Source of the DNA: Alloyangia pacifica
Lineage (GTDB): Bacteria; Pseudomonadota; Alphaproteobacteria; Rhodobacterales; Rhodobacteraceae
NCBI RefSeq assembly: GCF_003111685.1
Contig: NZ_CP022190.1
Coordinates: 372,001-436,000, forward strand
Direction: 5' to 3'
Length of the DNA stretch: 64,000 nt
Shown here: positions 1-64,000 of the stretch, in pieces
Numbering within the stretch: the stretch's first letter is position 1
Layout of the letters: the number at the start of each line of letters is the position of its first letter
Program-made: the position numbers and the translations under genes
Notes under the pieces: model-generated
What the model was told of the DNA's origin: nothing
The model's input: the letters and a program-made list of their open reading frames with translations, nothing else
Database searches by the model: none

Positions 1-1
1 T

Positions 2-358
2 GCCTCGACCGCCGGCACCGTGGTGACCGCCGTGGCCCCGCGCGTGCGTCTCGAGGGCGACCCGGCGCTGCGCCCCGCGCCCTCGACCACCGGCGCGGTG
101 GTCGCCGCGGCCTCCGACAGCGTTTCCGACGAGGGTCCGGCGCTGCGCTACGTGCAGATCGGCGCCTTCGCCACGGCGGAAAGCGCCGGACAGGCGCGCA
201 GCCGACTGCAGGCGGCGGGTCTGCCGGTGCAGGAACTGCTGCGCAAGTCCGACGGCCTGCGCCGCCTGAGGGTCGGCCCCTATTCCGACGCGCGCGCCGC
301 CAGCCTCGCGCTGGCCAAGGTCCAGGCCACGGGCTACCGCAGCGCGACCCTGCGCTGA
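2..358 (+). CDS. SPOR-domain protein, C-terminal end (partial)
   Basis: The frame is open from the window edge to a TGA at 356-358, so only the last ~118 residues are visible. The final ~70 residues form a SPOR domain (YVQIGAFATAESA, then RVGPYSDARAA), a fold that binds denuded septal peptidoglycan. An Ala/Pro-rich linker precedes it. SPOR domains in this arrangement end RlpA-type lytic transglycosylases and other division proteins; the catalytic part lies outside the window, so RlpA is likely but not proven. Confidence 0.75.
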   Translation, partial: ASTAGTVVTAVAPRVRLEGDPALRPAPSTTGAVVAAASDSVSDEGPALRYVQIGAFATAESAGQARSRLQAAGLPVQELLRKSDGLRRLRVGPYSDARAASLALAKVQATGYRSATLR

Positions 359-472
359 GCACAGCTTTCTGCTGGACGAAAATTGCCGGTGGAGGCGCGC
401 GCAGCGCGTCGGGGGCAGCACCCGGGCCTTGCGTCACCGGGCCGAGCGCACTCCGCGAGCGGCGCCGCGCCG

Positions 473-1498
473 TCAGCCGCCGCAGATTCCCTGCAACCGC
501 ACCCAGTCCGCATCGCTCAGCACCGGCACGCTGCCCTCGGCGGCGCGCGGATCGCCCTCGACCAGAGGCAGCACCGACTCGCCGGTGATGTCGCGGGCAT
601 AGGCATAGGGCGAGCTGCGCAGCTCGATCTTCGCGAAGCCTTCCAGCAGCGCGTCGAGCGGCACCGGCACCTGCGGGCGGGTAAGAAGCACCTCGGCGTA
701 GCTTTCCAGCGTGCCGCGCGGCAGCGAGCCGGTGGTCAGCAGCTTGAGGCTCGACCAGAGCCCGGCATGGCGCAGCAGATCGCCCAGCGGGTCCGACTGC
801 TTGGCGCGCAACGACTCGGCAAGGATGTAGCCCGCCGCGACGTCCGGGTCCTCGTAGTCCTCGAGCAGATCGCTGCTCAGCAGGATGATCCCGCCGGGCA
901 GATGCGCCGTGTCGCGGAGCCCGTCGTTGAGCACCACCAGATCGCCGCGCCGCGCCTCGCCCAGCACCCGCGCGGCGAGGTGGCGCAGCGGGCGCGCAGA
1001 CTCGGTTGTGCCGCAGGGACGACCGGAGACTCGGGTGATCTGGCCAAGCAGGGCCTGGCCGATCTCGACGCGCTTGGCGCGGGGCACGACGCGCTCGGCA
1101 TGGTCGAGCAGCGCGCCCGGCAGCCAGAGCAGGATTCCGGCGGCGACCAGCGCGGCAACGCCGATGATCATGCGCAGGCGGAGCTTCCCGGGCTTGGGAC
1201 GCCGCCGTTCGATGTCGCGCAGCACCCGGTCGATGGCGTCGATCATCGTGCTCTCGTCCTCGGCCAGCTCCAGCGTTTCACCGGGATCACCGTCGGGATG
1301 ATAGAGCGCCGGGCTGCGGCCCTTGTTGGCGCGCACCACGGCGGCCATCGACCAATGCGACAGCGCCCGGCCCGAGACGTCCGACACGGTCAGCGTGGCA
1401 TCCCCCATCGACAGGATCACCTCGCGCCGCTGCGCGTCCGGCTCGGGCCGCCAGAGCGCGGTGGCTTCGAGGCGCTGGTACTCCTTGAGGGCTGTCAT
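473..1498 (-). CDS. Membrane-anchored M48-like protein lacking the HExxH zinc site
   Basis: This is a 341-residue protein starting MTALKEYQ; a longer frame upstream has no better start. Residues ~1-100 are a soluble N-terminal region, ~107-127 a single membrane segment, and the rest an M48-peptidase-like domain. The M48 landmark NAFALPGG...LL is visible as the AHLPGG turn (residues ~198-203) followed by IILLSSDLLEDYEDP. Where M48 enzymes have HExxH, this protein reads AESLR (residues ~227-231): the Glu is kept and both zinc-binding His are lost. It is therefore probably a non-catalytic relative. The family call rests on motif order alone. It stands alone, with a 576-base gene-free stretch upstream. 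Confidence 0.6.
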   Translation of the reverse strand: MTALKEYQRLEATALWRPEPDAQRREVILSMGDATLTVSDVSGRALSHWSMAAVVRANKGRSPALYHPDGDPGETLELAEDESTMIDAIDRVLRDIERRRPKPGKLRLRMIIGVAALVAAGILLWLPGALLDHAERVVPRAKRVEIGQALLGQITRVSGRPCGTTESARPLRHLAARVLGEARRGDLVVLNDGLRDTAHLPGGIILLSSDLLEDYEDPDVAAGYILAESLRAKQSDPLGDLLRHAGLWSSLKLLTTGSLPRGTLESYAEVLLTRPQVPVPLDALLEGFAKIELRSSPYAYARDITGESVLPLVEGDPRAAEGSVPVLSDADWVRLQGICGG

Positions 1499-1808
1499 GC
1501 TCGGGGTGCGTTCTCGGCGATATTCGGGGCGTTTCTGGGGCGCTTGTCCGGGCCGGGGGGCCCGCTGCTCTGCCTTGTCTTCGCCTCTGATTATCAAGCT
1601 CCCCCAGCGGGAGCAATCTCTGCCGCGCGGCGCGGCCCGCGCGCGGCGCCGCTGTGCGGTCACGGTTGCGAAAAAGACGCGGGTTCCCGGGGGTTGCCGA
1701 TGTTCAGCCCGGCGCGGCGTGGCGCGGCTAGGGTTGGCGGCATGATCATCTCGGGCTTCGGCTGAGGGCTGCGGCGATCGTGGCGACGGTCCGAAAAAAT
1801 ATGTTCGT

Positions 1809-1845
1809 TTAAGGGCGATTAACTATTTCGTTAACCATTTGTTAA
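1809..1845. promoter_or_regulatory. CtrA-type box array (TTAA repeats)
   Basis: TTAA occurs at 1809-1812, 1819-1822, 1831-1834 and 1842-1845. The last pair is TTAA-N7-TTAAG, the exact full-site spacing of the alphaproteobacterial cell-cycle regulator CtrA; the other gaps are 6 and 8 bases. Four TTAA in 37 bases is unlikely by chance in DNA this GC-rich. Confidence 0.55.
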
Positions 1846-1867
1846 GAAGTTCGCGATTTGACTGGCT

Positions 1868-1901
1868 GCACGGTCGCGACCTCGTACACTTGCGACCGTG
1901 C
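1868..1901. repeat. 10-bp perfect inverted repeat (hairpin or operator)
   Basis: GCACGGTCGC at 1868-1877 is the exact reverse complement of GCGACCGTGC at 1892-1901, with a 14-base loop and a further CTG/CAG pair outside. No T-run follows on either strand, so a simple intrinsic terminator is unlikely. It lies 23 bases from the CtrA boxes. Confidence 0.5.
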
Positions 1902-2074
1902 CAGGGGGTGAACCGCTCCTATGATCGTTTCCGTTTTCTTTATGCTGGCAAGCATTTGATCTTGGTTCGGGTACACCCTCTGGCATTTTTTGATCCCGCC
2001 CCACCTCTACAGACGCACGTCGTATCTGCCTGCCGCCGCCCGCTTCCCGGGCGCGCCTGCAGAGCAAGATGCAC

Positions 2075-2707
2075 TCAGTGCACGGGATCGAGAAGGGCGT
2101 TCGGAAGGCGACAATCCTTAACGACGTCCTGGCCGCAGGGCACGGGCTCCAGCGCCTTTGACAGGCACAGTCGCGCCTCCTGGATGCGGCCGGACTGGCA
2201 GGTGATGGTCAGCATGTCCGGCTCCCAGCCGGGATTGGCCTGCAGGAAGGCCTCCTCGATCACCTCGGCCGGGAGGCTGACCGGCGCATCGAGGCGGCGC
2301 AGCACCTCGGGGCGGGTGACACCCTCGTAGGCGCGGCGGGCGAGCGCGAAGTAGTCCTGCGACGAGAGTCCTGCACAGGCGCCGTGCTTCTTCCACTGGT
2401 ACCAGGCCAGCCCCGCCGTACCCATGATGTCGGCCATGGCGGCGGTCTCCTTGCGGCTCGGCGGGCGGGCGGAGCTGTCGCAATAGGAGGGGTAGCCGCG
2501 CGTGTATTGCGGCCAGAGCCCGTGCAGCACCCAGCCGAGCGGGCGGTCGCATTGCGGCGAGTTCCGCGCCTTGCCTTCGAGCGCGCACCAGGTCGGCGAC
2601 CAGCTCAGCGACAGCACGTAGTAGTCGAACACCCCGGCGCGGTCGCCCTCGGCCCGGGCGGGCGTGGCACAGGTGACGGAGACGAGCAGGATCAGCAGCC
2701 AGCGCAT
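2075..2707 (-). CDS. Secreted ribonuclease T2 family protein
   Basis: The 210-residue protein has a signal peptide (residues 1-19, cut after ATPARA) and an AGGGAAGAG ribosome site before the start. RNase T2 enzymes cleave RNA through a 2',3'-cyclic intermediate in the periplasm or outside. CAS-1 is WVLHGLWPQ (catalytic His62). CAS-2 reads YQWKKHG (residues 103-109) where the textbook motif is HEWxKHG: Lys107 and His108 are kept but the catalytic Glu position is Gln104. Paired Cys residues fit the usual disulfides. The family call is secure; full activity is less so. Confidence 0.88.
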   Translation of the reverse strand: MRWLLILLVSVTCATPARAEGDRAGVFDYYVLSLSWSPTWCALEGKARNSPQCDRPLGWVLHGLWPQYTRGYPSYCDSSARPPSRKETAAMADIMGTAGLAWYQWKKHGACAGLSSQDYFALARRAYEGVTRPEVLRRLDAPVSLPAEVIEEAFLQANPGWEPDMLTITCQSGRIQEARLCLSKALEPVPCGQDVVKDCRLPNALLDPVH

Positions 2708-2793
2708 TTTCTCTTCCCTCTTGGGTTCCGCGAGACTATATAGGCCCGAAGTTCCCCGACAACGGTAACCCGTCCTGGAGAAGTAATCCGGGA

Positions 2794-2821
2794 CCTCCCG
2801 AGGCCAACGCCTTGGGGGAGG
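2794..2821 (+). promoter_or_regulatory. Leader hairpin upstream of trcR
   Basis: CCTCCC (2794-2799) pairs with GGGAGG (2816-2821), and AGGC (2801-2804) with GCCT (2809-2812), around a CAAC tetraloop. The hairpin ends 28 bases before the trcR start, close to its AAGGAG ribosome site, so it could modulate translation or stabilise the message. A TATATA element at 2737-2742 may be the -10 of the upstream promoter. Confidence 0.35.
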
Positions 2822-2849
2822 GGAGAAGATTTACGTAAGGAGATGACCC

Positions 2850-3626
2850 ATGGCAAAACTGCTGCATCCCAAGGCGACCGCTGTCTGGCTCGTCGACAAC
2901 ACCACTTTGACCTTCAAGCAGATTGCCGACTTCACCGGCATGCACGAGCTGGAAATCCAAGGCATCGCCGACGGTGACGTGGCTGGCGGCGTGAAGGGCT
3001 TTGACCCGGTCGCCAACAACCAGATCGAGCAGATCGAGATCGACAAGGCCGAGAAGAACCCGCTCGCCAGGCTCAAGCTGAAGTACAACCCCGCCGCTGT
3101 CGACGAGGACAAGCGCCGCGGCCCGCGCTACACCCCGCTGTCGAAGCGCCAGGACCGTCCGAACGCGATCCTGTGGCTGGTGAAGTTCCACCCCGAGCTG
3201 ACCGACGGCCAGATCTCCAAGCTGGTGGGCACCACCAAGCCGACGATCCAGTCGATCCGCGAGCGCACCCACTGGAACATCCAGAACATGCAGCCGATCG
3301 ATCCGGTCGCGCTGGGGCTGTGCCGCCAGTCCGAGCTTGACGCCGCCGTGGCCAAGGCCGCGAAGAACCGCGACGAGGTGATGACCGACGACGAGCGCCG
3401 CAAGCTGGTGTCGACCGAGCAGAGCCTCGGCATGGACAGCCACGAGCCGCGCCTGCCGACGGCGATCGAGGGTCTCGAGACCTTCTCGCTCTCCGATCCG
3501 CGCGGCGAGGACGACGAGGAAGAAGACAAGGGCCCGAGCGATTTCTCGGATGCGGACAGCTTCTTCAACCTGCCCTCGAGCGACGAGGATGACGACGAGG
3601 ACGACAGCGACGATCCGCGCGGCTGA
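2850..3626 (+). CDS. trcR: DUF1013 cell-cycle transcriptional regulator TrcR
   Basis: The 258-residue protein belongs to the DUF1013/TrcR family, conserved in alphaproteobacteria and linked to cell-cycle gene control. It opens MAKLLHPKATAVWLVDNTTL, the family signature. Two helix-turn-helix-like segments can be seen: residues ~20-40 (LTFKQIADFTGM) and ~112-150 (LTDGQISKLVGTTKPTI). The C-terminus from ~215 is an extreme Asp/Glu tail ending in DEDDDEDDSDDPRG. AAGGAG lies just before the ATG. It is monocistronic: RNase T2 diverges upstream and a terminator follows. Confidence 0.9.
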   Translation: MAKLLHPKATAVWLVDNTTLTFKQIADFTGMHELEIQGIADGDVAGGVKGFDPVANNQIEQIEIDKAEKNPLARLKLKYNPAAVDEDKRRGPRYTPLSKRQDRPNAILWLVKFHPELTDGQISKLVGTTKPTIQSIRERTHWNIQNMQPIDPVALGLCRQSELDAAVAKAAKNRDEVMTDDERRKLVSTEQSLGMDSHEPRLPTAIEGLETFSLSDPRGEDDEEEDKGPSDFSDADSFFNLPSSDEDDDEDDSDDPRG

Positions 3627-3653
3627 CAGGCGCGTCCGCTGACCACTCGAGAG

Positions 3654-3682
3654 CCCGTCGCAGCCTTGCGGCGGGCCTTTTC
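3654..3682 (+). terminator. Intrinsic terminator after trcR
   Basis: CCCGTCGC (3654-3661) pairs with GCGGCGGG (3668-3675) with one G-T pair and a six-base loop, followed by CCTTTTC. It begins 28 bases after the trcR stop. Confidence 0.75.
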
Positions 3683-3897
3683 CATGCCGAGGCGCGGGCC
3701 GCCGCGCAGCGCCGCCGGGCCGGATCACTGCCCCGGCAGACACAGGTCTTTTACCTTTGCGTCAGCCGCCTGCGCGCCCGATTGACGGAGATCTCGCGAC
3801 CGGATATCGCCCGCGATGATGCACCCCGAGGCGGTGCAGCGTGTCGCCCGCCGCGTGGCCATTACCGGCAAATGAGCGGGCCCCTTTGGACAGATAA

Positions 3898-4851
3898 ATG
3901 ATGCTGGGAACGTCTTTTCCCTGTGGTGATCCGCTTGCCGAGCGCCGCGCCGCTTTTGCCGAGACCATGGCCCACCTGGGCGATTACGGCGGCGCGATCG
4001 AGGCGCTGAGCCGGGCGATGGATCTGGTGCCGGGCTGGGCCGCGGGCTGGTTCCGTCTCGGCGAGTATCATGAGGCCGTGGGCGAGGTCGATGCCGCTGC
4101 CGATGCCTGGGACAAGGCCGTGGCCGCCGACCCCCGCGATCCGCTGGGCGCCGGGCTGCGCCGCGACCTGTTGCGGGGCGTGCCGGTGGCCGAGAGCATG
4201 CCTGCGGCCTTCGTCGAGCTGCTCTTCGACCAATACGCGCCGCGCTTCGAGCGCTCGCTGGTCGGCAAGCTGAACTACCGCGGTCCCGAACTGCTGCTCT
4301 CGGCGCTGAAGGCGCAGGGCTTCATGCGGGCGCGGCACGCGCTCGACCTCGGGTGCGGCACCGGGCTGATGGGCGAGCTGCTGCGGCCGCATTGCGACCG
4401 GCTCGACGGCTATGACATTTCCTCAAAGATGCTGACCGAAGCCGCGGCGAAGGGCGTCTACGACGCGCTCGAGAAACGCAACATCGCCGAGATGTCGGCG
4501 ATCGTGCCACGCTATGACCTGATCCTTGCGGCGGATGTCTTCATCTATCTCGGCGCGCTCGAGCGGGTGATCGGCTGGTGCGCCGGGGCGCTGGCGCCAG
4601 ACGGGCAGATCGCCTTCACGCTGGAACTCGGCGAGGCCCCGGTGCAGCTGCGCGAGAGCCGCCGCTTCGCCCATTCGCGGGCGTATATCACCGGCCTGAT
4701 GGCTGAGGCGGGCTTTGCCGAGGTGACGCTGACCGGCTGCGCGCTGCGGCAGGACCGCGGGCAGGACGTGGCGGCGCTGCTGGTCACCGCACGTGCGCCT
4801 GCGCGCGTGCTCGACCGCGAAGGCGACGGGGAAACCGAGGCGCTGGTCTAG
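3898..4851 (+). CDS. TPR-containing class I SAM methyltransferase
   Basis: In this 317-residue protein, residues ~15-85 form about two tetratricopeptide repeats (GDYGGAIEALSRAMDLVPG, then VGEVDAAADAWDKAVAADP). From ~145 a Rossmann methyltransferase begins with motif I DLGCGTG (150-156), followed by GYDIS (motif II) and LILAADVFIYL (motif IV). The substrate is unknown; the TPR part suggests a protein target or partner. The start was chosen as the first ATG of the tandem at 3898. Neighbours do not point to a pathway. Confidence 0.8.
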   Translation: MMLGTSFPCGDPLAERRAAFAETMAHLGDYGGAIEALSRAMDLVPGWAAGWFRLGEYHEAVGEVDAAADAWDKAVAADPRDPLGAGLRRDLLRGVPVAESMPAAFVELLFDQYAPRFERSLVGKLNYRGPELLLSALKAQGFMRARHALDLGCGTGLMGELLRPHCDRLDGYDISSKMLTEAAAKGVYDALEKRNIAEMSAIVPRYDLILAADVFIYLGALERVIGWCAGALAPDGQIAFTLELGEAPVQLRESRRFAHSRAYITGLMAEAGFAEVTLTGCALRQDRGQDVAALLVTARAPARVLDREGDGETEALV

Positions 4852-4870
4852 GCCGGCGCCGCGGCGCGGC

Positions 4871-5815
4871 TCAGAAGCCGAAGCTGAGGTGCAGGCGCAG
4901 GGCGCTGTCGCCCGCGAAGTTCGAGGCCGCCTCGAGCCGCCCGCCCAGCCCGCGGCCGTCGGTGGTGCCGTAGTCGAGGCCGAGCGAAAGCTGGTCCTCG
5001 CTCAGCAGCTCACTGGCGTCGAAGCTGCGGCTGCCGGTCTCGGTGACATAGGTCATCTCGTCCTGGTCACCGCCGAAGACGGTGTAGGCGGCATAGGGGC
5101 GCAGGATCCCGCCCACCGCGCGCATCGGCGCGCCCAGCTCGGCGCGGAAGGCGGTGGAATAGGTGACACGGCTCTGGATCTCGCCGCCCTTGCGGGCAAG
5201 CTCGTAATCGCCCGTGGCATGGCGCAGCACGTCGCCCGTCACCACGAGGTCGATCCCGGTGCCCGGCGCCGCGCCCTCGCGCAGCAGGGTTTCACCGCGC
5301 AGACTGAGGCCGAGGGTGCGGCCGTCGTGGTCGGTGCTGCCGGAGGCCGAGGCCGGGCTCGAAAGCTTGTTGTGGGTGCGGCTCATGAAGAGTGCGCCGC
5401 CGTAGCTCACGCCGTTCGACGATCCCGCGTAGCCGGTGCCAAGGAAATAGGAGCGGATGCGCGCCTCGTGGATATCGTCGTCGAGATCGGACGCGCCCTG
5501 CGCATAGCCCGCGAAGGCCGAGAGCCCGTTCTCGAAGCCCCAGCCCAGCACCAGCCCCCGGCTGTCGTACTCCGAGTCCTGCGCGTGGTCCGGCGCGGTG
5601 CGCCCGCCCGCCGCATAGCCACCGAGGAAGAACCCGTCCCGCCGGCTGGTCACCGCGCTACGGCCGATGCCGAAGCCGATCTCGCGCGACAGCAGGTCGA
5701 CCTGCGACAGCGGCGCCGGGTCGAGCACGGGGACCGTGGCCTCCTGCGCCTGGGCGGCGAAGGGAAGCAGAGCGGCGAGAAAAGCGAGGCGGAGGGGGGC
5801 GGTTGCGCGGATCAT
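4871..5815 (-). CDS. Outer-membrane beta-barrel protein with signal peptide
   Basis: The start at MIRATAPLRL gives 314 residues and a clean signal peptide (about 22 residues, ending AAQA); the frame extends upstream but would bury that signal. The rest alternates polar and hydrophobic residues with many Gly/Ser/Asp and ends LHLSFGF, the terminal aromatic expected of an outer-membrane barrel recognised by BamA. It resembles autotransporter-barrel or porin-like proteins, but no passenger domain is present. It is convergent with the methyltransferase gene (19-base gap). Confidence 0.65.
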   Translation of the reverse strand: MIRATAPLRLAFLAALLPFAAQAQEATVPVLDPAPLSQVDLLSREIGFGIGRSAVTSRRDGFFLGGYAAGGRTAPDHAQDSEYDSRGLVLGWGFENGLSAFAGYAQGASDLDDDIHEARIRSYFLGTGYAGSSNGVSYGGALFMSRTHNKLSSPASASGSTDHDGRTLGLSLRGETLLREGAAPGTGIDLVVTGDVLRHATGDYELARKGGEIQSRVTYSTAFRAELGAPMRAVGGILRPYAAYTVFGGDQDEMTYVTETGSRSFDASELLSEDQLSLGLDYGTTDGRGLGGRLEAASNFAGDSALRLHLSFGF

Positions 5816-5886
5816 GTCGCTGGCTCTAGCGCCAAGGTGCGGTGCCGCCCAGAGGTCGGGGGTCACAGCCGCGTGACCCCGAGGAC

Positions 5887-6480
5887 TCAGAGTTTGCGGC
5901 GTGCGTTGAGCGCCGCAGTGATCGTGCCGTCATCGAGATAGTCGAGTTCGCCGCCGATGGGCACGCCCTGAGCCAGCGAGCTCATCTCGACGCGGGTCTC
6001 GAGCTGGTCGGCGATGTAATGCGCCGTGGTCTGCCCGTCGACCGTGGCATTGAGCGCGAGGATCACCTCGGTGATGGCTTCGCTTTGCACCCGCGCCACG
6101 AGCTGCGGGATGCGCAGCTCCTCGGGACCGATACGGTCGAGCGCCGACAGCGTGCCGCCGAGCACATGGTAGCGGCCCTTGAAACTGCCGCCGCGCTCCA
6201 TCGCCCAAAGGTCGCCCACGTCCTCGACAACGCAGATCTGGCCATTGGCGCGGCGCTCGTCGGTGCAGATCGGGCAGATCTCGGCTGTGCCGACATTGCC
6301 GCAGTTGAGGCACTCGCGGGCGGTGGCGGCGACCCGGCTCATCAGATCGGCGAGCGGTGCGAGCTGCAGCTCGCGCTTGCGAATGAGGTGCAGCACGGTG
6401 CGCCGCGCCGAACGCGGGCCAAGGCCCGGCAGCCGGGCCATCATCTCGATCAGCGCGTCGATCTCGCTGCGCTCGGGCAT
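5887..6480 (-). CDS. recR: Recombination mediator RecR
   Basis: RecR (197 residues) works with RecF/RecO to load RecA at gaps and stalled forks. The start [11 protein letters not shown] is preceded by GAGGAGT at good spacing. Visible parts are the helix-hairpin-helix ([14 protein letters not shown], ~14-27), a four-Cys zinc finger (C57, C60, C69, C72), a Toprim domain opening [15 protein letters not shown], and a C-terminal ALNARRKL. It is the last gene of the block dnaX-(membrane protein)-ybaB-recR. Confidence 0.95.
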
Positions 6481-6569
6481 TTCCGGGTCACTCCTCGGTG
6501 CGGGACGCCGCAGACCTTCTTGCGAAGGTCCGCTCTGCCCCGCCACGCGCCATGCCTGCGGCAGGCGTC

Positions 6570-6914
6570 TTAGAACGGCATCTTCATGTCTGCGGGAAGG
6601 CCAAGCTCTTCGGTGAGCTTGCGCATCTCCTGCTCGGCGCGGTCCTGCGCCTTGCTCTGCGCGTCCTTGATCGCGGCGAGGATCAGGTCCTCGACCACTT
6701 CCTTGTCGTCGCTGTTGAAGATCGACGGATCGATGTCGAGACCCTTCAGCTCGCCCTTGGCGGTGGCGGTTGCCTTGACGAGGCCGGCACCGGACTCGCC
6801 GGTCACCATGGTTGTGTGCAGGCCTTCCTGCAGGTCGGCCATCTTGCCCTGCATCTCCTGCGCGGCCTTCATCATCTTGGCCATGTCGCCAAGACCGCCC
6901 AATCCCTTGAACAT
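6570..6914 (-). CDS. ybaB: YbaB/EbfC family nucleoid-associated protein
   Basis: This 114-residue protein opens [20 protein letters not shown], with Gly/Met-rich N-terminus and long helices typical of YbaB/EbfC, a dimeric DNA-binding tweezer. It lies 89 bases before recR and downstream of dnaX, the classical conserved order. The upstream in-frame extension contains no plausible start. Confidence 0.93.
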
Positions 6915-7070
6915 CTGGTCTCTCCTGTCTGGGGCCGCGGCGGGCCCTGTGTCCGAGTTGTCTCCTAGATACGGATCGCGCGTCGGGGCGACAAGGGAAG
7001 CGGCGCCGGAATTGCGCAAAACAAGGGCGCTACCGCGCGGAAGTCGCTCCGGGCCGGGCAGACGGCAAAT

Positions 7071-7442
7071 CTATTTGACGTCGCGTCCGGCGACTTCGTC
7101 GAGCAGGCGGGTCAGCAAGAGCGCGGCGCCGCCGAGCATCAGCGAGCGTCCGATCGAGTCGGTCACATTGGTCGGGGCGAAGGGCTCGATGTGATCGCGG
7201 GTGGTCTGCGCCGCGCGACGTGCGCGAGAGCGGCGCGGAAGGTCGCCGAACTGTTTGGGCGTGGGCACATGGCCGATGCGCGGCTTGGCCTTGATCAGCA
7301 TCGCGCCGATGGCCAGCAGCCCGCCGGCAAAGACGACGGGGGCGAGGCGCTCGCGCCGGCTGGCAGGCAGGGCGTCGCCGATACGATCGCGCAGGGCGGG
7401 CAGGGTGGCCTTGTGAACAGCCTTATGGGGGTCGAAAGTCAT
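7071..7442 (-). CDS. Small hypothetical membrane protein
   Basis: The 123-residue protein starts MTFDPHKAVHKA. It has two hydrophobic segments (about residues 36-54, VVFAGGLLAIGAMLIKA, and 101-115, SLMLGGAALLLTRLL) separated by an Arg-rich loop. It begins 69 bases after the dnaX stop on the same strand, ahead of ybaB, so it is probably cotranscribed. I do not recognise a family. Upstream in-frame MTSVTPGG is an alternative start. Confidence 0.65.
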   Translation of the reverse strand: MTFDPHKAVHKATLPALRDRIGDALPASRRERLAPVVFAGGLLAIGAMLIKAKPRIGHVPTPKQFGDLPRRSRARRAAQTTRDHIEPFAPTNVTDSIGRSLMLGGAALLLTRLLDEVAGRDVK

Positions 7443-7511
7443 GGCGGCTCCTCCGGGTGTGACAGAGGTCAAACCCGGAAAGGCCGCAGGGGTTCCCCCA
7501 TCGCGCAGCGA

Positions 7512-9290
7512 TCACTCCTCCTCGAAGGGATCCCATTCGTCCTCGACCTCGGGAAGGGCCTCCACCGCGGCCTGCTGCTGCTCGGCCTCGGGGGTGCGGA
7601 TCTCGACGATCTTCGCCTTGGGGAAAGCGGCGAGGGTGGCCTGCACCAGCGGGTGCTGCTCGGCCTCGGCCCGCAAAGCCAGCTCGGCGGCGTCGCGCTT
7701 TTCCACGATGGTCGGCGTCTCGCAGCCGTTGACCAAAGACACGCCCCAGCGCGCGCCGGTGAAGCGCTGTAGCGCCGTGCCGAGCCGCTGCGCCAGATCG
7801 CCCGAGGCGTTGCGGGCCGGGGTGAACTCGATGCGGCCGGGCTGATAGGCGGCAAGGCGCAGGCCGCTTTCGACCTCGACCAGCAGCTTCACATCACGAT
7901 TGGCGCGGATCAACTCGAGGACGTGCTCGAAGGTGGGATACCGCGCGAGCGCGTTGTTCTGCGCCACCGCGGGCACGGCGTTGCCATACATCGCGCTGGG
8001 GCCGGAGGGGCCGGGATGGGTCGGTTGCACGTGGCTGGCGTAGGCCTGCGTGCCGCCACCCGCGGGGGCGCCTGCGGGTGCATGGGTGTAGCCACCGCCG
8101 GGCCCGTTCGGGCTGGGGGGCGGAGGCGGCGTGTCCTGCAGCTTGCGCAGCAGTTCCTCGGGCGAAGGCAGCTCGGCGACGTGGGTCAGCCGGATCACCG
8201 CCATCTCGGCGGCCATCATGGCGTTGGGCGCCTGCGCCACTTCGTCCAGCGCCTTGAGCAGCATCTGCCACATGCGGGTGAGCGCGCGCATGCCGAGGTT
8301 GGCCGCCAGCGCCGAGCCGCGCAGCCGCTCGTCGGGGCCGACGGTGGGATCCTCGGCGGCGTCCGGCGTGATCTTCACCACCGAGATCCAATGGGTCAGC
8401 TCGGCGAGGTCGCGCAGCACCGCCAGCGGGTCGGCGCCCTCGGCATATTGTTCGGAGAGCTCGGTCAGCGCGCCGGGCGCGTCGCCGTGCATGATCTTCT
8501 CGAAGAGGTCCATCACCCGTCCGCGATCGGCGAGGCCAAGCATGGCGCGGACCTGATCGGCGGTGGTTTCCCCGGCACCGTGGCTGATCGCCTGATCGAG
8601 CAGCGAGGTGGCGTCGCGCGCCGAGCCCTCGGCGGCGCGGGTGATCAGCGCCAGCGCGTCATCGGTGATCTCGGCGCTTTCCTTGGTGGCGATCCGGCGC
8701 AGCAGGTCGATCATCACCTCGGGCTCGATGCGGCGCAGATCGAACCGCTGGCAGCGCGACAGCACCGTCACCGGCACCTTGCGGATCTCGGTGGTGGCGA
8801 AGATGAACTTCACGTGCGCGGGCGGCTCCTCGAGCGTCTTGAGCAGCGCGTTGAACGCGCTGTTCGAAAGCATGTGCACCTCGTCGATGATGTAGATCTT
8901 GTAGCGCGCCGAGGCCGCCCGGTAGTGCACGCTGTCTATGATCTCGCGGATGTCGCCGACGCCGGTGTTGGAGGCCGCGTCCATCTCCAGCACGTCGACG
9001 TGGCGGCCTTCCATGATCGCCTTGCAGTGCTCGCACACACCGCAGGGCTCGGTGGTTGGCCCGCCAGCGCCGTCGGGGCCGATGCAGTTCATCCCCTTGG
9101 CGATGATCCGCGCGGTGGTGGTCTTCCCGGTGCCGCGGATGCCGGTCATGATGAAGGCCTGCGCGATGCGGTCCGCCTTGAAGGCGTTCTTCAGGGTGCG
9201 CACCATGGCATCCTGCCCGACGAGATCGGCAAAGGTCTCGGGGCGGTACTTGCGCGCGAGTACCTGGTACTTGGGGCTGTCGTCAGTCAT
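7512..9290 (-). CDS. dnaX: DNA polymerase III subunit gamma/tau
   Basis: DnaX (592 residues) is the AAA+ clamp-loader motor. It starts MTDDSPKYQVLARKYRP; an in-frame extension upstream is out of character. Walker A is GIRGTGKT (50-57), the zinc module uses C69, C83, C86 and C89, Walker B is DEVH (136-139), and sensor 1 lies in FIFATTE. Beyond ~370 the Pro/Gly/Ala-rich linker and C-terminal domain of the tau form follow, ending WDPFEEE. No A-rich slippery heptamer is present, so no frameshifted gamma product is predicted. It leads the dnaX-ybaB-recR block. Confidence 0.96.
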   Translation of the reverse strand: MTDDSPKYQVLARKYRPETFADLVGQDAMVRTLKNAFKADRIAQAFIMTGIRGTGKTTTARIIAKGMNCIGPDGAGGPTTEPCGVCEHCKAIMEGRHVDVLEMDAASNTGVGDIREIIDSVHYRAASARYKIYIIDEVHMLSNSAFNALLKTLEEPPAHVKFIFATTEIRKVPVTVLSRCQRFDLRRIEPEVMIDLLRRIATKESAEITDDALALITRAAEGSARDATSLLDQAISHGAGETTADQVRAMLGLADRGRVMDLFEKIMHGDAPGALTELSEQYAEGADPLAVLRDLAELTHWISVVKITPDAAEDPTVGPDERLRGSALAANLGMRALTRMWQMLLKALDEVAQAPNAMMAAEMAVIRLTHVAELPSPEELLRKLQDTPPPPPSPNGPGGGYTHAPAGAPAGGGTQAYASHVQPTHPGPSGPSAMYGNAVPAVAQNNALARYPTFEHVLELIRANRDVKLLVEVESGLRLAAYQPGRIEFTPARNASGDLAQRLGTALQRFTGARWGVSLVNGCETPTIVEKRDAAELALRAEAEQHPLVQATLAAFPKAKIVEIRTPEAEQQQAAVEALPEVEDEWDPFEEE

Positions 9291-9556
9291 GGAATCCGTG
9301 GCGCTCCTTCGGTTGCGGCCAAGGTAAGGTGGGGGAGGGGCGAGGTAAAGCCGGGCGTCGAGGCGGGCGCCGGGTGCGGCCCCGAACCTGGCGCATGTGT
9401 TGCGCGGGGACTTCCCCATGCGCCGCCGCTCTGCTATGAGGCGATCAGGCCCGATCGCAGGGGGCCGCCCAGTCCGCGGAAAGCGCGCGCACCTGCCTTC
9501 GAACCGATCTGATATCTTCGGTTTCTCTCCTGCCCAGACCAGCGGACACTTGGGCG

Positions 9557-11086
9557 ATGACGGAGGACACCGGCATGCTCTTTTCAGGGCCGACCCCATC
9601 CATCGACGATCTGCGCCGCGAGGCGCGCCGACTTCACAAATCCTACGACGCGGGAGACCGCGGCGCGCGGCAACGCCTGAGCGAGCTGCCGCCGCGCGGC
9701 GACGGGCGCGAGCTCAAACGCGCCGACTTCCTGCAGGTTGTCGCGCGCGAGCGAGGCTTTGAGAGCTGGCCCAAGCTCAAGCTGGCGGCGGAGACCCAAG
9801 GCCTGGACCGGGCAGCGAAAATCCAGCGGCTGAAGATCGCGCTGTTCCATGGTCAGATGCCTGTGGTGCAGGCGCTTCTGGCCGAGACGCCGGATCTCGC
9901 CGATGGGCTTTTCGGCCTGCAATGCGCTTTGGCAGACCTGTCTGGCGTGCGCGCCGCGCTGGCGCAGAACCCTCGGCTTGCAACCGAACGGCACGGGCCG
10001 CGTAGCGCGATCTTGCACCTCGCCTTCTCGCGTTGGCACCAACTGCACCCTGACCTGCGCCCTGCGACGCTGGAAATCGCTGCCCTGCTGGTCGCACGGG
10101 GGGCCGATGTGAACGACGCACAGGAGGGAGCAGGGGGAGAGAAACTCTCGGCGCTCTACGGTGCGCTCTGCGTGGCGCGCAACCTTGATCTGGCGCGCTG
10201 GCTTCTGGATCACGGCGCGTCTCCCGACGATGGCGAGTCGCTCTACCATTCGGCGGAGTTGGGCACGCTGGACGGGCTGAAGCTGCTGCTCGAGCGTGGG
10301 GCGAAGCCGCAGGGCACCAACGCGCTCTTGCGGGCGCTCGACTTCAACGACCACGGCGCCGTGGAGCTTCTGCTCGCCCATGGCGCGACGCTCGACGAGG
10401 AGGCGCAGACCATCCCAGCGCTGCATCAGGCGGCGCGGCGTGGCTGTGACCGGCGCATGGTGGAGCTGCTGCTTGAGGCCGGCGCCGATCCGGTGCGCGA
10501 GTGGCGCTGGGTCTCGCCCTATGGCTACGCCCGGGTGCTGGGCAGCCGCGCGCTGGTCGAGGCGCTGGAGGCGCGGGGCATCACCGCCGCGCTGTCCCGC
10601 GAGGAGGCGCTCATGGCAGAGGCCGCGGAAGGGCGGGGCACGCCGGGTGCCTACATCGACCCCGAGGCGCTGCCGCCCGCCTACGACGGGCTGCTGCGCG
10701 GGCTCGCGGGTCGGCCCGACCGGCTGGCGCAGATCAAGGCGTTGGTGTCACTCGGGCTGCCATATGATGCGCCGGACGGAGTTGATGGTGTGACCCCGGT
10801 GCAGGCCGCTGCCTGGGAGGGCTATCCCAAGGTCATGGCGCATTTCCTGGATCTGCGTCCGGACATGAGCCACGTGAACGCTTTTGGCGGCACCCTGCTC
10901 GGCACGTTGCTGCACGGGGCCGAGAACGCGCCGAAGGCCGAAGGCCGAGATCACCTCGCCTGCCTAAAGCTTCTGCTCGAGCATGGCGTCGCGCTTCCGC
11001 GCAAGGCCATGGCATTGGTCGGCAGACCCGATCTTGCCGTCGTCCTGCAAGGGTGGGCCGAGGCGCATCCGGGGCAGGTCGTCTGA
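9557..11086 (+). CDS. Ankyrin-repeat protein
   Basis: In this 509-residue protein, residues ~1-75 resemble a short helical N-terminal domain (DDLRREARRLHKSYDAGD...RADFLQVVARERGFESWPKLK) common to a bacterial ankyrin family. Several degenerate ankyrin repeats follow, for example LEIAALLVARGADVND, LDLARWLLDHGASPDD, LDGLKLLLERGAKP and AVELLLAHGATLDE. No signal peptide is seen, so it is probably a cytosolic protein-binding scaffold. The start could instead be the ATG at 9575 (MLFSGPTP). A strong terminator follows. Confidence 0.8.
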   Translation: MTEDTGMLFSGPTPSIDDLRREARRLHKSYDAGDRGARQRLSELPPRGDGRELKRADFLQVVARERGFESWPKLKLAAETQGLDRAAKIQRLKIALFHGQMPVVQALLAETPDLADGLFGLQCALADLSGVRAALAQNPRLATERHGPRSAILHLAFSRWHQLHPDLRPATLEIAALLVARGADVNDAQEGAGGEKLSALYGALCVARNLDLARWLLDHGASPDDGESLYHSAELGTLDGLKLLLERGAKPQGTNALLRALDFNDHGAVELLLAHGATLDEEAQTIPALHQAARRGCDRRMVELLLEAGADPVREWRWVSPYGYARVLGSRALVEALEARGITAALSREEALMAEAAEGRGTPGAYIDPEALPPAYDGLLRGLAGRPDRLAQIKALVSLGLPYDAPDGVDGVTPVQAAAWEGYPKVMAHFLDLRPDMSHVNAFGGTLLGTLLHGAENAPKAEGRDHLACLKLLLEHGVALPRKAMALVGRPDLAVVLQGWAEAHPGQVV

Positions 11087-11142
11087 TCCCGGCCCGGCCG
11101 CCGGGCGGTTCGGCCAAGCCGGAAATTCTGTTTCACAAAGCC

Positions 11143-11180
11143 GCGGCAGCCCCTACAATCAGGGCTGCCGCACGTATTTT
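11143..11180 (+). terminator. Intrinsic terminator after the ankyrin gene
   Basis: GCGGCAGCCC (11143-11152) and GGGCTGCCGC (11162-11171) form a perfect 10-bp stem with a 9-base loop, followed by ACGTATTTT. It separates the ankyrin gene from the zinc peptidase gene. Confidence 0.75.
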
Positions 11181-11198
11181 CATATAAGGAATTTAGTC

Positions 11199-12038
11199 AT
11201 GCGTCTCAGAGGAGTGCGCCGAAGCAGCAATGTCGAGGACCGCCGCCGGTCCGGGGGCCGCGTCGCCATGGGGGGCGGGCTCGGAGGCATCGCGCTGCTG
11301 GTCGTCCTGGCGATCGGCTATTTCGCCGGGGTCGATGTCACCCCGCTTCTGAACAACAGCACGGTGCAGACCTCGAGCGAGCCGCGCGAGCTGACTCCGC
11401 AGGAAAAACTCGCCGGCGAATTCGCCTCGCAGGTGTTGGCCACCACCGAGGAGGTCTGGACCCAGCTCTTGCCCGAGCAGGCGGGCCGCGAGTACACGCC
11501 GCCGGTGCTGGTGCTCTTCTCTGGCCAGACCGCCTCGCCCTGTGGTGGCGCCAGCGGCGCGACGGGGCCATTCTACTGCCCGCTCGACCAGCAGGCCTAT
11601 CTCGACACCGAATTTTTCGCCACGCTTGAGCAGCAGCTCGGCGCCGAGGGGGACTTTGCCGCCGCCTACGTGATCGCCCACGAGGTGGCGCACCACGTGC
11701 AGAACCTGCTCGGGATCCTTCCGCAGGTTGAGGAAATCCGCCAGCAGTCGAGTGAGGCGCAAGCCAATGCGCTGACCGTGCGGCTTGAGCTGCAAGCCGA
11801 CTGCCTGTCCGGCGTCTGGGCCACCCATGTCGACGGCCTCCTCGAGCCCGGAGACGTCGAGGAGGCGTTGAACGCCGCCAAGATGATCGGCGACGACCTT
11901 CTGCAGAAGCGAGCAGGGCGGGTGCCGCAGCCGCATACCTTCACCCACGGCACCAGCGCGCAGCGTTCGGGCTGGTTCGCGCGCGGCTACGAGGCGGGCA
12001 ATATCTCGGCCTGTGACACCTTCTCGGGAGACATCTGA
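11199..12038 (+). CDS. YpfJ-type neutral zinc metallopeptidase, membrane-anchored
   Basis: The start MRLRGVRRSSNVEDRR (279 residues) follows an AAGGAA site, and the opening matches the zinc-metallopeptidase family PF04228. One membrane segment lies at ~25-44; the catalytic part faces outward. The zinc site is HEVAH (161-165), with a third ligand probably E197 in RLELQADC. FGQT-like and PHTFTHGTSAQR-type family patches are visible near the C-terminus. The phosphatase gene starts 4 bases after the stop, suggesting cotranscription. The natural substrate of this family is unknown. Confidence 0.88.
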   Translation: MRLRGVRRSSNVEDRRRSGGRVAMGGGLGGIALLVVLAIGYFAGVDVTPLLNNSTVQTSSEPRELTPQEKLAGEFASQVLATTEEVWTQLLPEQAGREYTPPVLVLFSGQTASPCGGASGATGPFYCPLDQQAYLDTEFFATLEQQLGAEGDFAAAYVIAHEVAHHVQNLLGILPQVEEIRQQSSEAQANALTVRLELQADCLSGVWATHVDGLLEPGDVEEALNAAKMIGDDLLQKRAGRVPQPHTFTHGTSAQRSGWFARGYEAGNISACDTFSGDI

Positions 12039-12042
12039 CCTG

Positions 12043-12552
12043 ATGATGATCCACGCGCTTTCTGTCCTCGAGGGCATCCTCGCGATCTCGCCCCTGCCGG
12101 GCGGCGGCGGGGATTTTTCCGGGGACATGGCGCATGTGACCGAATGGCGCCCGGCCATCGTCATCACCCTCGTTTCCCGGGCCGAGATGGAGGCGGCGGA
12201 CGCGGCGCTGCTGGGGGTGCACGTGCGGGACCACGGTTCGCGCTGGCTGCACCTGCCGATCCCCGACTTCGGCACCCCGCCCGAGGAGATGCGCCGCCTC
12301 TGGCCCGAGGTCAGCGCTCAGGCGCGGCAGGCGCTCTCGGGCGGCGGCCGGGTGCTCGTGCATTGCCGGGGCGGTTGCGGTCGCTCGGGGATGGTGGCGC
12401 TGCGGCTGATGATCGAGTCCGGCGAGGCGCCCGACGAGGCGCTGGCCCGGCTCCGCCACGTCCGGCCCTGCGCCGTCGAGACCGACGCTCAGATGGACTG
12501 GGCGATGGAGGCCCCGCGCGACGCCGCGCTCTTCCTGCGCCACGTGGACTGA
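12043..12552 (+). CDS. Small dual-specificity/tyrosine phosphatase-like protein
   Basis: This 169-residue cytosolic protein carries the CX5R loop HCRGGCGRSG (107-116; nucleophile C108, Arg114) and a likely general-acid Asp75 in PIPDF. These are the two landmarks of cysteine-based phosphatases. MMIH offers two start ATGs (12043, 12046). It follows the zinc peptidase by 4 bases. The target is unknown. Confidence 0.85.
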   Translation: MMIHALSVLEGILAISPLPGGGGDFSGDMAHVTEWRPAIVITLVSRAEMEAADAALLGVHVRDHGSRWLHLPIPDFGTPPEEMRRLWPEVSAQARQALSGGGRVLVHCRGGCGRSGMVALRLMIESGEAPDEALARLRHVRPCAVETDAQMDWAMEAPRDAALFLRHVD

Positions 12553-12656
12553 TCCCGCTCAGCCGGTCGCACCGATTGCCAGGCCCGCGCGCCTCGGCTA
12601 GACCACGCTGCAAAGCCAGCCTTTCGCCAGCCCCTGGATTTTCAAGGAGATGGTGA

Positions 12657-13538
12657 ATGATCCCAAACCGCAGACGCTTCCTGACCACGCTTGCCGCTTT
12701 TGCAGGCTGCCCCGCCCTCCCGGTGCTGGCGCAGCGGCGGCAGCCCGCCGCCGATTTCCCGCTCTTCGACACACCCCCCGCAAGCCACGAGCTCTCGCAT
12801 GTCGACGTGAGTGCGGACGGTCTGACCTACCGCCTCTTCCTTGCCCTCCCACGCGGCGCGACCCCCTCGCAAGGCTGGCCATCGCTCTGGATGCTTGACG
12901 GCAACGCTGCCTTTAGCCGCCTTGATGCGGCAATTCTCGAGGCTTACCCGGGGCTTGCGGTCGTCGGTATCGGTTACCCGGTCAAAGAGGCCTTCGACGG
13001 CGCCTCGCGTGCGCGCGACTACACCCCAGTGCCGCTCGAGGACCCGATGCATGCTCGCGGGCGCGACTGGGAGTTCGGCGGCGAGGCTGCGTTCCGGGCG
13101 CGTCTGCTCGGCCCGCTGGCGCGGGTGCTGGCTGAGCGTGCTCGGCTCGATCCGGCGCGGCGCAGCCTCTGGGGGCATTCCTACGGCGGGGTCTTCGCGC
13201 TGGCGACGCTGCTGTCCAAGCCCGCGGCCTTCCGTGCCTACATGCCGATCAGCGCGACCACGGGCTTCGGCGGGCGCAGGCTCTTTGCAATGGAGGCCGA
13301 AGCGCCGCGGCTCGCCGCCGGCCGGGCCGAGGTGCTGATGATGCTGGGCGACAGCGAGCATCGCTCGGGCACGCCCGAGCCCGAGGCGCCCCGCCCGAAT
13401 CCGGACACGCTCGAGATGGCGGCCCGGCTGGCGGAGCGGAGCGACCTGCATGTCCAGCTCGAGGTGCTGAAGGGGCTTGGCCACGGCGCGACCTTTGCCG
13501 CCTCCTTCCCGCGCTGCTTCGCGCTGGCGGCGGGCTAG
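12657..13538 (+). CDS. Exported alpha/beta-hydrolase, siderophore-esterase-like
   Basis: The 293-residue protein starts MIPNRRRFLTT, a twin-arginine-like signal (RRxFL), and is probably exported by Tat. The nucleophile elbow is GHSYGG (Ser175); a late GLGHGATF may give the catalytic His. The layout matches the BesA/IroE/Fes-type esterase family (PF00756) that opens ferric catecholate siderophores. No siderophore genes are nearby, so the substrate is open. GGAGAT lies before the ATG. Confidence 0.72.
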   Translation: MIPNRRRFLTTLAAFAGCPALPVLAQRRQPAADFPLFDTPPASHELSHVDVSADGLTYRLFLALPRGATPSQGWPSLWMLDGNAAFSRLDAAILEAYPGLAVVGIGYPVKEAFDGASRARDYTPVPLEDPMHARGRDWEFGGEAAFRARLLGPLARVLAERARLDPARRSLWGHSYGGVFALATLLSKPAAFRAYMPISATTGFGGRRLFAMEAEAPRLAAGRAEVLMMLGDSEHRSGTPEPEAPRPNPDTLEMAARLAERSDLHVQLEVLKGLGHGATFAASFPRCFALAAG

Positions 13539-13743
13539 CTCGCTAGCCTCTATGCACGCGGTAGGAGAGCAAGTGTTTCGCAGACGAGTTCCGGCCAAAT
13601 CCTGATCTGTGCAGATTTTCAGCGATCCACCAGTGGCACGAGGTGGATCGCGGTCGCCTTGGGTCTGATATTCCCCGGCCGATTCAGAGATTTTGCCGGT
13701 CTGGGCACGGCCCATCCGGGGTGCTGCGGATTCCGGCCGACGC

Positions 13744-13757
13744 TTGATCCGTGTCAT
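13744..13757. promoter_or_regulatory. FNR/Dnr-like box
   Basis: TTGAT-CCGT-GTCAT at 13744-13757 differs from the FNR/Dnr pattern TTGAY-N4-RTCAA only at the final base. It lies 78 bases before the sqr remnant start and ahead of the MBL, PEP synthase and hydrogenase genes, where an FNR-type site would give anaerobic or low-oxygen control. Confidence 0.45.
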
Positions 13758-13834
13758 ATCGCGGCCCGATCGAGGGTGGCAGCCTGCCAAGAGGAATAGC
13801 AACGCACGCGCGCGTTCTGGGAGGGATGATCGCA

Positions 13835-14086
13835 ATGGCACAAGTTCTCGTTCCTGGGGCCGGGCTCGGTGGTCTTGTCATGGCCTGCAAGCTGCCGACG
13901 CGCAGCCGCAGATCCCGCCGTGGAACGTGAACCGGGTCGCCTCGGGCGAGCGAGCACCATGCGAAGATGGGCTTCGGGACGTGCTTCCTGCGCAAGGTCC
14001 GCTCCGGCAAGGCCGAGCCCTTCGAAGTAAGCCGGATGATGCGGGCGCTGGGGATCGACAAGCCGAAGGACGCCCATGGCGCGTGA
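13835..14086 (+). pseudogene. sqr: Sulfide:quinone oxidoreductase remnant (internal deletion, frameshift)
   Basis: The start ATG with GGGAGGG opens MAQVLVPGAGLGGLVMACKL, the FAD-binding beginning of sulfide:quinone oxidoreductase, then meets a TGA at 13928. In another frame, at about 13890-13945, comes DAQPQIPPWNVN, the family's late quinone/FAD-site motif. From 13952 the original frame gives EHHAKMGF..CFLRKVRSGKAEPF...LGIDK, the C-terminal end. About 85 codons remain of a ~430-residue enzyme, so most of the middle has been deleted and a frameshift added. It cannot be functional. Confidence 0.8.
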
Positions 14087-14152
14087 GGGGAAGGGTGGGA
14101 ATTTAACAGGGCGGGGGATCCGATCGGACCCCGCCGCCCGGGAGGAAGGCCA

Positions 14153-15532
14153 ATGAAGCTCTCGTTTCATGGTGCCGCGCGGCAGGTGACCGGATCGTGC
14201 CACCTCGTCGAGGCGGCGGGACGCAAGATCCTGATCGATTGCGGGATGTTTCAGGGCGCGCACGAGTTGCACGACGAGAACGCGTCCGGCTTCGGCTTCG
14301 ACCCGGCAGAGATCGACCTGCTGCTTCTGACCCATGCCCATCTCGATCACTGCGGCCGCATTCCTCTGCTGGTGAAGCGCGGCTTCTCCGGCCCGATCGT
14401 GGCAACCGCCGCGTCCCGTGACCTGGGGCAACTCGTGATGATGGATTCCGCCCATCTTCACGAGGAGGACGCGCGGAGGCACCGGCGCAAGGGCAGGCAG
14501 GGGTGGCGGTACGAGCCGCTCTACGACCGGCTCGATGCGCTCGATGCCGTGCGGCGCTTCGGGCGCCCTGCACACTACGGCAAGGCCACCCAGCTTTTCC
14601 CCGGGATCACCGCCACCTTCTTCGACGCGGGGCATCTCCTCGGCTCGGCCTCAATCCTGCTGGAGATCACCGAAGGCACGCGGCGGCGCAGGGTGCTCTT
14701 CTCGGGCGACATCGGGCCGGGCGGGCGCGTGCTGCTGAACGATCCGGCGCCGCCTGCCGGTGTTGATGTGGTGGTGATGGAGACGACCTATGGCGACCGG
14801 GACCACCGCTCGCTCGCCGACTCGGTCGAGGAACTCCACGCAGCGATCCGAGCCACGCAAGCGCGCGGGGGCAACATCATCATCCCGACCTTTGCACTGG
14901 AGCGGGCGCAGGAACTGCTGTGGTACCTGCGCGAGGGGCTGGACGCGGGGCACATCCAGCCCGGCCTGAGGCTCTATCTCGACTCCCCCATGGCAATCTC
15001 GGCAACGCGGATCTTCGGTCGGCATCCCGAGGCGATGGGCCCGGAGCCTGCACGGATGATCCACGCCGGCAAGGATCCTTTCCAGGTGCCCGGGTTGCAG
15101 TTCACCCAGGAGGCCCAGGATTCGATGGAGCTGAACGGCATCCGCTCCGGCGCGCTGATCATGGCGGGCTCGGGCATGTGCACCGGCGGGCGGGTCCGCC
15201 ATCACCTGCGCCACACGCTCGCCCATCCCGAGTCCAGCATCATCTTCGTCGGGTTCGCCGCCGAAGGCACGCTGGCGCGGATCATCATAGATGGGGCGTC
15301 GCGGGTGAAGCTCTTCGGCGACGAAATCCCAGTGCGGGCGCAGGTCCATACGATCAACGGTTTCTCGGCTCATGCCGGGAGGAGCGCTCTGAGCGCCTGG
15401 CACGCAGGTCTCGGCAACCCGGAACAGACGTTCCTGGTGCATGGGGAGCCAAAGGCGATGGAGGCCTTCGGCAGGGAGCTGACAGGCGGCTCGGTCCGGA
15501 TGCCCGCCATGGGAGAGGAATTCGAGCTTTGA
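14153..15532 (+). CDS. Beta-CASP MBL-fold ribonuclease-like protein
   Basis: This 459-residue protein is a metallo-beta-lactamase domain (THAHLDH, H61/H63/D65/H66; later DAGHLLGSA and SGDIG) with an inserted beta-CASP domain (GGNIIIPTFALERAQELLWYL; SGMCTGGRVRHH) and a C-terminal INGFSAHAG RNA-metabolism motif. Relatives process RNA (CPSF73-like, RNase J-like). In proteobacteria this subtype often sits in anaerobic or stress gene groups with PEP synthase, as here: ppsA follows by 51 bases. The ATG has GGAGG seven bases upstream. Confidence 0.88.
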   Translation: MKLSFHGAARQVTGSCHLVEAAGRKILIDCGMFQGAHELHDENASGFGFDPAEIDLLLLTHAHLDHCGRIPLLVKRGFSGPIVATAASRDLGQLVMMDSAHLHEEDARRHRRKGRQGWRYEPLYDRLDALDAVRRFGRPAHYGKATQLFPGITATFFDAGHLLGSASILLEITEGTRRRRVLFSGDIGPGGRVLLNDPAPPAGVDVVVMETTYGDRDHRSLADSVEELHAAIRATQARGGNIIIPTFALERAQELLWYLREGLDAGHIQPGLRLYLDSPMAISATRIFGRHPEAMGPEPARMIHAGKDPFQVPGLQFTQEAQDSMELNGIRSGALIMAGSGMCTGGRVRHHLRHTLAHPESSIIFVGFAAEGTLARIIIDGASRVKLFGDEIPVRAQVHTINGFSAHAGRSALSAWHAGLGNPEQTFLVHGEPKAMEAFGRELTGGSVRMPAMGEEFEL

Positions 15533-15583
15533 GGGGCGGGCGGGGCTGCCGCGCGCTTTGCAGTGTCAACGGAGGACAAGGGG

Positions 15584-17977
15584 ATGGATGATCACGCGCA
15601 TAGCGGTGGACCGCTTCTGACCTGGTTCGAGGACCTCACCCGAGACGACCTGCCCGAGGTCGGCGGCAAGAACGCCTCGCTTGGCGAGATGGTGGCGCGG
15701 CTCGGCAGCCAGGGGATCCGCGTGCCGCCGGGTTTTGCCACGACCGCCGAGGCGTACCGCAGCTACATCGCCGCCAACGGCCTCGAGGCGGTGCTGGCCG
15801 CTGCGCTCGGACAGCTCGCCGACGGGCGGCTCACGCTCCCCGAGGCGGGGCACCGGATCCGCGCGGCGGTGGCGGCCGGGACATGGCCATCTGACATCGA
15901 GCAGGCCATCCGCGCCGCCTATCGTACGCTGGCCGAGCGCGCCGGGATGCCCGAGCCCGCCGTTGCCGTGCGCTCCTCGGCCACCGCCGAGGACCTGCCC
16001 GACGCCAGTTTCGCGGGCCAGCAGGAGACCTTCCTCAATATCCGCGGCGAGGCTGCGCTGCTCTCCGCCTGCCGCCGCTGCTATGCCTCGCTCTTTACCG
16101 ACCGCGCCATCACCTACCGGCAGATCAAGGGGTTCGATCATCTCGCCGTGGCGCTTTCGATCGGCGTGCAGCTGATGGTGCGCTCGGACGAGGGCGGCTC
16201 GGGTGTCATGTTCTCGCTCGACACAGAGAGCGGCTTCGACAAGCTGGTGCTGATCAACGCCGCCTGGGGCCTGGGCGAGACCGTGGTGCAGGGCGCGGTG
16301 AGCCCCGACGAGTATCAAGTCTACAAGCCCTTCCTCGACGACGAGAGCCGCGTGCCGATTTTGCACAAGGCGCTCGGGGCCAAGGAGATCAAGATGATCT
16401 ACGGCGCAGGGCCAGAGACGCCGACCCGGACGGTGCCGACTTCAAAAGCCGAGCGAGAGAGCTTCGTGCTGTCTGAGGCCGAAATCCTCGAGCTGTCGCG
16501 CATGGCGGTGAGGATCGAGCGTCACTACGGCCAGCCTATGGACATGGAATGGGCCCGCGACGGGCAGGGCGGGCCGCTTTACATCGTGCAGGCGCGGCCC
16601 GAGACGGTGCAGTCGCGCAGCGGGGGTCACGCCTTCCGCAGCTATCGGCTCGGCACGACCGGCGAGGCGCTGCTGCGCGGGCTCAGCGTCGGCAGCGCGG
16701 TGGCGACGGGCGAGGTCTGCCTGATCGAGAGCGCCGCCGACATCGGCCGTTTCCGCGACGGTGCCGTGTTGGTCACCTCGACCACCGACCCGGACTGGGT
16801 GCCGATCATGAAGCGCGCCGTCGCGATCGTCACCGACCACGGAGGCCGTACCTCGCATGCGGCGATCATCAGCCGCGAACTGGGGGTTCCGGCCATCGTC
16901 GGCACCGGACAGGCGACGCATCTGCTGCACGACGGTCAAGCGATCACCGTCTCCTGCGCGGGCGGTGACGAGGGGGTGATCTACGCCGGGGAGGCGGAGT
17001 TCGAAGTTGAGGAGACACGGCTCGACGAGGTCCCGCCGACCCGTACCAAGGTGATGCTCAACATGGCCAACCCCGCAGCGGCGACGCGCTGGTGGCGGCT
17101 GCCGGCGGATGGCGTCGGGCTGGCGCGGATGGAGTTCGTCATCTCCAACGAGGTCAAGGTGCATCCGCTGGCGCTGACCCGCTACGATCGCCTGCCCGAG
17201 GGGCCGGACCGCGACGCCATCGACAGGCTCGCCCGCGGCTATGCCGACCGGACCGAGTATTTCGTCGAGACGCTCGCCCGAGGCCTCTCGCGCATCGCCG
17301 CCACCTGGTACCCGAACCCGGCGATCATCCGGATGAGCGATTTCAAGACAAATGAATACGCCGGGCTGCTTGGAGGCGCGGCGTTCGAACCGCGTGAAGA
17401 GAACCCGATGATCGGCTTCCGCGGTGCCTCGCGCTACTACTCCGAGGCCTACCGAGACGGCTTCGCGCTCGAATGTCGCGCAATCCGCCGCCTGCGCGAG
17501 ACCATCGGCTTTCGCAACGCCGTCGTGATGATCCCCTTCTGCCGCACGGTCGGCGAGGCGGACCGGGTGCTCGAGGTGATGGCCGAGAACGGGCTCACGC
17601 GCGGTGAGGATGGGCTCGAGGTCTACGTGATGTGCGAGATCCCCTCGAACGTGATCGAGGCCGAAGCCTTTGCGGAGCGCTTTGACGGCTTCTCCATAGG
17701 CTCCAACGATCTTACCCAGCTCACCCTTGGCGTCGACCGCGACTCCGAGGCGCTGGCCAGCCTCTTTTCCGAGCGCGACCCGGCAGTGCTCTGGATGATC
17801 CAGACGGTGATCGCCAAGGCGCGCAAGGCCGGGCGCAAGATCGGCCTCTGCGGGCAGGCGCCCAGCAATCACCCCGAGTTCGCCAGGCTTCTGGTGCAGG
17901 CGGGAATCGACAGCATCTCGGTGACCCCGGACAGCTTCCTCGCGGTGAAGCGCCACGTGGCCGAGGCCGAAAGATAG
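15584..17977 (+). CDS. ppsA: Phosphoenolpyruvate synthase
   Basis: The enzyme (797 residues) converts pyruvate, ATP and water to PEP, AMP and phosphate. It has an N-terminal ATP-grasp-like domain (VGGKNASLGEM; AVRSSATAEDLPDASFAGQQET), a swivelling phosphohistidine domain with catalytic His425 in TDHGGRTSHAAI, and a C-terminal PEP/pyruvate barrel (GLARMEF, NPMIGFRG, FSIGSNDLTQ, GLCGQAPS). I chose the ATG at 15584 because GGAGG sits eight bases before it; a GTG at 15563 would add seven residues but overlaps that site. It lies between the MBL and hydrogenase genes. Confidence 0.95.
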   Translation: MDDHAHSGGPLLTWFEDLTRDDLPEVGGKNASLGEMVARLGSQGIRVPPGFATTAEAYRSYIAANGLEAVLAAALGQLADGRLTLPEAGHRIRAAVAAGTWPSDIEQAIRAAYRTLAERAGMPEPAVAVRSSATAEDLPDASFAGQQETFLNIRGEAALLSACRRCYASLFTDRAITYRQIKGFDHLAVALSIGVQLMVRSDEGGSGVMFSLDTESGFDKLVLINAAWGLGETVVQGAVSPDEYQVYKPFLDDESRVPILHKALGAKEIKMIYGAGPETPTRTVPTSKAERESFVLSEAEILELSRMAVRIERHYGQPMDMEWARDGQGGPLYIVQARPETVQSRSGGHAFRSYRLGTTGEALLRGLSVGSAVATGEVCLIESAADIGRFRDGAVLVTSTTDPDWVPIMKRAVAIVTDHGGRTSHAAIISRELGVPAIVGTGQATHLLHDGQAITVSCAGGDEGVIYAGEAEFEVEETRLDEVPPTRTKVMLNMANPAAATRWWRLPADGVGLARMEFVISNEVKVHPLALTRYDRLPEGPDRDAIDRLARGYADRTEYFVETLARGLSRIAATWYPNPAIIRMSDFKTNEYAGLLGGAAFEPREENPMIGFRGASRYYSEAYRDGFALECRAIRRLRETIGFRNAVVMIPFCRTVGEADRVLEVMAENGLTRGEDGLEVYVMCEIPSNVIEAEAFAERFDGFSIGSNDLTQLTLGVDRDSEALASLFSERDPAVLWMIQTVIAKARKAGRKIGLCGQAPSNHPEFARLLVQAGIDSISVTPDSFLAVKRHVAEAER

Positions 17978-18036
17978 CCCGGGGCGCCCGCGCGCACCGG
18001 AGACGTCACGGGGCAGTCACGCCGGGAGGGGGCCGC

Positions 18037-20109
18037 ATGACCAAGGTTACGATCAACGGACGGCAGGTGCAGGTCAAGGAGGGTGCCACCCTGCTCGAGG
18101 CGGCGAGGGTTGCGGGCGTCCACATCCCCACGCTCTGTCATCATCCGACCCTGCCGGCCCATGCCACCTGCCGCATATGCCTCGTCGAGGTCGCGGGCGC
18201 GCGTCACCCTCAGCCAGCGTGCCGGACCCCGGCGCAGGAGGGCGACGTTGTCGACACGGACACCGACGCGCTGCAGGCCTTCCGCCGCGCCGATGGGGCC
18301 TGGCTGCTGGCGCGACATCCCGACGACTGCCTGCGCTGCGAGATCGACGGCGCTTGCCAACTCCAGACGCTGGTCAGGGAAAACCAGTGGCAGGACCTCT
18401 GGCCAGAACTGCCCGGGGAAAACGCGGCTCCTGCCGATGATCTCTTCACCGACCACACCTCGCCCAGCATCTGGCGCGACCTGTCGAAATGCATCGAGTG
18501 CGGCCTTTGCGCCGACGTCTGCGGAGAGGCCGTCCAGCAGCAATTTATCATCGGCTTTGCCGGGCGCGGCGGCGACCGCAGGCCGGTCACCGTCTTCGAG
18601 GAGCCGCTGGCCGAGACCCGATGCATTTCCTGCGGTCAATGCACGCTGGTCTGCCCGGTGGGCGCCCTCATCGAGACGCCGCACTGGCACGATGTCCTGC
18701 ATACGCTCGATGCGCGACGTCGGGTTTCGGTGGTGCAGGTCGCCCCGGCGACCCGGATCGCGATCAGCGAGGAATTCGGCTTCGGCCCGGGCACCGTGAG
18801 CACCGGCCGGATGATCAATGCGCTGCGCCAGCTTGGCTTCGACTACGTTTTTGACACCAATTTCGCCGCCGATCTCACGATCATGGAGGAAGGCTCCGAG
18901 CTTTTGGCGCGGCTGCGCGCCGGGGCGGGGCTGCCGCTCTTCACCTCCTGCTGCCCGGGCTGGGTGAACTGGGTCGAGCTCAACCGGCCCGATCTGCTGC
19001 CGCACCTGAGCACGACGAAATCACCGCAGCAGATGCACGGCGCGATCGCCAAGCGCAGCGGCTTCGCGCGGACGCTTGGGCCCGACTTCGCCGAGGGCAG
19101 GGCGGAGCCCTATGTTGTCAGCGTCATGCCCTGCACCGCCAAGAAGGACGAGGCGCGCCGGCCCGGCCTCTCGGGCGACGTGGATCATGTGCTCACGACC
19201 CGAGAGCTGGCGCGGATGATCCGGGCCCGCGGGATCGCCTTCGGAGCGCTATCCGAGGAGGGACGCTTCGACAGCCCGCTCGGAGAGAGCACGGGCGCGG
19301 CGCAGATCTTCGGCGCGTCTGGCGGGGTCATGGAGGCCATGGTCCGCACGGCCTCGCATCTTGCTGGCATGGTAGGGGCGCTGCCGCTCGAATGGGCGGC
19401 GCTGCGCGGCGTCCGGGACGGCACGAAGACCGCGATCATCCCCGGCATCGGCGCGGTGGCCGTGTGCAACGGCATCGCCGCGGCGCAAAGGCTGCTCGAG
19501 GGGGAGGGTTGGCGAGAGGAGTTCGTCGCCATAGAGGTCATGGCCTGCGTCGGCGGGTGTCTTGGCGGCGGCGGCGAGCCGAAGTCCATGGATCCGCAGA
19601 TCCTGCAAAAACGCGCCGCGGCCATCTATGCCGTTGATGCCGAGGCGCCGCGCCGCCGCTCGTATGAGAACGGCGAGGTTCAGGCGCTCTATGCGGCTGA
19701 ATTGGGGGCGCCGAATTCACCCGCTGCGCACCGGTTGCTGCATACCCATTACGCCGGCAGGGGATCGCGCCGCGCGCTGCTGATGCGGTTTCTCGACTGC
19801 GTGGACCGGCGGGACGGCGCCGCCGCGGCGGAGCTGTTCCAGCCGGACGGCCGCTGGGCGACAGCCTCGGTGGCCGGCGACATCGAAGGGGCCGATGCCA
19901 TCGCGGCGTTCATCAACCGCGCGTTGCCGCCAAGGCGCTACGGGGCGGCCTATAAGCGGCACCAGATGGCGTCGGCGGCGCTGACCGAGGATCTCACCGT
20001 GCTGACGCCGGACGGCAGACGCTGCCGGTTTGAACTGGAGCTGGCGCCCGGGACTGGCAAAGGCCCATCGTCGGCGCGGATCGCGCGACTCACGCGTATC
20101 GTGCTATGA
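18037..20109 (+). CDS. [FeFe]-hydrogenase with extra C-terminal NTF2/SnoaL-like domain
   Basis: The 690-residue protein has, in order: a [2Fe-2S] domain (C34, C45, C48, C62), a His-Cys3 cluster (H94, C98, C101, C107), two [4Fe-4S] clusters (C152/155/158/162 and C196/199/202/206), and the H-cluster domain. All three H-cluster signatures are intact: TSCCPGW (303-309), MPCTAKKDE (364-372) and MACVGGCLGGGGEP (502-515). It therefore looks like an active, M3-type (HndD/CpI-like) hydrogenase. Residues ~575-690 add a domain that reads like NTF2/SnoaL (LMRFLDCVDRRD...AAELFQPDGRW...IAAFINRALP), which I do not know from this family. The start follows GGGAGGGGG. The maturases HydE, HydF and HydG are not in the window. 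Confidence 0.85.
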   Translation: MTKVTINGRQVQVKEGATLLEAARVAGVHIPTLCHHPTLPAHATCRICLVEVAGARHPQPACRTPAQEGDVVDTDTDALQAFRRADGAWLLARHPDDCLRCEIDGACQLQTLVRENQWQDLWPELPGENAAPADDLFTDHTSPSIWRDLSKCIECGLCADVCGEAVQQQFIIGFAGRGGDRRPVTVFEEPLAETRCISCGQCTLVCPVGALIETPHWHDVLHTLDARRRVSVVQVAPATRIAISEEFGFGPGTVSTGRMINALRQLGFDYVFDTNFAADLTIMEEGSELLARLRAGAGLPLFTSCCPGWVNWVELNRPDLLPHLSTTKSPQQMHGAIAKRSGFARTLGPDFAEGRAEPYVVSVMPCTAKKDEARRPGLSGDVDHVLTTRELARMIRARGIAFGALSEEGRFDSPLGESTGAAQIFGASGGVMEAMVRTASHLAGMVGALPLEWAALRGVRDGTKTAIIPGIGAVAVCNGIAAAQRLLEGEGWREEFVAIEVMACVGGCLGGGGEPKSMDPQILQKRAAAIYAVDAEAPRRRSYENGEVQALYAAELGAPNSPAAHRLLHTHYAGRGSRRALLMRFLDCVDRRDGAAAAELFQPDGRWATASVAGDIEGADAIAAFINRALPPRRYGAAYKRHQMASAALTEDLTVLTPDGRRCRFELELAPGTGKGPSSARIARLTRIVL

Positions 20110-20426
20110 AAGCTGCATAAAATTCCTAGGCCGGAACTCAGTCACAGTCAGGGCTGCAATGCGCTCCAGCGCTGCACAACCTGCGAGCGGTCCCGACAAG
20201 CAGCGCCGCTCGGCAAGGGATGCGGTCGGTGGTTTTCCGCCTGCAGCCTCGTGGAGCCAGTCACGAGGGTTGTCGAAAATGCTGACTTGCTCGAAGGTTG
20301 CGGCATCTCCAGCCATTTTTTGGCCCCAGCATTTCAACACGTCCCCTCTTCCAAGCGACAGACCCGGCCGTGGTCGGCACCGCGCCCATCCCGGCCTCCG
20401 TGTCTGGCAAATGAAGGAATTCGCGC
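20110..20426. other. 317-base gene-free stretch
   Basis: No recognisable gene, repeat or strong promoter is seen. A minus-strand frame at 20104-20340 (78 codons) has no family I can name and no clear ribosome site. The last ~25 bases carry GAAGGAAT, the ribosome site of the AGCS symporter gene. Confidence 0.4.
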
Positions 20427-21860
20427 ATGGAGTTTTTTGACAGCGTCTTCGGACTCATCAACGATCTGACCTGGGGGGCGGCGCTCATTCCCTTCTTGGT
20501 GGTTCTGGGCTGCTTTTTCACCATCGCCAGCGGCTTTGCGCAATTCCGCTACTTCAAACGCATGTTCCGGGTGCTGTCGAAGGATGGCAGCTCGGACGAT
20601 CCGAACAAGATCTCGGCGCGCGAGGCGCTCTTCGTCTCGGTGGGCGGGCGCGTCGGCGGCGGGAACATTGCCGGCGTCGCCGTGGCGATCACCGCCGGCG
20701 GTCCGGGCGCGGTGTTCTGGATGTGGGCCATCGCGCTGGTGGGCATGTGCTCGGCGATGATCGAGGCGATCCTCGCGCAGGTCTACAAGGAGACCACGCC
20801 GAACGGCGACTTCCGCGGCGGACCCGCGCGCGCCATCGTGCACGGGCTCGGACACAAGTACCGCTGGCTCGCGGTGATTTACTGCATTTGCCTGATCGGG
20901 TCGTTCTCCATCGGCTTCAACGCCTTCCAGGGCAACACGGTCGCCGGCGCGGCGGCAGACAGCCTCGGCGTTCCGCGCATCGCGACAGGGCTCGTGCTCG
21001 CCGCAGTCACCGGCTTCGTCATCTTCGGCGGTATTCACCGCATCGCCAAGGCCGCCGACGTGATCATTCCGGTCATGGCGATCGGCTACATCGCCATGGC
21101 GCTGCTGGTGATCGTGCTCAACCTCACGTCGCTGCCGGGGGTGCTCGCGGACATCGTCGGCAACGCCTTCGGCCTTCGCGAGGCAGTCTCCGGCGGCATG
21201 GGCGCGGCGATCGCCCAGGGCCTGCGGCGCGGCCTCTTTTCCAACGAGGCGGGGCTGGGCTCGGCGCCGAACGTGGCCGCCACGGCCTTTGTGCACCACC
21301 CGGTGAGCCAGGGCATCACCCAGAGCTTTTCGGTTTTCATCGACACCATCCTGATCTGCTCCTGCACGGCCTTCGTCATCCTGCTGGGGGATGTCTACAC
21401 ACCGGGCGCCGAGGCCATCGACGGCGTCGCGCTCACCCAGCAGAGCCTTGTCTCGCACGTGGGGAACTGGGCGCAGTACTACCTGACCGCCGCCATCTTC
21501 TTGTTTTCGTTCAGCTCCATTATGTACAACTACTACCTTGGCGAGAACGCGCTCAGCTTCATGACCGATGCGCCAATGGCCCGCAACCTCCTGCGCTTCG
21601 CGATTATCGGGATCGTCCTGCTTGGCGCGGTCGCCCCCGGGGCCACCGCGGTCTTTGCGTTCTCGGACCCGATGATGGGCATCCTCGCAATCGTGAACCT
21701 GCTGGCGCTCGCCATGCTGTTCCCGATCGCGGCGCGGATCCTCGACGACTTCACCAGGCAGGTCCGGGCGGGGGTGGATCGCCCGGTCTTCTACGCGGAT
21801 GATTTCCCAGACCTGGAGCTCGACCGGACCTCCTGGCCTGAAAAGCGGCCCGCGGAGTGA
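20427..21860 (+). CDS. AGCS-family sodium:alanine/glycine symporter
   Basis: This 477-residue inner-membrane protein has about ten or eleven hydrophobic segments. Family signatures are visible: VGGRVGGGNIAGVAVAI near residues 70-90 and RRGLFSNEAGLGSAPNVAA near 265-285, the Na+ and substrate region of the alanine-or-glycine:cation symporters. It ends in a charged cytosolic tail. It neighbours an Lrp regulator and an amino-acid dehydrogenase, fitting uptake of a neutral amino acid that is then deaminated. The exact substrate is inferred from family. Confidence 0.9.
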   Translation: MEFFDSVFGLINDLTWGAALIPFLVVLGCFFTIASGFAQFRYFKRMFRVLSKDGSSDDPNKISAREALFVSVGGRVGGGNIAGVAVAITAGGPGAVFWMWAIALVGMCSAMIEAILAQVYKETTPNGDFRGGPARAIVHGLGHKYRWLAVIYCICLIGSFSIGFNAFQGNTVAGAAADSLGVPRIATGLVLAAVTGFVIFGGIHRIAKAADVIIPVMAIGYIAMALLVIVLNLTSLPGVLADIVGNAFGLREAVSGGMGAAIAQGLRRGLFSNEAGLGSAPNVAATAFVHHPVSQGITQSFSVFIDTILICSCTAFVILLGDVYTPGAEAIDGVALTQQSLVSHVGNWAQYYLTAAIFLFSFSSIMYNYYLGENALSFMTDAPMARNLLRFAIIGIVLLGAVAPGATAVFAFSDPMMGILAIVNLLALAMLFPIAARILDDFTRQVRAGVDRPVFYADDFPDLELDRTSWPEKRPAE

Positions 21861-21884
21861 AGGCCCCGGCGGTCGCCGCAGAAT

Positions 21885-22346
21885 TCAGGGGATGCGCGTC
21901 CGTTCGATGAACTTGCGCAGGGCAAACCGCGAGCGCACGCTGCGGACGCCCTCGATTTTCATCAGCTTCTTCTGAAGCACCTCTTCGTATTCCTCGAGGT
22001 CCCTGACCAGGACCTCGAGCAGAAAGTCCTGCGAGCCGGTCATCAGCATGCCCGTCACCACTTCCTCGATCCCCGAGACGGCTTTCTGGAACCGCTCCAC
22101 GTCTTCGCCATCCGAGCGCTCGAGCTCCACCGAGACAAAGGCGGTGACCCCGAAGCCGGAGATCTTGCGATCGATCTTGGCGATATAGCCGCTGATCAAC
22201 CCGGTTTCCTCGAGCCTCTGGACCCTGCGCTTGCAGGGGGTGGGGGACAGGCCGACCCTCTCGGCCAGATCCACCACGGTGATCCGGCCGTCGGATTGCA
22301 GCACCCGCAGGATTTTTCGGTCAAGCTCATCGAGGGAAATCGGCAT
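21885..22346 (-). CDS. Lrp/AsnC-family transcriptional regulator
   Basis: The 153-residue regulator starts MPISLDELDRKILRVLQ. An N-terminal winged helix-turn-helix (ITVVDLAERVGLSPTPCKRRVQRLEE) is followed by the RAM ligand-binding domain (VSVELERSDGEDVERF...VVTGMLMTGSQDFLLEVLVRDLEEYE). It diverges from the leucine-type dehydrogenase across 239 bases and is convergent with the AGCS gene. It probably senses an amino acid and controls one or both neighbours, in the manner of BkdR-type regulators. Confidence 0.92.
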   Translation of the reverse strand: MPISLDELDRKILRVLQSDGRITVVDLAERVGLSPTPCKRRVQRLEETGLISGYIAKIDRKISGFGVTAFVSVELERSDGEDVERFQKAVSGIEEVVTGMLMTGSQDFLLEVLVRDLEEYEEVLQKKLMKIEGVRSVRSRFALRKFIERTRIP

Positions 22347-22469
22347 GTGGTATTTCCTGGTTGCTGGGGTTGTATAGCCGTCCGTTGATTCCGCTAGAAA
22401 GCCGCGTGGATTCGAGGCGTTCCCCGGTCCTATAAGCAGGCTCATAGAGACAATCACCGCAAAATGGCT

Positions 22470-22482
22470 TTCGCCTAGCGAA
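22470..22482. promoter_or_regulatory. Palindrome in the lrp/dehydrogenase intergenic region
   Basis: TTCGC-CTA-GCGAA is a perfect 5+3+5 palindrome about midway between the divergent starts (22346 and 22586). It is a candidate operator for the Lrp protein or another dimeric regulator. The related string GCTAGGCGAA recurs at 25411-25420. Confidence 0.35.
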
Positions 22483-22585
22483 TAGGTATCAGCCGGAACG
22501 AAACCGCTCCCGAGTTTGGCCGAAAACGTCGCGCCTCCTGTGCCACACTGTCGCAGACACCAATCTAGCGGTTTTTGAGGACCAG

Positions 22586-23656
22586 ATGGCACTGAAACTT
22601 GTCGAAGAACAGGCTCCCGCGGGCTATGAGCGCCTCGTCTACATCGAAGACGAAGAGGCTGGCCTGCGTGCCTTCGTCTGCGTGCACTCCACAGTTCTCG
22701 GCCCGGCGGTCGGCGGCTGCCGGATGTGGAACTACGCCACGCTCGAGGATGCGCGGACCGATGTTCTGCGCCTCGCAGCGGGCATGACCAACAAGAACGC
22801 GATGGCGGGTCTCGGCCTTGGAGGCGGCAAATCCGTCATCATCGGCGATCCGCGCAGCGACAAGACCGAGGCGCTTTTCCGCGCCTTCGGTCGCGCGATC
22901 GAGAGCTTTGGCGGTAGCTACTACACCGCGGAAGATGTCGGCATCTCGCCAGAAGACATGGCAAATGTGGCCAAGGAGACCGCCTACGCGGTGGGTCTCG
23001 ACCATGGCGCGCATGCCAGCGGCGATCCTTCGCCCTTTACTGCCGAGGGCGTCTTCCAGTGCCTGAAGGTCGGCGCGAAGGCGGTCTTTGGCAAAAGCGA
23101 TCTGACCGGGCGGCGGGTGCTGGTGCAGGGTCTCGGCCATGTCGGCTGGAGCCTCGCGGAAAAGCTGCATGCCGCCGGTGCCGAGCTGGTGGTGTCGGAT
23201 GTCAATGCAGAGGCGGTGGAAAGGGCCCGCGCCAGCCTCGGTGCGGAGATCTGCCCGCCGGAGCAGATCTTCGCGCAGCAGATGGATATCTTCGCGCCCT
23301 GCGCGCTGGGCGGAATCCTCACCCATGAGACCGTGGCGCAGCTGAGCGCCCGCCTCGTCTGCGGGGCGGCGAACAACCAGTTGCTCGAGCCCTCGGTCGC
23401 CGAGGAGTTGCTGGCACGCGATTGCCTCTACCTGCCGGACTACGTGGTGAACGCGGGTGGCATCATCAGCGTCGCGGGAGAGGTCCACCACGCCGGGCCG
23501 GAGTACCGCGCTGACCGTCTCGTGCAGATCGCGGGCCGGGTCGCGCAGATCATCGAGACCAGCCGGAAAGAGCGCAAGACGACGATCCAGGTCGCCGATG
23601 ACATGGTCGCCGAGATCCTCGCCGAGGCCGCCAAGGTCGACGCGCTCGCCGTCTGA
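22586..23656 (+). CDS. Leucine/phenylalanine-type amino-acid dehydrogenase
   Basis: The 356-residue enzyme belongs to the Glu/Leu/Phe/Val dehydrogenase superfamily, which oxidatively deaminates an amino acid to a 2-oxo acid with NAD. The length matches leucine dehydrogenase. Substrate motifs are GGCRMW (43-48), MTNKNA (K70) and GLGLGGGKSV with catalytic Lys82; the NAD fold has GLGHVG (182-187). CGAANNQL and NAGGIISV are further family patches. The preceding TGAGGA supports the ATG. Its Lrp neighbour and the symporter suggest branched-chain or aromatic amino-acid use; specificity cannot be read reliably. Confidence 0.88.
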   Translation: MALKLVEEQAPAGYERLVYIEDEEAGLRAFVCVHSTVLGPAVGGCRMWNYATLEDARTDVLRLAAGMTNKNAMAGLGLGGGKSVIIGDPRSDKTEALFRAFGRAIESFGGSYYTAEDVGISPEDMANVAKETAYAVGLDHGAHASGDPSPFTAEGVFQCLKVGAKAVFGKSDLTGRRVLVQGLGHVGWSLAEKLHAAGAELVVSDVNAEAVERARASLGAEICPPEQIFAQQMDIFAPCALGGILTHETVAQLSARLVCGAANNQLLEPSVAEELLARDCLYLPDYVVNAGGIISVAGEVHHAGPEYRADRLVQIAGRVAQIIETSRKERKTTIQVADDMVAEILAEAAKVDALAV

Positions 23657-23909
23657 AGCCACCGTCCCGAAGGAACCGCCGATCCCGTGGCTGCCGCGCA
23701 GGCATTGCGCGAGGGCCACGGGTCCGGCGGTCTCCACGTCGCCCGCGACACCGCTCCGCAGGAGCTCGGGCGCGGAGATCGGCACAATCAAAGGCCCAGC
23801 CCATCGCCGGGGGTTTGATCGCCGAGCTTTTTGCTCGTTGTTGTCGCGCTGCCTGCGCAGGGGACCGCTCAACGAGGGATAGGCGAGATTTTCTTTTAGG
23901 AGTCGCTCG

Positions 23910-25093
23910 ATGCTTGCGTATCTTCGCAAGATCGCTCCCTCGCAAAGCAATTTCGAATTTCCCAATTTAGCTGGTCGGACGGTGACAAAGTTCCGGTTCC
24001 CAACCGCGTTCACCATCCTGTTCGTCTTGATCGCAATTGTCGCGATGCTCACCTGGGTCATTCCCGCGGGAGAATATGCGCGCGAGATGAACGACAGTCT
24101 CGGCGTCGCGGCTCCCGTCCCGGGGAGCTATCGGCAGGTCGAGCCGAACCCTCAGGGGATCACCGACGTGATCCTTGCTCCGATCGCCGCCATGTACGAC
24201 CCGACCCTGCTGGGTTCCGCGTCGAGCGCAGCCATGGACGTTGCGGTCTTCGTGCTGGTCATCTGCGGGTTCCTGATGGTGGTCAGCAGGACAGGTGCCA
24301 TTGACGCCGGCATCGGCGCCTTGCTGATCAGGCTCGGGGGCAGGGAACATCTGATGATCCTCATCCTGATGACCGCCTTTGCCCTCGGGGGAACGAGTTT
24401 CGGCATGGCAGAGAAGACGCTGGCCCTTTACGCGCTGATCATTCCGGTATTCATCCGGGCGGGCTACGATGCGCTGACCGGAGTGGCGGTGATCATGCTC
24501 GGGGCCGGGATCGGCACGCTGGGCTCGACGTTCAACGCCTTTGCCACAGTCGTCGCCCCGCAGGGGGCAAGCATCGCCTTCAGGCAGGGAATCGTGCCGC
24601 GCGCGCTGATCTTTGTGGTCTGTCTCGCGTCGGGTATCGTCCACGTCATGCGCTATGCCCACAAGGTGAAGGCCGATCCTGCTGCCTCCTTGGTATCCGA
24701 CATGGCGGAGGACAATCGCACCTTCTTCCTCAAGTTGTCCGAGGCGGCCCTTCCGACCCTCACGCCCGTGCGCCGCATCATCCTGGCGCTCTTCGGGCTG
24801 ACTTTCGGGATGATGATAATCGGGGTTGTCGGGCTCGGCTGGTGGATGGCGGAGATGACCGGGCTGTTCCTCGCGATGTCCATCGTCGTCTGGGGCGCGA
24901 ACTCGTGGTGACCGCCTACCAATCTGCGAACGGCTTGGTGAACCTCTTCAACCCGACCTTCGCCGTGGTCATGGGCGGGCTCGCCATCGGCCGTGTCTCC
25001 TTTGATCGCTGGCTGCGCTTCGTGATGCCGCTGGTGATCTGCCGGGGAATCATCCTGCTGCTGCTGCTCAGCCTGGGTGCGATGACGAGCTGA
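23910..25093 (+). pseudogene. YfcC-family carrier, broken by internal deletion and frameshift
   Basis: A TTAGGAG site precedes the ATG at 23910. The first frame reads a normal YfcC start (KFRFPTAFTILF; TWVIPAGEYA) through MSIVVWG and then stops at 24911. Immediately past the junction (about 24890-24897) a second frame gives RELVVTAYQSANGLVNLFNP and VVMGGLAIGR, the family's C-terminal transmembrane end, stopping at 25093. An intact member has roughly 100 more residues between these parts. The deletion is out of frame, so no full carrier is made. Intact relatives transport basic amino acids or C4-dicarboxylates. Confidence 0.8.
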
Positions 25094-25409
25094 CCGGGCG
25101 TGGACAAAGGTGCCTGGCGCAGATCGTCGCGGATCGCGCAATCTGATGTCATCATTCCCGCGCTGCGCAAGGCGCAGATCCAGGGCGACCCCTCTTGGCG
25201 GATCCGCAATGGCGTCCCGGTGCAGCCGATGGTCCGGCCGGACCCTTGCCGGGCACCGCGCGCGGGCGCCTGTCCGGCGGCCAAGGAGCGGGGCGCCTGC
25301 GCCTTGGAGACCCGCCGATGCGGGCGGGCCGGACGCTTGCGGACCCGCATCCCGGCGATCGGTCGAAGAGCGCGGCAAACCGGATTTCGCGCCGACTGCG
25401 ACATTTCGG

Positions 25410-25440
25410 GGCTAGGCGAACCGCTTTCTCTTGCCTAGCC
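25410..25440. promoter_or_regulatory. Inverted repeat upstream of the ebo operon
   Basis: GGCTAGGC (25410-25417) and GCCTAGCC (25433-25440) are exact reverse complements 15 bases apart. The extended left arm GCTAGGCGAA resembles the lrp-region palindrome at 22470-22482. It ends 56 bases before the predicted -35 element. Confidence 0.35.
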
Positions 25441-25464
25441 TGTAAGAACACGTCCGTGCAGATA

Positions 25465-25484
25465 CCGAGACATTTGCGTCTCGG
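25465..25484. repeat. 7-bp inverted repeat near the ebo promoter
   Basis: CCGAGAC (25465-25471) and GTCTCGG (25478-25484) form a perfect stem with a six-base loop, 12 bases upstream of the predicted -35. It could be an operator. Confidence 0.35.
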
Positions 25485-25496
25485 GGTGCGGACGAT

Positions 25497-25526
25497 TTGA
25501 GACGAATTGATTGATAATGCTATATT
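25497..25526 (+). promoter_or_regulatory. Predicted sigma-70 promoter for the ebo operon
   Basis: TTGAGA (25497-25502), an 18-base spacer and TATATT (25521-25526) lie in a locally AT-rich segment, leaving a leader of about 45 bases to the ATG at 25579. Confidence 0.45.
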
Positions 25527-25578
25527 TTTTGCCTCCAGCCCGCGCCGGGGTGCGCTGTGTTCGAGAAAGGTATTCGTA

Positions 25579-27522
25579 ATGTCGGTTTCCATGACGCTGC
25601 GCTGGCTCGTGATTCTCACCATGCTGGCCCTCGTACTCGCGGCAAGTTTCCTGCTCTTCGAAGGACGCATCGAAACGCTGGTCAACGACCTGCTGTCCGG
25701 GACGCAGAGCCTCTCTGGTCTCTGGGTGCTGATCGTGACGGCTCTGGCGCTCGACGTGGTGCTTCCGGTGCCGTCGAGCGTGGTCAACGTCTCGGCGGGT
25801 ACGCTGCTCGGCGTCGCTGTCGGCACCTTTGCCTGCTGGACCGGGATGACGCTGAGCTGCCTGCTCGGCTACTGGATCGGCGCGACCGGCGGCACCCGCG
25901 CGCTCGGCCGGCTGCTCGGAAGGGACTATCTGGCGCGGTCGGCAGAAGTGTCCGAACGCATCGCGCTCGGCTCGGTGCTTCTGATGCGCGCTGTGCCGGT
26001 CCTGGCCGAGACCTCGACCATCGCGGCAGGGGTGGCGGGCCTGCCCCTGCGCAGGTTCCTTGGCGTCGTGGCGCTGGCAAATCTCGGCATCGCCGCCGCC
26101 TATGCCTCACTGGGCGCGCTGGCGCTTGAGGTCGACTCCTTCCTCCTTGCGCTCTGTGCCGCGCTGGCACTGCCGATCGCGGGCTTGGCGGGGCGCGCCC
26201 TCTACGCGCGGATCAAGGCTCCGGCAACGGTGGTGGCGGCCTCGGGGGCACTTACCCGCTCCGAGGCTGGCGTTGACGCGGCCGCGGCCGTGGGCGCGCC
26301 CGTCGCGCAAGACATGTCGCAGGATGGAGCGCCCGCGACGCTGACGGTCAGGCAAGCCTTCTCGGTCAGCTACGAGTACCGCGTGGTCTTCACGCGCGGG
26401 GTCTTTGATCCGGAAAACCCTGCGCTGCGCGACGTGTTTGCCGCCGGGGCGGAGGCGCGCCGGCAGCGCTGCGTGGTCTTCGTCGACCGCGATCTTCTGG
26501 CACTTCGTCCCGCGCTCGTCGAAGCGATTGGCGCCTATGTCCGGGACACCGTCGAGGGCGTCGATCTGGTCGCCCCGCCGATGCCGGTTGCAGGCGGGGA
26601 GGGGATAAAGGCCGGCTTCGAGACGGTCTTCGAGATCTACCGCCTTATCCTTCAGCACAGCATCGACCGGCATTCCTATGTCATCGCGGTCGGCGGCGGC
26701 GCGGTGCTCGACGCGGTGGGCATGGCCACCGCAACGGCGCACCGGGGGCTCCGGCATATACGGGTGCCGACGACGGTGCTGTCGCAAAACGACAGCGGCG
26801 TCGGGGTGAAAAATGCCGTGAACTTCGAGGGTTCGAAGAATTTCGCGGGCAGCTTTGCCCCGCCTTGGGCGGTGCTGAACGACTTCAACCTGCTGGAGAC
26901 GCTGCCCGCCGCGACCCGTCGCTCCGGCATCTCCGAGGCGGTGAAGGTCTCGCTGATCCGCGATCCGGCGTTCTTCCTTTGGCTCGAGGCGAATGCGGAC
27001 CGGCTGAAGCACTTCGCGCCCGAGGCCGAAGAATACATGATCCGCCGCTCGGCGGAGCTGCACATGCGGCAGATCGCCCTTGGGGGCGATCCGTTTGAGC
27101 GCGGCTCTGCCCGACCCCTCGATTTTGGCCATTGGTCGGCGCACAAGCTCGAGGGTCTGACCCACTATGCCGTCAGCCACGGCGATGCCGTGGCCATGGG
27201 GATCGCGCTCGACGCGCGCTACTCGGTGTTGGCCGGGCTTCTGCCGGCGGGGATGGAGGAGCGCGTGCTGGCGCTGCTGCAGGCCCTCGGCCTGCCGATC
27301 TGGCACCCTGATCTCGGTCGACGTGACGCGGGCGGGCGGCTCGAGATCCTCGTCGGGCTCGAGGAGTTCCGCGAGCATCTCGGCGGCGAGCTCACCGTCA
27401 CGTTGCTGTCCGATCTCGGAGTCGGTGTCGAGGTGCACGAGATGCGTCCCGAGCTGGTCGCCGAGGCCCTTGTCTGGCTCGCGGCACGCGGCTCGGCACG
27501 TCAACAGGGACAGGAGGCATGA
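25579..27522 (+). CDS. eboD: VTT (DedA-like) membrane domain fused to EboD sugar-phosphate cyclase
   Basis: The 647-residue fusion has residues ~1-212 as a VTT/SNARE-associated membrane domain with several hydrophobic segments and a conserved-type LDVVLPVPSSVVNVSAG and RAVPVLAETSTIAAG. An Ala-rich linker (~213-255) follows, then a dehydroquinate-synthase-fold cyclase: GGGAVLD (372-378), Lys411, and zinc ligands E453, H518 and H534 (DFGHWSAHKLE; SHGDAVAMG). EboD proteins make a cyclitol-like product from a sugar phosphate. eboE starts inside its stop codon (ATGA overlap at 27519). I chose the ATG at 25579; earlier codons lie in the promoter leader. Confidence 0.85.
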   Translation: MSVSMTLRWLVILTMLALVLAASFLLFEGRIETLVNDLLSGTQSLSGLWVLIVTALALDVVLPVPSSVVNVSAGTLLGVAVGTFACWTGMTLSCLLGYWIGATGGTRALGRLLGRDYLARSAEVSERIALGSVLLMRAVPVLAETSTIAAGVAGLPLRRFLGVVALANLGIAAAYASLGALALEVDSFLLALCAALALPIAGLAGRALYARIKAPATVVAASGALTRSEAGVDAAAAVGAPVAQDMSQDGAPATLTVRQAFSVSYEYRVVFTRGVFDPENPALRDVFAAGAEARRQRCVVFVDRDLLALRPALVEAIGAYVRDTVEGVDLVAPPMPVAGGEGIKAGFETVFEIYRLILQHSIDRHSYVIAVGGGAVLDAVGMATATAHRGLRHIRVPTTVLSQNDSGVGVKNAVNFEGSKNFAGSFAPPWAVLNDFNLLETLPAATRRSGISEAVKVSLIRDPAFFLWLEANADRLKHFAPEAEEYMIRRSAELHMRQIALGGDPFERGSARPLDFGHWSAHKLEGLTHYAVSHGDAVAMGIALDARYSVLAGLLPAGMEERVLALLQALGLPIWHPDLGRRDAGGRLEILVGLEEFREHLGGELTVTLLSDLGVGVEVHEMRPELVAEALVWLAARGSARQQGQEA

Positions 27523-28706
27523 AGCTCGGCAACGGGCTGGGCACCCTGACCTACTGCCTCAACATCCATGCCACCGAAACCTGGGAGGATTGCCACGCCG
27601 CGCTGACCGGCCCGCTTCTGGCGGTGAAGGCGCAGCTCTCTCCCGATGACCGCTTTGCCGTAGGACTGCGGCTGTCGTCGAACGCGCTCGATGAGATTGA
27701 CCGGGAGGACCGCCGAGCGTGGCTCAAGCAGTTCCTGCGCGAGAACGATCTCGTGCCGGCGACGATGAACGGCTTTCCCTATGGACCCTTCCACGGCGTG
27801 CGGGTCAAGGAGCAGGTCTATCAGCCCGACTGGCGCGACCCCGAGCGGCTGCGGTACACCACCCGGCTCACCGATCTCATGGCCGAGCTCGCCGAGCCCG
27901 GAGACTGGGTCAGCCTCAGCACCGTGCCGGGCACCTTCCGCACGCTGGCCGGGGGCGCCGAGGCCGCCATGGCCGAGCTGTATCTGCAGGCGGCGGCGCA
28001 TTGCGTCGCGGTCAAGGCGCGCACTGGCGTCACTGTGGCGCTGGCGATCGAGCCCGAGCCGTTCTGCTTTCTCGAGACGATCGCGGGCAGCGTCGCCTTC
28101 TTCGAGGACTGGCTCTACGGTCCCGCCGCCGTGGCGCGGTTCGCCGATCTCACCGGGTTGGCCCGGGCGGAGGCAGAAGTGGCCCTGCGCGCGCACCTCG
28201 GGCTTTGCTACGACGTCTGCCATGCGGCGGTGGAATACGAGGACCCGGCGCAGAGCCTTGCCCTGCTGCAGGGCGCGGGCATCCCGATCCACAAGCTGCA
28301 GCTCAGTTCGGCGCTGCGCGCGCAGGTGAGCCCCGAGGTGCGCGAAGCGCTCGCCGCCTATTCCGAGCCCACCTACCTGCACCAGGTGCTCGCCCGCCGC
28401 GGCGAGGGTCCGATCCGCGCCTTTTCCGATCTGCCCGAGGCGCTGGCCCGCGGCGCAGAGGCCGATGGCGAGGAATGGCGGGTGCACTTCCACGTGCCGG
28501 TCTTTCTTGGCTCGCTCGGGCTTTTCGACAGCACGCAGGACTTTCTGAAGGAGATCCTCGACCTGCACCGGGCCGAGCCGATCTCACCGCATCTCGAAGT
28601 GGAGACCTACACATGGGACGTATTGCCCCCGGACTTGCGGACCTCGAGCGTGGACGCGGCGATCAGCCGCGAGTTGGGCTGGGTGCTGGACCGGCTCGGG
28701 CAATGA
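27519..28706 (+). CDS. eboE: EboE, sugar-phosphate isomerase-like protein
   Basis: EboE (395 residues) has the xylose-isomerase-like barrel (PF01261): IEPEPFCFLE, GLCYDVCHAAVEYED and KLQLSSALR are the likely metal/substrate strands. It is annotated in families as a metabolite-traffic protein of unknown reaction. It overlaps the cyclase gene upstream and eboC downstream by 4 bases each, which indicates translational coupling. Confidence 0.88.
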   Translation: MKLGNGLGTLTYCLNIHATETWEDCHAALTGPLLAVKAQLSPDDRFAVGLRLSSNALDEIDREDRRAWLKQFLRENDLVPATMNGFPYGPFHGVRVKEQVYQPDWRDPERLRYTTRLTDLMAELAEPGDWVSLSTVPGTFRTLAGGAEAAMAELYLQAAAHCVAVKARTGVTVALAIEPEPFCFLETIAGSVAFFEDWLYGPAAVARFADLTGLARAEAEVALRAHLGLCYDVCHAAVEYEDPAQSLALLQGAGIPIHKLQLSSALRAQVSPEVREALAAYSEPTYLHQVLARRGEGPIRAFSDLPEALARGAEADGEEWRVHFHVPVFLGSLGLFDSTQDFLKEILDLHRAEPISPHLEVETYTWDVLPPDLRTSSVDAAISRELGWVLDRLGQ

Positions 28707-29560
28707 TCGGTACCGCCCTCAAGCTGGGGCGCGTGTCGAACCTGCCGACGGTCTGGACCAATGCCATGGCGGGGGCGCTACTGGCGCTCTCCGCCGCCCC
28801 CGGCGCGGCGCTCGTGCCCATCTTGGTGAGCGCGCTGGCGCTGACACTCTTCTACGTGGGCGGCATGTGGCTCAACGACGCCTTCGACGCCGAGATCGAC
28901 CGCGCGCAAAAGGCGGACCGGCCGATCCCCATGGGTGAGATCTCGCAGCGAGCCGTTTTCCGCGGAGCCTTTGCCATGCTCGGGCTCGGCATCCTGCTGA
29001 CCCTGCCGCTCGGCGGGCCGGCGCTGCTCTCGGCGCTGCTTCTGACACTCAGCATCTTCCTCTACGACTGGCTGCACAAGCGCACCGCGCTGGCGCCGGT
29101 CATCATGGGGGTGACCCGGTTCTTGTGCTACGTGATGGCTGCGCTTGCCGCCACCGGCGCCTTTCCGGGTGTGGCACTCTGGGGGGCGCTGGGGCTGATG
29201 GCCTATGTGGTCGGCCTTACCTACGCCGCCAAGCAGGAGGCCTACGACCGGCTGGACCGCGCCTGGCCCCTGGCGGTGCTCGCCTTCCCGGCTGTGCTGG
29301 TGCTGGTCATGGGCTGGGGCAAGCCGCTGGCGCTGCTGGTCGCGCTGGGATTCCTCGTCTCCACCGGCGGTGCCTTGCGCCTCCTCTTCCGCCGGGCCAA
29401 GGGTGACGTGCCAAAGGCCGTCACCCTGCTGATCGCGTCGACCTCGCTGTACGATGCCGCGCTTATCGCCGGGGTCCACGGCGGCTGGCTCCCGGCGCTG
29501 CTGGCAGTCGCCGGGTTCGGTCTCACCCGCGCGCTGCAGCGCCGGATCGCCGGGACCTAG
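28703..29560 (+). CDS. eboC: EboC, UbiA-family prenyltransferase
   Basis: This 285-residue membrane protein starts MIGTALKLGRVSNLPTVWTN and has about eight hydrophobic segments. The UbiA signature NDAFDAEIDR (~residues 54-63) binds Mg-diphosphate; the second site is YAAKQEAYDRLDRA. It probably attaches a prenyl group to the cluster's product. It overlaps eboE by 4 bases and its stop codon shares CTAG with the stop of eboF coming from the opposite strand. Confidence 0.88.
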   Translation: MIGTALKLGRVSNLPTVWTNAMAGALLALSAAPGAALVPILVSALALTLFYVGGMWLNDAFDAEIDRAQKADRPIPMGEISQRAVFRGAFAMLGLGILLTLPLGGPALLSALLLTLSIFLYDWLHKRTALAPVIMGVTRFLCYVMAALAATGAFPGVALWGALGLMAYVVGLTYAAKQEAYDRLDRAWPLAVLAFPAVLVLVMGWGKPLALLVALGFLVSTGGALRLLFRRAKGDVPKAVTLLIASTSLYDAALIAGVHGGWLPALLAVAGFGLTRALQRRIAGT

Positions 29561-30942
29561 TCGAAGACATGGCTCAGCGTCAGCGCCTTGAAGTCCACGG
29601 CCCGCACCGGCCCCTCGGGCAGCATCCCCGGCTCGGAAGAGATCACCAGCGGCCCGTCGCCGGGATCCTCGGTGATCCGCCCGTGACTGCCCTTCACCAG
29701 ATCGGTGCGCGAAGGCGAGATCAGGTCGAGCATCTGCCGGAAGCCCATCTTGCGCTTGCCCAGCTTCCAGGCGGCCGCCAGCTTGGGAAAGCGAAGGGCC
29801 GGGTCAAGGAACAGCTCGACCGGATCGTAGCCCGGCTTGCGGTGGATATCGACGGTGGGGGCAAAGTCGGGGGCCTTGGCCTCGTCCAGCCAGTAATAAT
29901 AGCTGAACCATCGGTCGGGCCTGCTGATCGCCACCAGCTCTCCGCAGCGCGGATGGTCGAGTCCATTGGCACGCTTGCCTTCCTCGTCCCAGACCGCTTC
30001 AACCCCGTCCAGCCCCTCGATCAGCGCCTTGACCTCGGCCAGCCGCGCGCGGTCGTTGACGTAGACATGCGCCAGCTGGTGGTCGGACATGGCAAAGGCC
30101 GCCGAGGCGCCTGCGTCGAGGATTTCGCGCCCGTGCTCCTCGGGCCGGACGGCGATCAGCCCCGCCTCGCGCAGGGCGCGGTTGATGTGGATGGCGTCCC
30201 TGACCGGGGTGATGCCGTATTCCGAGACCACCAGCACCCGGCGCCCCTCGGCATCGGCGGCGGCGACCAGCTTGCCGACCAGCGCGTCGATGTCGCGCAG
30301 CGACTGCTGCACCTCGGGGTGGCCGAGATCGGGGCCGAACTTCTGCAGGTCGTAGTCGAGATGCGGCAGGTAGGTGAGTGTCAGCGTCGGGCGCCGCGTC
30401 TCCATCACGTGCAGCGTGGCATCAGCGATCCAGGCCGAGGACCTGATGCTCGCTGTCGGCCCCCAGAAGGTGAAGAGCGGAAAGCGCCCGAGCTTGGCGT
30501 CGAGCTCGTCGTGCAGCTCGGGCGGATGCGCGTAGTGGTCGGGGATCTTGCGCCCGTCGGCGGGATACATCGGCCGCGGCGTCGCCGAGTAATCGGCGGT
30601 CGAATACATGTTGTACCACCAGAACATCTTGGCGCAGGTGAAGCCCGGGTCGCGCGCCTTCCCGGCATCCCAGATTTTCTCCCCCTGCAGCAGCGAATTG
30701 GGTTGGCGCCAGAGCAGCACCTCCTTGAGATCGCGGAAGTACCATCCATTGGCCACGGCGCCGTGCCCCGAGGGCGGCAGGCCGGTCGCCAGCGTCGCCT
30801 GCACCGTGCAGGTGACCGCGGGGGTCACCGTCTCGAGCGGGCGCAGGGCGCCGCGGGCGGCGAGGGCGGCGATGTTGGGGGTGAACTGGCCGACAAGCTT
30901 CGGTGTCAGGCCGACGACAAGAATAACAACAGTCGGTGTCAT
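29557..30942 (-). CDS. eboF: EboF, alkaline-phosphatase-fold phosphodiesterase-like protein
   Basis: EboF (461 residues) starts MTPTVVILVVGLTP. It has the type I phosphodiesterase/nucleotide pyrophosphatase layout: TVTPAVTCTVQATLATG (the nucleophile Thr region), GHGAVANGWY, PHLDYDLQKFG and VVSEYGITPV. The usual first metal Asp (VDGL) is replaced in LVVGLTP, and the usual SDHG is SEYG, so metal binding may differ. No signal peptide is apparent. It lies tail to tail with eboC and diverges from eboA across 97 bases. Confidence 0.85.
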   Translation of the reverse strand: MTPTVVILVVGLTPKLVGQFTPNIAALAARGALRPLETVTPAVTCTVQATLATGLPPSGHGAVANGWYFRDLKEVLLWRQPNSLLQGEKIWDAGKARDPGFTCAKMFWWYNMYSTADYSATPRPMYPADGRKIPDHYAHPPELHDELDAKLGRFPLFTFWGPTASIRSSAWIADATLHVMETRRPTLTLTYLPHLDYDLQKFGPDLGHPEVQQSLRDIDALVGKLVAAADAEGRRVLVVSEYGITPVRDAIHINRALREAGLIAVRPEEHGREILDAGASAAFAMSDHQLAHVYVNDRARLAEVKALIEGLDGVEAVWDEEGKRANGLDHPRCGELVAISRPDRWFSYYYWLDEAKAPDFAPTVDIHRKPGYDPVELFLDPALRFPKLAAAWKLGKRKMGFRQMLDLISPSRTDLVKGSHGRITEDPGDGPLVISSEPGMLPEGPVRAVDFKALTLSHVFD

Positions 30943-31039
30943 GAGCTCAAAAAATATCCCGCAACAAAATACTTGCCGACTATGACGCGCGTTCCCTCCG
31001 CCCGTCCAGTGTTTCATTGACCATTTGGGAGAGAGTTCG

Positions 31040-31783
31040 ATGACCAGTCCAAAAGACCTTTTGCAGAAATGGATAGCGGAGCGTGCCGGGGCCGAGAGGC
31101 CCTGGCTCGAGGACCAGCTCGCGACGCTCGCCGCCCCCGGGGCAACAGAGCGCGAGCTGCACCTCTTTCTCGGCTTCGCGCCGCGGCGGCTTGGCAAGGC
31201 CGACCTTGCCCTCAGCCCGGACGAGCTGGCCGAGGCCGATGCCGCGCGCCCTGGCTGGCAGCCCGGCGACTGGAGTCTCGACGGTGCCGCGCGGGTGCTT
31301 GGGCTGCTCAGCTACAGGGGTGACCGCCCGTTCTCCGAGACGTTCAAGGACCTGCGCCGCACCTCGGACGCCGCCGAGATGATCGCGCTCTACCGCGGGC
31401 TGCCGCTCTATCCCGAGCCCGAGAGCCTGCACTTCGAGGTGGGCGAGGGGCTGCGTTCGAACCTCAAGCCGGTCTTCGAGGCCATCGCCCACAACAACCC
31501 CTATCCGCGCGACCATTTCGACGAGCACCGCTGGAACCACATGATCCTCAAGGCACTGTTCATCGGCGCGGCGCTGGGGCCGATCACCGGCCTCAAAGAC
31601 CGCGCCAACCCCGAGCTGGCGCGCATCCTCGTGCAATACGCGCGCGAACGCTGGGCCGCCGGGCGGCCGGTGATGGAGGAGCTCTGGCCGCTGGTCGGCC
31701 CCTTTGCGGAAACCCCGGAAATCCGGGCCCAGCTTGATCGGGCGCGGGCCGAGGGACGTATTATCGAGGAGTTTGTGTCATGA
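31040..31783 (+). CDS. eboA: EboA domain protein
   Basis: The 247-residue helical protein has no known fold or activity. Recognition rests on family patches (RWNHMILKALFIGAALGPI; SETFKDLRRTSDAAEMIALYRGLPLYP) and on position beside eboB. The ATG at 31040 follows GGGAGAGAG. It overlaps eboB by 4 bases (ATGA). Confidence 0.82.
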   Translation: MTSPKDLLQKWIAERAGAERPWLEDQLATLAAPGATERELHLFLGFAPRRLGKADLALSPDELAEADAARPGWQPGDWSLDGAARVLGLLSYRGDRPFSETFKDLRRTSDAAEMIALYRGLPLYPEPESLHFEVGEGLRSNLKPVFEAIAHNNPYPRDHFDEHRWNHMILKALFIGAALGPITGLKDRANPELARILVQYARERWAAGRPVMEELWPLVGPFAETPEIRAQLDRARAEGRIIEEFVS

Positions 31784-32703
31784 TGCTGATTGATCCCCAC
31801 GCGCATATGATCTCGCGCACCACCGACGATTACGAGGCCATGGCCGCCGCCGGCGTCGTGGCCCTGATCGAGCCCGCCTTCTGGCTCGGCCAGCCGCGCA
31901 CCTTCGTGGGCACCTACGTCGATTACCTGTCGACCATCGTCGGCTGGGAGCGCTTCCGCGCCGGGCAGTTCGGCATCCGCCATTACTGCACCATCGGGCT
32001 CAACTCCAAGGAAGCCAACAACGAGGAGCTGGCCGAGGGCGTGATGGAGTGGCTGCCGCGGTTCGCGCTCAAGGAGGGCGTCGTTGCCATCGGCGAGATC
32101 GGCTACGACGAGCAGACCGCGCTCGAGGACAAGTACTTCCGGCTGCAGCTGACGCTGGCGAAAGAAATTGACCTGCCGGTCATGGTGCACACGCCGCACC
32201 GCGACAAGAAACGCGGCACCAGCCTGTCGATGGATGTCTGCGAGGAAATGGGCCTCGATCCGTCGATGGTGGTGATCGACCACAACAACGAGGAGACCGT
32301 CGGCGAGGTGCTCGACCGCGGCTACTGGGCAGGCTTCTCGATCTACCCCTCGACCAAGATGGGCAACGCGCGGATGGTCGAGCTGCTCAAGCAGTACGGC
32401 TCCGAGCGGATCATCGTCGACAGCGCCTGCGACTGGGGCATCTCGGATTGCCTCGGAGTGGCCAAGACGGCGCAGCTTGCGCTGCAGAGCGGCGTGTCCG
32501 AAGAGGTGGTGCGGGCGGTCTGCTACGGCAATGCGCTCGCCGCCTACGGCCAGAGCGGGCAGATGAAGGAGAGCGACTGGCTGTCGCCGCCCGCCATCGA
32601 CCAGCGCACGCTCTACGAGGGCAACTCGATCCTTCGCGGTGGCCGCGAGCCGGTCATCGAGGAGCCGGGAACGCAGCGCCGCAAGGGGCTGACCATCGAG
32701 TAA
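31780..32703 (+). CDS. eboB: EboB, TatD-family metal-dependent hydrolase
   Basis: EboB (307 residues) is a TatD-like amidohydrolase. Metal residues can be seen in IDPHAHM, GEIGYDE, VMVHTPH, VIDHNN and IVDSACDWG. It ends about 60 residues beyond the barrel in a basic tail. It is coupled to eboA by a 4-base overlap and followed by a strong hairpin. Its reaction in the ebo pathway is unknown. Confidence 0.87.
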   Translation: MMLIDPHAHMISRTTDDYEAMAAAGVVALIEPAFWLGQPRTFVGTYVDYLSTIVGWERFRAGQFGIRHYCTIGLNSKEANNEELAEGVMEWLPRFALKEGVVAIGEIGYDEQTALEDKYFRLQLTLAKEIDLPVMVHTPHRDKKRGTSLSMDVCEEMGLDPSMVVIDHNNEETVGEVLDRGYWAGFSIYPSTKMGNARMVELLKQYGSERIIVDSACDWGISDCLGVAKTAQLALQSGVSEEVVRAVCYGNALAAYGQSGQMKESDWLSPPAIDQRTLYEGNSILRGGREPVIEEPGTQRRKGLTIE

Positions 32704-32707
32704 GCCG

Positions 32708-32742
32708 TTCTGCTCGGCCCTCGAACCGAGGGCCGAGCAGAA
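32708..32742 (+). terminator. Strong hairpin terminating the ebo operon
   Basis: TTCTGCTCGGCCCTC (32708-32722) and GAGGGCCGAGCAGAA (32728-32742) form a perfect 15-bp stem with a five-base loop, starting 4 bases after eboB. No T-run follows, but the A/T ends and position fit a terminator. Confidence 0.7.
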
Positions 32743-32874
32743 GCGCACCTCACGCCACCTCTGCCCGCCTGCTTCGGCGCGGCGCATGGCCGGCGGGCGC
32801 GAGCCAGGGCGCTGATGGCTCTGGGCTATTGGGTCGCGGGCTACGCGCGCCGGGATTGGCGTGGCGAGGGTCGA

Positions 32875-33612
32875 TCAGGGAAACACCAGATACCCTGTGC
32901 GCCCGCCGTCCAGGGTGAAGCTGGCGCTGCTGCCGCTGCCGTCCTCGGGCGTGGCAAAGAGCGCGTTTCCCTGCGCGCCATCGGTGCAGGCCAGCGCCGA
33001 GCCCATGCTCGGGAAAAGCGCGGGCGGCCCGTCGAGCTGGCCGAGGCAGGTGACGCGGCTCTCGGGCAGGGTGAGCAGCAGCACGTAGGTCTCGCCGTTC
33101 GAGCTGAGAACCTGCCCCAGCGCCGTGCCGCCGCCGTTCAGCTCGCCGACCCCCTGCTGCGCCTGGCCGGGCAGGGCGGGGGTTGCGGTGGCGGGGGCGC
33201 GTTCGACGATGGGCGGCTGACCGAGGCGCGTGGAGGCGCCCTGCGGCGCGCTGACCGCCGGGGCGCCGGGCGTGTTGCGGATTCGCTTGGTGCGGGCGGG
33301 GCTGTCGCGCTCGAGGGTCATCACCGGCTCGCGCACCGAGCCGTCTGCGCCGGGCACTCGGGTGCCGAGGTCGATGGAAACGCCAAGCCCGCCATAGCCG
33401 CCCCAACCCGGCGTCCAGCTCCCTCCCCAGCCGGGGCCGCCGGGCCAGCCGGGGCGGTGGGAATGATCGGGACGGCTGGGCCAGCCCGGACGCGCGGGCC
33501 AGCGGAAGGCCGGGCTGCGCGCGACGGTGTCGAGATCCACCGCCGGAACCTGTGCCGAAAGCGGTGCGGCGAGGGCGATCAGCAGCGGGGCGAGGCAGGG
33601 GAACCTGAACAT
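32875..33612 (-). CDS. Secreted Pro/Gly-rich hypothetical protein
   Basis: The 245-residue protein has a signal peptide (MFRFPCLAPLLIALAAPLSA). Residues ~35-75 are a low-complexity Pro/Trp/Gly stretch (RPGWPSRPDHSHRPGWPGG), and the C-terminal part from ~150 is more globular with two Cys that could pair. I do not recognise a family. It lies convergent with the ebo genes and separate from xylA. Confidence 0.65.
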   Translation of the reverse strand: MFRFPCLAPLLIALAAPLSAQVPAVDLDTVARSPAFRWPARPGWPSRPDHSHRPGWPGGPGWGGSWTPGWGGYGGLGVSIDLGTRVPGADGSVREPVMTLERDSPARTKRIRNTPGAPAVSAPQGASTRLGQPPIVERAPATATPALPGQAQQGVGELNGGGTALGQVLSSNGETYVLLLTLPESRVTCLGQLDGPPALFPSMGSALACTDGAQGNALFATPEDGSGSSASFTLDGGRTGYLVFP

Positions 33613-33734
33613 CGGGGCGACCTCCGAAAGCGAAAAAGCGTCGTCCTGAGAATGGCATGCAAGGCCGGGGCGAACGCAAGCCGGAAGTTCGCAAGGCAGT
33701 TCGGCGGAAGTATGGCGCCGTCAGGCAGCGACGC

Positions 33735-33760
33735 GCCCGGCGCTTCGAGGCGCGCCGGGC
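33735..33760 (-). terminator. Hairpin downstream of xylA
   Basis: GCCCGGCGC (33735-33743) and GCGCCGGGC (33752-33760) form a perfect 9-bp stem seven bases past the xylA stop. A T-run is lacking, so strength is uncertain. Confidence 0.5.
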
Positions 33761-33767
33761 TGCAGGG

Positions 33768-35066
33768 TCACACGTAGCGGTTCCAGAGGTTCTCGAGGCG
33801 TTCCTGCCGCCCGGAGCGCGGCTCGGGGTTGATCGCCTGTTCGCGCACCCGCGCCTCGATGCTGGCGAGATCGGACCTGAGCAGCGCCTTGTTCTCGGCG
33901 GCCTCCCAATCGGCGTAGCGCTCGGCGCGCAAGGTCTCGAGCGTGCCGTCCTCGAGTAATGCCGCCGCCGCCTTCAGCCCGCGTGCGCAGACGTCCATCG
34001 CGCCGGCATGGCCGAGGATCAGATCCTCGGGGTCGAGCGACTGCCGCCGTAGCTTGGCGTCGAAATTTGTGCCGCCGGTGGTAAAGCCGCCCGCCTTCAA
34101 CACCTCGTAATAGGCCCGCGCCACCTCGGGCACGCTATCCGGGAACTGGTCGGTGTCCCAGCCTGATTGGTAGTCATTGCGGTTCATGTCGATCGAGCCC
34201 AGCAGTCCAAGCGAGGCGGCCAGTGCCAGCTCGTGCTCGAAGCTGTGCCCAGCGAGGATGGCATGGCCCTGCTCGATGTTCAGCTTGACCTCGTTCTCCA
34301 GCCCGAAACGCTTGAGGAAGCCGTAGACCGTGGCCACGTCGAAGTCATACTGGTGTTTCGACGGCTCCTGCGGCTTCGGCTCGATCAGGATCGCGCCCTT
34401 GAAACCGATTTTGTGCTTGTAGTCGACGACCATCGACAGGAAGGCCCCGGCCTGTTCGGCCTCGCGCGTCAGATCGGTGTTGAGCAGGGTCTCGTAGCCC
34501 TCGCGCCCGCCCCAGAGCACGTAGTTCTCGCCGCCAAGTTTGTGGGTGGCATCCATGCAGGTCTTCACCGTCGCGGCGGACCAGGCGAAGACTTCGGGAT
34601 CGGGGTTGGTGGCTGCGCCGGACATGAAGCGGCGGTGGGTGAAGAGGTTCGCCGTGCCCCAGAGCAGGCGGGTCTTGGCGCCTTCCATCTTCTGGCCGAA
34701 ATAGTCGACGATTTCCTCGAGATTGCGCGTGGTCTCGGCGAAATCCTTCCCTTCGGGGCGCACGTCGGCGTCGTGGAAGCAGAAGAAGGGCACGTCCAGC
34801 AGGTCGAACATCTCGAAGGCCACGTCGGCCTTCATCTTGGCCTTGTCCATTTCCGAACCGAACCACGGCCGCTCGAAGGTGCGCCCGCCGAAAGGATCGC
34901 CGCCCTCCCAGGCGAAGCTGTGCCAATAGGCAATGGCGAAGCGCAGGTGATCCTCCAGCCGCTTGCCCAGGACGATCTCGTCGGGGTTGTAGTGGCGGAA
35001 AGCGAACTCGCTGCCTTCGTCCGGCTGGTAGGTGAGTTTCGGGATGTCTCCGAAGAAGCCCGTCAT
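33768..35066 (-). CDS. xylA: Xylose isomerase
   Basis: XylA (432 residues) interconverts D-xylose and D-xylulose. It is a class II enzyme with the longer N-terminus. Catalytic His98 and Asp101 lie in FCFHDAD; metal ligands lie in [16 protein letters not shown], and [12 protein letters not shown] is a family patch. It is the last gene of the xyl operon, 34 bases after xylG. No xylulokinase is in the window. Confidence 0.95.
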
Positions 35067-35100
35067 GAGTGCCTCGTGTCGCGTTGGGGTGTCTGGTGCT

Positions 35101-35859
35101 TCAGTCGCGCGGTTGCTTGCCGAGAATGATCATGCCGAGGATGTCCTCGTCGGTGACCTCGTCGACGTTGACCGTGCCGACCAGCTTGCCGTTCTTCATC
35201 ACCGAGGCGCGGTCGCAGAGCTTCATCACGTTGTGGATGTCATGCTCGATGAGAAAGATGCCGAGCCCCTGCGCCTTGAGCTGTTCGATCAGCTCGGCGA
35301 CCATCTGCGTCTCCTGCGGGCCAAGCGCGGCGGTGGGCTCGTCCATGATCAGGATGCGGGCATTGAAATAGACCGCGCGGGCGATGGCCACCGATTGCCG
35401 CTGACCGCCAGAGAGCGCCTTCACCGGGTCCTGGAACTTGCGGAAGTTCGGGTTGAGGCGACCCATGATCTTGCGCGTTTCGGCCTCCATCTGGGCGTCA
35501 TCGACGAGACCGGTGGCGGTCACCAGCTCGCGCCCCAGAAAGAGGTTCGAGGCAGCGTCGAGATTGTCCGCCAGCGCCAGCGTCTGGTAGATCGTCTCGA
35601 TGTTGTAGCGGCGGGCGTCGCGAGGGTTGTTGATTTCGGCCTTCGCGCCGTCGATCAGGATCTCGCCGCTGTCCATGCGGTAGGCACCCGACAGGCACTT
35701 GATCAGCGTGGACTTGCCCGCGCCGTTGTGCCCGAGCAGGCCGACCACCTCGCCGGGGTAGAGATCGACGGTGACGTGATCGACCGCCTTGATGCCGCCG
35801 AAGGAGACCGAGACGTCGCGCATCTCGACCAGCGGGGCTCCGGTTCTGTCAGCCATCAT
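35101..35859 (-). CDS. xylG: Xylose ABC transporter ATPase (single-domain)
   Basis: This 252-residue ATPase has Walker [10 protein letters not shown], signature LSGGQRQ, Walker [13 protein letters not shown] and the switch His in LIEHD. Classical XylG has two ATPase domains (~510 residues); this one has one, like the half-size FrcA/GguA-type subunits, and would work as a homodimer. It overlaps xylH by 4 bases. The first two codons are both ATG. Confidence 0.92.
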
Positions 35860-37148
35860 GCGTCTCCCGTGCGCTTGCGGTAGAGGATGTCGATGAGCAC
35901 GGCGAGCACCAGCACGATGCCGACGACGATGTTCTGGAATGGGGCATCGACGCCGACCATGGCCATGCCCGATTGCAGCGACTGCATGATCAGCGCGCCG
36001 AGAATGGCGCCGTAGATCGTGCCGATGCCGCCCGCGAGCGCCGTGCCGCCGATCACCGCCGCGGCGATGACGCGCAGTTCGTCGAGCGTGCCGATATCGT
36101 TCGAATGGAACGACAGGCGGGCCGAGGCGACCATACCCGCGAGCGCGCAGAGCACGCCCATCACGGCAAAGACCTTGACCGTCAGCAGGCGGGTGTTGAT
36201 GCCTGAAAGTTCCGCCGCCTCGGGGTTGCCGCCCGTGGCGAAGATGTAGCGGCCGAGCCTGGTGCGACGGGCGACCATTGTCATCACCACCGCCACGGCG
36301 ATCAGCAGCAGCACCGAGAAGGGTATGCCGTAGCCCGCGGTGAAGCCCTCGGGCATGGTCTCGCCGCGCGCTTCGAAGCCGCGTCGCAGCACCCGGGTCG
36401 GCACCTCGTAGGCGTTGAGCATCGCCACGAAGCCAAGGATCGCCGCCGCCGAGAGCGCCATGAGCACGCCTTCGGCCCAGATCGGCTTGACCGGGAACTC
36501 GTGATTGATCCGGGCCTTGCGGGCCTGCGCGATGGCGGCCCAGGCGACCAGCGTGGCGAGCACGCCGAAGATCCAGCTGCCGGTGACGCCGAGCGTGCCG
36601 CCGATGCCGCCGAGGGTCTGGAAGGTGTCGTCGAGCGGGCCGATTGTCTGGCCGCTGGTGAGGTACCAGGCGACATTGCGCCAGACCAGCAGCCCGCCGA
36701 GGGTGACGATGAAGGCGGGCACGGTCAGGTAGCCGACGATCCAGCCCTGAAAGGCCCCGATGAGACCCCCGGTGAGCAGCCCGACAAGGATCGCGAGCGG
36801 TGCGATCACCGGGTTGCCGTAGTCGAGGCCAAGGCCGGGCAGCAGCTTTGTCTGGGTGATCGCCATCATCGCCGAGCAGGTGGCGAGCAGCGCACCGACG
36901 CTAAGGTCAATGTTGCGGGTGACGATGACGAAGACCATGCCGGTGGCCATGATCGCCACGCTCACCGTCTGGATCGTCAGGTTGAAGATGTTGCGCGGGG
37001 TGAGGAAGCGGCCATCCGTGAGGACGTTGAACACGACGCAGACCAGGACGAAGGCACCGACCATGCCGAGCAGGCGGGTGTCGAATTCGAGGGTCTTGAA
37101 GATGTTCCTGCGGCCGGCCCCTGCGCCGGAGGCGTTCGCCTCTGCCAT
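35856..37148 (-). CDS. xylH: Xylose ABC transporter permease
   Basis: XylH (430 residues) is a CUT2-type sugar permease with about ten or eleven hydrophobic segments. [42 protein letters not shown] and [19 protein letters not shown] are family patches. It pairs with XylG and XylF. It is 111 bases downstream of xylF. Confidence 0.93.
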
Positions 37149-37259
37149 GGTGACCTCGGGGGATTAGGGGTGTTTGCCTGGGTGTCCCCGCCGCGCTGCC
37201 GGTCGTTGGCCGGATGGCGCGGCGGGGCGCCTGTGTGTCAGCTCAGAAATACGCCGCGA

Positions 37260-38279
37260 TCAGTTGCAGGGCGCAGGGCCGTCAGTGACGCCCTGGCACA
37301 GCGCGTCCTGGCTGATCCAGCCCGCGTCCACCACGGCCTCGAGGTTGTCCTTGGTGACCGGCACTGGCTCGAGGAACTTGGCCCAGAGCGTGGTGCCCGC
37401 CGGGGAGGTCCACTCCTCAGCGCCCTCGATGTCGCTGGCCATCGCGTCGCCGGCCAGCTGCACGGCGATCTCGCCCGCTGCCTTGCCCAGCTCGCGCGCG
37501 TCCTTCCAGACCGAGACGGTCTGGGTGCCGCGGGCGACGCGGTTCAGCGCTGCATGGTCGCCGTCCTGGCCGGAGACCGGGATGCCGTCGAGCCCCTGCG
37601 CGGTCAGCGCGGCCACGGCGCCGCCGGCGGTGCCGTCGTTCGAGGCGACCACCGCGTCGACCTTGTTGTCGTTGGCGGTCAGGATCTGTTCCATGTTGCG
37701 CTGCGCGTTGGCGGGCAGCCAGCCATCCGTATAGGCCTCGCCGACGATGGTGATCTTGCCGCTGTCGATGGCCTCCTGCAGGACCTCCTGCTGGCCGCCG
37801 CGCAGGAAGTCGGCGTTGGGATCGGTGGGCGAGCCCTTGATCATCACGTAATTGCCCTCGGGCGCAGCCTCGAGCACCGCGCGGGCCTGCATCCGGCCGA
37901 CCTCGACGTTGTCGAAGGTCAGGTAGAAGGCCCGGCTGTCCTCGATCAGGCGGTCATAGGCGATCACCGGCACGCCCTCGTTGGCGGCGGCCTCGACGGC
38001 GGGGATGATCGCCTGCGTGTCCTGCGCGAGGATGATCAGCGCGTCCACGCCCTGCGCCATCAGCGATTCAACATCCGACAGCTGCTTCGAGGACGAGGAC
38101 TGTGCGTCGGCGGAAATATAGGTCGCGCCCGCCGCCTCAAGTGCCGACTTGATCGCGGCCTCGTCGGTCTTCCAGCGCTCCTCCTGAAAGTTCGACCAGG
38201 ACACGCCAACGGTCTGGGCGGATGCCGTTACGGCAAGCCCGAGTGTGATGGCCGCAGAGGCCAGCAAGGTCTTGTACAT
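37260..38279 (-). CDS. xylF: D-xylose-binding periplasmic protein
   Basis: XylF (339 residues) has a signal peptide (residues 1-21, [21 protein letters not shown]) and the type I periplasmic-binding fold: [38 protein letters not shown] and [14 protein letters not shown] are close to XylF of other bacteria. It leads the xylFHGA operon. It diverges from the ROK regulator. Confidence 0.94.
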
Positions 38280-38363
38280 GTTTTCCTCCCTAGGTGCCCC
38301 GGTGGGGCATGCGCCGTTCTCCCTCGGCGCTGGCTCAGCCTGAGCCTCTTAAATTCAGTTGTC

Positions 38364-38373
38364 AAATTAATTT
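38364..38373. promoter_or_regulatory. AT-rich candidate XylR operator
   Basis: AAATTAATTT is a perfect 10-bp palindrome inside the AT-rich segment TTAAATT...AATTTTG that stands out from the GC-rich surroundings. It lies 85 bases upstream of xylF. A second AT-rich segment is at 38455-38490. NagC/XylR-type ROK repressors bind AT-rich sites like these. Confidence 0.4.
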
Positions 38374-38504
38374 TGCCCGCGCATATTGCCAGACAGAGCA
38401 AATATCGGCCAGAAGCCCTGACCTTGTGCCCTTGATGTGGCCTTGAGATGGATTTTGCGATGAAATTTGTTTTTGGAATAAATGAATTCAGGACGCCCCA
38501 GCGG

Positions 38505-39761
38505 ATGAACGACGAGGCGGAAATCATCGGCTGCGGCCCCTTCCTGCAGTCGCCGGACTCGGCGCTGCGCCCGCTGCGCCAGCAGGTTTTCGAGCACGTC
38601 CGCGCGCTTGGCCGGGTGCCGCGGGTGCAAGTGGCCAAGGACTTGCGGGTCAGCCCTGCCTCGGTCACCACAATCACGTCCGAGTTGATCGAGACCGGCT
38701 TTCTCGAGGAGGTCCAGGCGCCGCGCGTCGGAGACAGCGGGCGTGGACGGCCGGCGGTGGCGCTGCAGGTCCGCCCCGGGGTGCATCACGTCATGGGGAT
38801 GAAGCTCTCGGACATCCATCACACCGCGGTATTGGCCGATCTTTCGGGGCGGGTGATCGCCACCGCCTCCAAGCCGCGCGAGCCCGGGCAGCTGTCGGTG
38901 GAGGCGGTCGGCGACGTGACCGAGGCGCTGATGCGCGAGGTCTGCGGCGCAGCCGGTGTCGACGCGGCCTCGCTGCGTGGGCTCGGCCTCGGGGTGCCGG
39001 GGTTCGTCGATTCCGACACCGGACTGGTGTGCTGGTCGCCGATCCTCGATCTGCGCGACACCGACCTCAGCCCGGCGCTCTCGCAGCGGCTCGGCCTGCC
39101 GGTGCATATCGACAATGACGCCAACCTCGTGACGCTCGCCGAGCTCTGGTTCGGCGCCGGGCGCACGATGTCGAATTTCGCCGTGGTCACCATCGAGCAC
39201 GGCGTGGGCATGGGGTTTGTCATGAACCACCGGCTTTATCGCGGCGCGCATGGCATGGGGATGGAGCTGGGGCACATGAAGGTGCACCTCGACGGGGCGC
39301 TCTGCCGCTGCGGCCAGCGTGGCTGTCTCGAGGCCTATGTCGCCGACTACGCGCTGGTGCGCGAGGCGCGCACGGCGCTGAACCTGCCCGACCTTGAAAC
39401 CCGGTCGGTGCGGGCGCTGCTGGAGAGCCTGTTCAGCCAGGCCAAGGAAGGGAACCCCGCGGCGCATTCGATTTTCCGCCGCGCCGGGCGTTACCTGTCG
39501 CTGGCGCTGGCCAATGTGACCAACCTCTTCGATCCGCAGTTGATCATCCTTTCAGGGGAACGGATGCGCTACGACTATCTCTATGCCGAGGGCACGCTGA
39601 CCGAGATGAAGACGATGATGATCGAAACCGGCCGCGCTGCGCCCAAGGTCGAGATCCACGCCTGGGGCGACATGGTCTGGGCGCGCGGCGCCGCGGCGCT
39701 GGCGCTGGAGACCTTGACCGAGCAGATGCTCGGAGCGGGCCGCGAGATGGCCGCGCAATGA
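38505..39761 (+). CDS. xylR: ROK-family xylose operon regulator
   Basis: The regulator (418 residues from this start) has an N-terminal winged helix (VQVAKDLRVSPASVTTITSELIETGFLEEV) and a sugar-kinase-like ROK domain with the zinc motif CRCGQRGCLEAY preceded by GHMKVH. It is probably a repressor of xylFHGA that responds to xylose. The ATG at 38448 would add 19 AT-rich-coded residues unlike the genome; I read that segment as promoter, but this is uncertain. The next gene starts within its stop codon. Confidence 0.88.
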   Translation: MNDEAEIIGCGPFLQSPDSALRPLRQQVFEHVRALGRVPRVQVAKDLRVSPASVTTITSELIETGFLEEVQAPRVGDSGRGRPAVALQVRPGVHHVMGMKLSDIHHTAVLADLSGRVIATASKPREPGQLSVEAVGDVTEALMREVCGAAGVDAASLRGLGLGVPGFVDSDTGLVCWSPILDLRDTDLSPALSQRLGLPVHIDNDANLVTLAELWFGAGRTMSNFAVVTIEHGVGMGFVMNHRLYRGAHGMGMELGHMKVHLDGALCRCGQRGCLEAYVADYALVREARTALNLPDLETRSVRALLESLFSQAKEGNPAAHSIFRRAGRYLSLALANVTNLFDPQLIILSGERMRYDYLYAEGTLTEMKTMMIETGRAAPKVEIHAWGDMVWARGAAALALETLTEQMLGAGREMAAQ

Positions 39762-41254
39762 TCCGGGCGGCGGTGCTCTTGGCGCTGGTTCCCTCGCTCG
39801 GCGCGGCGGGGCCCGTCTTTGTCGACGAGAGCGCGGGCCTGCCGGCAGAGCACGTCTATTCCGGCGGATGGGAGCATTTCGTCGGCGGCGGGCTCGCCGC
39901 CTTTGACTGCAATGGCGACGACCTGCCCGAGCTCTTTGCCGCCGGCGGCACCGCGCCCGCGGCGCTTTTCGTCAACCGCTCCGAGACGGGCGGGCCGCTG
40001 CGCTTCGAGGCTGGCGCGCTGCCCGAGCTGACCGGCGTCACCGGCGCCTATCCGCTGGACGCGGACAGCGACGGACTGCTCGATCTTTTCGTGCTGCGGG
40101 TCGGGCCGAATGTCGTGCTGCGCGGGCTCGGCGAGTGCCGGTTCGAGGAGGCGAGCGCGGCGTGGAAGCTGCCGCAGCGGGACGCCTGGTCCACCGCCTT
40201 TGCCGCCACCTGGGAGGCCGGGCAGGGCTGGCCCACGGTCTTTGTCGGCAATTACGTCGACCGTTTCGACCCCGACGGTCCCTTCGAGGCCTGCGACAGC
40301 AGCGCGCTGATCCGCCCCGGCCAGGCCGGCTTCGGCGCGGTAGAGACCATCGAGCCCGGCTGGTGCACCCTCTCGGCGCTGATCTCGGACTGGCAGCGCA
40401 GCGGCACGCCCGAGCTGCGCCTGTCGAACGACCGCCATTACTACGTGAAGGGCGGCTACGAGCAGATGTTCCGCCTCACGCCGCTGGAAGAGCGAACCGA
40501 TTGGGCCAAGGTCTCGCTCTGGGGCATGGGCATCGCCTCGCGCGATCTCACCGGCGACGGGCTGCCCGAGGTGATGATGACCTCGATGGGCGACCAGCTC
40601 TTGCAGTTCAATCGCGGGGAGCGGTTCGAGGATGCGCCCTATGCGCAGGGGGCGACCGCGCATCGGCCCTACACGGGCAGCGACGGGCGGCCCTCGACCG
40701 GCTGGCATGCCGAGTTCGGCGACGTCGACAACGACGGGCGGGCGGATCTCTTCATTTCCAAGGGCAACGTCGACCAGATGCCCGGCATGGCGATGGACGA
40801 TCCCAATTCGCTGCTCATGCAGGGGGCGGACGGGCATTTCACCGAAGCGGGCGAGACGGCAGGGATCGCCACCATGCACCGCGCGCGCGGGGCGGCGCTG
40901 GCCGATCTGAACGGCGACGGGCTGCTTGATCTGGCGGTGGTCAACCGCCGTGCCCCGATGGAGCTCTGGCGCAACGTGACCGAGGGGGCAGGGGGCTGGG
41001 TCGGGGTTGCACCCACGCAGTCGGGCGTGAACCGTCAGGCGGTGGGCGCCTGGGTCGAGCTGCGCAGCCTGTCCGGTGTGCAGGCGCAGGAGGTGACCAT
41101 CGGCGGCGGCCACGCGGGGGGCAGCGCGCTGCCGCTGCACTTCGGCATGGGCTCGGAGACGGAGGCCGAGCTGCGGGTGATCTGGCCGGACGGCGTGGCG
41201 GGCGACTGGCAGCCCGCGCGCGCCGGCGAAGTGATGCGGGTCGAGCGGCCCTGA
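39758..41254 (+). CDS. Secreted FG-GAP/CRTAC1-type repeat protein
   Basis: The 498-residue protein has a short signal peptide (ends GAAG). Calcium-binding FG-GAP/VCBS loops recur: FDCNGDDLPELF, LDADSDGLLDLF, RDLTGDGLPEVM, GDVDNDGRADLF and ADLNGDGLLDLA. The C-terminus (VTIGGGHAGGSALPLHFGMG) is an ASPIC/UnbV domain. The protein is periplasmic or extracellular, with unknown ligand. It overlaps xylR by 4 bases (ATGA) and converges on a di-heme peroxidase 11 bases away. Confidence 0.85.
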   Translation: MIRAAVLLALVPSLGAAGPVFVDESAGLPAEHVYSGGWEHFVGGGLAAFDCNGDDLPELFAAGGTAPAALFVNRSETGGPLRFEAGALPELTGVTGAYPLDADSDGLLDLFVLRVGPNVVLRGLGECRFEEASAAWKLPQRDAWSTAFAATWEAGQGWPTVFVGNYVDRFDPDGPFEACDSSALIRPGQAGFGAVETIEPGWCTLSALISDWQRSGTPELRLSNDRHYYVKGGYEQMFRLTPLEERTDWAKVSLWGMGIASRDLTGDGLPEVMMTSMGDQLLQFNRGERFEDAPYAQGATAHRPYTGSDGRPSTGWHAEFGDVDNDGRADLFISKGNVDQMPGMAMDDPNSLLMQGADGHFTEAGETAGIATMHRARGAALADLNGDGLLDLAVVNRRAPMELWRNVTEGAGGWVGVAPTQSGVNRQAVGAWVELRSLSGVQAQEVTIGGGHAGGSALPLHFGMGSETEAELRVIWPDGVAGDWQPARAGEVMRVERP

Positions 41255-41265
41255 GGCTTGCTTTG

Positions 41266-42591
41266 TCAGCGGTCCACCGGCAGCCCCGAGGGCACGGTCT
41301 GCGGAACGCCAAGGCGCCCCGACAGCGCCACGGGATCGGACAGCGTTTCAAAAAAGGCCATGAGCGCCTCGATTTCTCCGCCGGTCAGCGACCTGCCCGG
41401 TCCGGCGGCGGCCACCAGCGCCTGAACCTCCTGCGGGTCGTCCATCACCGTCCAGTCCGGCTTGGTCTCCGGCAGCGCGGGCAGGACGACATGGCGGGCA
41501 TATCCGCCCAGCCCCTCGGCCCGCGCCGCGTGGTCGGCGACAAAGGCCGCCAGATCGTCATGCCCGCCCGCGTGGCCCCAGGGCCCGGTCTGCAGGACAT
41601 TGCGCAGCGAGGGCGTGCGGAAGGCGAAGCGATCCTCCTCGCGTCCGGTCACCCGCATCCGCCCGTCGTCCCGCGCGTGGTGTTCGAACCGCTCGGCCTT
41701 GCCTGGCCCGAGCTGCGGCGCGCCCATGGCGTGGAAGTCGTGGTCGGTGAGGAAGGGGCCGGAGTGGCACTCCGCGCAGCCAGCTTGCCCGTAGAAGAGC
41801 GCTGCCCCCTCTGCCGCGGCGCCGGCCAGCGCCGTCTCGCCGCGCAGCGCCGCGTCGAAGGGGCTGTCGTCGGAGCGCCACTCGAAGGCGACAAAGGCGG
41901 CGATGGCGTTGGAGATGTCGGTGAAGTGGATTGGCCTGCCCTGCGCCACATGCGGGTAGACCGCCGCGAAGCGCGCGGCATAGTCCGGGATCGCCGCGAC
42001 CCGCCGCGAGATGATGTTCCAGGCTCCGCCGTCGCCGGTGATCCGCCCCGACCGCACTGCCTTGGAGACGTCGCTCTCGGAGTAATGCCCCGCCATCTCG
42101 TCAGGCGAAAGCACCGGGAACATGGTCTGGGCCGAAAGCACGCCCGAGAAACCCTGCTCCATGTCCTCGGCCATAGGTGTCCGAAGGCCACCGGGGCGCG
42201 ACGGGTCGGCTTCGATCCGTCCATCGTGGAAGAGGGTGGTGAATTCATGCGCTCCGAGGTTGAAAAGCGCCGTTGCGTTGCGCGGGATGCGCTGCTCGGG
42301 GGTGTCCTCGGCAGTGACGTGGCGCTCCGGTCCGAGCCCGACACCGCCCTCGCCGATCCCGAGGCTCAATCCGTCCGAGGTGGCAAATCGCGGATGGTGG
42401 CAGGTGGCGCAGGCGATGTTGCGGTTGCCCGAAAGCAGCGGGTCGTAGAAGAGCAGCTGCCCAAGCGCGACCTCTTCGGCGCCCGTCTCAACGTAATCCG
42501 CATCGTTCACCGCGCGCGGCAGGCGCGTCTCCGCCGCGGCGCCGCCGGCCAGCAGGGTCAGCCCCACCAGCGCCAAGCCCATCCTGCGCAT
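41266..42591 (-). CDS. Di-heme cytochrome c peroxidase / MauG-like protein
   Basis: This 441-residue periplasmic protein starts MRRMGLALVG with GGAGGAGAGG upstream and a signal peptide (~20 residues). Two heme c motifs are present, CATCHH (61-66) and CAECHS (around 280), with an F.TPSLRN patch. These are landmarks of bacterial di-heme peroxidases. MauG-type proteins modify a partner protein; true CcpA-type enzymes remove hydrogen peroxide. The pairing with the convergent FG-GAP protein is a common gene neighbourhood but its meaning is open. Confidence 0.88.
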   Translation of the reverse strand: MRRMGLALVGLTLLAGGAAAETRLPRAVNDADYVETGAEEVALGQLLFYDPLLSGNRNIACATCHHPRFATSDGLSLGIGEGGVGLGPERHVTAEDTPEQRIPRNATALFNLGAHEFTTLFHDGRIEADPSRPGGLRTPMAEDMEQGFSGVLSAQTMFPVLSPDEMAGHYSESDVSKAVRSGRITGDGGAWNIISRRVAAIPDYAARFAAVYPHVAQGRPIHFTDISNAIAAFVAFEWRSDDSPFDAALRGETALAGAAAEGAALFYGQAGCAECHSGPFLTDHDFHAMGAPQLGPGKAERFEHHARDDGRMRVTGREEDRFAFRTPSLRNVLQTGPWGHAGGHDDLAAFVADHAARAEGLGGYARHVVLPALPETKPDWTVMDDPQEVQALVAAAGPGRSLTGGEIEALMAFFETLSDPVALSGRLGVPQTVPSGLPVDR

Positions 42592-42720
42592 TGTCCTCTC
42601 CTCCCCCTCGGTGGGATATTGATGACACGCGGGCGGGGCTTGCGGCAAGCGGTGCGTTTGGAGGCGCTGCCCCGTCCGTTCGCGCGGACACCCCCTTGAG
42701 GCTTTGGTGCAGAAGACCCC

Positions 42721-43746
42721 TCAGCGGAGCGCGAGGCCGCCGGCGTCGAAGGCGTGGATCCGCGCGGGCGCGAAGCCAAGGCCGCAGGGCGCGCCGGGGG
42801 TCAGCGCGGTGCTGCCGATGGCCCGCACCGTGAGTTTTCCCGCGGCGCCACAGTCGACGATCACATAGGTGTCGGCGCCAAGGTACTCGAGCACGTCCAC
42901 CGTGCCGTCGAGCTGGCCCTCGCCGGGGTCGGTTAGTGTGATGTGCTCGGGGCGGATGCCGAGGTGCCGGGCGGCTGGGGGCATGGGCTCGGACAGGCGC
43001 AACCCCTCCACATCCGCGGACATCACGTTCATCTTCGGCGAGCCGATAAACTGCGCGACGAAGAGGTTGCCGGGACGTTCGTAGAGCTCGCGCGGGCTGC
43101 CAACCTGGCTGATCCTCCCGGCTTCCAGCACCACGATACGGTCGGCAAGGGTCATCGCCTCGACCTGGTCGTGGGTGACGTAGATCATCGTGGCGCCGAG
43201 CGCCTGGTGCAGCTTGGCAATCTCGTAACGCATCTCCACCCGCAGCGCCGCGTCGAGGTTCGACAGCGGCTCGTCGAACAGAAAGGCCGTGGGGTCGCGC
43301 ACGATCGAGCGGCCGATGGCGACGCGCTGGCGCTGCCCGCCCGAAAGGTCCTTGGGGCGCCGCTCGAGCAGCGGCTCGAGCTTCAGCACCCGTGCGGCCT
43401 CGTCGACCTTGTCGGTGATCTCCTGCTTCGGCGCGCCCGCCGACTTCAGCGAGAAGCCCATGTTTTCCCGCACTGACATATGCGGGTAGAGCGCGTAGCT
43501 CTGGAACACCATCGCAAGGCCGCGTTCGGCGGGGGGCTCGGCGGTAGCGTCGCGGCCGCCGATGACGATCTGCCCGCGCGAGGTCTCCTCGAGCCCGGCG
43601 ATCATCCGCAGGAGCGTGGACTTGCCGCAGCCGGAGGGGCCGACGAAGATGACGAACTCGCCTTCCTCCACGGCAAGATCCACGCCCTTGATCACCTGCG
43701 CGTCGCCGTACCATTTCTCGACGGATTTCAGCTCGATGCCAGCCAT
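42721..43746 (-). CDS. Carbohydrate ABC transporter ATPase (MalK/UgpC type)
   Basis: In this 341-residue ATPase, Walker A is GPSGCGKST, signature LSGGQRQR, Walker [13 protein letters not shown] and the switch His is in VTHDQ. A C-terminal TOBE domain ([20 protein letters not shown]) is typical of MalK/UgpC subunits serving sugar, polyol or glycerol-phosphate importers. It is the last gene of a four-gene importer operon. Confidence 0.93.
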
Positions 43747-43791
43747 GTCAGTCTATCCTCATCAGTCTTGCAGAGGGCGCCTCGGCGCCGC

Positions 43792-45012
43792 TCATCCTTT
43801 CACCGATCCGGCGGTCAGCCCCTTGGTCATGAACCGCTCGAGCCCCAGGAACAGCACCATGATCGGCACCGTGGCGATCACCGAACCGGCCATCAGGTGC
43901 TGCCGGGGCACCTCAGAGGAGTTCAGCGAAGCGATGCCGCGGGTCAGGGTGAACTTGCCCGGATCGTCGAGCAGCATGAAGGCCAGCAGGAACTCGTTCC
44001 AGGCGATCATGAATACGTAGAGCGAGACCGAGGCCAGTGCCGGCAGCGACAGCGGCAGGGTGATCGTCCAGATCACCTTGAGCCGCGACAGCCCGTCCAT
44101 CAGCCCGGCCTCCTCGACCTCCGACGGCAGGCCGCGGAAGTAGCCCTGCAGCATGTAGAGCGCGACGGGGATGGTGGTGACCGGGTAGATCAGCACGATG
44201 CCGAAGAGGGTGTTGCGCAGCCCGGTCATCGAGAAGGCGATGTAGATCGGCAGCGCCAGCACGATCATCGGCACCATGTAGATCAGCAGGATCGAGCGCG
44301 AAAAGACCTTCTGGCCCCGGAAGCGCAACCGCGCCACGGCATAGGCGCCGGGGATGGCGAAGGCGAGGGTGATCAGCACCGTGAGCACCGACACGTAGAA
44401 GGACGTCCAGAGATAGCTGCCGAAGTTGTAGTCCCGCATCAGCTCGACGTACGACCGGAAGAGGCCGAGCCCCTGGCTCAGGTCGAGCGAGAAATCCAGC
44501 GGGTTCTGCACCAGCGCCGCCTGGTTCTTCAGCGAGGTCATCACCATCACGTAGAAGGGGATGACCACGATGGCGGTGAAGAAGATGTAGCCAAAGCCGG
44601 TGAGGAAGCGGATCACCGCCGCCTCGAAGACATGGCGGGTGAGCGCGCCTTCGGGCGTCTTCTCGAGGATCTTCCACATGCCAAGCGCGGTAAAGCCCGT
44701 GGCCGCGATCAGCCCGGTCCAGCGCGCCGGACCCGAGGCGTCTGGGGCGATGGCCAGCGGCGCCAGCCCGGACAGCGCCGCGAGGCCGAGCATCGCAAGC
44801 GCCAGCGCCGCGGGCAGCAAGGGCCGTCCGTGCCCGCCCCAGCGCAGGCAGGCCAGCCCCATCAGCGCCCCCAGTGGCAGCGCCAGCCAGACCGGGCGAA
44901 ACCCTGCGCCGGTGGCAAAGCTCATGGCGACGGCCACGGTGGTGGCGATGATCAGGCACCAAAGTGCGCCCAGCAAGAGCGCGGTGACATATCCGATGCG
45001 GAAAGGGTTCAT
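43792..45012 (-). CDS. Sugar ABC permease (MalG type) with extra N-terminal membrane region
   Basis: In this 406-residue protein, residues ~160-406 are a normal MalG-type permease with the ABC-facing EEAGLMDGLSRLKVIWTITLPL loop. Residues ~1-115 add about four hydrophobic segments (YVTALLLGALWCLIIATTVA, WLALPLGALMGLACL, LLPAALALAMLGLAAL, WTGLIAATGFTALGMW) not found in ordinary MalG (~280-300 residues). It follows the MalF-type permease by 79 bases. Confidence 0.88.
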   Translation of the reverse strand: MNPFRIGYVTALLLGALWCLIIATTVAVAMSFATGAGFRPVWLALPLGALMGLACLRWGGHGRPLLPAALALAMLGLAALSGLAPLAIAPDASGPARWTGLIAATGFTALGMWKILEKTPEGALTRHVFEAAVIRFLTGFGYIFFTAIVVIPFYVMVMTSLKNQAALVQNPLDFSLDLSQGLGLFRSYVELMRDYNFGSYLWTSFYVSVLTVLITLAFAIPGAYAVARLRFRGQKVFSRSILLIYMVPMIVLALPIYIAFSMTGLRNTLFGIVLIYPVTTIPVALYMLQGYFRGLPSEVEEAGLMDGLSRLKVIWTITLPLSLPALASVSLYVFMIAWNEFLLAFMLLDDPGKFTLTRGIASLNSSEVPRQHLMAGSVIATVPIMVLFLGLERFMTKGLTAGSVKG

Positions 45013-45091
45013 GATGTGCCCCTGCTTCGTCTAGAGACAGATGTCCGGGGGGCGGCGCCGGCCTCGGGCCTTGAGAGAGAGCAGACGCGCA

Positions 45092-46354
45092 TCACAACCC
45101 CTCCTCCCGGCTCATCACGCGGAAGAAGAACAGCGAGAAGAGGATCAGCATCAGGAAAATCACCACCGCCACCGCCGCGCCCGCGCCGATGTTCGACAGG
45201 GCAAACGCCTGCTCGTAGACATTGACCGTCAGAACGCGGGTGCCGGCGTTGCCGCCGGTGAGCAGGAAGATGTCGTCGAACTTGTTGAAGGTCCAGATGA
45301 AGCGCAGCAGGAACAGCACCGAGAGGATCCCAAGAAGCTGCGGCAGCGACAGGTAGCGGAATTTCTGGAAGGGCGAAGCGCCGTCCATGTCGGCGGCCTC
45401 GTACATGTCGGTGTCGATCGACTGCATGCGCGCGAGGATGAACAGGAACGACAGCGGGAAGTAGCGCCAGACCTCGAAGAGCGTGACCATGATCAGCGCC
45501 AGGGGGCGCTCGCCAAAGAAGTTGATCGCCTGCGACGTCACGCCCATCTGCATCAGCAGCGCGTTGGCCGAGCCGGAGTAGGGATCGAACAGCAGGATCC
45601 AGGCGAAGGCGACAGCGATCACCGGGGCGACGTAGGGAAAGAGGTAGAGCCCGCGCAGCAGTCCCTGTCCGGTGAAGCTCTTGTCGAGCAGCAAGGCGGC
45701 GAACAGTCCGAAGATCAACGCGCCCGCGGTGCCGAAGACGGTATAGAAGAGGGTCACGCCAAGCACCGACCAGAATTCCGAGCCCTGGAAGATGCGGGCG
45801 AAATTCTCCAGCGTGAAGCTCGAGAAGGAGGTGAGGACGTTGTTCGCGCTGCCGGTTATCACGGGGGCGCTCGCCTCAACGTCGGGACCCTCGAAATAGG
45901 AGGGATCGGCGGTGACGGGAATACGGATCTGATCGCGAAAGCCGCCCTCCCAGTCGCCGAGATCGCAGCTCAGCGAGGCGCCCTCGAGCGTGCAGCGCGG
46001 GTCCATCTCGGTGGCGCTCAGCCCCTCGGGCCAGCTGTCGGTGAGGGTGACGCCGGTGATCCTCTGGTCCTGCGAGGAATTCCGCAGCCGGTAGCGCAGG
46101 TAGGCGTCCGGGTCGCCCTCCTCGAGGTCGCCGCGGATGTCCTCGCGCACCACCGGCGCGGGCGGGCGCAGCTCGGCGAGGCCGATGGGCTTGAAGGCAA
46201 TCCAGAAGACCGCGAGGAGCGGCAGGATCACCACCAGCGCCACGGCGATCAGCGTCGGCATCAGCAGGCCCCAGGCAAGCCGCGCCTCGCGGCGGGCGAG
46301 CGGGCCCATACCCCTGGGCGGGCGGGCCGTGTTGGGTGGAACGGGTTCCGTCAT
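45092..46354 (-). CDS. Sugar ABC permease (MalF type) with DUF11-like periplasmic insert
   Basis: This 420-residue permease starts MTEPVPPN with GGAGGGTG upstream. After the first membrane segment (~28-54) comes a ~110-residue periplasmic insert (~62-175) that reads like a DUF11/Ig-like domain: YLRYRLRNSSQDQRI, GVTLTDSWPEGLSA, CTLEGASLSCDLGDW. The permease core follows, with the EAADMDGASPFQKFRYLSLPQL coupling loop. E. coli MalF also has a periplasmic domain, but of different sequence. It is second in the importer operon. Confidence 0.88.
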   Translation of the reverse strand: MTEPVPPNTARPPRGMGPLARREARLAWGLLMPTLIAVALVVILPLLAVFWIAFKPIGLAELRPPAPVVREDIRGDLEEGDPDAYLRYRLRNSSQDQRITGVTLTDSWPEGLSATEMDPRCTLEGASLSCDLGDWEGGFRDQIRIPVTADPSYFEGPDVEASAPVITGSANNVLTSFSSFTLENFARIFQGSEFWSVLGVTLFYTVFGTAGALIFGLFAALLLDKSFTGQGLLRGLYLFPYVAPVIAVAFAWILLFDPYSGSANALLMQMGVTSQAINFFGERPLALIMVTLFEVWRYFPLSFLFILARMQSIDTDMYEAADMDGASPFQKFRYLSLPQLLGILSVLFLLRFIWTFNKFDDIFLLTGGNAGTRVLTVNVYEQAFALSNIGAGAAVAVVIFLMLILFSLFFFRVMSREEGL

Positions 46355-46425
46355 GGACACCCTCCGGTCTTGCACGTCGGAAAGAGAAGCGGGGCGCCTC
46401 GGCGGCGCCCCGAAATGGCCCTTGG

Positions 46426-47775
46426 CTACTGGATCGCGCCGAGTTCCTCGTTGAGCTGGCTGACGGCCGCGGCGGCATCGATCTCGTCATCGATGTAGGC
46501 GCGGACCACGCGGTTCACGACCTGGCTGTTGACCATCTTCGAGGCCAGCGCCATCTGGCCCACGTCGGCGCCCCAGCGCTGCGCCACGTCGAGACCGGCG
46601 ACCAGTTCGTCCACGGTCTCTTCGCCGTAGAGGTCGGTGAGCGAGGCCTGGCGGTCGACGCCGACCGGCAGCTTGCCCCATTCCTTGACGAAGAGCTCGG
46701 GGTCGTCGTCGGTGCCCCGGCGGACCGGGAACTTGCCCTCGGGGGCGATGGCCAGCGTGTCGAGATAGCCCTCGTCCATCGAGAACTTGACGAACTCCTC
46801 GGCGACGCCCGTGTTGGCATCGCCGGTGATGCCGAGGAAGTTCAGCTCGGCAAAGGCGGCGCCGTCGGGATTGGAGGGGCCGGAGAAATTGGTGACGATG
46901 CCGGTCTTGCCGGCCAGCTCGGCCGAGGTCGGGTCATCATTGATGGTGGGCGGCGCGCTGTCGCGCAGGCCGGCCAGTTCGTCGAGGATGAAGGGCGACC
47001 AGATGGTCATCGCCGTGTTGCCGGAGAAGTAGATCGTGCGGGCCTGCTCCCAGAACAGATCTCCCGGCGGCGAAGCCTTGGCGATGGCCTTGTAGAAGTC
47101 CAGGACCTCGGTGGTCGCGGCCTCGTCGAGCTCCGCAAGCCCGTCCGGCCCGACCGGCGAGACGCCGTTGGCGAGGAAGACATGTTCGAGCACCTGGCTC
47201 ATGAAAGCCTCGTCGACCTTTGTGGCAGCGACGAAGCCATACATCTCGGGCGGGTTGTGCAGCTTCTCGAGTGCGGCTTCGACGTTGGCATAGCTGGTCG
47301 GCGGCTCGAGCCCTGCCTCTTCGAAGAGATCCTTTCGGTAGATGATCATCTGCGTCCAGCCGTCGGCAGGCACCGAGGCGAAACCGTCGTCGAACTCCGC
47401 CATGTTCAGCGCGCCGGGCGCGAATGTGGCGCCGCCAAGCTCTTCGATCACGTCGGTGGCGGCATCGGGGTCGAGGATCCCGGCCTCGGCCCAGGGCAGG
47501 GCGTAGGACAGCGGGTGGTAGATGACATCGGGCATGTCGCCCGCGGCGAAGGCGGCGGTGGCACGCGTGCCCATCTCGCTTTCGGTGACAGGGATCACCT
47601 CGACCTCATGGCCGGTCGCTTCGGTGAAGGCCTTGGCCATCGCCTCCTGTTTGGCCAGCCGCTCGGGCTGCTCCTCGATGGTCCAGAACCGGATGGTGTC
47701 GGCCTGGGCCATCCCGGCGGTCAGCGCCAACGCCATGGCGGTGCCGCCGAGAACTCGGCGTTTGATGGGTGTCAT
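46426..47775 (-). CDS. Extracellular solute-binding protein (sugar/osmolyte type)
   Basis: The 449-residue protein starts MTPIKRRVLGG, preceded by AGAGGAGGAAG, with a signal peptide ending MAQA. It has the MalE/UgpB-type binding fold: IRFWTIEEQPERLAKQEAMAKAFTEATG, and MPDVIYHPLSYALPWAEAGILDPD. The ligand cannot be read; alpha-glucosides and compatible solutes are possible. No catabolic enzyme accompanies the operon, which favours a scavenging role. Confidence 0.9.
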   Translation of the reverse strand: MTPIKRRVLGGTAMALALTAGMAQADTIRFWTIEEQPERLAKQEAMAKAFTEATGHEVEVIPVTESEMGTRATAAFAAGDMPDVIYHPLSYALPWAEAGILDPDAATDVIEELGGATFAPGALNMAEFDDGFASVPADGWTQMIIYRKDLFEEAGLEPPTSYANVEAALEKLHNPPEMYGFVAATKVDEAFMSQVLEHVFLANGVSPVGPDGLAELDEAATTEVLDFYKAIAKASPPGDLFWEQARTIYFSGNTAMTIWSPFILDELAGLRDSAPPTINDDPTSAELAGKTGIVTNFSGPSNPDGAAFAELNFLGITGDANTGVAEEFVKFSMDEGYLDTLAIAPEGKFPVRRGTDDDPELFVKEWGKLPVGVDRQASLTDLYGEETVDELVAGLDVAQRWGADVGQMALASKMVNSQVVNRVVRAYIDDEIDAAAAVSQLNEELGAIQ

Positions 47776-47980
47776 CGTCTTCCTCCTCTTGTTGGTCGTC
47801 AAACCAGCGGGCGGAAGGGGATGGGCGCAAGATGCGCAAAGCATGGAGAAGGGCGGGCGCGCTTTCGCGCGCAGTTGCCGCAATGCAGCAAGACCTCCTC
47901 CCTGGAAAACCCCTTCACAACCATAAACAGTTGAACAATCTCTTAGGCGAGACTTGGGACTCAAACCGCTTTAGGCAAGG

Positions 47981-48004
47981 AAAAAAGACGCCGCAACGCA
48001 GCAA
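47981..48004 (-). terminator. Intrinsic terminator after urtE
   Basis: On the minus strand GCTGC-GTT-GCGGC (48002 down to 47990) forms a 5-bp stem with one G-T pair, followed by GTC and six T (47986-47981). It begins about 20 bases past the urtE stop. Confidence 0.5.
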
Positions 48005-48021
48005 CTTACCGGGTTTCCGGG

Positions 48022-48717
48022 TCAGATTGAGACTTTTTCGAGCAGTGCCTCGCGATCGATCTCCCCGGCCTGTCCGGAAAGCGACACAGCGCCCCGGGTG
48101 ACGGCGTAGAAGCTGTCGGCGAGCCCCCAGGTGAAATCGAAGTATTGCTCGACCAGCACGACCGCCATGTCGCCCTGGTCGCGCAGCTGCGCGATGACCC
48201 GACCGATCTGCTGGATGATGTTGGGCTGGATGCCCTCGGTCGGCTCGTCGAGGAGCAGCACCCTCGGGCGGGTGATCAGCGCGCGGGCAATGGCGAGCTG
48301 CTGCTGCTGGCCGCCCGACAGATCACCGCCGCGGCGCTGCAGGAAGTCCTTGAGGATCGGGAAAAGCTCGAAGATATGCGCCGGCACGCCCCGCTCGGAG
48401 CGCTCGAGGCAGGCAAAGCCGGACTCGAGGTTTTCCTGCACGGTCATCAGCGGGAAGATCTCGCGTCCCTGCGGCACATAGGCGATGCCGGCGCGGGCCG
48501 CCTGATAGGCGTTGAGGTGCTCCAGCGACGTGCCGTCGAGGCTGATCGTCCCGCTGGAATAGGGGTGGCGCCCGGCGATCGCCTTGAGCAGCGAGGTCTT
48601 GCCCACGCCGTTGGTGCCCATCACCGCGGTGACTTTGCCGGGCTCCGCCCCGAGGCTGATCCCGTGCAGGATCTGGCTCTGCCCGTAGTGCAGGGTGAGG
48701 TTTTCGACCTTCAGCAT
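48022..48717 (-). CDS. urtE: Urea ABC transporter ATPase UrtE
   Basis: UrtE (231 residues) starts MLKVENLTLHYGQSQIL. It is a LivF-type ATPase with Walker A GTNGVGKTS, signature LSGGQQQQ and Walker B VLLLDEPTEGIQPNII; the GIQP after Walker B is characteristic of UrtE. It is the last gene of urtABCDE. Confidence 0.95.
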   Translation of the reverse strand: MLKVENLTLHYGQSQILHGISLGAEPGKVTAVMGTNGVGKTSLLKAIAGRHPYSSGTISLDGTSLEHLNAYQAARAGIAYVPQGREIFPLMTVQENLESGFACLERSERGVPAHIFELFPILKDFLQRRGGDLSGGQQQQLAIARALITRPRVLLLDEPTEGIQPNIIQQIGRVIAQLRDQGDMAVVLVEQYFDFTWGLADSFYAVTRGAVSLSGQAGEIDREALLEKVSI

Positions 48718-48796
48718 GGCGTCTCGCTCCGTCCGCAAAACTCTTCGACGAGATCTGCAACGTCCTTCGAGGGACGTTGCGGTTTCGCGCGTGTCT

Positions 48797-49537
48797 TCAT
48801 CGTCCGAGGTAGACGTCGATGACGTCCTGGTTGGTGGTGACGTGATCGAGCGAGCCCTCGGCCAGCACCGAGCCCTCGCAGAGCACCGTGACCTTGCAAT
48901 CGAGGCGACGCACGAATTCCATGTCGTGTTCGACCACCACCACCGCGTGTTTCTGCGCCGCGCGGCGCAAAAGGTCGGTGGTGTGTTCCCGCTCTGCCGG
49001 GGTCATCCCGGCGGCGGGCTCGTCGACCAGCAGCAGCCGCGGGTCCTGCGCCAGCAGCATGCCGATCTCGAGCCATTGCTTCTGGCCGTGGCTGAGCTCG
49101 CCAGAGACACGGCCGAGCTGGTCGGACAGGCCAATCTCGGCGGCAATCGCCTCGATCCGTTCGGCCCCGGGTTTCGTCTTGCTGTGGAACAGCACGTCAA
49201 AGGGTCCGCGCTTGTTCTTCAGCGCCATGGCGAGGTTCTCGCGCACGGTCTGCGCCTCGAAGACGGTGGGCTTCTGGAACTTGCGCCCGACGCCGGCGCG
49301 GGCGATCTGGCTTTCGCTCATCTTCAGCAAGGAGACGGATTTCTCGCCCCACAGAACGCGGCCCTCGTCGGGGCGTGTCTTGCCGGTGATGATGTCCATG
49401 AAGGTGGTCTTGCCCGCGCCGTTCGGACCGATGATGGCGCGCAACTCGGGCTCGCCGATGCGGAAACTGAGGTTGTTGATCGCCTTGAATCCGTCGAAGC
49501 TGACGGAGACGCCGGACATCTCGAGCAGGGTCTTCAT
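48797..49537 (-). CDS. urtD: Urea ABC transporter ATPase UrtD
   Basis: UrtD (246 residues) starts MKTLLEMSGVSVSFDGFKA. It is a LivG-type ATPase with Walker A GPNGAGKTT, signature LSHGQKQWLEIGM and Walker B LLLVDEPAAGMT. The LSHGQKQW form is typical of UrtD. It overlaps urtC by 4 bases. Confidence 0.95.
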   Translation of the reverse strand: MKTLLEMSGVSVSFDGFKAINNLSFRIGEPELRAIIGPNGAGKTTFMDIITGKTRPDEGRVLWGEKSVSLLKMSESQIARAGVGRKFQKPTVFEAQTVRENLAMALKNKRGPFDVLFHSKTKPGAERIEAIAAEIGLSDQLGRVSGELSHGQKQWLEIGMLLAQDPRLLLVDEPAAGMTPAEREHTTDLLRRAAQKHAVVVVEHDMEFVRRLDCKVTVLCEGSVLAEGSLDHVTTNQDVIDVYLGR

Positions 49538-50769
49538 TTCTCCTCCTCCCCTTCGACCGTGCGGCGCGCGCCCTTGTCGGGGCCGAAATCGCCCACCCGC
49601 TCGGGTACCGCGTGGCGGCGGGTGAAAAGATCGAAGATCCCGCCGATCCCCTTGGGGGCCAGCAACGTCACCGCCACGAAGCTGAGACCAAGCAGCACCA
49701 GCCACCAGTCGGTCCAGTTGATGGTGTAGAAACCAAGGTTGATGTTGGGCGCGCCGCCGCCGGTGAACCAGCTCGACAGAAGCGAGACCACGGCGGCGCC
49801 GAGCGCCGCGCCGTAGAGCCGCCCGCGGCCGCCGATGGCGACCCAGACCGCGAGGTAGATCGAGGCGATGGGGGCGATCTCGGCCGGGTTGATGATCCCC
49901 GCCTGCGGGTAGTAGAGCGCCCCGGCCAGCCCCGAGACGATGCCGGTCAGCGTGAAGATGAAGAGCTTGTAGCTTTCCACATGGTAGCCGAGGAAGCGCA
50001 CCCGGTTTTCATTGTCGCGAATGCCGCGGATCACCGAGCCCATCTTGCCCGAGACCACCCAGGCGAAGAGCAGATAGCCAAGGCCGAGCGCCAGCGCAGA
50101 TCCCCAGAAGAACCAGATCGAGATCGTCGCCTGCGGCACTGCGTCGAGCCCCGGCAGGTTCTGCAGGCCGGAAAGCCCGTTGTTGCCGCGCAAGCCCGCT
50201 TCGTTCTGGAAAAGGTAGAGCGAGAGCGCCAGGGTCATGGCCTGGGTCAGGATCGAGAGATAGACGCCGGTGACCCGGCTGCGGAAGGCCAGCCAGCCGA
50301 ACACCAGCGCGAGGACACCCGGCACAAGCACCACCATCGCAAGCTGCAGCGGGAAGCTGTGCGCAAATCCCCAGAGCCAGGGGAAGTCGGCGCTGCCGAC
50401 CACGCCGAAGATTTGCTGACCGATGGCGTCGTGGATTTCCTCGGGGGTGGGAGGGATCGGCGCGGCGCGCAAGCTCTCGGCGATGATCAGCTCGGTGCGG
50501 GCGTACATCAGCCACATGCCGATCATGTAGCCGCCGAGGCCGAAGAAGGCCATGTGCCCAAGGCTGAGGATGCCGGTGTAGCCCCAGACCACGTCCATCG
50601 CCACCGCGACCAGCATCAGGCAGAGCGTCTTGCCCAGCGTTTTGACGAAGGAGGTCGACAGGAACCCCGTACCGGTCGCGGGTGCCAGGACCGTGACCAG
50701 CAGCACGAAGAGCGCGAGGGCCAGCAGGAACCAGGCGGCGGATTTGTTGCGGGCGAAGAAGCTGGTCAT
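49534..50769 (-). CDS. urtC: Urea ABC transporter permease UrtC
   Basis: UrtC (411 residues) is a LivM-type permease with about ten hydrophobic segments; DVVWGYTGILSLGHMAFFGLG is the family patch. It ends in a basic cytosolic tail that overlaps the urtD start. It lies 115 bases after urtB. Confidence 0.94.
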   Translation of the reverse strand: MTSFFARNKSAAWFLLALALFVLLVTVLAPATGTGFLSTSFVKTLGKTLCLMLVAVAMDVVWGYTGILSLGHMAFFGLGGYMIGMWLMYARTELIIAESLRAAPIPPTPEEIHDAIGQQIFGVVGSADFPWLWGFAHSFPLQLAMVVLVPGVLALVFGWLAFRSRVTGVYLSILTQAMTLALSLYLFQNEAGLRGNNGLSGLQNLPGLDAVPQATISIWFFWGSALALGLGYLLFAWVVSGKMGSVIRGIRDNENRVRFLGYHVESYKLFIFTLTGIVSGLAGALYYPQAGIINPAEIAPIASIYLAVWVAIGGRGRLYGAALGAAVVSLLSSWFTGGGAPNINLGFYTINWTDWWLVLLGLSFVAVTLLAPKGIGGIFDLFTRRHAVPERVGDFGPDKGARRTVEGEEEK

Positions 50770-50884
50770 GCGCTGGCTCCCTGGGGCCGGGGATCGTCGG
50801 GGCTCTGCCCCCGCGCCGCTGCGCGGCTCTCCCCCGGGATATTTCGGCCTAGAAGAACGGGCGGGTGTTGGCTGCGCGGCATGG

Positions 50885-52843
50885 TCAGTCTCCCGCCGCG
50901 CGGCCCTTGAGGGCGACGATGCCCTTGGGTCGGACCTGGATGAAGAGAATGATGAAGAGGATCATGTAGGTCTGCGCCGCCAGCGTGTTGCTAGGATTCA
51001 TCCACTCGATGCCCTTCTGCAGGATGCCGATCAGCGCCGCGCCCGCGAGAGTTCCCCAGACGTTGCCGACGCCGCCGACGACCACGGTCATGAAGCTCTG
51101 CACGATGTAGTTGCCGCCCATCTCGGAGGTGACCTGCGCGTAGAGCCCGATCGCGATGCCGGCGATTCCGGCGATGCCCGAGCCGAGGCCGAAGGTCAGC
51201 ATGTTGATCTTGTCGGGGTTGATGCCCATCGAGGCAGCCATGCCGGGGTTCTGGGTGACCGCGCGGACCTCGAGGCCGATGCGGGTGCGGTTGAGGATGA
51301 AGAGGATCAGGCAGAGGAAGACCAACGCCAGCACGAAGATCGCGATGCGGATATTGGCGATGCCTGCGACGTCGTTGATGATCCACGCTCCGTCGAGCCA
51401 ATGCGGCGAGGTCAGCGGGCGGGCCTGGGTGCCGAAGATGTTCTTCGCCAGCTGCTGTAGCGCGATCGAGATGCCGAAGGTGGCCAGCAACGTTTCCAGC
51501 GGGCGGTGGTAGAGCCAGCGGATCACCAGCCGCTCCATCGCCACGCCGGCGGCGAAGGTGATGACAAAGGCCAGCGGCAGGGCGACGATCAGCGACAGCG
51601 TGTAGTCGGGGATGATCTGCTGCACCACGTAGCCGGTATAGGCGCCCATCATGATGAACTCGCCATGCGCCATGTTGATGACGCCCATGACGCCGAAGGT
51701 GATGGCGAGGCCGATGGCGGCGAGGAAGTAGATCGAGGCCAGCGAGAGGGAGTCGAGCCCGAAATCCAGCGCTTGCCAGAGGCTGACGCGCGTGCGCACC
51801 GAGCCGAGCGCCGCCTCGGCCGCCTCGGTGATGGCGGCGTCGGGCTCGAGGTATTCCTCGTAGAAAACATGGTCCGAGAGAGCGGCCCTGCGGTCCTCTT
51901 CGGTCACGCGTGCGGGCACGACACCCTGCTCGGCGAGCGCCGCATAGGCGCGGGCGCGAGCGCCCTCTGAGACGAGCTGGCCAAGCGGCACGCCGCCGAC
52001 GGCGCCATCGCTGAGATTGGCGGTCAGCGCGGCCTTGATCTGGTCGCGGCTCTGCACCGGCCGCGCAAGCTCGGCGCTGACCAGCCGGGCGTAGGCGTCG
52101 GCTTCGGTGAGCTCCTTGCCGGGTGTGAGGACGCGCGCGATGTTGGCGCCCTCGGGCAGGGTCTCGGCCACGCCTGCACGGGTGGTGAGGATCTGGTTGA
52201 GCACGGCGCGGACGTCGACGCTGAGCTCGGAGGCCAGCGCCTCGATGGCGGCGATGCGGGCCTCGGGCGTGGCGCCGAAGCTGGCGGTGAGCATGCCGTC
52301 GAGGCGTTTCTTGCGCGCCAGAATGCCGGGGTCCTCTTCGGTCTCGATAGAGGCGCGCAGCGGGTCGATCTGCTCTGCCGAGGGGCTGCGGGCAATGGCG
52401 TCGAGCGCGGCGATGCGGTTCGCGACATTCGGATCCGACAGCTGGAATTGCACCAGCGCGGTGCTGATCACCCGGCGCACGCCGCCGTTGGGGCGGATCT
52501 GGTCGATCTCGGCGCTGGGGGCGGTGCCGGCGGGCTGTCCGGTGACGATATCGCTCAGTGCGTAGTCGCTGCCACTCTTGTCGGCGTAGAAGAACTGCCC
52601 GTCGGTCTTGCGTTGGTAGACCTCGCGGTCGCCCCAGTTCTGCAGGAAGGCGGGCACGGCAGGATCGCCGGAGGACACCAGCGCCTCGATCAGCGTGTCC
52701 ACGGTCTGGCGGCCGGGCTTGGCGACCTCATCCGCGTATTGCTGCACAATGGCCTTGAGGCCGGTCTCCTGCGCGGCGGCCATCGGCAGCGCCAGCGTCA
52801 AACAGAGCAGGAGCGCAAGAGCGGAGAGAAGCGCGCGCGGCAT
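50885..52843 (-). CDS. urtB: Urea ABC transporter permease UrtB with long exported N-terminal domain
   Basis: In this 652-residue protein, residues 1-24 are a signal peptide and ~25-340 a periplasmic, mostly helical region, with a HEAT-like patch (VANRIAALDAIARSPSAEQ). From ~365 a LivH-type permease follows (GVMGVINMAHGEFIMMGAYTGY; RAVTQNPGMAASMGIN). This layout is known for proteobacterial UrtB; the N-terminal region's job is unclear. Confidence 0.93.
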   Translation of the reverse strand: MPRALLSALALLLCLTLALPMAAAQETGLKAIVQQYADEVAKPGRQTVDTLIEALVSSGDPAVPAFLQNWGDREVYQRKTDGQFFYADKSGSDYALSDIVTGQPAGTAPSAEIDQIRPNGGVRRVISTALVQFQLSDPNVANRIAALDAIARSPSAEQIDPLRASIETEEDPGILARKKRLDGMLTASFGATPEARIAAIEALASELSVDVRAVLNQILTTRAGVAETLPEGANIARVLTPGKELTEADAYARLVSAELARPVQSRDQIKAALTANLSDGAVGGVPLGQLVSEGARARAYAALAEQGVVPARVTEEDRRAALSDHVFYEEYLEPDAAITEAAEAALGSVRTRVSLWQALDFGLDSLSLASIYFLAAIGLAITFGVMGVINMAHGEFIMMGAYTGYVVQQIIPDYTLSLIVALPLAFVITFAAGVAMERLVIRWLYHRPLETLLATFGISIALQQLAKNIFGTQARPLTSPHWLDGAWIINDVAGIANIRIAIFVLALVFLCLILFILNRTRIGLEVRAVTQNPGMAASMGINPDKINMLTFGLGSGIAGIAGIAIGLYAQVTSEMGGNYIVQSFMTVVVGGVGNVWGTLAGAALIGILQKGIEWMNPSNTLAAQTYMILFIILFIQVRPKGIVALKGRAAGD

Positions 52844-52933
52844 GGACGGCCCCCGGGAACAGAGTGCGGAATTCGGTAACGTGGTGCGGCGGGCGCGCAG
52901 GGTGTGGGCGCGCCCGCCGCCGGTCAGCTTAGA

Positions 52934-54223
52934 TCAGTAGTTCGACTGAAGCTGCACGCAGGACTTGGTCTCGGTGTTGTACATGCCGCACTCGAGGTCT
53001 TTCCAATCGGATTCCAGCACCGCGGAATCCGGCAGGTAGTCGGTCCATGCATCGCCCGGGACCGGATCGGTCGAGGAAATGATGTCGAACTGCCCGTCCG
53101 CGCGGATCTCACCGATCAGAACCGGCTTCGACAGGTGGTGGTTCACGCCCATCTCCGCGGTGCCGCCGGTCAGGTTCGGGAACTCTTGGCCCCACATGTG
53201 CTCGCGCACGGCGTCGACATCGGTGGTCTCGGCGGCGGTGACCGCGTTCACCCACATGTTGAAGCCGATGTAATGGGCTTCCATCGGGTCATTGGTCACG
53301 CGCTTCTCGTCGCCGATGAAGTCATGCCATTGCTTGATGAACTCGGCGTTGGCCTCGCCCTCGGCGGACATGAAGTAGTTCCAGGCGGCGAGGTGGCCGA
53401 CGAGGTTCGAGGTGTCGAGGCCAGAGAGTTCCTCTTCGCCCACCGAGAAGGCGACGACCGGGATATCGTCGGCCGAGACGCCCTGCGCCGCTAGTTCCTT
53501 GTAGAAACCGATGTTGGCATCCCCGTTGATCGTCGAGATCACGCCGACCTGCTTGCCGTCGGCGCCAAGCGCCTTGACGTCGGACACGATGGTCGACCAG
53601 TCGGAGTGGCCGAAGGGCGTGTAGTTGACGAAGATGTCCTCCTCGGCGATGCCCTTCGACTTCAGGTAGGCCTCGAGGATGCGGTTCGTGGTGCGCGGGT
53701 AGACGTAGTCGGTTCCGAGCAGGGCGAACTTCTCGACGCCAAGCTCGTCGAGGAAATAGTCGGTGGCCGGGATCGCCTGCTGGTTCGGGGCGGCGCCGGT
53801 GTAGAAGACGTTCTTCGAGCTTTCCTCGCCCTCATACTGGACGGGGTAGAAATAGAGCGCGTTCAGCTCTTCGATCACTGGCAGCACCGCCTTGCGCGAG
53901 GCGGAGGTCCAGGAGCCGAAGATCACGTCGACCTCGTCGTTGGAGATCAGCTCGCGGGCCTTTTCGGCGAAGAGCGGCCAGTCGGAGGCGGGATCCTTCA
54001 CCACCGCTTCGAGCTGGCAGCCCAGCAGGCCGCCGGCCTTGTTCTGCTTGTCGATCAGCATCAGCATGGTGTCTTTCAGGGTGGTTTCCGAAATCGCCAT
54101 GGTGCCGGAAAGCGAGTGCAGCACGCCGACCTTGATCGGGCAGTCTGCCGATTGTGCCGAAACCGCACCCGCAGAGATCATGGCGAGCGCGGCCACGGTC
54201 GAAAGTTTCATCGATTTCATCAT
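52934..54223 (-). CDS. urtA: Urea-binding periplasmic protein UrtA
   Basis: UrtA (429 residues from this start) has a signal peptide ending VSAQ. The binding fold opens IKVGVLHSLSGTMAISETTLKD and has GSWTSASRKAVLPVIEE, the UrtA signature. Starts at 54223 (MMKSMKL) and 54232 (MLNMM) are possible; the GGG at good spacing favours 54223. It heads urtABCDE; no urease genes are in the window. In other bacteria these operons respond to nitrogen limitation, but I found no clear sigma-54 site here. Confidence 0.94.
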   Translation of the reverse strand: MMKSMKLSTVAALAMISAGAVSAQSADCPIKVGVLHSLSGTMAISETTLKDTMLMLIDKQNKAGGLLGCQLEAVVKDPASDWPLFAEKARELISNDEVDVIFGSWTSASRKAVLPVIEELNALYFYPVQYEGEESSKNVFYTGAAPNQQAIPATDYFLDELGVEKFALLGTDYVYPRTTNRILEAYLKSKGIAEEDIFVNYTPFGHSDWSTIVSDVKALGADGKQVGVISTINGDANIGFYKELAAQGVSADDIPVVAFSVGEEELSGLDTSNLVGHLAAWNYFMSAEGEANAEFIKQWHDFIGDEKRVTNDPMEAHYIGFNMWVNAVTAAETTDVDAVREHMWGQEFPNLTGGTAEMGVNHHLSKPVLIGEIRADGQFDIISSTDPVPGDAWTDYLPDSAVLESDWKDLECGMYNTETKSCVQLQSNY

Positions 54224-54693
54224 GTTCAACATCCCTATAGAGCGGGGTCCCGGCTCCTCGCGCATCGGCTCTTCCGGCCTTGGATGTGCGCGGGTCCTCC
54301 TCCGCTTCGATTATCGTTGTGCCATTGGCGGATGCCCTCTTGAGCTTGCTCCGCCGCGGCTCCCCGTTGGCGCGCCGGTGTTTGGCGCTACATTCGGATA
54401 ACGGAAGCGTGACGCCCCGCCACGCGCTTTCCATGGTGCGGGAGGCGGCTCGGAAGGCGTGATTAATTCCTGTGCATAGGTGGAGGATTTTGCGAATAAA
54501 TTAATCGGAAAGTATGAGGAATAGGGGCCTTACCAGGCTAAACCAAGGCGAATGCCTAGCAGATCAGATTCGTGACGGCTGATTTGCCGGTTTTTTGGGC
54601 AGACGAAATGGGGTGGAGATCGTTTTTCTACGCGGGGGGCTTTTCCTCTGCCTGCGAAACGGGGAACGTGAGCCTCAGAGCAAAGGGATTGTC
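54224..54693. other. 470-base divergent intergenic region, urtA / Anbu cluster
   Basis: This stretch should hold both promoters. It is AT-rich near 54460-54510 (GATTAATTCC; AAATTAATCGG). I found no sigma-54 (TGGCAC-N5-TTGC) match, no full CtrA site and no gene. A plus-strand frame from 54595 runs into the ATP-grasp gene but has no ribosome site. Confidence 0.4.
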
Positions 54694-56118
54694 ATGAGCG
54701 CCACGAAGCCAGCGATTTTCAATGAGATGTTGAACGACGAGCAGGTTCGCTCGGCCTATCAGAACCTGGAGAAATGGTATCGGTCGATGCCGGCCGAGTT
54801 GCGAAGCCTGAAACAGTCCGAGGCCGAGGCGCTGTTCCGGCGCGTGGGCATCACCTTCGCGGTCTACGGGGAGGGCGGTGACCCGGAACGGCTCATTCCT
54901 TTCGACATGTTCCCCCGGGTGATGACCGCCGAGGAGTGGCGCAAGCTCGACCGCGGGGTGCGCCAGAGGGCGGCGGCGCTGAACGCCTTCCTCGCCGATG
55001 TCTACGACCGCCGCGAGATCATCCGGGCGGGCAAGATCCCCGAGCACCTGGTGACCAACAACGCGGCCTTCGAGAAGGCCGCAATCGGCTTTCGCCCGCC
55101 GCGCGGCGTGTTCAGCCACATCGTCGGCGTCGATCTGGTGCGCACCGGGCCCGATCAGTTCTACGTGCTCGAGGACAATTGCCGCACGCCGTCGGGCGTC
55201 AGCTACATGCTGCAGAACCGTGAGATCATGATGCGCATGTTCCCGCAGCTCTTCATGGAGAACCGCATCCGCCCGGTCGACGGTTACGCCGGCCTGCTTA
55301 AGAAGACCCTCGCCTCGGTGGCGCCGCAGAAATGCCAGGGCGAGCCGAACATCGTCATCCTCACTCCGGGCCATTTCAACTCGGCCTATTACGAGCACAG
55401 CTTCCTGGCCGACCTGATGGGCGTCGAACTGGTCGAGGGGCAGGATCTTTTCGTCGAGGGCGACTTCGTCTGGATGAAGACCACCGAGGGCCCCAGGAAG
55501 GTCGACGTGATCTATCGCCGGATCGACGATGCCTTCATCGACCCGCTGTGCTTCCGGCCCGACTCCATGCTCGGCGTGCCCGGCCTGATGAACGTCTATC
55601 GCTCGGGCGGGGTTACCATCTGCTCGGCTCCCGGGGCGGGCGTCGCCGACGACAAGGCAATCTACACCTTCGTCCCCGAAATGATCCGCTTCTACCTCGG
55701 CGAGGAACCGATCCTCGAGAACGTGCCGACCTGGCAATGCGCCAAGCCCGACGACTGCAAATACGTGCTCGAGAACCTCTCGGAGCTGGTGGTCAAGGAG
55801 GTGCATGGCTCGGGCGGCTACGGGATGCTGGTGGGGCCGAAGTCCGACACGTCGACCATTGAGTCCTTTGCTGCGAAAATCCGCAAGAACCCCGACAACT
55901 ACATTGCCCAGCCGACGCTGGCGCTTTCGGCCTGTCCCACCTTTGTCGAGGAGGGGATCGCGCCGCGCCACGTCGATCTGCGCCCCTATTGCCTCGTTGG
56001 CGAGACCATCGAACTGGTGCCGGGCGGGCTAACCCGCGTGGCGCTAACAGAAGGTTCGCTCGTGGTGAACTCGTCGCAGGGCGGCGGGGTCAAGGACACC
56101 TGGGTATTGGCGGAGTGA
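54694..56118 (+). CDS. Circularly permuted ATP-grasp protein (Anbu cluster)
   Basis: The 474-residue protein starts MSATKPAIFNEM. It belongs to the CP_ATPgrasp family (former DUF404/407): FSHIVGVDLVRTGPDQFYVLEDNCRTPSG, DVIYRRIDDAFIDPLCF and LVVKEVHGSGGYGMLVGP are hallmarks of an ATP-grasp ligase, predicted to form amide or peptide bonds. It heads a run with alpha-E, transglutaminase and Anbu genes; the alpha-E gene follows by 4 bases. Confidence 0.93.
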   Translation: MSATKPAIFNEMLNDEQVRSAYQNLEKWYRSMPAELRSLKQSEAEALFRRVGITFAVYGEGGDPERLIPFDMFPRVMTAEEWRKLDRGVRQRAAALNAFLADVYDRREIIRAGKIPEHLVTNNAAFEKAAIGFRPPRGVFSHIVGVDLVRTGPDQFYVLEDNCRTPSGVSYMLQNREIMMRMFPQLFMENRIRPVDGYAGLLKKTLASVAPQKCQGEPNIVILTPGHFNSAYYEHSFLADLMGVELVEGQDLFVEGDFVWMKTTEGPRKVDVIYRRIDDAFIDPLCFRPDSMLGVPGLMNVYRSGGVTICSAPGAGVADDKAIYTFVPEMIRFYLGEEPILENVPTWQCAKPDDCKYVLENLSELVVKEVHGSGGYGMLVGPKSDTSTIESFAAKIRKNPDNYIAQPTLALSACPTFVEEGIAPRHVDLRPYCLVGETIELVPGGLTRVALTEGSLVVNSSQGGGVKDTWVLAE

Positions 56119-56122
56119 TCAC

Positions 56123-57076
56123 ATGCTGAGCCGGACTGCAGAACATCTCTACTGGATGGCGCGCTACATCGAACGCGCCGAAACCACCGCCCGCTTGCTT
56201 GAGGTTGGCGCGCGCAACGCGCTCCTGCCAAACGCCACCGGCGGCTACCGCAACGACTGGGAGGCCGTGCTGCTGGCCAAGGGCACGCTCGAGCCCTTCG
56301 TCGAAAAGTACAAGGAACCCAACCAGCGCAATATCGAGACTTGGCTGTTCTTCGATTCCGACAATCCCTCGTCGGTCTATTCTTGCCTGTCCTCGGCGCG
56401 CGAGAACGCCCGCGTGGTGCGCACCGCGCTTACCGCGCCGGTCTGGGATGCGATCAATGGCGCCTTTCAGGAACTGCAGCAGCTGCACCGCACCGAGCGC
56501 AGCAAGCTGATGGTCACCGACCTTTGCGAATGGACCTTGCGCGCTTGCCAGTTGATCCGAGGCGCCTTCATGTCGACCCAGCTTCGCAATGACGGCTATG
56601 ATTTCTCGGGCATCGGCACCACCATCGAGCGTGCCGACAACACCGCCCGGCTGATCGACGTCAAATACTACGTGCTGCTGCCCTCGGTGAACTACGTCGG
56701 CTCCGGGTTGGACCAAAGCCAATGGGCCTTGCTGTTGCAGTCGATGACCGCGCAGCGCGCCTTCAACTGGAGCTACCAGGGCGAGGTCACCGCCGCCAAG
56801 ATCGCCCACCTGCTGATCCTCAACCATCGCTTCCCGCGCTCGCTGCGGTCCTGTGTGCAATGGTATTGCGAACATCTCGACAATCTCGCCGAGAGCTACC
56901 AGACTGCCACGGCGGCGCAGGAGGTGGCGCATAGGTTGCTCGACGATCTGCGTGCAGCGAGCGTCGACGAGATCTTCGAGGAGGGGCTGCACGAATTCCT
57001 CGCGCGCTTCCTGGCGCGCAACGCCGAGGTCGCGACCACGGTGCAAGAGGTCTACCTGAGCGGAATGCCGGCATGA
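56123..57076 (+). CDS. Alpha-E domain protein (Anbu cluster)
   Basis: The 317-residue, almost wholly helical protein opens MLSRTAEHLYWMARYIERAE, the alpha-E (former DUF403) signature, and has a second ERADNTARLIDVKYYVL patch. Its biochemical role is unknown; it always accompanies ATP-grasp partners of this type. It overlaps the transglutaminase gene by 4 bases. Confidence 0.93.
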   Translation: MLSRTAEHLYWMARYIERAETTARLLEVGARNALLPNATGGYRNDWEAVLLAKGTLEPFVEKYKEPNQRNIETWLFFDSDNPSSVYSCLSSARENARVVRTALTAPVWDAINGAFQELQQLHRTERSKLMVTDLCEWTLRACQLIRGAFMSTQLRNDGYDFSGIGTTIERADNTARLIDVKYYVLLPSVNYVGSGLDQSQWALLLQSMTAQRAFNWSYQGEVTAAKIAHLLILNHRFPRSLRSCVQWYCEHLDNLAESYQTATAAQEVAHRLLDDLRAASVDEIFEEGLHEFLARFLARNAEVATTVQEVYLSGMPA

Positions 57077-57909
57077 GACTTTCGATCCGTCATATCACCC
57101 GCTACCGGTTTGAAGAGCCGGTGCGCGGCATTGTCCAGTCGCAGAAGCTTTGGCCTGCGAGCTGCGACAACCAGCGCATCCTGTCATGGCATGTCACCTC
57201 GCACGGCGGCCAGACCGGGGCGGAGTTCGTCGATGGCGCCGGCGACGTGATCCGCCTTGCCACTTGGCGCGGGCCGCTGACCGAGCTGTCCGTCGAGGTG
57301 ACGGGCGAGGTCGACACGAGCGATCTTTACGGGGTTCTGCGCGGGCACCGCGAGCGGGTGCCGCCCTCGGCCTACCTGCGCGACACCCGGCAGGTCGAAG
57401 CGGATGCCGAGCTGAAGACGCTCTCGGCGGTGGCGCTCAAGGGCATGGAGGGCGCCGGCGCGCTCGACCGCGCCCATGCCCTGAGTCGCGCCGTCTCGGG
57501 CGCCATCGCCTATAAGCCAGGCGAGACCAAGCCGCATACAACCGCTTCCGAGGCGCTCTCGGGCGGGGTCGGCGTTTGTCAGGACCACGCCCACGCGTTG
57601 ATTTCCATCGCCCATGTGGCCGACATGCCGGCGCGCTACGTCACCGGCTACCTGCAGGCGAGCGAGGACGGCAGCCCGCATGAGGCCAGCCACGCCTGGG
57701 CCGAGATCTGGGTGCCCGAGCTCGGCTGGGTCGGCTTCGACGCTGCGAACGAATGCTGCCCCGACGAGCGCTATGTGCGGCTTGGCTCGGGGTATGACGC
57801 GCTCGACGCCGCGCCGATCCGCGGGCTGGTGCAGGGCGCGACACCGGAAGAGCATCTCGAGGTCGAGGTGACGGTCAGCGCGGCGCAGTCAGGTCAGCAG
57901 CAGCAGTGA
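57073..57909 (+). CDS. Transglutaminase-like cysteine protease (Anbu cluster)
   Basis: The 278-residue protein has an N-terminal beta-rich domain (~1-90, YRFEEPVRGIVQSQKLWP) and a transglutaminase core. Cys in GVGVCQDHAHALISI, His in SHAWAEIWVPELGWVGFDAAN and the following Asp form the predicted triad. It may cut or rearrange the amide bonds that the ATP-grasp partner makes. Translational overlap with the alpha-E gene. Confidence 0.93.
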   Translation: MRLSIRHITRYRFEEPVRGIVQSQKLWPASCDNQRILSWHVTSHGGQTGAEFVDGAGDVIRLATWRGPLTELSVEVTGEVDTSDLYGVLRGHRERVPPSAYLRDTRQVEADAELKTLSAVALKGMEGAGALDRAHALSRAVSGAIAYKPGETKPHTTASEALSGGVGVCQDHAHALISIAHVADMPARYVTGYLQASEDGSPHEASHAWAEIWVPELGWVGFDAANECCPDERYVRLGSGYDALDAAPIRGLVQGATPEEHLEVEVTVSAAQSGQQQQ

Positions 57910-58050
57910 TGCGGCGGCGCGCGTCAAGACCGGCGCCCGAAATTTGGGCGGCGGCTCACACGGCCCTAACCCTATTCCTTCGTGCAGGATTGCGGGGGCC
58001 AAGGCGCGGCGGTATATCGGAGCGCTGACAGTCGGAAGGACCTGGGACAG

Positions 58051-58773
58051 ATGACCTATTGCGTGGGATTGCTGCTGGATGCGGGCGTCGTGCTGCTGTC
58101 CGACACGCGCACCAATGCCGGGCTCGACAATATTGCGACCTACCGCAAGATGTTCCTTTTCGAGCGGGAAGGGGATCGCGCCATCGGCATCATGACCGCG
58201 GGATCGCTGTCGATCACGCAGACGGTGATCGCGCGGCTGACCGAGGCCAATGAGGATCCCGACTCGCCACGCTCGATCCTGCGCGCGCCTGGCATGTTGC
58301 AAGTCGCCGAGATCGTCGGCGCCACTCTGTCGGACGTGACCTCCGAGGTGTCGTCGAAGATGGAGCGGATGAACCAGAGTGCGACTGCCTCGATGATCGT
58401 CGCCGGTCAGCGCAAGGGCGGCCCGATGCGCATGTTCCTGGTCTACCCCGAAGGCAATTTCATCGAAGCCACACCAGATACGCCCTTTCTGCAGATCGGC
58501 GAGCACAAGTATGGCAAGCCGATCCTCGATCGGGTGATTTCCTCTGCGACCACGCTGGCGGACGCCGAGAAGGCGGTCCTGCTGTCGATGGACTCCACCC
58601 TGCGATCCAACCTCAGCGTGGGCATGCCGCTCGATTTCGCTGTGATCGAGCGCGACGCGCTGGCGGTGACCCGGCGGCGGCGGATCGAGCCAACGGACGA
58701 GGCCTTCCAGAAGATGAGCCATGATTGGTCCGAAGCATTGCGCAACGCCTTCGTCGAGATCGACCCGATCTGA
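58051..58773 (+). CDS. Anbu proteasome-like peptidase
   Basis: The 240-residue protein starts MTYCVGLLL; removing Met exposes the catalytic Thr. Asp18 (LLSDTR) and Lys33 (YRKM) match the proteasome/HslV active-site residues. Anbu ('ancestral beta-unit') forms helical or ring assemblies and is regularly encoded with ATP-grasp, alpha-E and transglutaminase proteins, as here. The gap to the transglutaminase gene is 141 bases. The natural substrate is unknown. Confidence 0.93.
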   Translation: MTYCVGLLLDAGVVLLSDTRTNAGLDNIATYRKMFLFEREGDRAIGIMTAGSLSITQTVIARLTEANEDPDSPRSILRAPGMLQVAEIVGATLSDVTSEVSSKMERMNQSATASMIVAGQRKGGPMRMFLVYPEGNFIEATPDTPFLQIGEHKYGKPILDRVISSATTLADAEKAVLLSMDSTLRSNLSVGMPLDFAVIERDALAVTRRRRIEPTDEAFQKMSHDWSEALRNAFVEIDPI

Positions 58774-58812
58774 TTGGGCGGTCCATCGCCGTCCTCCCAT
58801 CGCCGCCCTTTG

Positions 58813-59337
58813 TCAGAACAGGGTCACCTCGGACTGCGGCGGCTTCGGCGGCTGGACCGGCGCCACGGCTTCGATTTCGCCGGGCACGATGAACTGCCGT
58901 ACCCGCCCATCGGCGGGCCAGAAGCGGATTCGCCGCGCCGAGGTGCCGCCGGTGCTTTCCGAGGCCAGCGGGATCGCCTCGTTCTGTAGGAACTCCTTGG
59001 CGAAGGCGACGTTCGAGCCGCCGATATCGCGCAACTGGCTGAGCATGTTCGCCCCGCCGAAGAGCTTGGCGACCAGGCGATTCTTGCGCGCGCCGCATTT
59101 CAGCAATCCGTTGATCAGCAGTTCCATCGAATAGGCGCCGTAGCGCACGTTCTCGCCCTCCTTTCCGGCGCGCTGCGGCAGCAGGAAGTGGTTCATCCCG
59201 CCGACCCCGGCCTCGACATCGGTCAGGCAGACGGCGACGCAGGAGCCGAGCACGGTCGACAGCACCTCGGAGGGAGAGGAGGAAATTCGGTATTCTCCCT
59301 GGATCACGTTCACCAGCTTTTCTGCGGCATCGCTCAT
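58813..59337 (-). CDS. cheD: Chemoreceptor glutamine deamidase CheD
   Basis: CheD (174 residues) deamidates glutamines on chemoreceptors. Catalytic Cys33 (LGSCVAV) and His50 (GGMNHFLLP) are present; ARKNRLVAKLFGGANM is a family patch. It overlaps cheB by 4 bases and is the last gene of the operon. Confidence 0.93.
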   Translation of the reverse strand: MSDAAEKLVNVIQGEYRISSSPSEVLSTVLGSCVAVCLTDVEAGVGGMNHFLLPQRAGKEGENVRYGAYSMELLINGLLKCGARKNRLVAKLFGGANMLSQLRDIGGSNVAFAKEFLQNEAIPLASESTGGTSARRIRFWPADGRVRQFIVPGEIEAVAPVQPPKPPQSEVTLF

Positions 59338-60395
59338 CTCGCGGAGGTCCTTCCAATCAGCCCGGCTGGGGCGGTCGACGAGGCGGGCGTGGCGCAGGCC
59401 CGCAGAAGGGCTGGGCCGATCTGCGGCAGGGGCAGGCTGGTCTCCACCGCGCCGAGGTCGCGCGCCGCGCGGGGCATGCCATAGACGATGCAGGTTGCCT
59501 CATCCTGGGCGAAGGTGGTGGCGCCAGCGTCGCGTAAGGCCTTCAGCCCCTGTGCGCCGTCCCGCCCCATGCCGGTGAGCAGCGCGGCGACCGCGCGGGG
59601 CGCCCCGGGCAGCGCCGAGGTGAAGAGTGCGTCGACCGAGGGCATATGGCCCGAGATCGGCTCGCCCACGCGCAAGGCGATCTTCATCGGGGTCCCCCCC
59701 GCGAGGTGAAGGTGCGCCCTGTTGCCCGCGGCGATGACGACCTGACCGTGGTCGACCCGCACCCCATCCTGCGCCGTCCGCACTTGTGCCGCGCATTGCC
59801 GGTCGAGGAGCCGGGTCAGGCTCTCGCCGAAGCCGCCCCCGGTGTGCTGGACGATGAAGGTCGGCGGACAATCGGCGGGGAAGCTCGACAGCACGCTCAG
59901 CAGCGCATCGACGCCGCCGGTGGAGGCGCCGAGCAGGATGAAGCGGTTGCCGCGCGCGCCGCCCGAGGGCGCGGGCACGGGAGAGGCCGGGACGGAGGGC
60001 TGCGGCCCGCGCCGGCGGGTGGTGCGGGTCAGCGAGCGCAGCGTGCCGATCAACTCGTCGACCGGCACGCCCGCATCGACGGCGAAGAGGTCCGAGCGCT
60101 TGTCCCAGGGGCTGGCCGGATGCCCCGGCGCCGCGGCCGCGCGCGACTTGATCACCAGCCAGCGCACGTCGAGCGTGGCAAAGAGGGCACGCATCACCTC
60201 GAACTCTGGCAACATTGCGAGCCGTTCCCCGATCAGCACGGCCATCGGTTCCTGCTCCTCGACCTCGGTATAGGTGGTCATCAGATCGTGGGTTTCCGAC
60301 ACCAGCGTGATGAAGGCAGAGCTGCGCAGTTCGGCGCCAAGCCGCCGCCGCAGGCTCAGGTCCGGATGGGCCAGGATCAGGGATATCTTCGACAT
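59334..60395 (-). CDS. cheB: CheB-type methylesterase with degenerate receiver domain
   Basis: In this 353-residue protein, residues ~155-340 are a CheB methylesterase with triad S158 (GASTGG), H184 (VQHTGGGF) and D279 (TGMGRDGAQG), which removes methyl groups from receptors. Residues 1-120 are a receiver-like domain, but the strand that should carry the phospho-Asp reads PMAVLIGERL, with no Asp, and the acid pair after strand 1 is AHPD rather than DD. It would not be controlled by CheA phosphorylation in the usual way. Confidence 0.88.
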   Translation of the reverse strand: MSKISLILAHPDLSLRRRLGAELRSSAFITLVSETHDLMTTYTEVEEQEPMAVLIGERLAMLPEFEVMRALFATLDVRWLVIKSRAAAAPGHPASPWDKRSDLFAVDAGVPVDELIGTLRSLTRTTRRRGPQPSVPASPVPAPSGGARGNRFILLGASTGGVDALLSVLSSFPADCPPTFIVQHTGGGFGESLTRLLDRQCAAQVRTAQDGVRVDHGQVVIAAGNRAHLHLAGGTPMKIALRVGEPISGHMPSVDALFTSALPGAPRAVAALLTGMGRDGAQGLKALRDAGATTFAQDEATCIVYGMPRAARDLGAVETSLPLPQIGPALLRACATPASSTAPAGLIGRTSAR

Positions 60396-60501
60396 CTGTC
60401 TTGTCCTTCATGGCCTGTGGCGCCGAACTCCGCGGCGCTGGGTCGATGCACCTGAGGGCTGCCCAGATGCTGGTGTCTGCCCCGCCGGGGGCGGTGGGCG
60501 G

Positions 60502-60864
60502 TCAGAACAGCTCGGGCGCGTTCGGCTCGAGCCCGTCCCCCTGCGCGCCGCCAAGCCTTTGCCGGAGATCGCGCAGTGGGATCACGTCCAGGGCATCGCG
60601 CAGGTCGAGAGCCGCCTCCTTGTCCAGCAGCCTGGCGAGTCGCTCCACGTAGCCGGCGAGCGCATCTGTGGATTGCGCCAGCATGTCGAGTTCCTGGAAG
60701 GCGGTGATCGCGACCGATCCGAGGCGCGAATCTGCATTGCCCGAGTAGATGTGCTCCATGCCATGCTCGAGCCGTTCGAGCCGCTGCTGCAGGTGCCTGA
60801 TCTCGCGCGAGAGCAGCCATGTCGCCTCATTGGCGGTGATCGGAACGGCGCGTGACGTCGACAT
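60502..60864 (-). CDS. Small helical protein of the che operon, unknown function
   Basis: The 120-residue, helical protein has a heptad-like segment (ATWLLSREIRHLQQRLERLEHGMEHI) and lies between cheY (4-base gap) and cheB. The sequence is not one I recognise. The position and helicity would fit a CheZ-like phosphatase or adaptor, but no catalytic motif confirms this. Confidence 0.6.
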   Translation of the reverse strand: MSTSRAVPITANEATWLLSREIRHLQQRLERLEHGMEHIYSGNADSRLGSVAITAFQELDMLAQSTDALAGYVERLARLLDKEAALDLRDALDVIPLRDLRQRLGGAQGDGLEPNAPELF

Positions 60865-60868
60865 GGCT

Positions 60869-61255
60869 TCAGAGCTTTCCCACGACGCTTTCGATGCATT
60901 GCTTCATCGCGAGAGAGGTGAAGGGTTTCTTGATCATGTTGTTGAGGCCCAGCTGTTTCGCCTGCGCCACCATGTCGGGTGTGGGCTTGCCGGTCACCAG
61001 GATGAAGCCGACCTTCTGGGTGGCGCGATTCTGCCGCACGGCCTTCAGCAGGGCCAGTCCATCCATGTTTGGCATGTTGTAATCCGAGAGGACCAGGTGC
61101 ACCGGGTTTCCGGCCATCCGCGCCAGGGCCTTACTGCCGTCGTTCTCGGTCAGGTAGTTCTTGATGCCGATTTCGTCGAGCGCCTGGGTGATCAGCCCGC
61201 GGCTCGTGGCCATGTCGTCGACGACCATGATGCGCAGCGAATCCTTCAAACTCAT
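60869..61255 (-). CDS. cheY: CheY-type response regulator
   Basis: This 128-residue single receiver domain has acid pocket D13/D14 (VVDDM), phospho-acceptor Asp58 (LSDYNMPNMDG), Thr88 (LVTGK) and the KPF lysine (about K110). No output domain is present, so it is a motor- or signal-binding CheY. It starts 9 bases after cheR. Confidence 0.92.
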   Translation of the reverse strand: MSLKDSLRIMVVDDMATSRGLITQALDEIGIKNYLTENDGSKALARMAGNPVHLVLSDYNMPNMDGLALLKAVRQNRATQKVGFILVTGKPTPDMVAQAKQLGLNNMIKKPFTSLAMKQCIESVVGKL

Positions 61256-61264
61256 TTCATTCTC

Positions 61265-62131
61265 CTAGGTCGGCCGCGCGGGACCGGGGGTGGCGCGCTT
61301 GCGGTAGGTGGTCACACCGGCGGTTTCGAACTCCGGTAGGGCGGCGCCGGAGAGGCGTTCGGAATGCCCGATGAAGAGGAAGCCGCCGGCGCGGAGCTTG
61401 TCAGCGAATCGTGACCAGAGCCGCTGTTGTGTCTCCTGGTCGAAATAGATCGCAACGTTGCGGCAGAAGATCGCGTCGAAGGGGCCGGCGAAGGGCCAGT
61501 CGCAGATCAAGTTGAGCTCGGCAAAGCTGACCAGGGCCTTGATCTCTGCGCTCATCTCGACCAAGTCCAGCTCGCCCGGTACGGGCCGCAGCCAGCGGGC
61601 ACGAAACTCGTCGGGCACTGTGGCGCACTCCTCTGCCGGGTGGCGCCCGGCGCGCGCCTTGCGCAGGATCGCCGGGTCGATGTCCGTCGCCAGAATGCGC
61701 ATGTCGCGCGCCCCGGGGGGCAGGCCGTCGAGCAGCGTCATGGCGATCGAGAAGGGCTCCTGTCCCGAGGAGCAGCCGGCCGACCAGATGCGGATGCGCT
61801 TCTGCGTTGCGAGTTCGGGGACGAGCGCGCTGCGCAGTGTCTCGAAGTGGTGCTTCTCGCGGAAGAAACTGGTGACATTGGTGGTAAGTGCGGAGACCAG
61901 TTCGAGCCGTTCCGCGGCCTCCTCCGCGCGGTCGAGCAGCGACATGTAGTCGCGAAATGTCGCGAGCCCGCGGGCGCGCAGTCGCCTTGCGAGGCGGGAA
62001 TAGACGAGGGGCTTCTTGCTCGAGGCGAGGCTGAGGCCGTACTCGCTCCGCGCAAGGCGGGCGAGCGCCTCGAAATCCGCATCGGTGAAGGCGAACTCCC
62101 CCGGCAGGGTGTCGGCGCTGGCAAGGCTCAT
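61265..62131 (-). CDS. cheR: Chemotaxis methyltransferase CheR
   Basis: CheR (288 residues) methylates receptor glutamates with SAM. It has the N-terminal helical domain and a SAM site (IWSAGCSSGQEPFSIAM, then LATDIDPAIL and CRNVAIYF). It overlaps cheW by 4 bases. Confidence 0.95.
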   Translation of the reverse strand: MSLASADTLPGEFAFTDADFEALARLARSEYGLSLASSKKPLVYSRLARRLRARGLATFRDYMSLLDRAEEAAERLELVSALTTNVTSFFREKHHFETLRSALVPELATQKRIRIWSAGCSSGQEPFSIAMTLLDGLPPGARDMRILATDIDPAILRKARAGRHPAEECATVPDEFRARWLRPVPGELDLVEMSAEIKALVSFAELNLICDWPFAGPFDAIFCRNVAIYFDQETQQRLWSRFADKLRAGGFLFIGHSERLSGAALPEFETAGVTTYRKRATPGPARPT

Positions 62132-62595
62132 GCGGCGGCTCCGCCTTCCTGGTCGAGCACCGCGTCGAGATTAACGACGCGCACCATGGACTCGCCGACA
62201 GAGATCACGCCGAGGATGGCTTGGCGCGCCGCGTCGGACTTCATGTCAGGGGTTTCCTGTATCGAGGATTTCGCGACCGAGAGGATCTCGGACACGGACT
62301 CCACCAGAAGACCTATGGTCGTGCCGCCCGCAGCGGCGACGATCACCACATTGCGCTCGTTGTCCGGCGTTTCACCGAGGCCGAAGCGAGCTGAAAGGTC
62401 GAAGATCGGGATCACCGCACCGCGCAGGTTCATCACGCCAAGCACATCGTCGGGCGTATGCGGCAGCTTGGTCACCGGGGTCCAGCGGCGGATCTCGCGG
62501 ATTTGCATGATCTCAAGGCAGAAACTCTGGTTTCCCGCCGAGAAGGTGATGAATTCGAACTGCGTCTCAGTCTGTCCCTCGTCGGCGTCAAGCAT
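62128..62595 (-). CDS. cheW: Chemotaxis coupling protein CheW
   Basis: CheW (155 residues) links receptors to CheA. EFITFSAGNQSFCLEIMQIREI and VLGVMNLRGAVIPIFDLSARFG are the family patches. It overlaps cheA by 8 bases and cheR by 4. Confidence 0.94.
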   Translation of the reverse strand: MLDADEGQTETQFEFITFSAGNQSFCLEIMQIREIRRWTPVTKLPHTPDDVLGVMNLRGAVIPIFDLSARFGLGETPDNERNVVIVAAAGGTTIGLLVESVSEILSVAKSSIQETPDMKSDAARQAILGVISVGESMVRVVNLDAVLDQEGGAAA

Positions 62596-64000
62596 GGCGA
62601 AGCTCCAGTTTCGGGGGGGTTACGGCCGGGAAATAGGGGGCGGCGGGCTGCAGCTTGACCACTTCCTCGGGGTCGAGGATCAGGGCGATCTTGCCATCCC
62701 CGAGGATCGTTGCCGCGGACACGCCGGGGATGGCGGCATAGTTGCTTTCGAGGCTCTTGATAACCACCTGACGCTGGTCGTGGATCGCCTCGACCCGCAA
62801 CGCGGTGAGCCCTTGGCTCTCCGTGCTCACCAGCAGCAGCACGCCGTCTCCCGCCTCCTTCCGCGCGGGGCAGAGACCGAGGTTGAAGGCGACGTCCACG
62901 ACCGGCACGTAGGCGCCGCGCACAAGGATCACCACGCCCTTGGTGCCCACCGCGTGCAGGTCGCGCTGGCTGGGGCGGATCGTTTCGATGATCGAGGCGA
63001 TGGGGATCACCATGGTCTGATCCGCGACCGAGATGACGAAGCCGTCCATCACCGCGAGGGTGAGCGGCAGCACGATGGTGAAGGTGGTGCCGGCGCCGGG
63101 CGTAGAGGCAATGGAAACCCGCCCACCGAGCGCGGAAACGGCGTTTTTAACGACATCCATGCCGACGCCGCGGCCCGAGAGGTTCGATACCTCACTCGCC
63201 GTGGAGAACCCGGGCAGAAACAGCAGGTTGTCGATCTCGGATTCTGACAGCTCGGCTTCGGGAAGGACAAGGCCCTTCTCGATGGCCTTTTCGAGGATTC
63301 GCGCCCTGTTCAGACCGGCGCCGTCGTCCCCGATCTCGATGAAGACGCTGCCCGAGCGGTGTGAGGCGGAGAGGCGTATGGTGCCAATGGCCTCCTTGCT
63401 GGCGGAACTGCGGGCAGCAGGTTTTTCCAGCCCATGATCGACCGCGTTGCGCACCATATGCGTGAGCGGGTCAGCCAGGCGTTCGATCACCGTCTTGTCG
63501 ACCTCGGTCGAGTCACCGATCGTGACGAGCCGCGCCTTCTTGCCAGTGGCCTCCGCAGCCTCGCGGACGATGCGGGACATGCGCTGGAAGAGGGGCTTCA
63601 CCGGTTGCGCGCGGATGGCCATGACCCCTTCCTGGATGTCGCGGGCGAGGAGCTTGTAGGCCTCGAGCTCGTTGGTGAGATGGGCGACTGCGGGAAGCTC
63701 CAGTTCCTCGATCCGCTGGGAGATCATCGCCTGGTTGATGATCAGCTCGCCTACCGTGTTGATGAGCCGGTCGACCCGTTCGAGGTCGACGCGCAGGGTC
63801 GGGCGCGGGCCGCGCGCCTCGCCGCGCTGGGCGTCGCCGCGGGCATCGGCGGGCTCCAACGCGGCGGTGGGACCGTCAAGGTCGAACGGCGGGGGCGGGG
63901 GCGCGAGTCCGGGAAGATCCGGGGCCGGATCGAGGGGCGCGGGCGCCGACCCGCCGTCGTCCTCGCGGATGTCGAGGTCGCAGAGCGACTCGACGAATTC
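62588..64000 (-). CDS. cheA: Chemotaxis histidine kinase CheA (partial, N-terminus outside)
   Basis: The frame is open to the window edge, giving the last 470 residues. Visible in order are a Pro/Asp-rich linker, the dimerisation domain (LERVDRLINTVGELI), the kinase core (MVRNAVDHGLE N box, DDGAGLN G1, GRGVGMDVVKNA G2) and a CheW-like domain. The phosphotransfer His domain lies beyond the window. It leads the cheA-W-R-Y-x-B-D operon. Confidence 0.95.
   Translation of the reverse strand, partial: EFVESLCDLDIREDDGGSAPAPLDPAPDLPGLAPPPPPFDLDGPTAALEPADARGDAQRGEARGPRPTLRVDLERVDRLINTVGELIINQAMISQRIEELELPAVAHLTNELEAYKLLARDIQEGVMAIRAQPVKPLFQRMSRIVREAAEATGKKARLVTIGDSTEVDKTVIERLADPLTHMVRNAVDHGLEKPAARSSASKEAIGTIRLSASHRSGSVFIEIGDDGAGLNRARILEKAIEKGLVLPEAELSESEIDNLLFLPGFSTASEVSNLSGRGVGMDVVKNAVSALGGRVSIASTPGAGTTFTIVLPLTLAVMDGFVISVADQTMVIPIASIIETIRPSQRDLHAVGTKGVVILVRGAYVPVVDVAFNLGLCPARKEAGDGVLLLVSTESQGLTALRVEAIHDQRQVVIKSLESNYAAIPGVSAATILGDGKIALILDPEEVVKLQPAAPYFPAVTPPKLELRHA

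Follow-up and report, generated by a model that had tools for sequence, protein, structure and literature searches.

The gene at 18037..20109 (+) of the window, by which we mean the whole 64,000-nucleotide stretch analyzed here, encodes a group-A [FeFe]-hydrogenase-like protein (HydA) fused to a SnoaL-like domain. It raises the question of whether such a protein can be a working hydrogenase in a genome where the maturases HydE, HydF, and HydG are not found. According to PMC6212873, none of the three maturases can be dispensed with if an [FeFe]-hydrogenase is to be active. At stake is either an H-cluster made without HydEFG, which if true would give biology another route to a di-iron site with CO/CN ligands, or a HydA scaffold that has found a second use apart from hydrogen metabolism. 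In PMC4967309, orphan HydAs (the one of Rhodospirillum rubrum is an example) are set aside as probably inactive; here, the orphans form a family that is uniform, selected, and partly culturable. Either the site is built by a route other than the known enzymes, or the protein has a different job, and each outcome is a warning for surveys that count SnoaL-fused HydA genes as H2-evolving hydrogenases.

Gene and Domain Architecture

Translation of the open reading frame gave 690 residues with no internal stop, and a likely ribosome-binding site, GGGAGGGGG, can be read 4 bases 5′ of the ATG (18024..18032, +). The Pfam domains were arranged in the order Fer2_4, NADH-G_4Fe-4S_3, Fer4 modules, Fe_hyd_lg_C (265 bits), Fe_hyd_SSU (63.9 bits; residues 521–573, 19597..19755, +), and SnoaL_4/SnoaL_2, each over its cut-off. 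Among the NCBIfam profiles, the group A [FeFe]-hydrogenase model TIGR02512 scored 422.2 bits against a cut-off of 405.95. The best profile was the NADH-dependent group A6 model NF040763 (634.3 bits, below its cut-off of 765), and the clostridial-type model gave 425 bits, which is below its cut-off of 900.

Ligands were identified for a [2Fe-2S] cluster (C34, C45, C48, and C62; 18136..18222, +), a His-Cys3 [4Fe-4S] cluster (H94, C98, C101, and C107; 18316..18357, +), and two ferredoxin-type [4Fe-4S] clusters (C152/155/158/162 and C196/199/202/206; 18490..18654, +). They are followed by the H-cluster motifs L1 (TSCCPGW, residues 303–309; 18943..18963, +), L2 (MPCTAKKDE, residues 364–372; 19126..19152, +), and L3 (EVMACVGGCLGGGGEP, residues 500–515; 19534..19581, +). 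According to CpI numbering, C305 is presumably the proton relay and C306 an H-site ligand. An alignment of 67 family sequences was prepared, of which 66 are distinct (L012 and L053 are one Mariprofundus genome with identical coordinates). The relay-cluster ligands were all retained wherever the column was covered (64–65 sequences of the 67), namely in 64/64 for the [2Fe-2S] cluster, 64/64 for the His-Cys3 cluster (65/65 for C107), and 65/65 for the ferredoxin-type clusters. The four H-site cysteines (C306, C366, C504, and C508), together with C305, K369, M364, M502, F425, E285, E288, and R292, were present in 67/67, while S325 and Q331 were present in 66/67 and 65/67, respectively. The earlier note, which had described the cluster ligands and the three H-cluster signatures as intact, was correct on this point.

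The closest solved structure was HydA1 of the T. kivui HydABC complex (8a6t, E 8e-144), aligned over residues 2–575. HydA of the HydABC type (NADH-dependent/bifurcating, group A3/A6; 8a6t, 7q4v) shares the N-terminal [2Fe-2S], the His-Cys3, the two [4Fe-4S] clusters, the H domain, and the SSU with the window protein, which differs in scoring below the A6 cut-off, in lacking HydB/HydC neighbors and HydEFG, in its extra NTF2 domain, and in forming a separate deep clade. The monomeric M3 enzyme of the CpI type (C. pasteurianum; 1feh, 4xdc) has in common with it the accessory cluster order, the H domain, the stand-alone gene, and the same pocket residues as placed by CpI numbering, whereas the sub-threshold clostridial score, the NTF2 extension, and the absent maturases distinguish the window protein. 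The HydA relatives of Nar1/NARF type have lost the [2Fe] pocket and kept the cubane; unlike that pattern, the SnoaL-fused family retains the pocket.

C-Terminal NTF2/SnoaL-like Domain

Residues 577–690 (19765..20106, +) matched SnoaL_4 (residues 579–646; 31.3 bits, cut-off 24) and SnoaL_2 (27.3 bits, cut-off 27) in the full-length protein, and the scores rose to 34.9 and 30.2 bits when the last 120 residues were searched in isolation. An AF2 model of these 120 residues (pLDDT 86.2, pTM 0.82) gave Foldseek and VIA matches in the same superfamily. Membership in the NTF2/SnoaL-like superfamily is hence indicated by both the Pfam gathering score and the fold, as had been proposed for the last ~115 residues. 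Within this superfamily, which includes ketosteroid isomerase, SgcJ, SnoaL, and NTF2, ketosteroid isomerase chains matched the last 120 residues with E 0.019 at best (end points 10–60 vs 11–61). The positions placed from these end points as the likely equivalents of Tyr16 and Asp40, which we take to be the catalytic residues of the isomerase, are occupied by F15 and T39 (last-120-residue numbering), which would make ketosteroid isomerase-type chemistry rather unlikely for this domain.

The earlier note had regarded the extension as foreign to known M3-type hydrogenases. This holds for the solved relatives, since the alignments ended at residue 575 or before in all 60 listed (the best 60 of 120 matched), and it does not hold for the sequence relatives. 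The best 120 of 7700 matched relatives were all proteins of 642–727 residues, aligned over 91–100% of the query with 71–98% identity, so the extension is no one-off. A unique fusion was thereby ruled out in favor of a widespread family. In the open PMC literature, searched with queries of which one phrase misses the bracketed spelling, we found no paper naming a SnoaL fusion of an [FeFe]-hydrogenase.

Distribution, Phylogeny, and Selection

Scanning the genome collection yielded 67 loci, 65 of which (L016–L080, some partial) were of the SnoaL-fused type. The other two are L081, a distant HydA, and L082, an additional and shorter match on the Aquabacterium contig that also carries L056. On this contig (Aquabacterium sp. 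CECT 9606, NZ_CAKKNB010000005.1), the two family matches lie ~18 kb apart, and one of them covers residues 1–687 in no more than 1362 bases and may have lost part of its sequence. Carriers represented by strains included Alloyangia, Salipiger, Jannaschia, Thioclava, Lutimaribacter, Hyphomonas, Thiomicrorhabdus, Hydrogenovibrio, Janthinobacterium, Pseudoduganella, Rhodoferax, Aquabacterium, and Pleionea, and those represented by metagenome-assembled genomes (MAGs) included Gallionella, Nitrosomonas, and Mariprofundus; the architecture is constant over the four classes that the carriers span. Alloyangia, Thioclava, Hyphomonas, Thiomicrorhabdus, Janthinobacterium, and Rhodoferax are mainly aerobic genera. 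In even samples, the SnoaL type was found in 3/397 Pseudomonadota (home genome counted) and 2/387 Alphaproteobacteria, one of the two being the home genome, which agrees with the rarity expected for this lineage. The home genome contains one PF02906 gene.

The earlier note had suggested a tree of the H-cluster domain as a check; trees were built from 35 and 43 rows. The SnoaL-fused family was monophyletic with 100/100 support in both, its stem measuring 2.91 or 1.73 changes per column; the trees were midpoint-rooted, their deeper joins were weak, and some rows were long. The alpha-members were mostly separate from the beta/gamma/zeta-members. Comparison of the window gene with 7 orthologues gave dN/dS values of 0.09–0.14 for the H domain, 0.09–0.22 for the N-terminal part, and 0.28–0.41 for the SnoaL domain, which are rough because several dS values were near or above 1. 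Purifying selection acts strongly on the family, and the protein is in use.

Maturases and Sources of CO and CN

Profile searches of the home genome, which measures 5.17 Mb with a completeness of 100 and a contamination of 0.19, gave no match to HydG or HydE even at E 1e-3, and nothing over the cut-off for HydF, for which the weaker matches (≤71 bits) were read as generic GTPases. The earlier note had supposed that the maturases either lie elsewhere or that the cluster is matured differently, and had counted the absence of all three from the complete genome, together with loss of activity, as evidence against its interpretation; none was found in the home genome. The same searches were extended to 51 distinct family genomes, comprising 49 reached through the loci (23 strains and 26 MAGs or uncultured organisms, with L062 and 15 further loci left out) plus G000, G075, and G013 (identical to G428). 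No genome had HydG over the cut-off (0/51; one weaker match of 19.8 bits in G439), nor HydE (0/51; weaker matches in 12/51, best 42.9 bits), nor HydF (0/51; best 106 bits, covering the GTPase part only). The SnoaL-fused family is therefore without HydEFG in every genome tested, and the view of a working hydrogenase is left unsupported.

The searches matched in the positive controls, namely Thermotoga and a genome with a short HydA (G236), where HydG, HydE, and HydF scored 536, 298, and 513 bits in three genes side by side. The HydG model also matches in E. coli, presumably through ThiH. Among 13 alphaproteobacteria with a HydA of non-SnoaL type, HydG was found in 7 (462–931 bits) and HydF in 8; one of these genomes (G478, contamination 6) has HydF with HydG not over the cut-off. 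HydG or HydF was present in 9/15 genomes with other group-A-like HydAs versus 0/51 of the family (Fisher P 1.4e-7, with shared ancestry ignored).

Both HydG and HydF were missing over the cut-off in 5/13 of the non-SnoaL alphaproteobacteria. These are genomes of 1.1–1.5 Mb (L099, L101, L106, L107, and L109 in G589, G508, G470, G775, and G507), whose HydAs are further orphans outside the SnoaL clade. Another genome, G363 (L013 and L015), has two different non-SnoaL group-A-like HydAs with none of HydE/F/G over the cut-off, and the gene of one, in which Ser replaces an H-site Cys, follows a NuoF/FdsB-like gene as judged by eye. These cases indicate that orphan HydAs are not confined to the SnoaL family. 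A Cys-to-Ser change at 306 also occurs in a plasmid-borne group-A6 HydA (L094), so this change alone is no sign of decay.

According to the title of PMC3105041, tyrosine is the source of all five CO/CN ligands. The [NiFe] (Hyp) machinery was considered as another source of CN/CO and was rejected, since HypD (E ≤ 1e-20) occurs in only 8/51 family genomes and is missing from 43/51, including the home genome.

Genomic Context and Regulation

A PEP synthase (pyruvate, water dikinase) gene (15563..17977, +; TIGR01418 1069 bits, cut-off 740) lies 59 bp upstream of the hydrogenase-like gene, and the two are perhaps co-transcribed. It is preceded by an MBL/beta-CASP/RMMBL nuclease-like gene (14153..15532, +; Pfam). 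This nuclease is stand-alone, and its best NCBIfam profile was the type VII CRISPR Cas14 at 381.7 bits, a score so far under the cut-off of 800 that it is probably an ordinary beta-CASP nuclease. A Na/Ala symporter gene follows the window gene, and neither a NuoF-like HydB nor a HydC was found beside it.

Neighbor comparison in the other loci relied on sequence clusters and on inspection by eye. The PEP synthase–MBL neighborhood recurred only in A. mangrovi (L016) among the fetched loci, and in L044, a PEP synthase lies 8.7 kb from hydA. Apart from hydA, no ORF cluster was present in more than 8 fetched loci, so that no recurrent partner, regulator, or maturase candidate was obtained, and a conserved operon or redox partner was rejected in view of these variable neighbors. 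With related loci and mechanically called ORFs, shadow ORFs remain among the neighbor clusters. A short-chain dehydrogenase (acetoacetyl-CoA reductase-like by eye) was near the gene in 8 loci, Hsp20 in 4, and PEP synthase in 4 (with the home locus included twice); these raw counts may hint at energy-stress islands. A GltD-like gene of Thiomicrorhabdus, adjoining a gltB assigned by eye, lies 1.6–5.7 kb from hydA, and two further relatives lie 2.5–5.3 kb away. NuoE/NuoF-like genes were seen downstream by eye in one locus, L078. The SnoaL-fused HydA gene would hence seem to be a stand-alone cassette.

Control by oxygen limitation through FNR/FixK was rejected. The enrichment that was apparent against mononucleotide shuffles vanished when control upstream regions were used; sites scoring at least 9 of 10 were found upstream of 8/62 family genes (the window gene excluded) vs 32/400 controls (P 0.15). 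The best FNR-like site 5′ of the window gene scored 6 of 10.

A sensor-coupled or redox-partnered form, which the earlier note had raised, would be a possible role; no recurrent gene beside hydA supplies a partner, and the 22 families that Pfam listed for the window protein at E values up to 1 include no PAS domain. The sensory [FeFe]-hydrogenase HydS is a PAS fusion with PAS at the C-terminus.

Functional Interpretation

At a probability of about one half, we favor an orphan HydA that has been repurposed as a redox protein or sensor lacking the canonical [2Fe] unit. A group-A HydA would have lost its tie to HydEFG, gained the C-terminal NTF2/SnoaL domain on the long evolutionary stem, and then become fixed and strongly conserved in many proteobacteria, which would be mostly aerobes. 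Both the relay clusters and the [4Fe-4S] of the H-site may be filled by general Fe-S machinery. With its Cys/Lys/Met shell and proton path kept, the H-site pocket would work without the HydEFG-made [2Fe](CO)3(CN)2 unit, either as an open small-ligand site or by holding a simpler iron unit. Electrons and protons would then be passed by a stand-alone redox enzyme or redox sensor, whose NTF2 domain most likely dimerizes the protein and/or binds a gating small molecule, and the protein would be no H2 enzyme in the usual sense.

The uniform absence of HydG, HydE, and HydF, the lack of HypD in most carriers, the dN/dS values, and the monophyly on a long stem support repurposing, as do published culture data. 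Cultures of T. chilensis, T. kuenenii, and T. pelophila did not consume H2 according to the excerpt of PMC4744846, whose test concerned uptake in a single culture setting and is silent on H2 evolution and expression. The same excerpt places their proteins in group A1 following Greening et al. 2015, with no biochemical data, and gives Roseibacterium and Wenzhouxiangella as the nearest annotated BLAST kin (68–70%); it mentions neither a SnoaL domain nor absent maturases. T. chilensis DSM 12352 (L079) carries the SnoaL-fused HydA gene, and the “Group A1 [FeFe]-hydrogenases” of Thiomicrospira/Hydrogenovibrio are very probably this family, with T. kuenenii and T. pelophila assigned through the BLAST kin given in PMC4744846. 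The R. rubrum [FeFe]-hydrogenase without maturases is thought to be inactive or to have another role (excerpt of PMC4967309, in which an NTF2 domain is not mentioned for this and similar orphans). The present family differs from such single cases in being a conserved clade with 51 tested genomes.

What speaks against repurposing is that the pocket looks better preserved than one would expect of a site lacking [2Fe], and that the analysis turned up neither an alternative substrate nor a partner or an inducer. Among 13 non-ligand columns of the [2Fe] pocket and proton path, which exclude the cubane ligands and were picked by CpI numbering, 12 had at most one exception in the 67 related sequences, compared with 156/352 H-domain columns overall (P 0.0004). 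Furthermore, a set of 19 other HydAs (L096, which has G at 508, perhaps from an alignment or assembly fault, and L109 were excluded) showed 77 H-domain columns with at least 90% conservation. In 72/77 of these columns, at least 95% of 63 family members carry the same residue, which in the remaining 5 is still the commonest.

This invariance, together with the ligands and pocket residues listed above and the purifying selection, argues for a true hydrogenase whose H-cluster is built without HydEFG by another pathway to a CO/CN/dithiolate di-iron site, and which may act as an electron valve under oxygen limitation with NTF2 aiding assembly, dimerization, or gating. Since HypD is absent in 43/51 genomes, the protein may also be the sole hydrogenase in most carriers. 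We regard this explanation as possible but doubtful: it has no known CO/CN source and no recurrent neighbor as a maturase candidate, FNR-like boxes are not enriched, and the three species above showed no H2 uptake. Moreover, the five maturase-less non-SnoaL HydAs also retain most or all of the pocket residues, although L109 has TPC in place of MPC and Q331 is changed in all five (H in four, I in one). Retention alone is thus no proof of an H-cluster, and the use of ligand retention as such proof was weakened by this control. It seems rather unlikely that a working [FeFe] H-cluster is built in these aerobic proteobacteria without HydE, HydF, and HydG and mostly without Hyp, with the NTF2 domain serving as scaffold, gate, or dimerizer.

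An ordinary hydrogenase served by maturases too divergent or rearranged for the family models is improbable. The sub-threshold radical-SAM matches to HydE and the single one to HydG would fit it, as would the fact that 26 of the 49 locus genomes are MAGs or uncultured, from which single genes can be missing. However, the same models scored strongly in seven alphaproteobacteria (HydG) and in G236, HydG and HydE were matchless in the home genome, and the HydF matches of the family reached the GTPase part only. That the gene is the decaying remnant of a hydrogenase system since lost is highly improbable as a general explanation, because orphans such as those of G363 do exist but here the H-domain dN/dS is about 0.1, no cluster ligand was lost in the 67 sequences where covered, and one architecture is kept across the four classes.

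Other Genes of the Window

An ebo-type cluster at 25507–32703 contains EboE and an EboA domain above the cut-off, along with a TatD-like gene and one judged UbiA-like by eye. Its 3-dehydroquinate-synthase-like member (25507–27522) carries an N-terminal fusion to a VTT/TVP38 membrane domain. A DcuC-type carrier gene at 23910–24911 matched positions 1–292 of the 461 in the Pfam model, and its 3′ end looks truncated.
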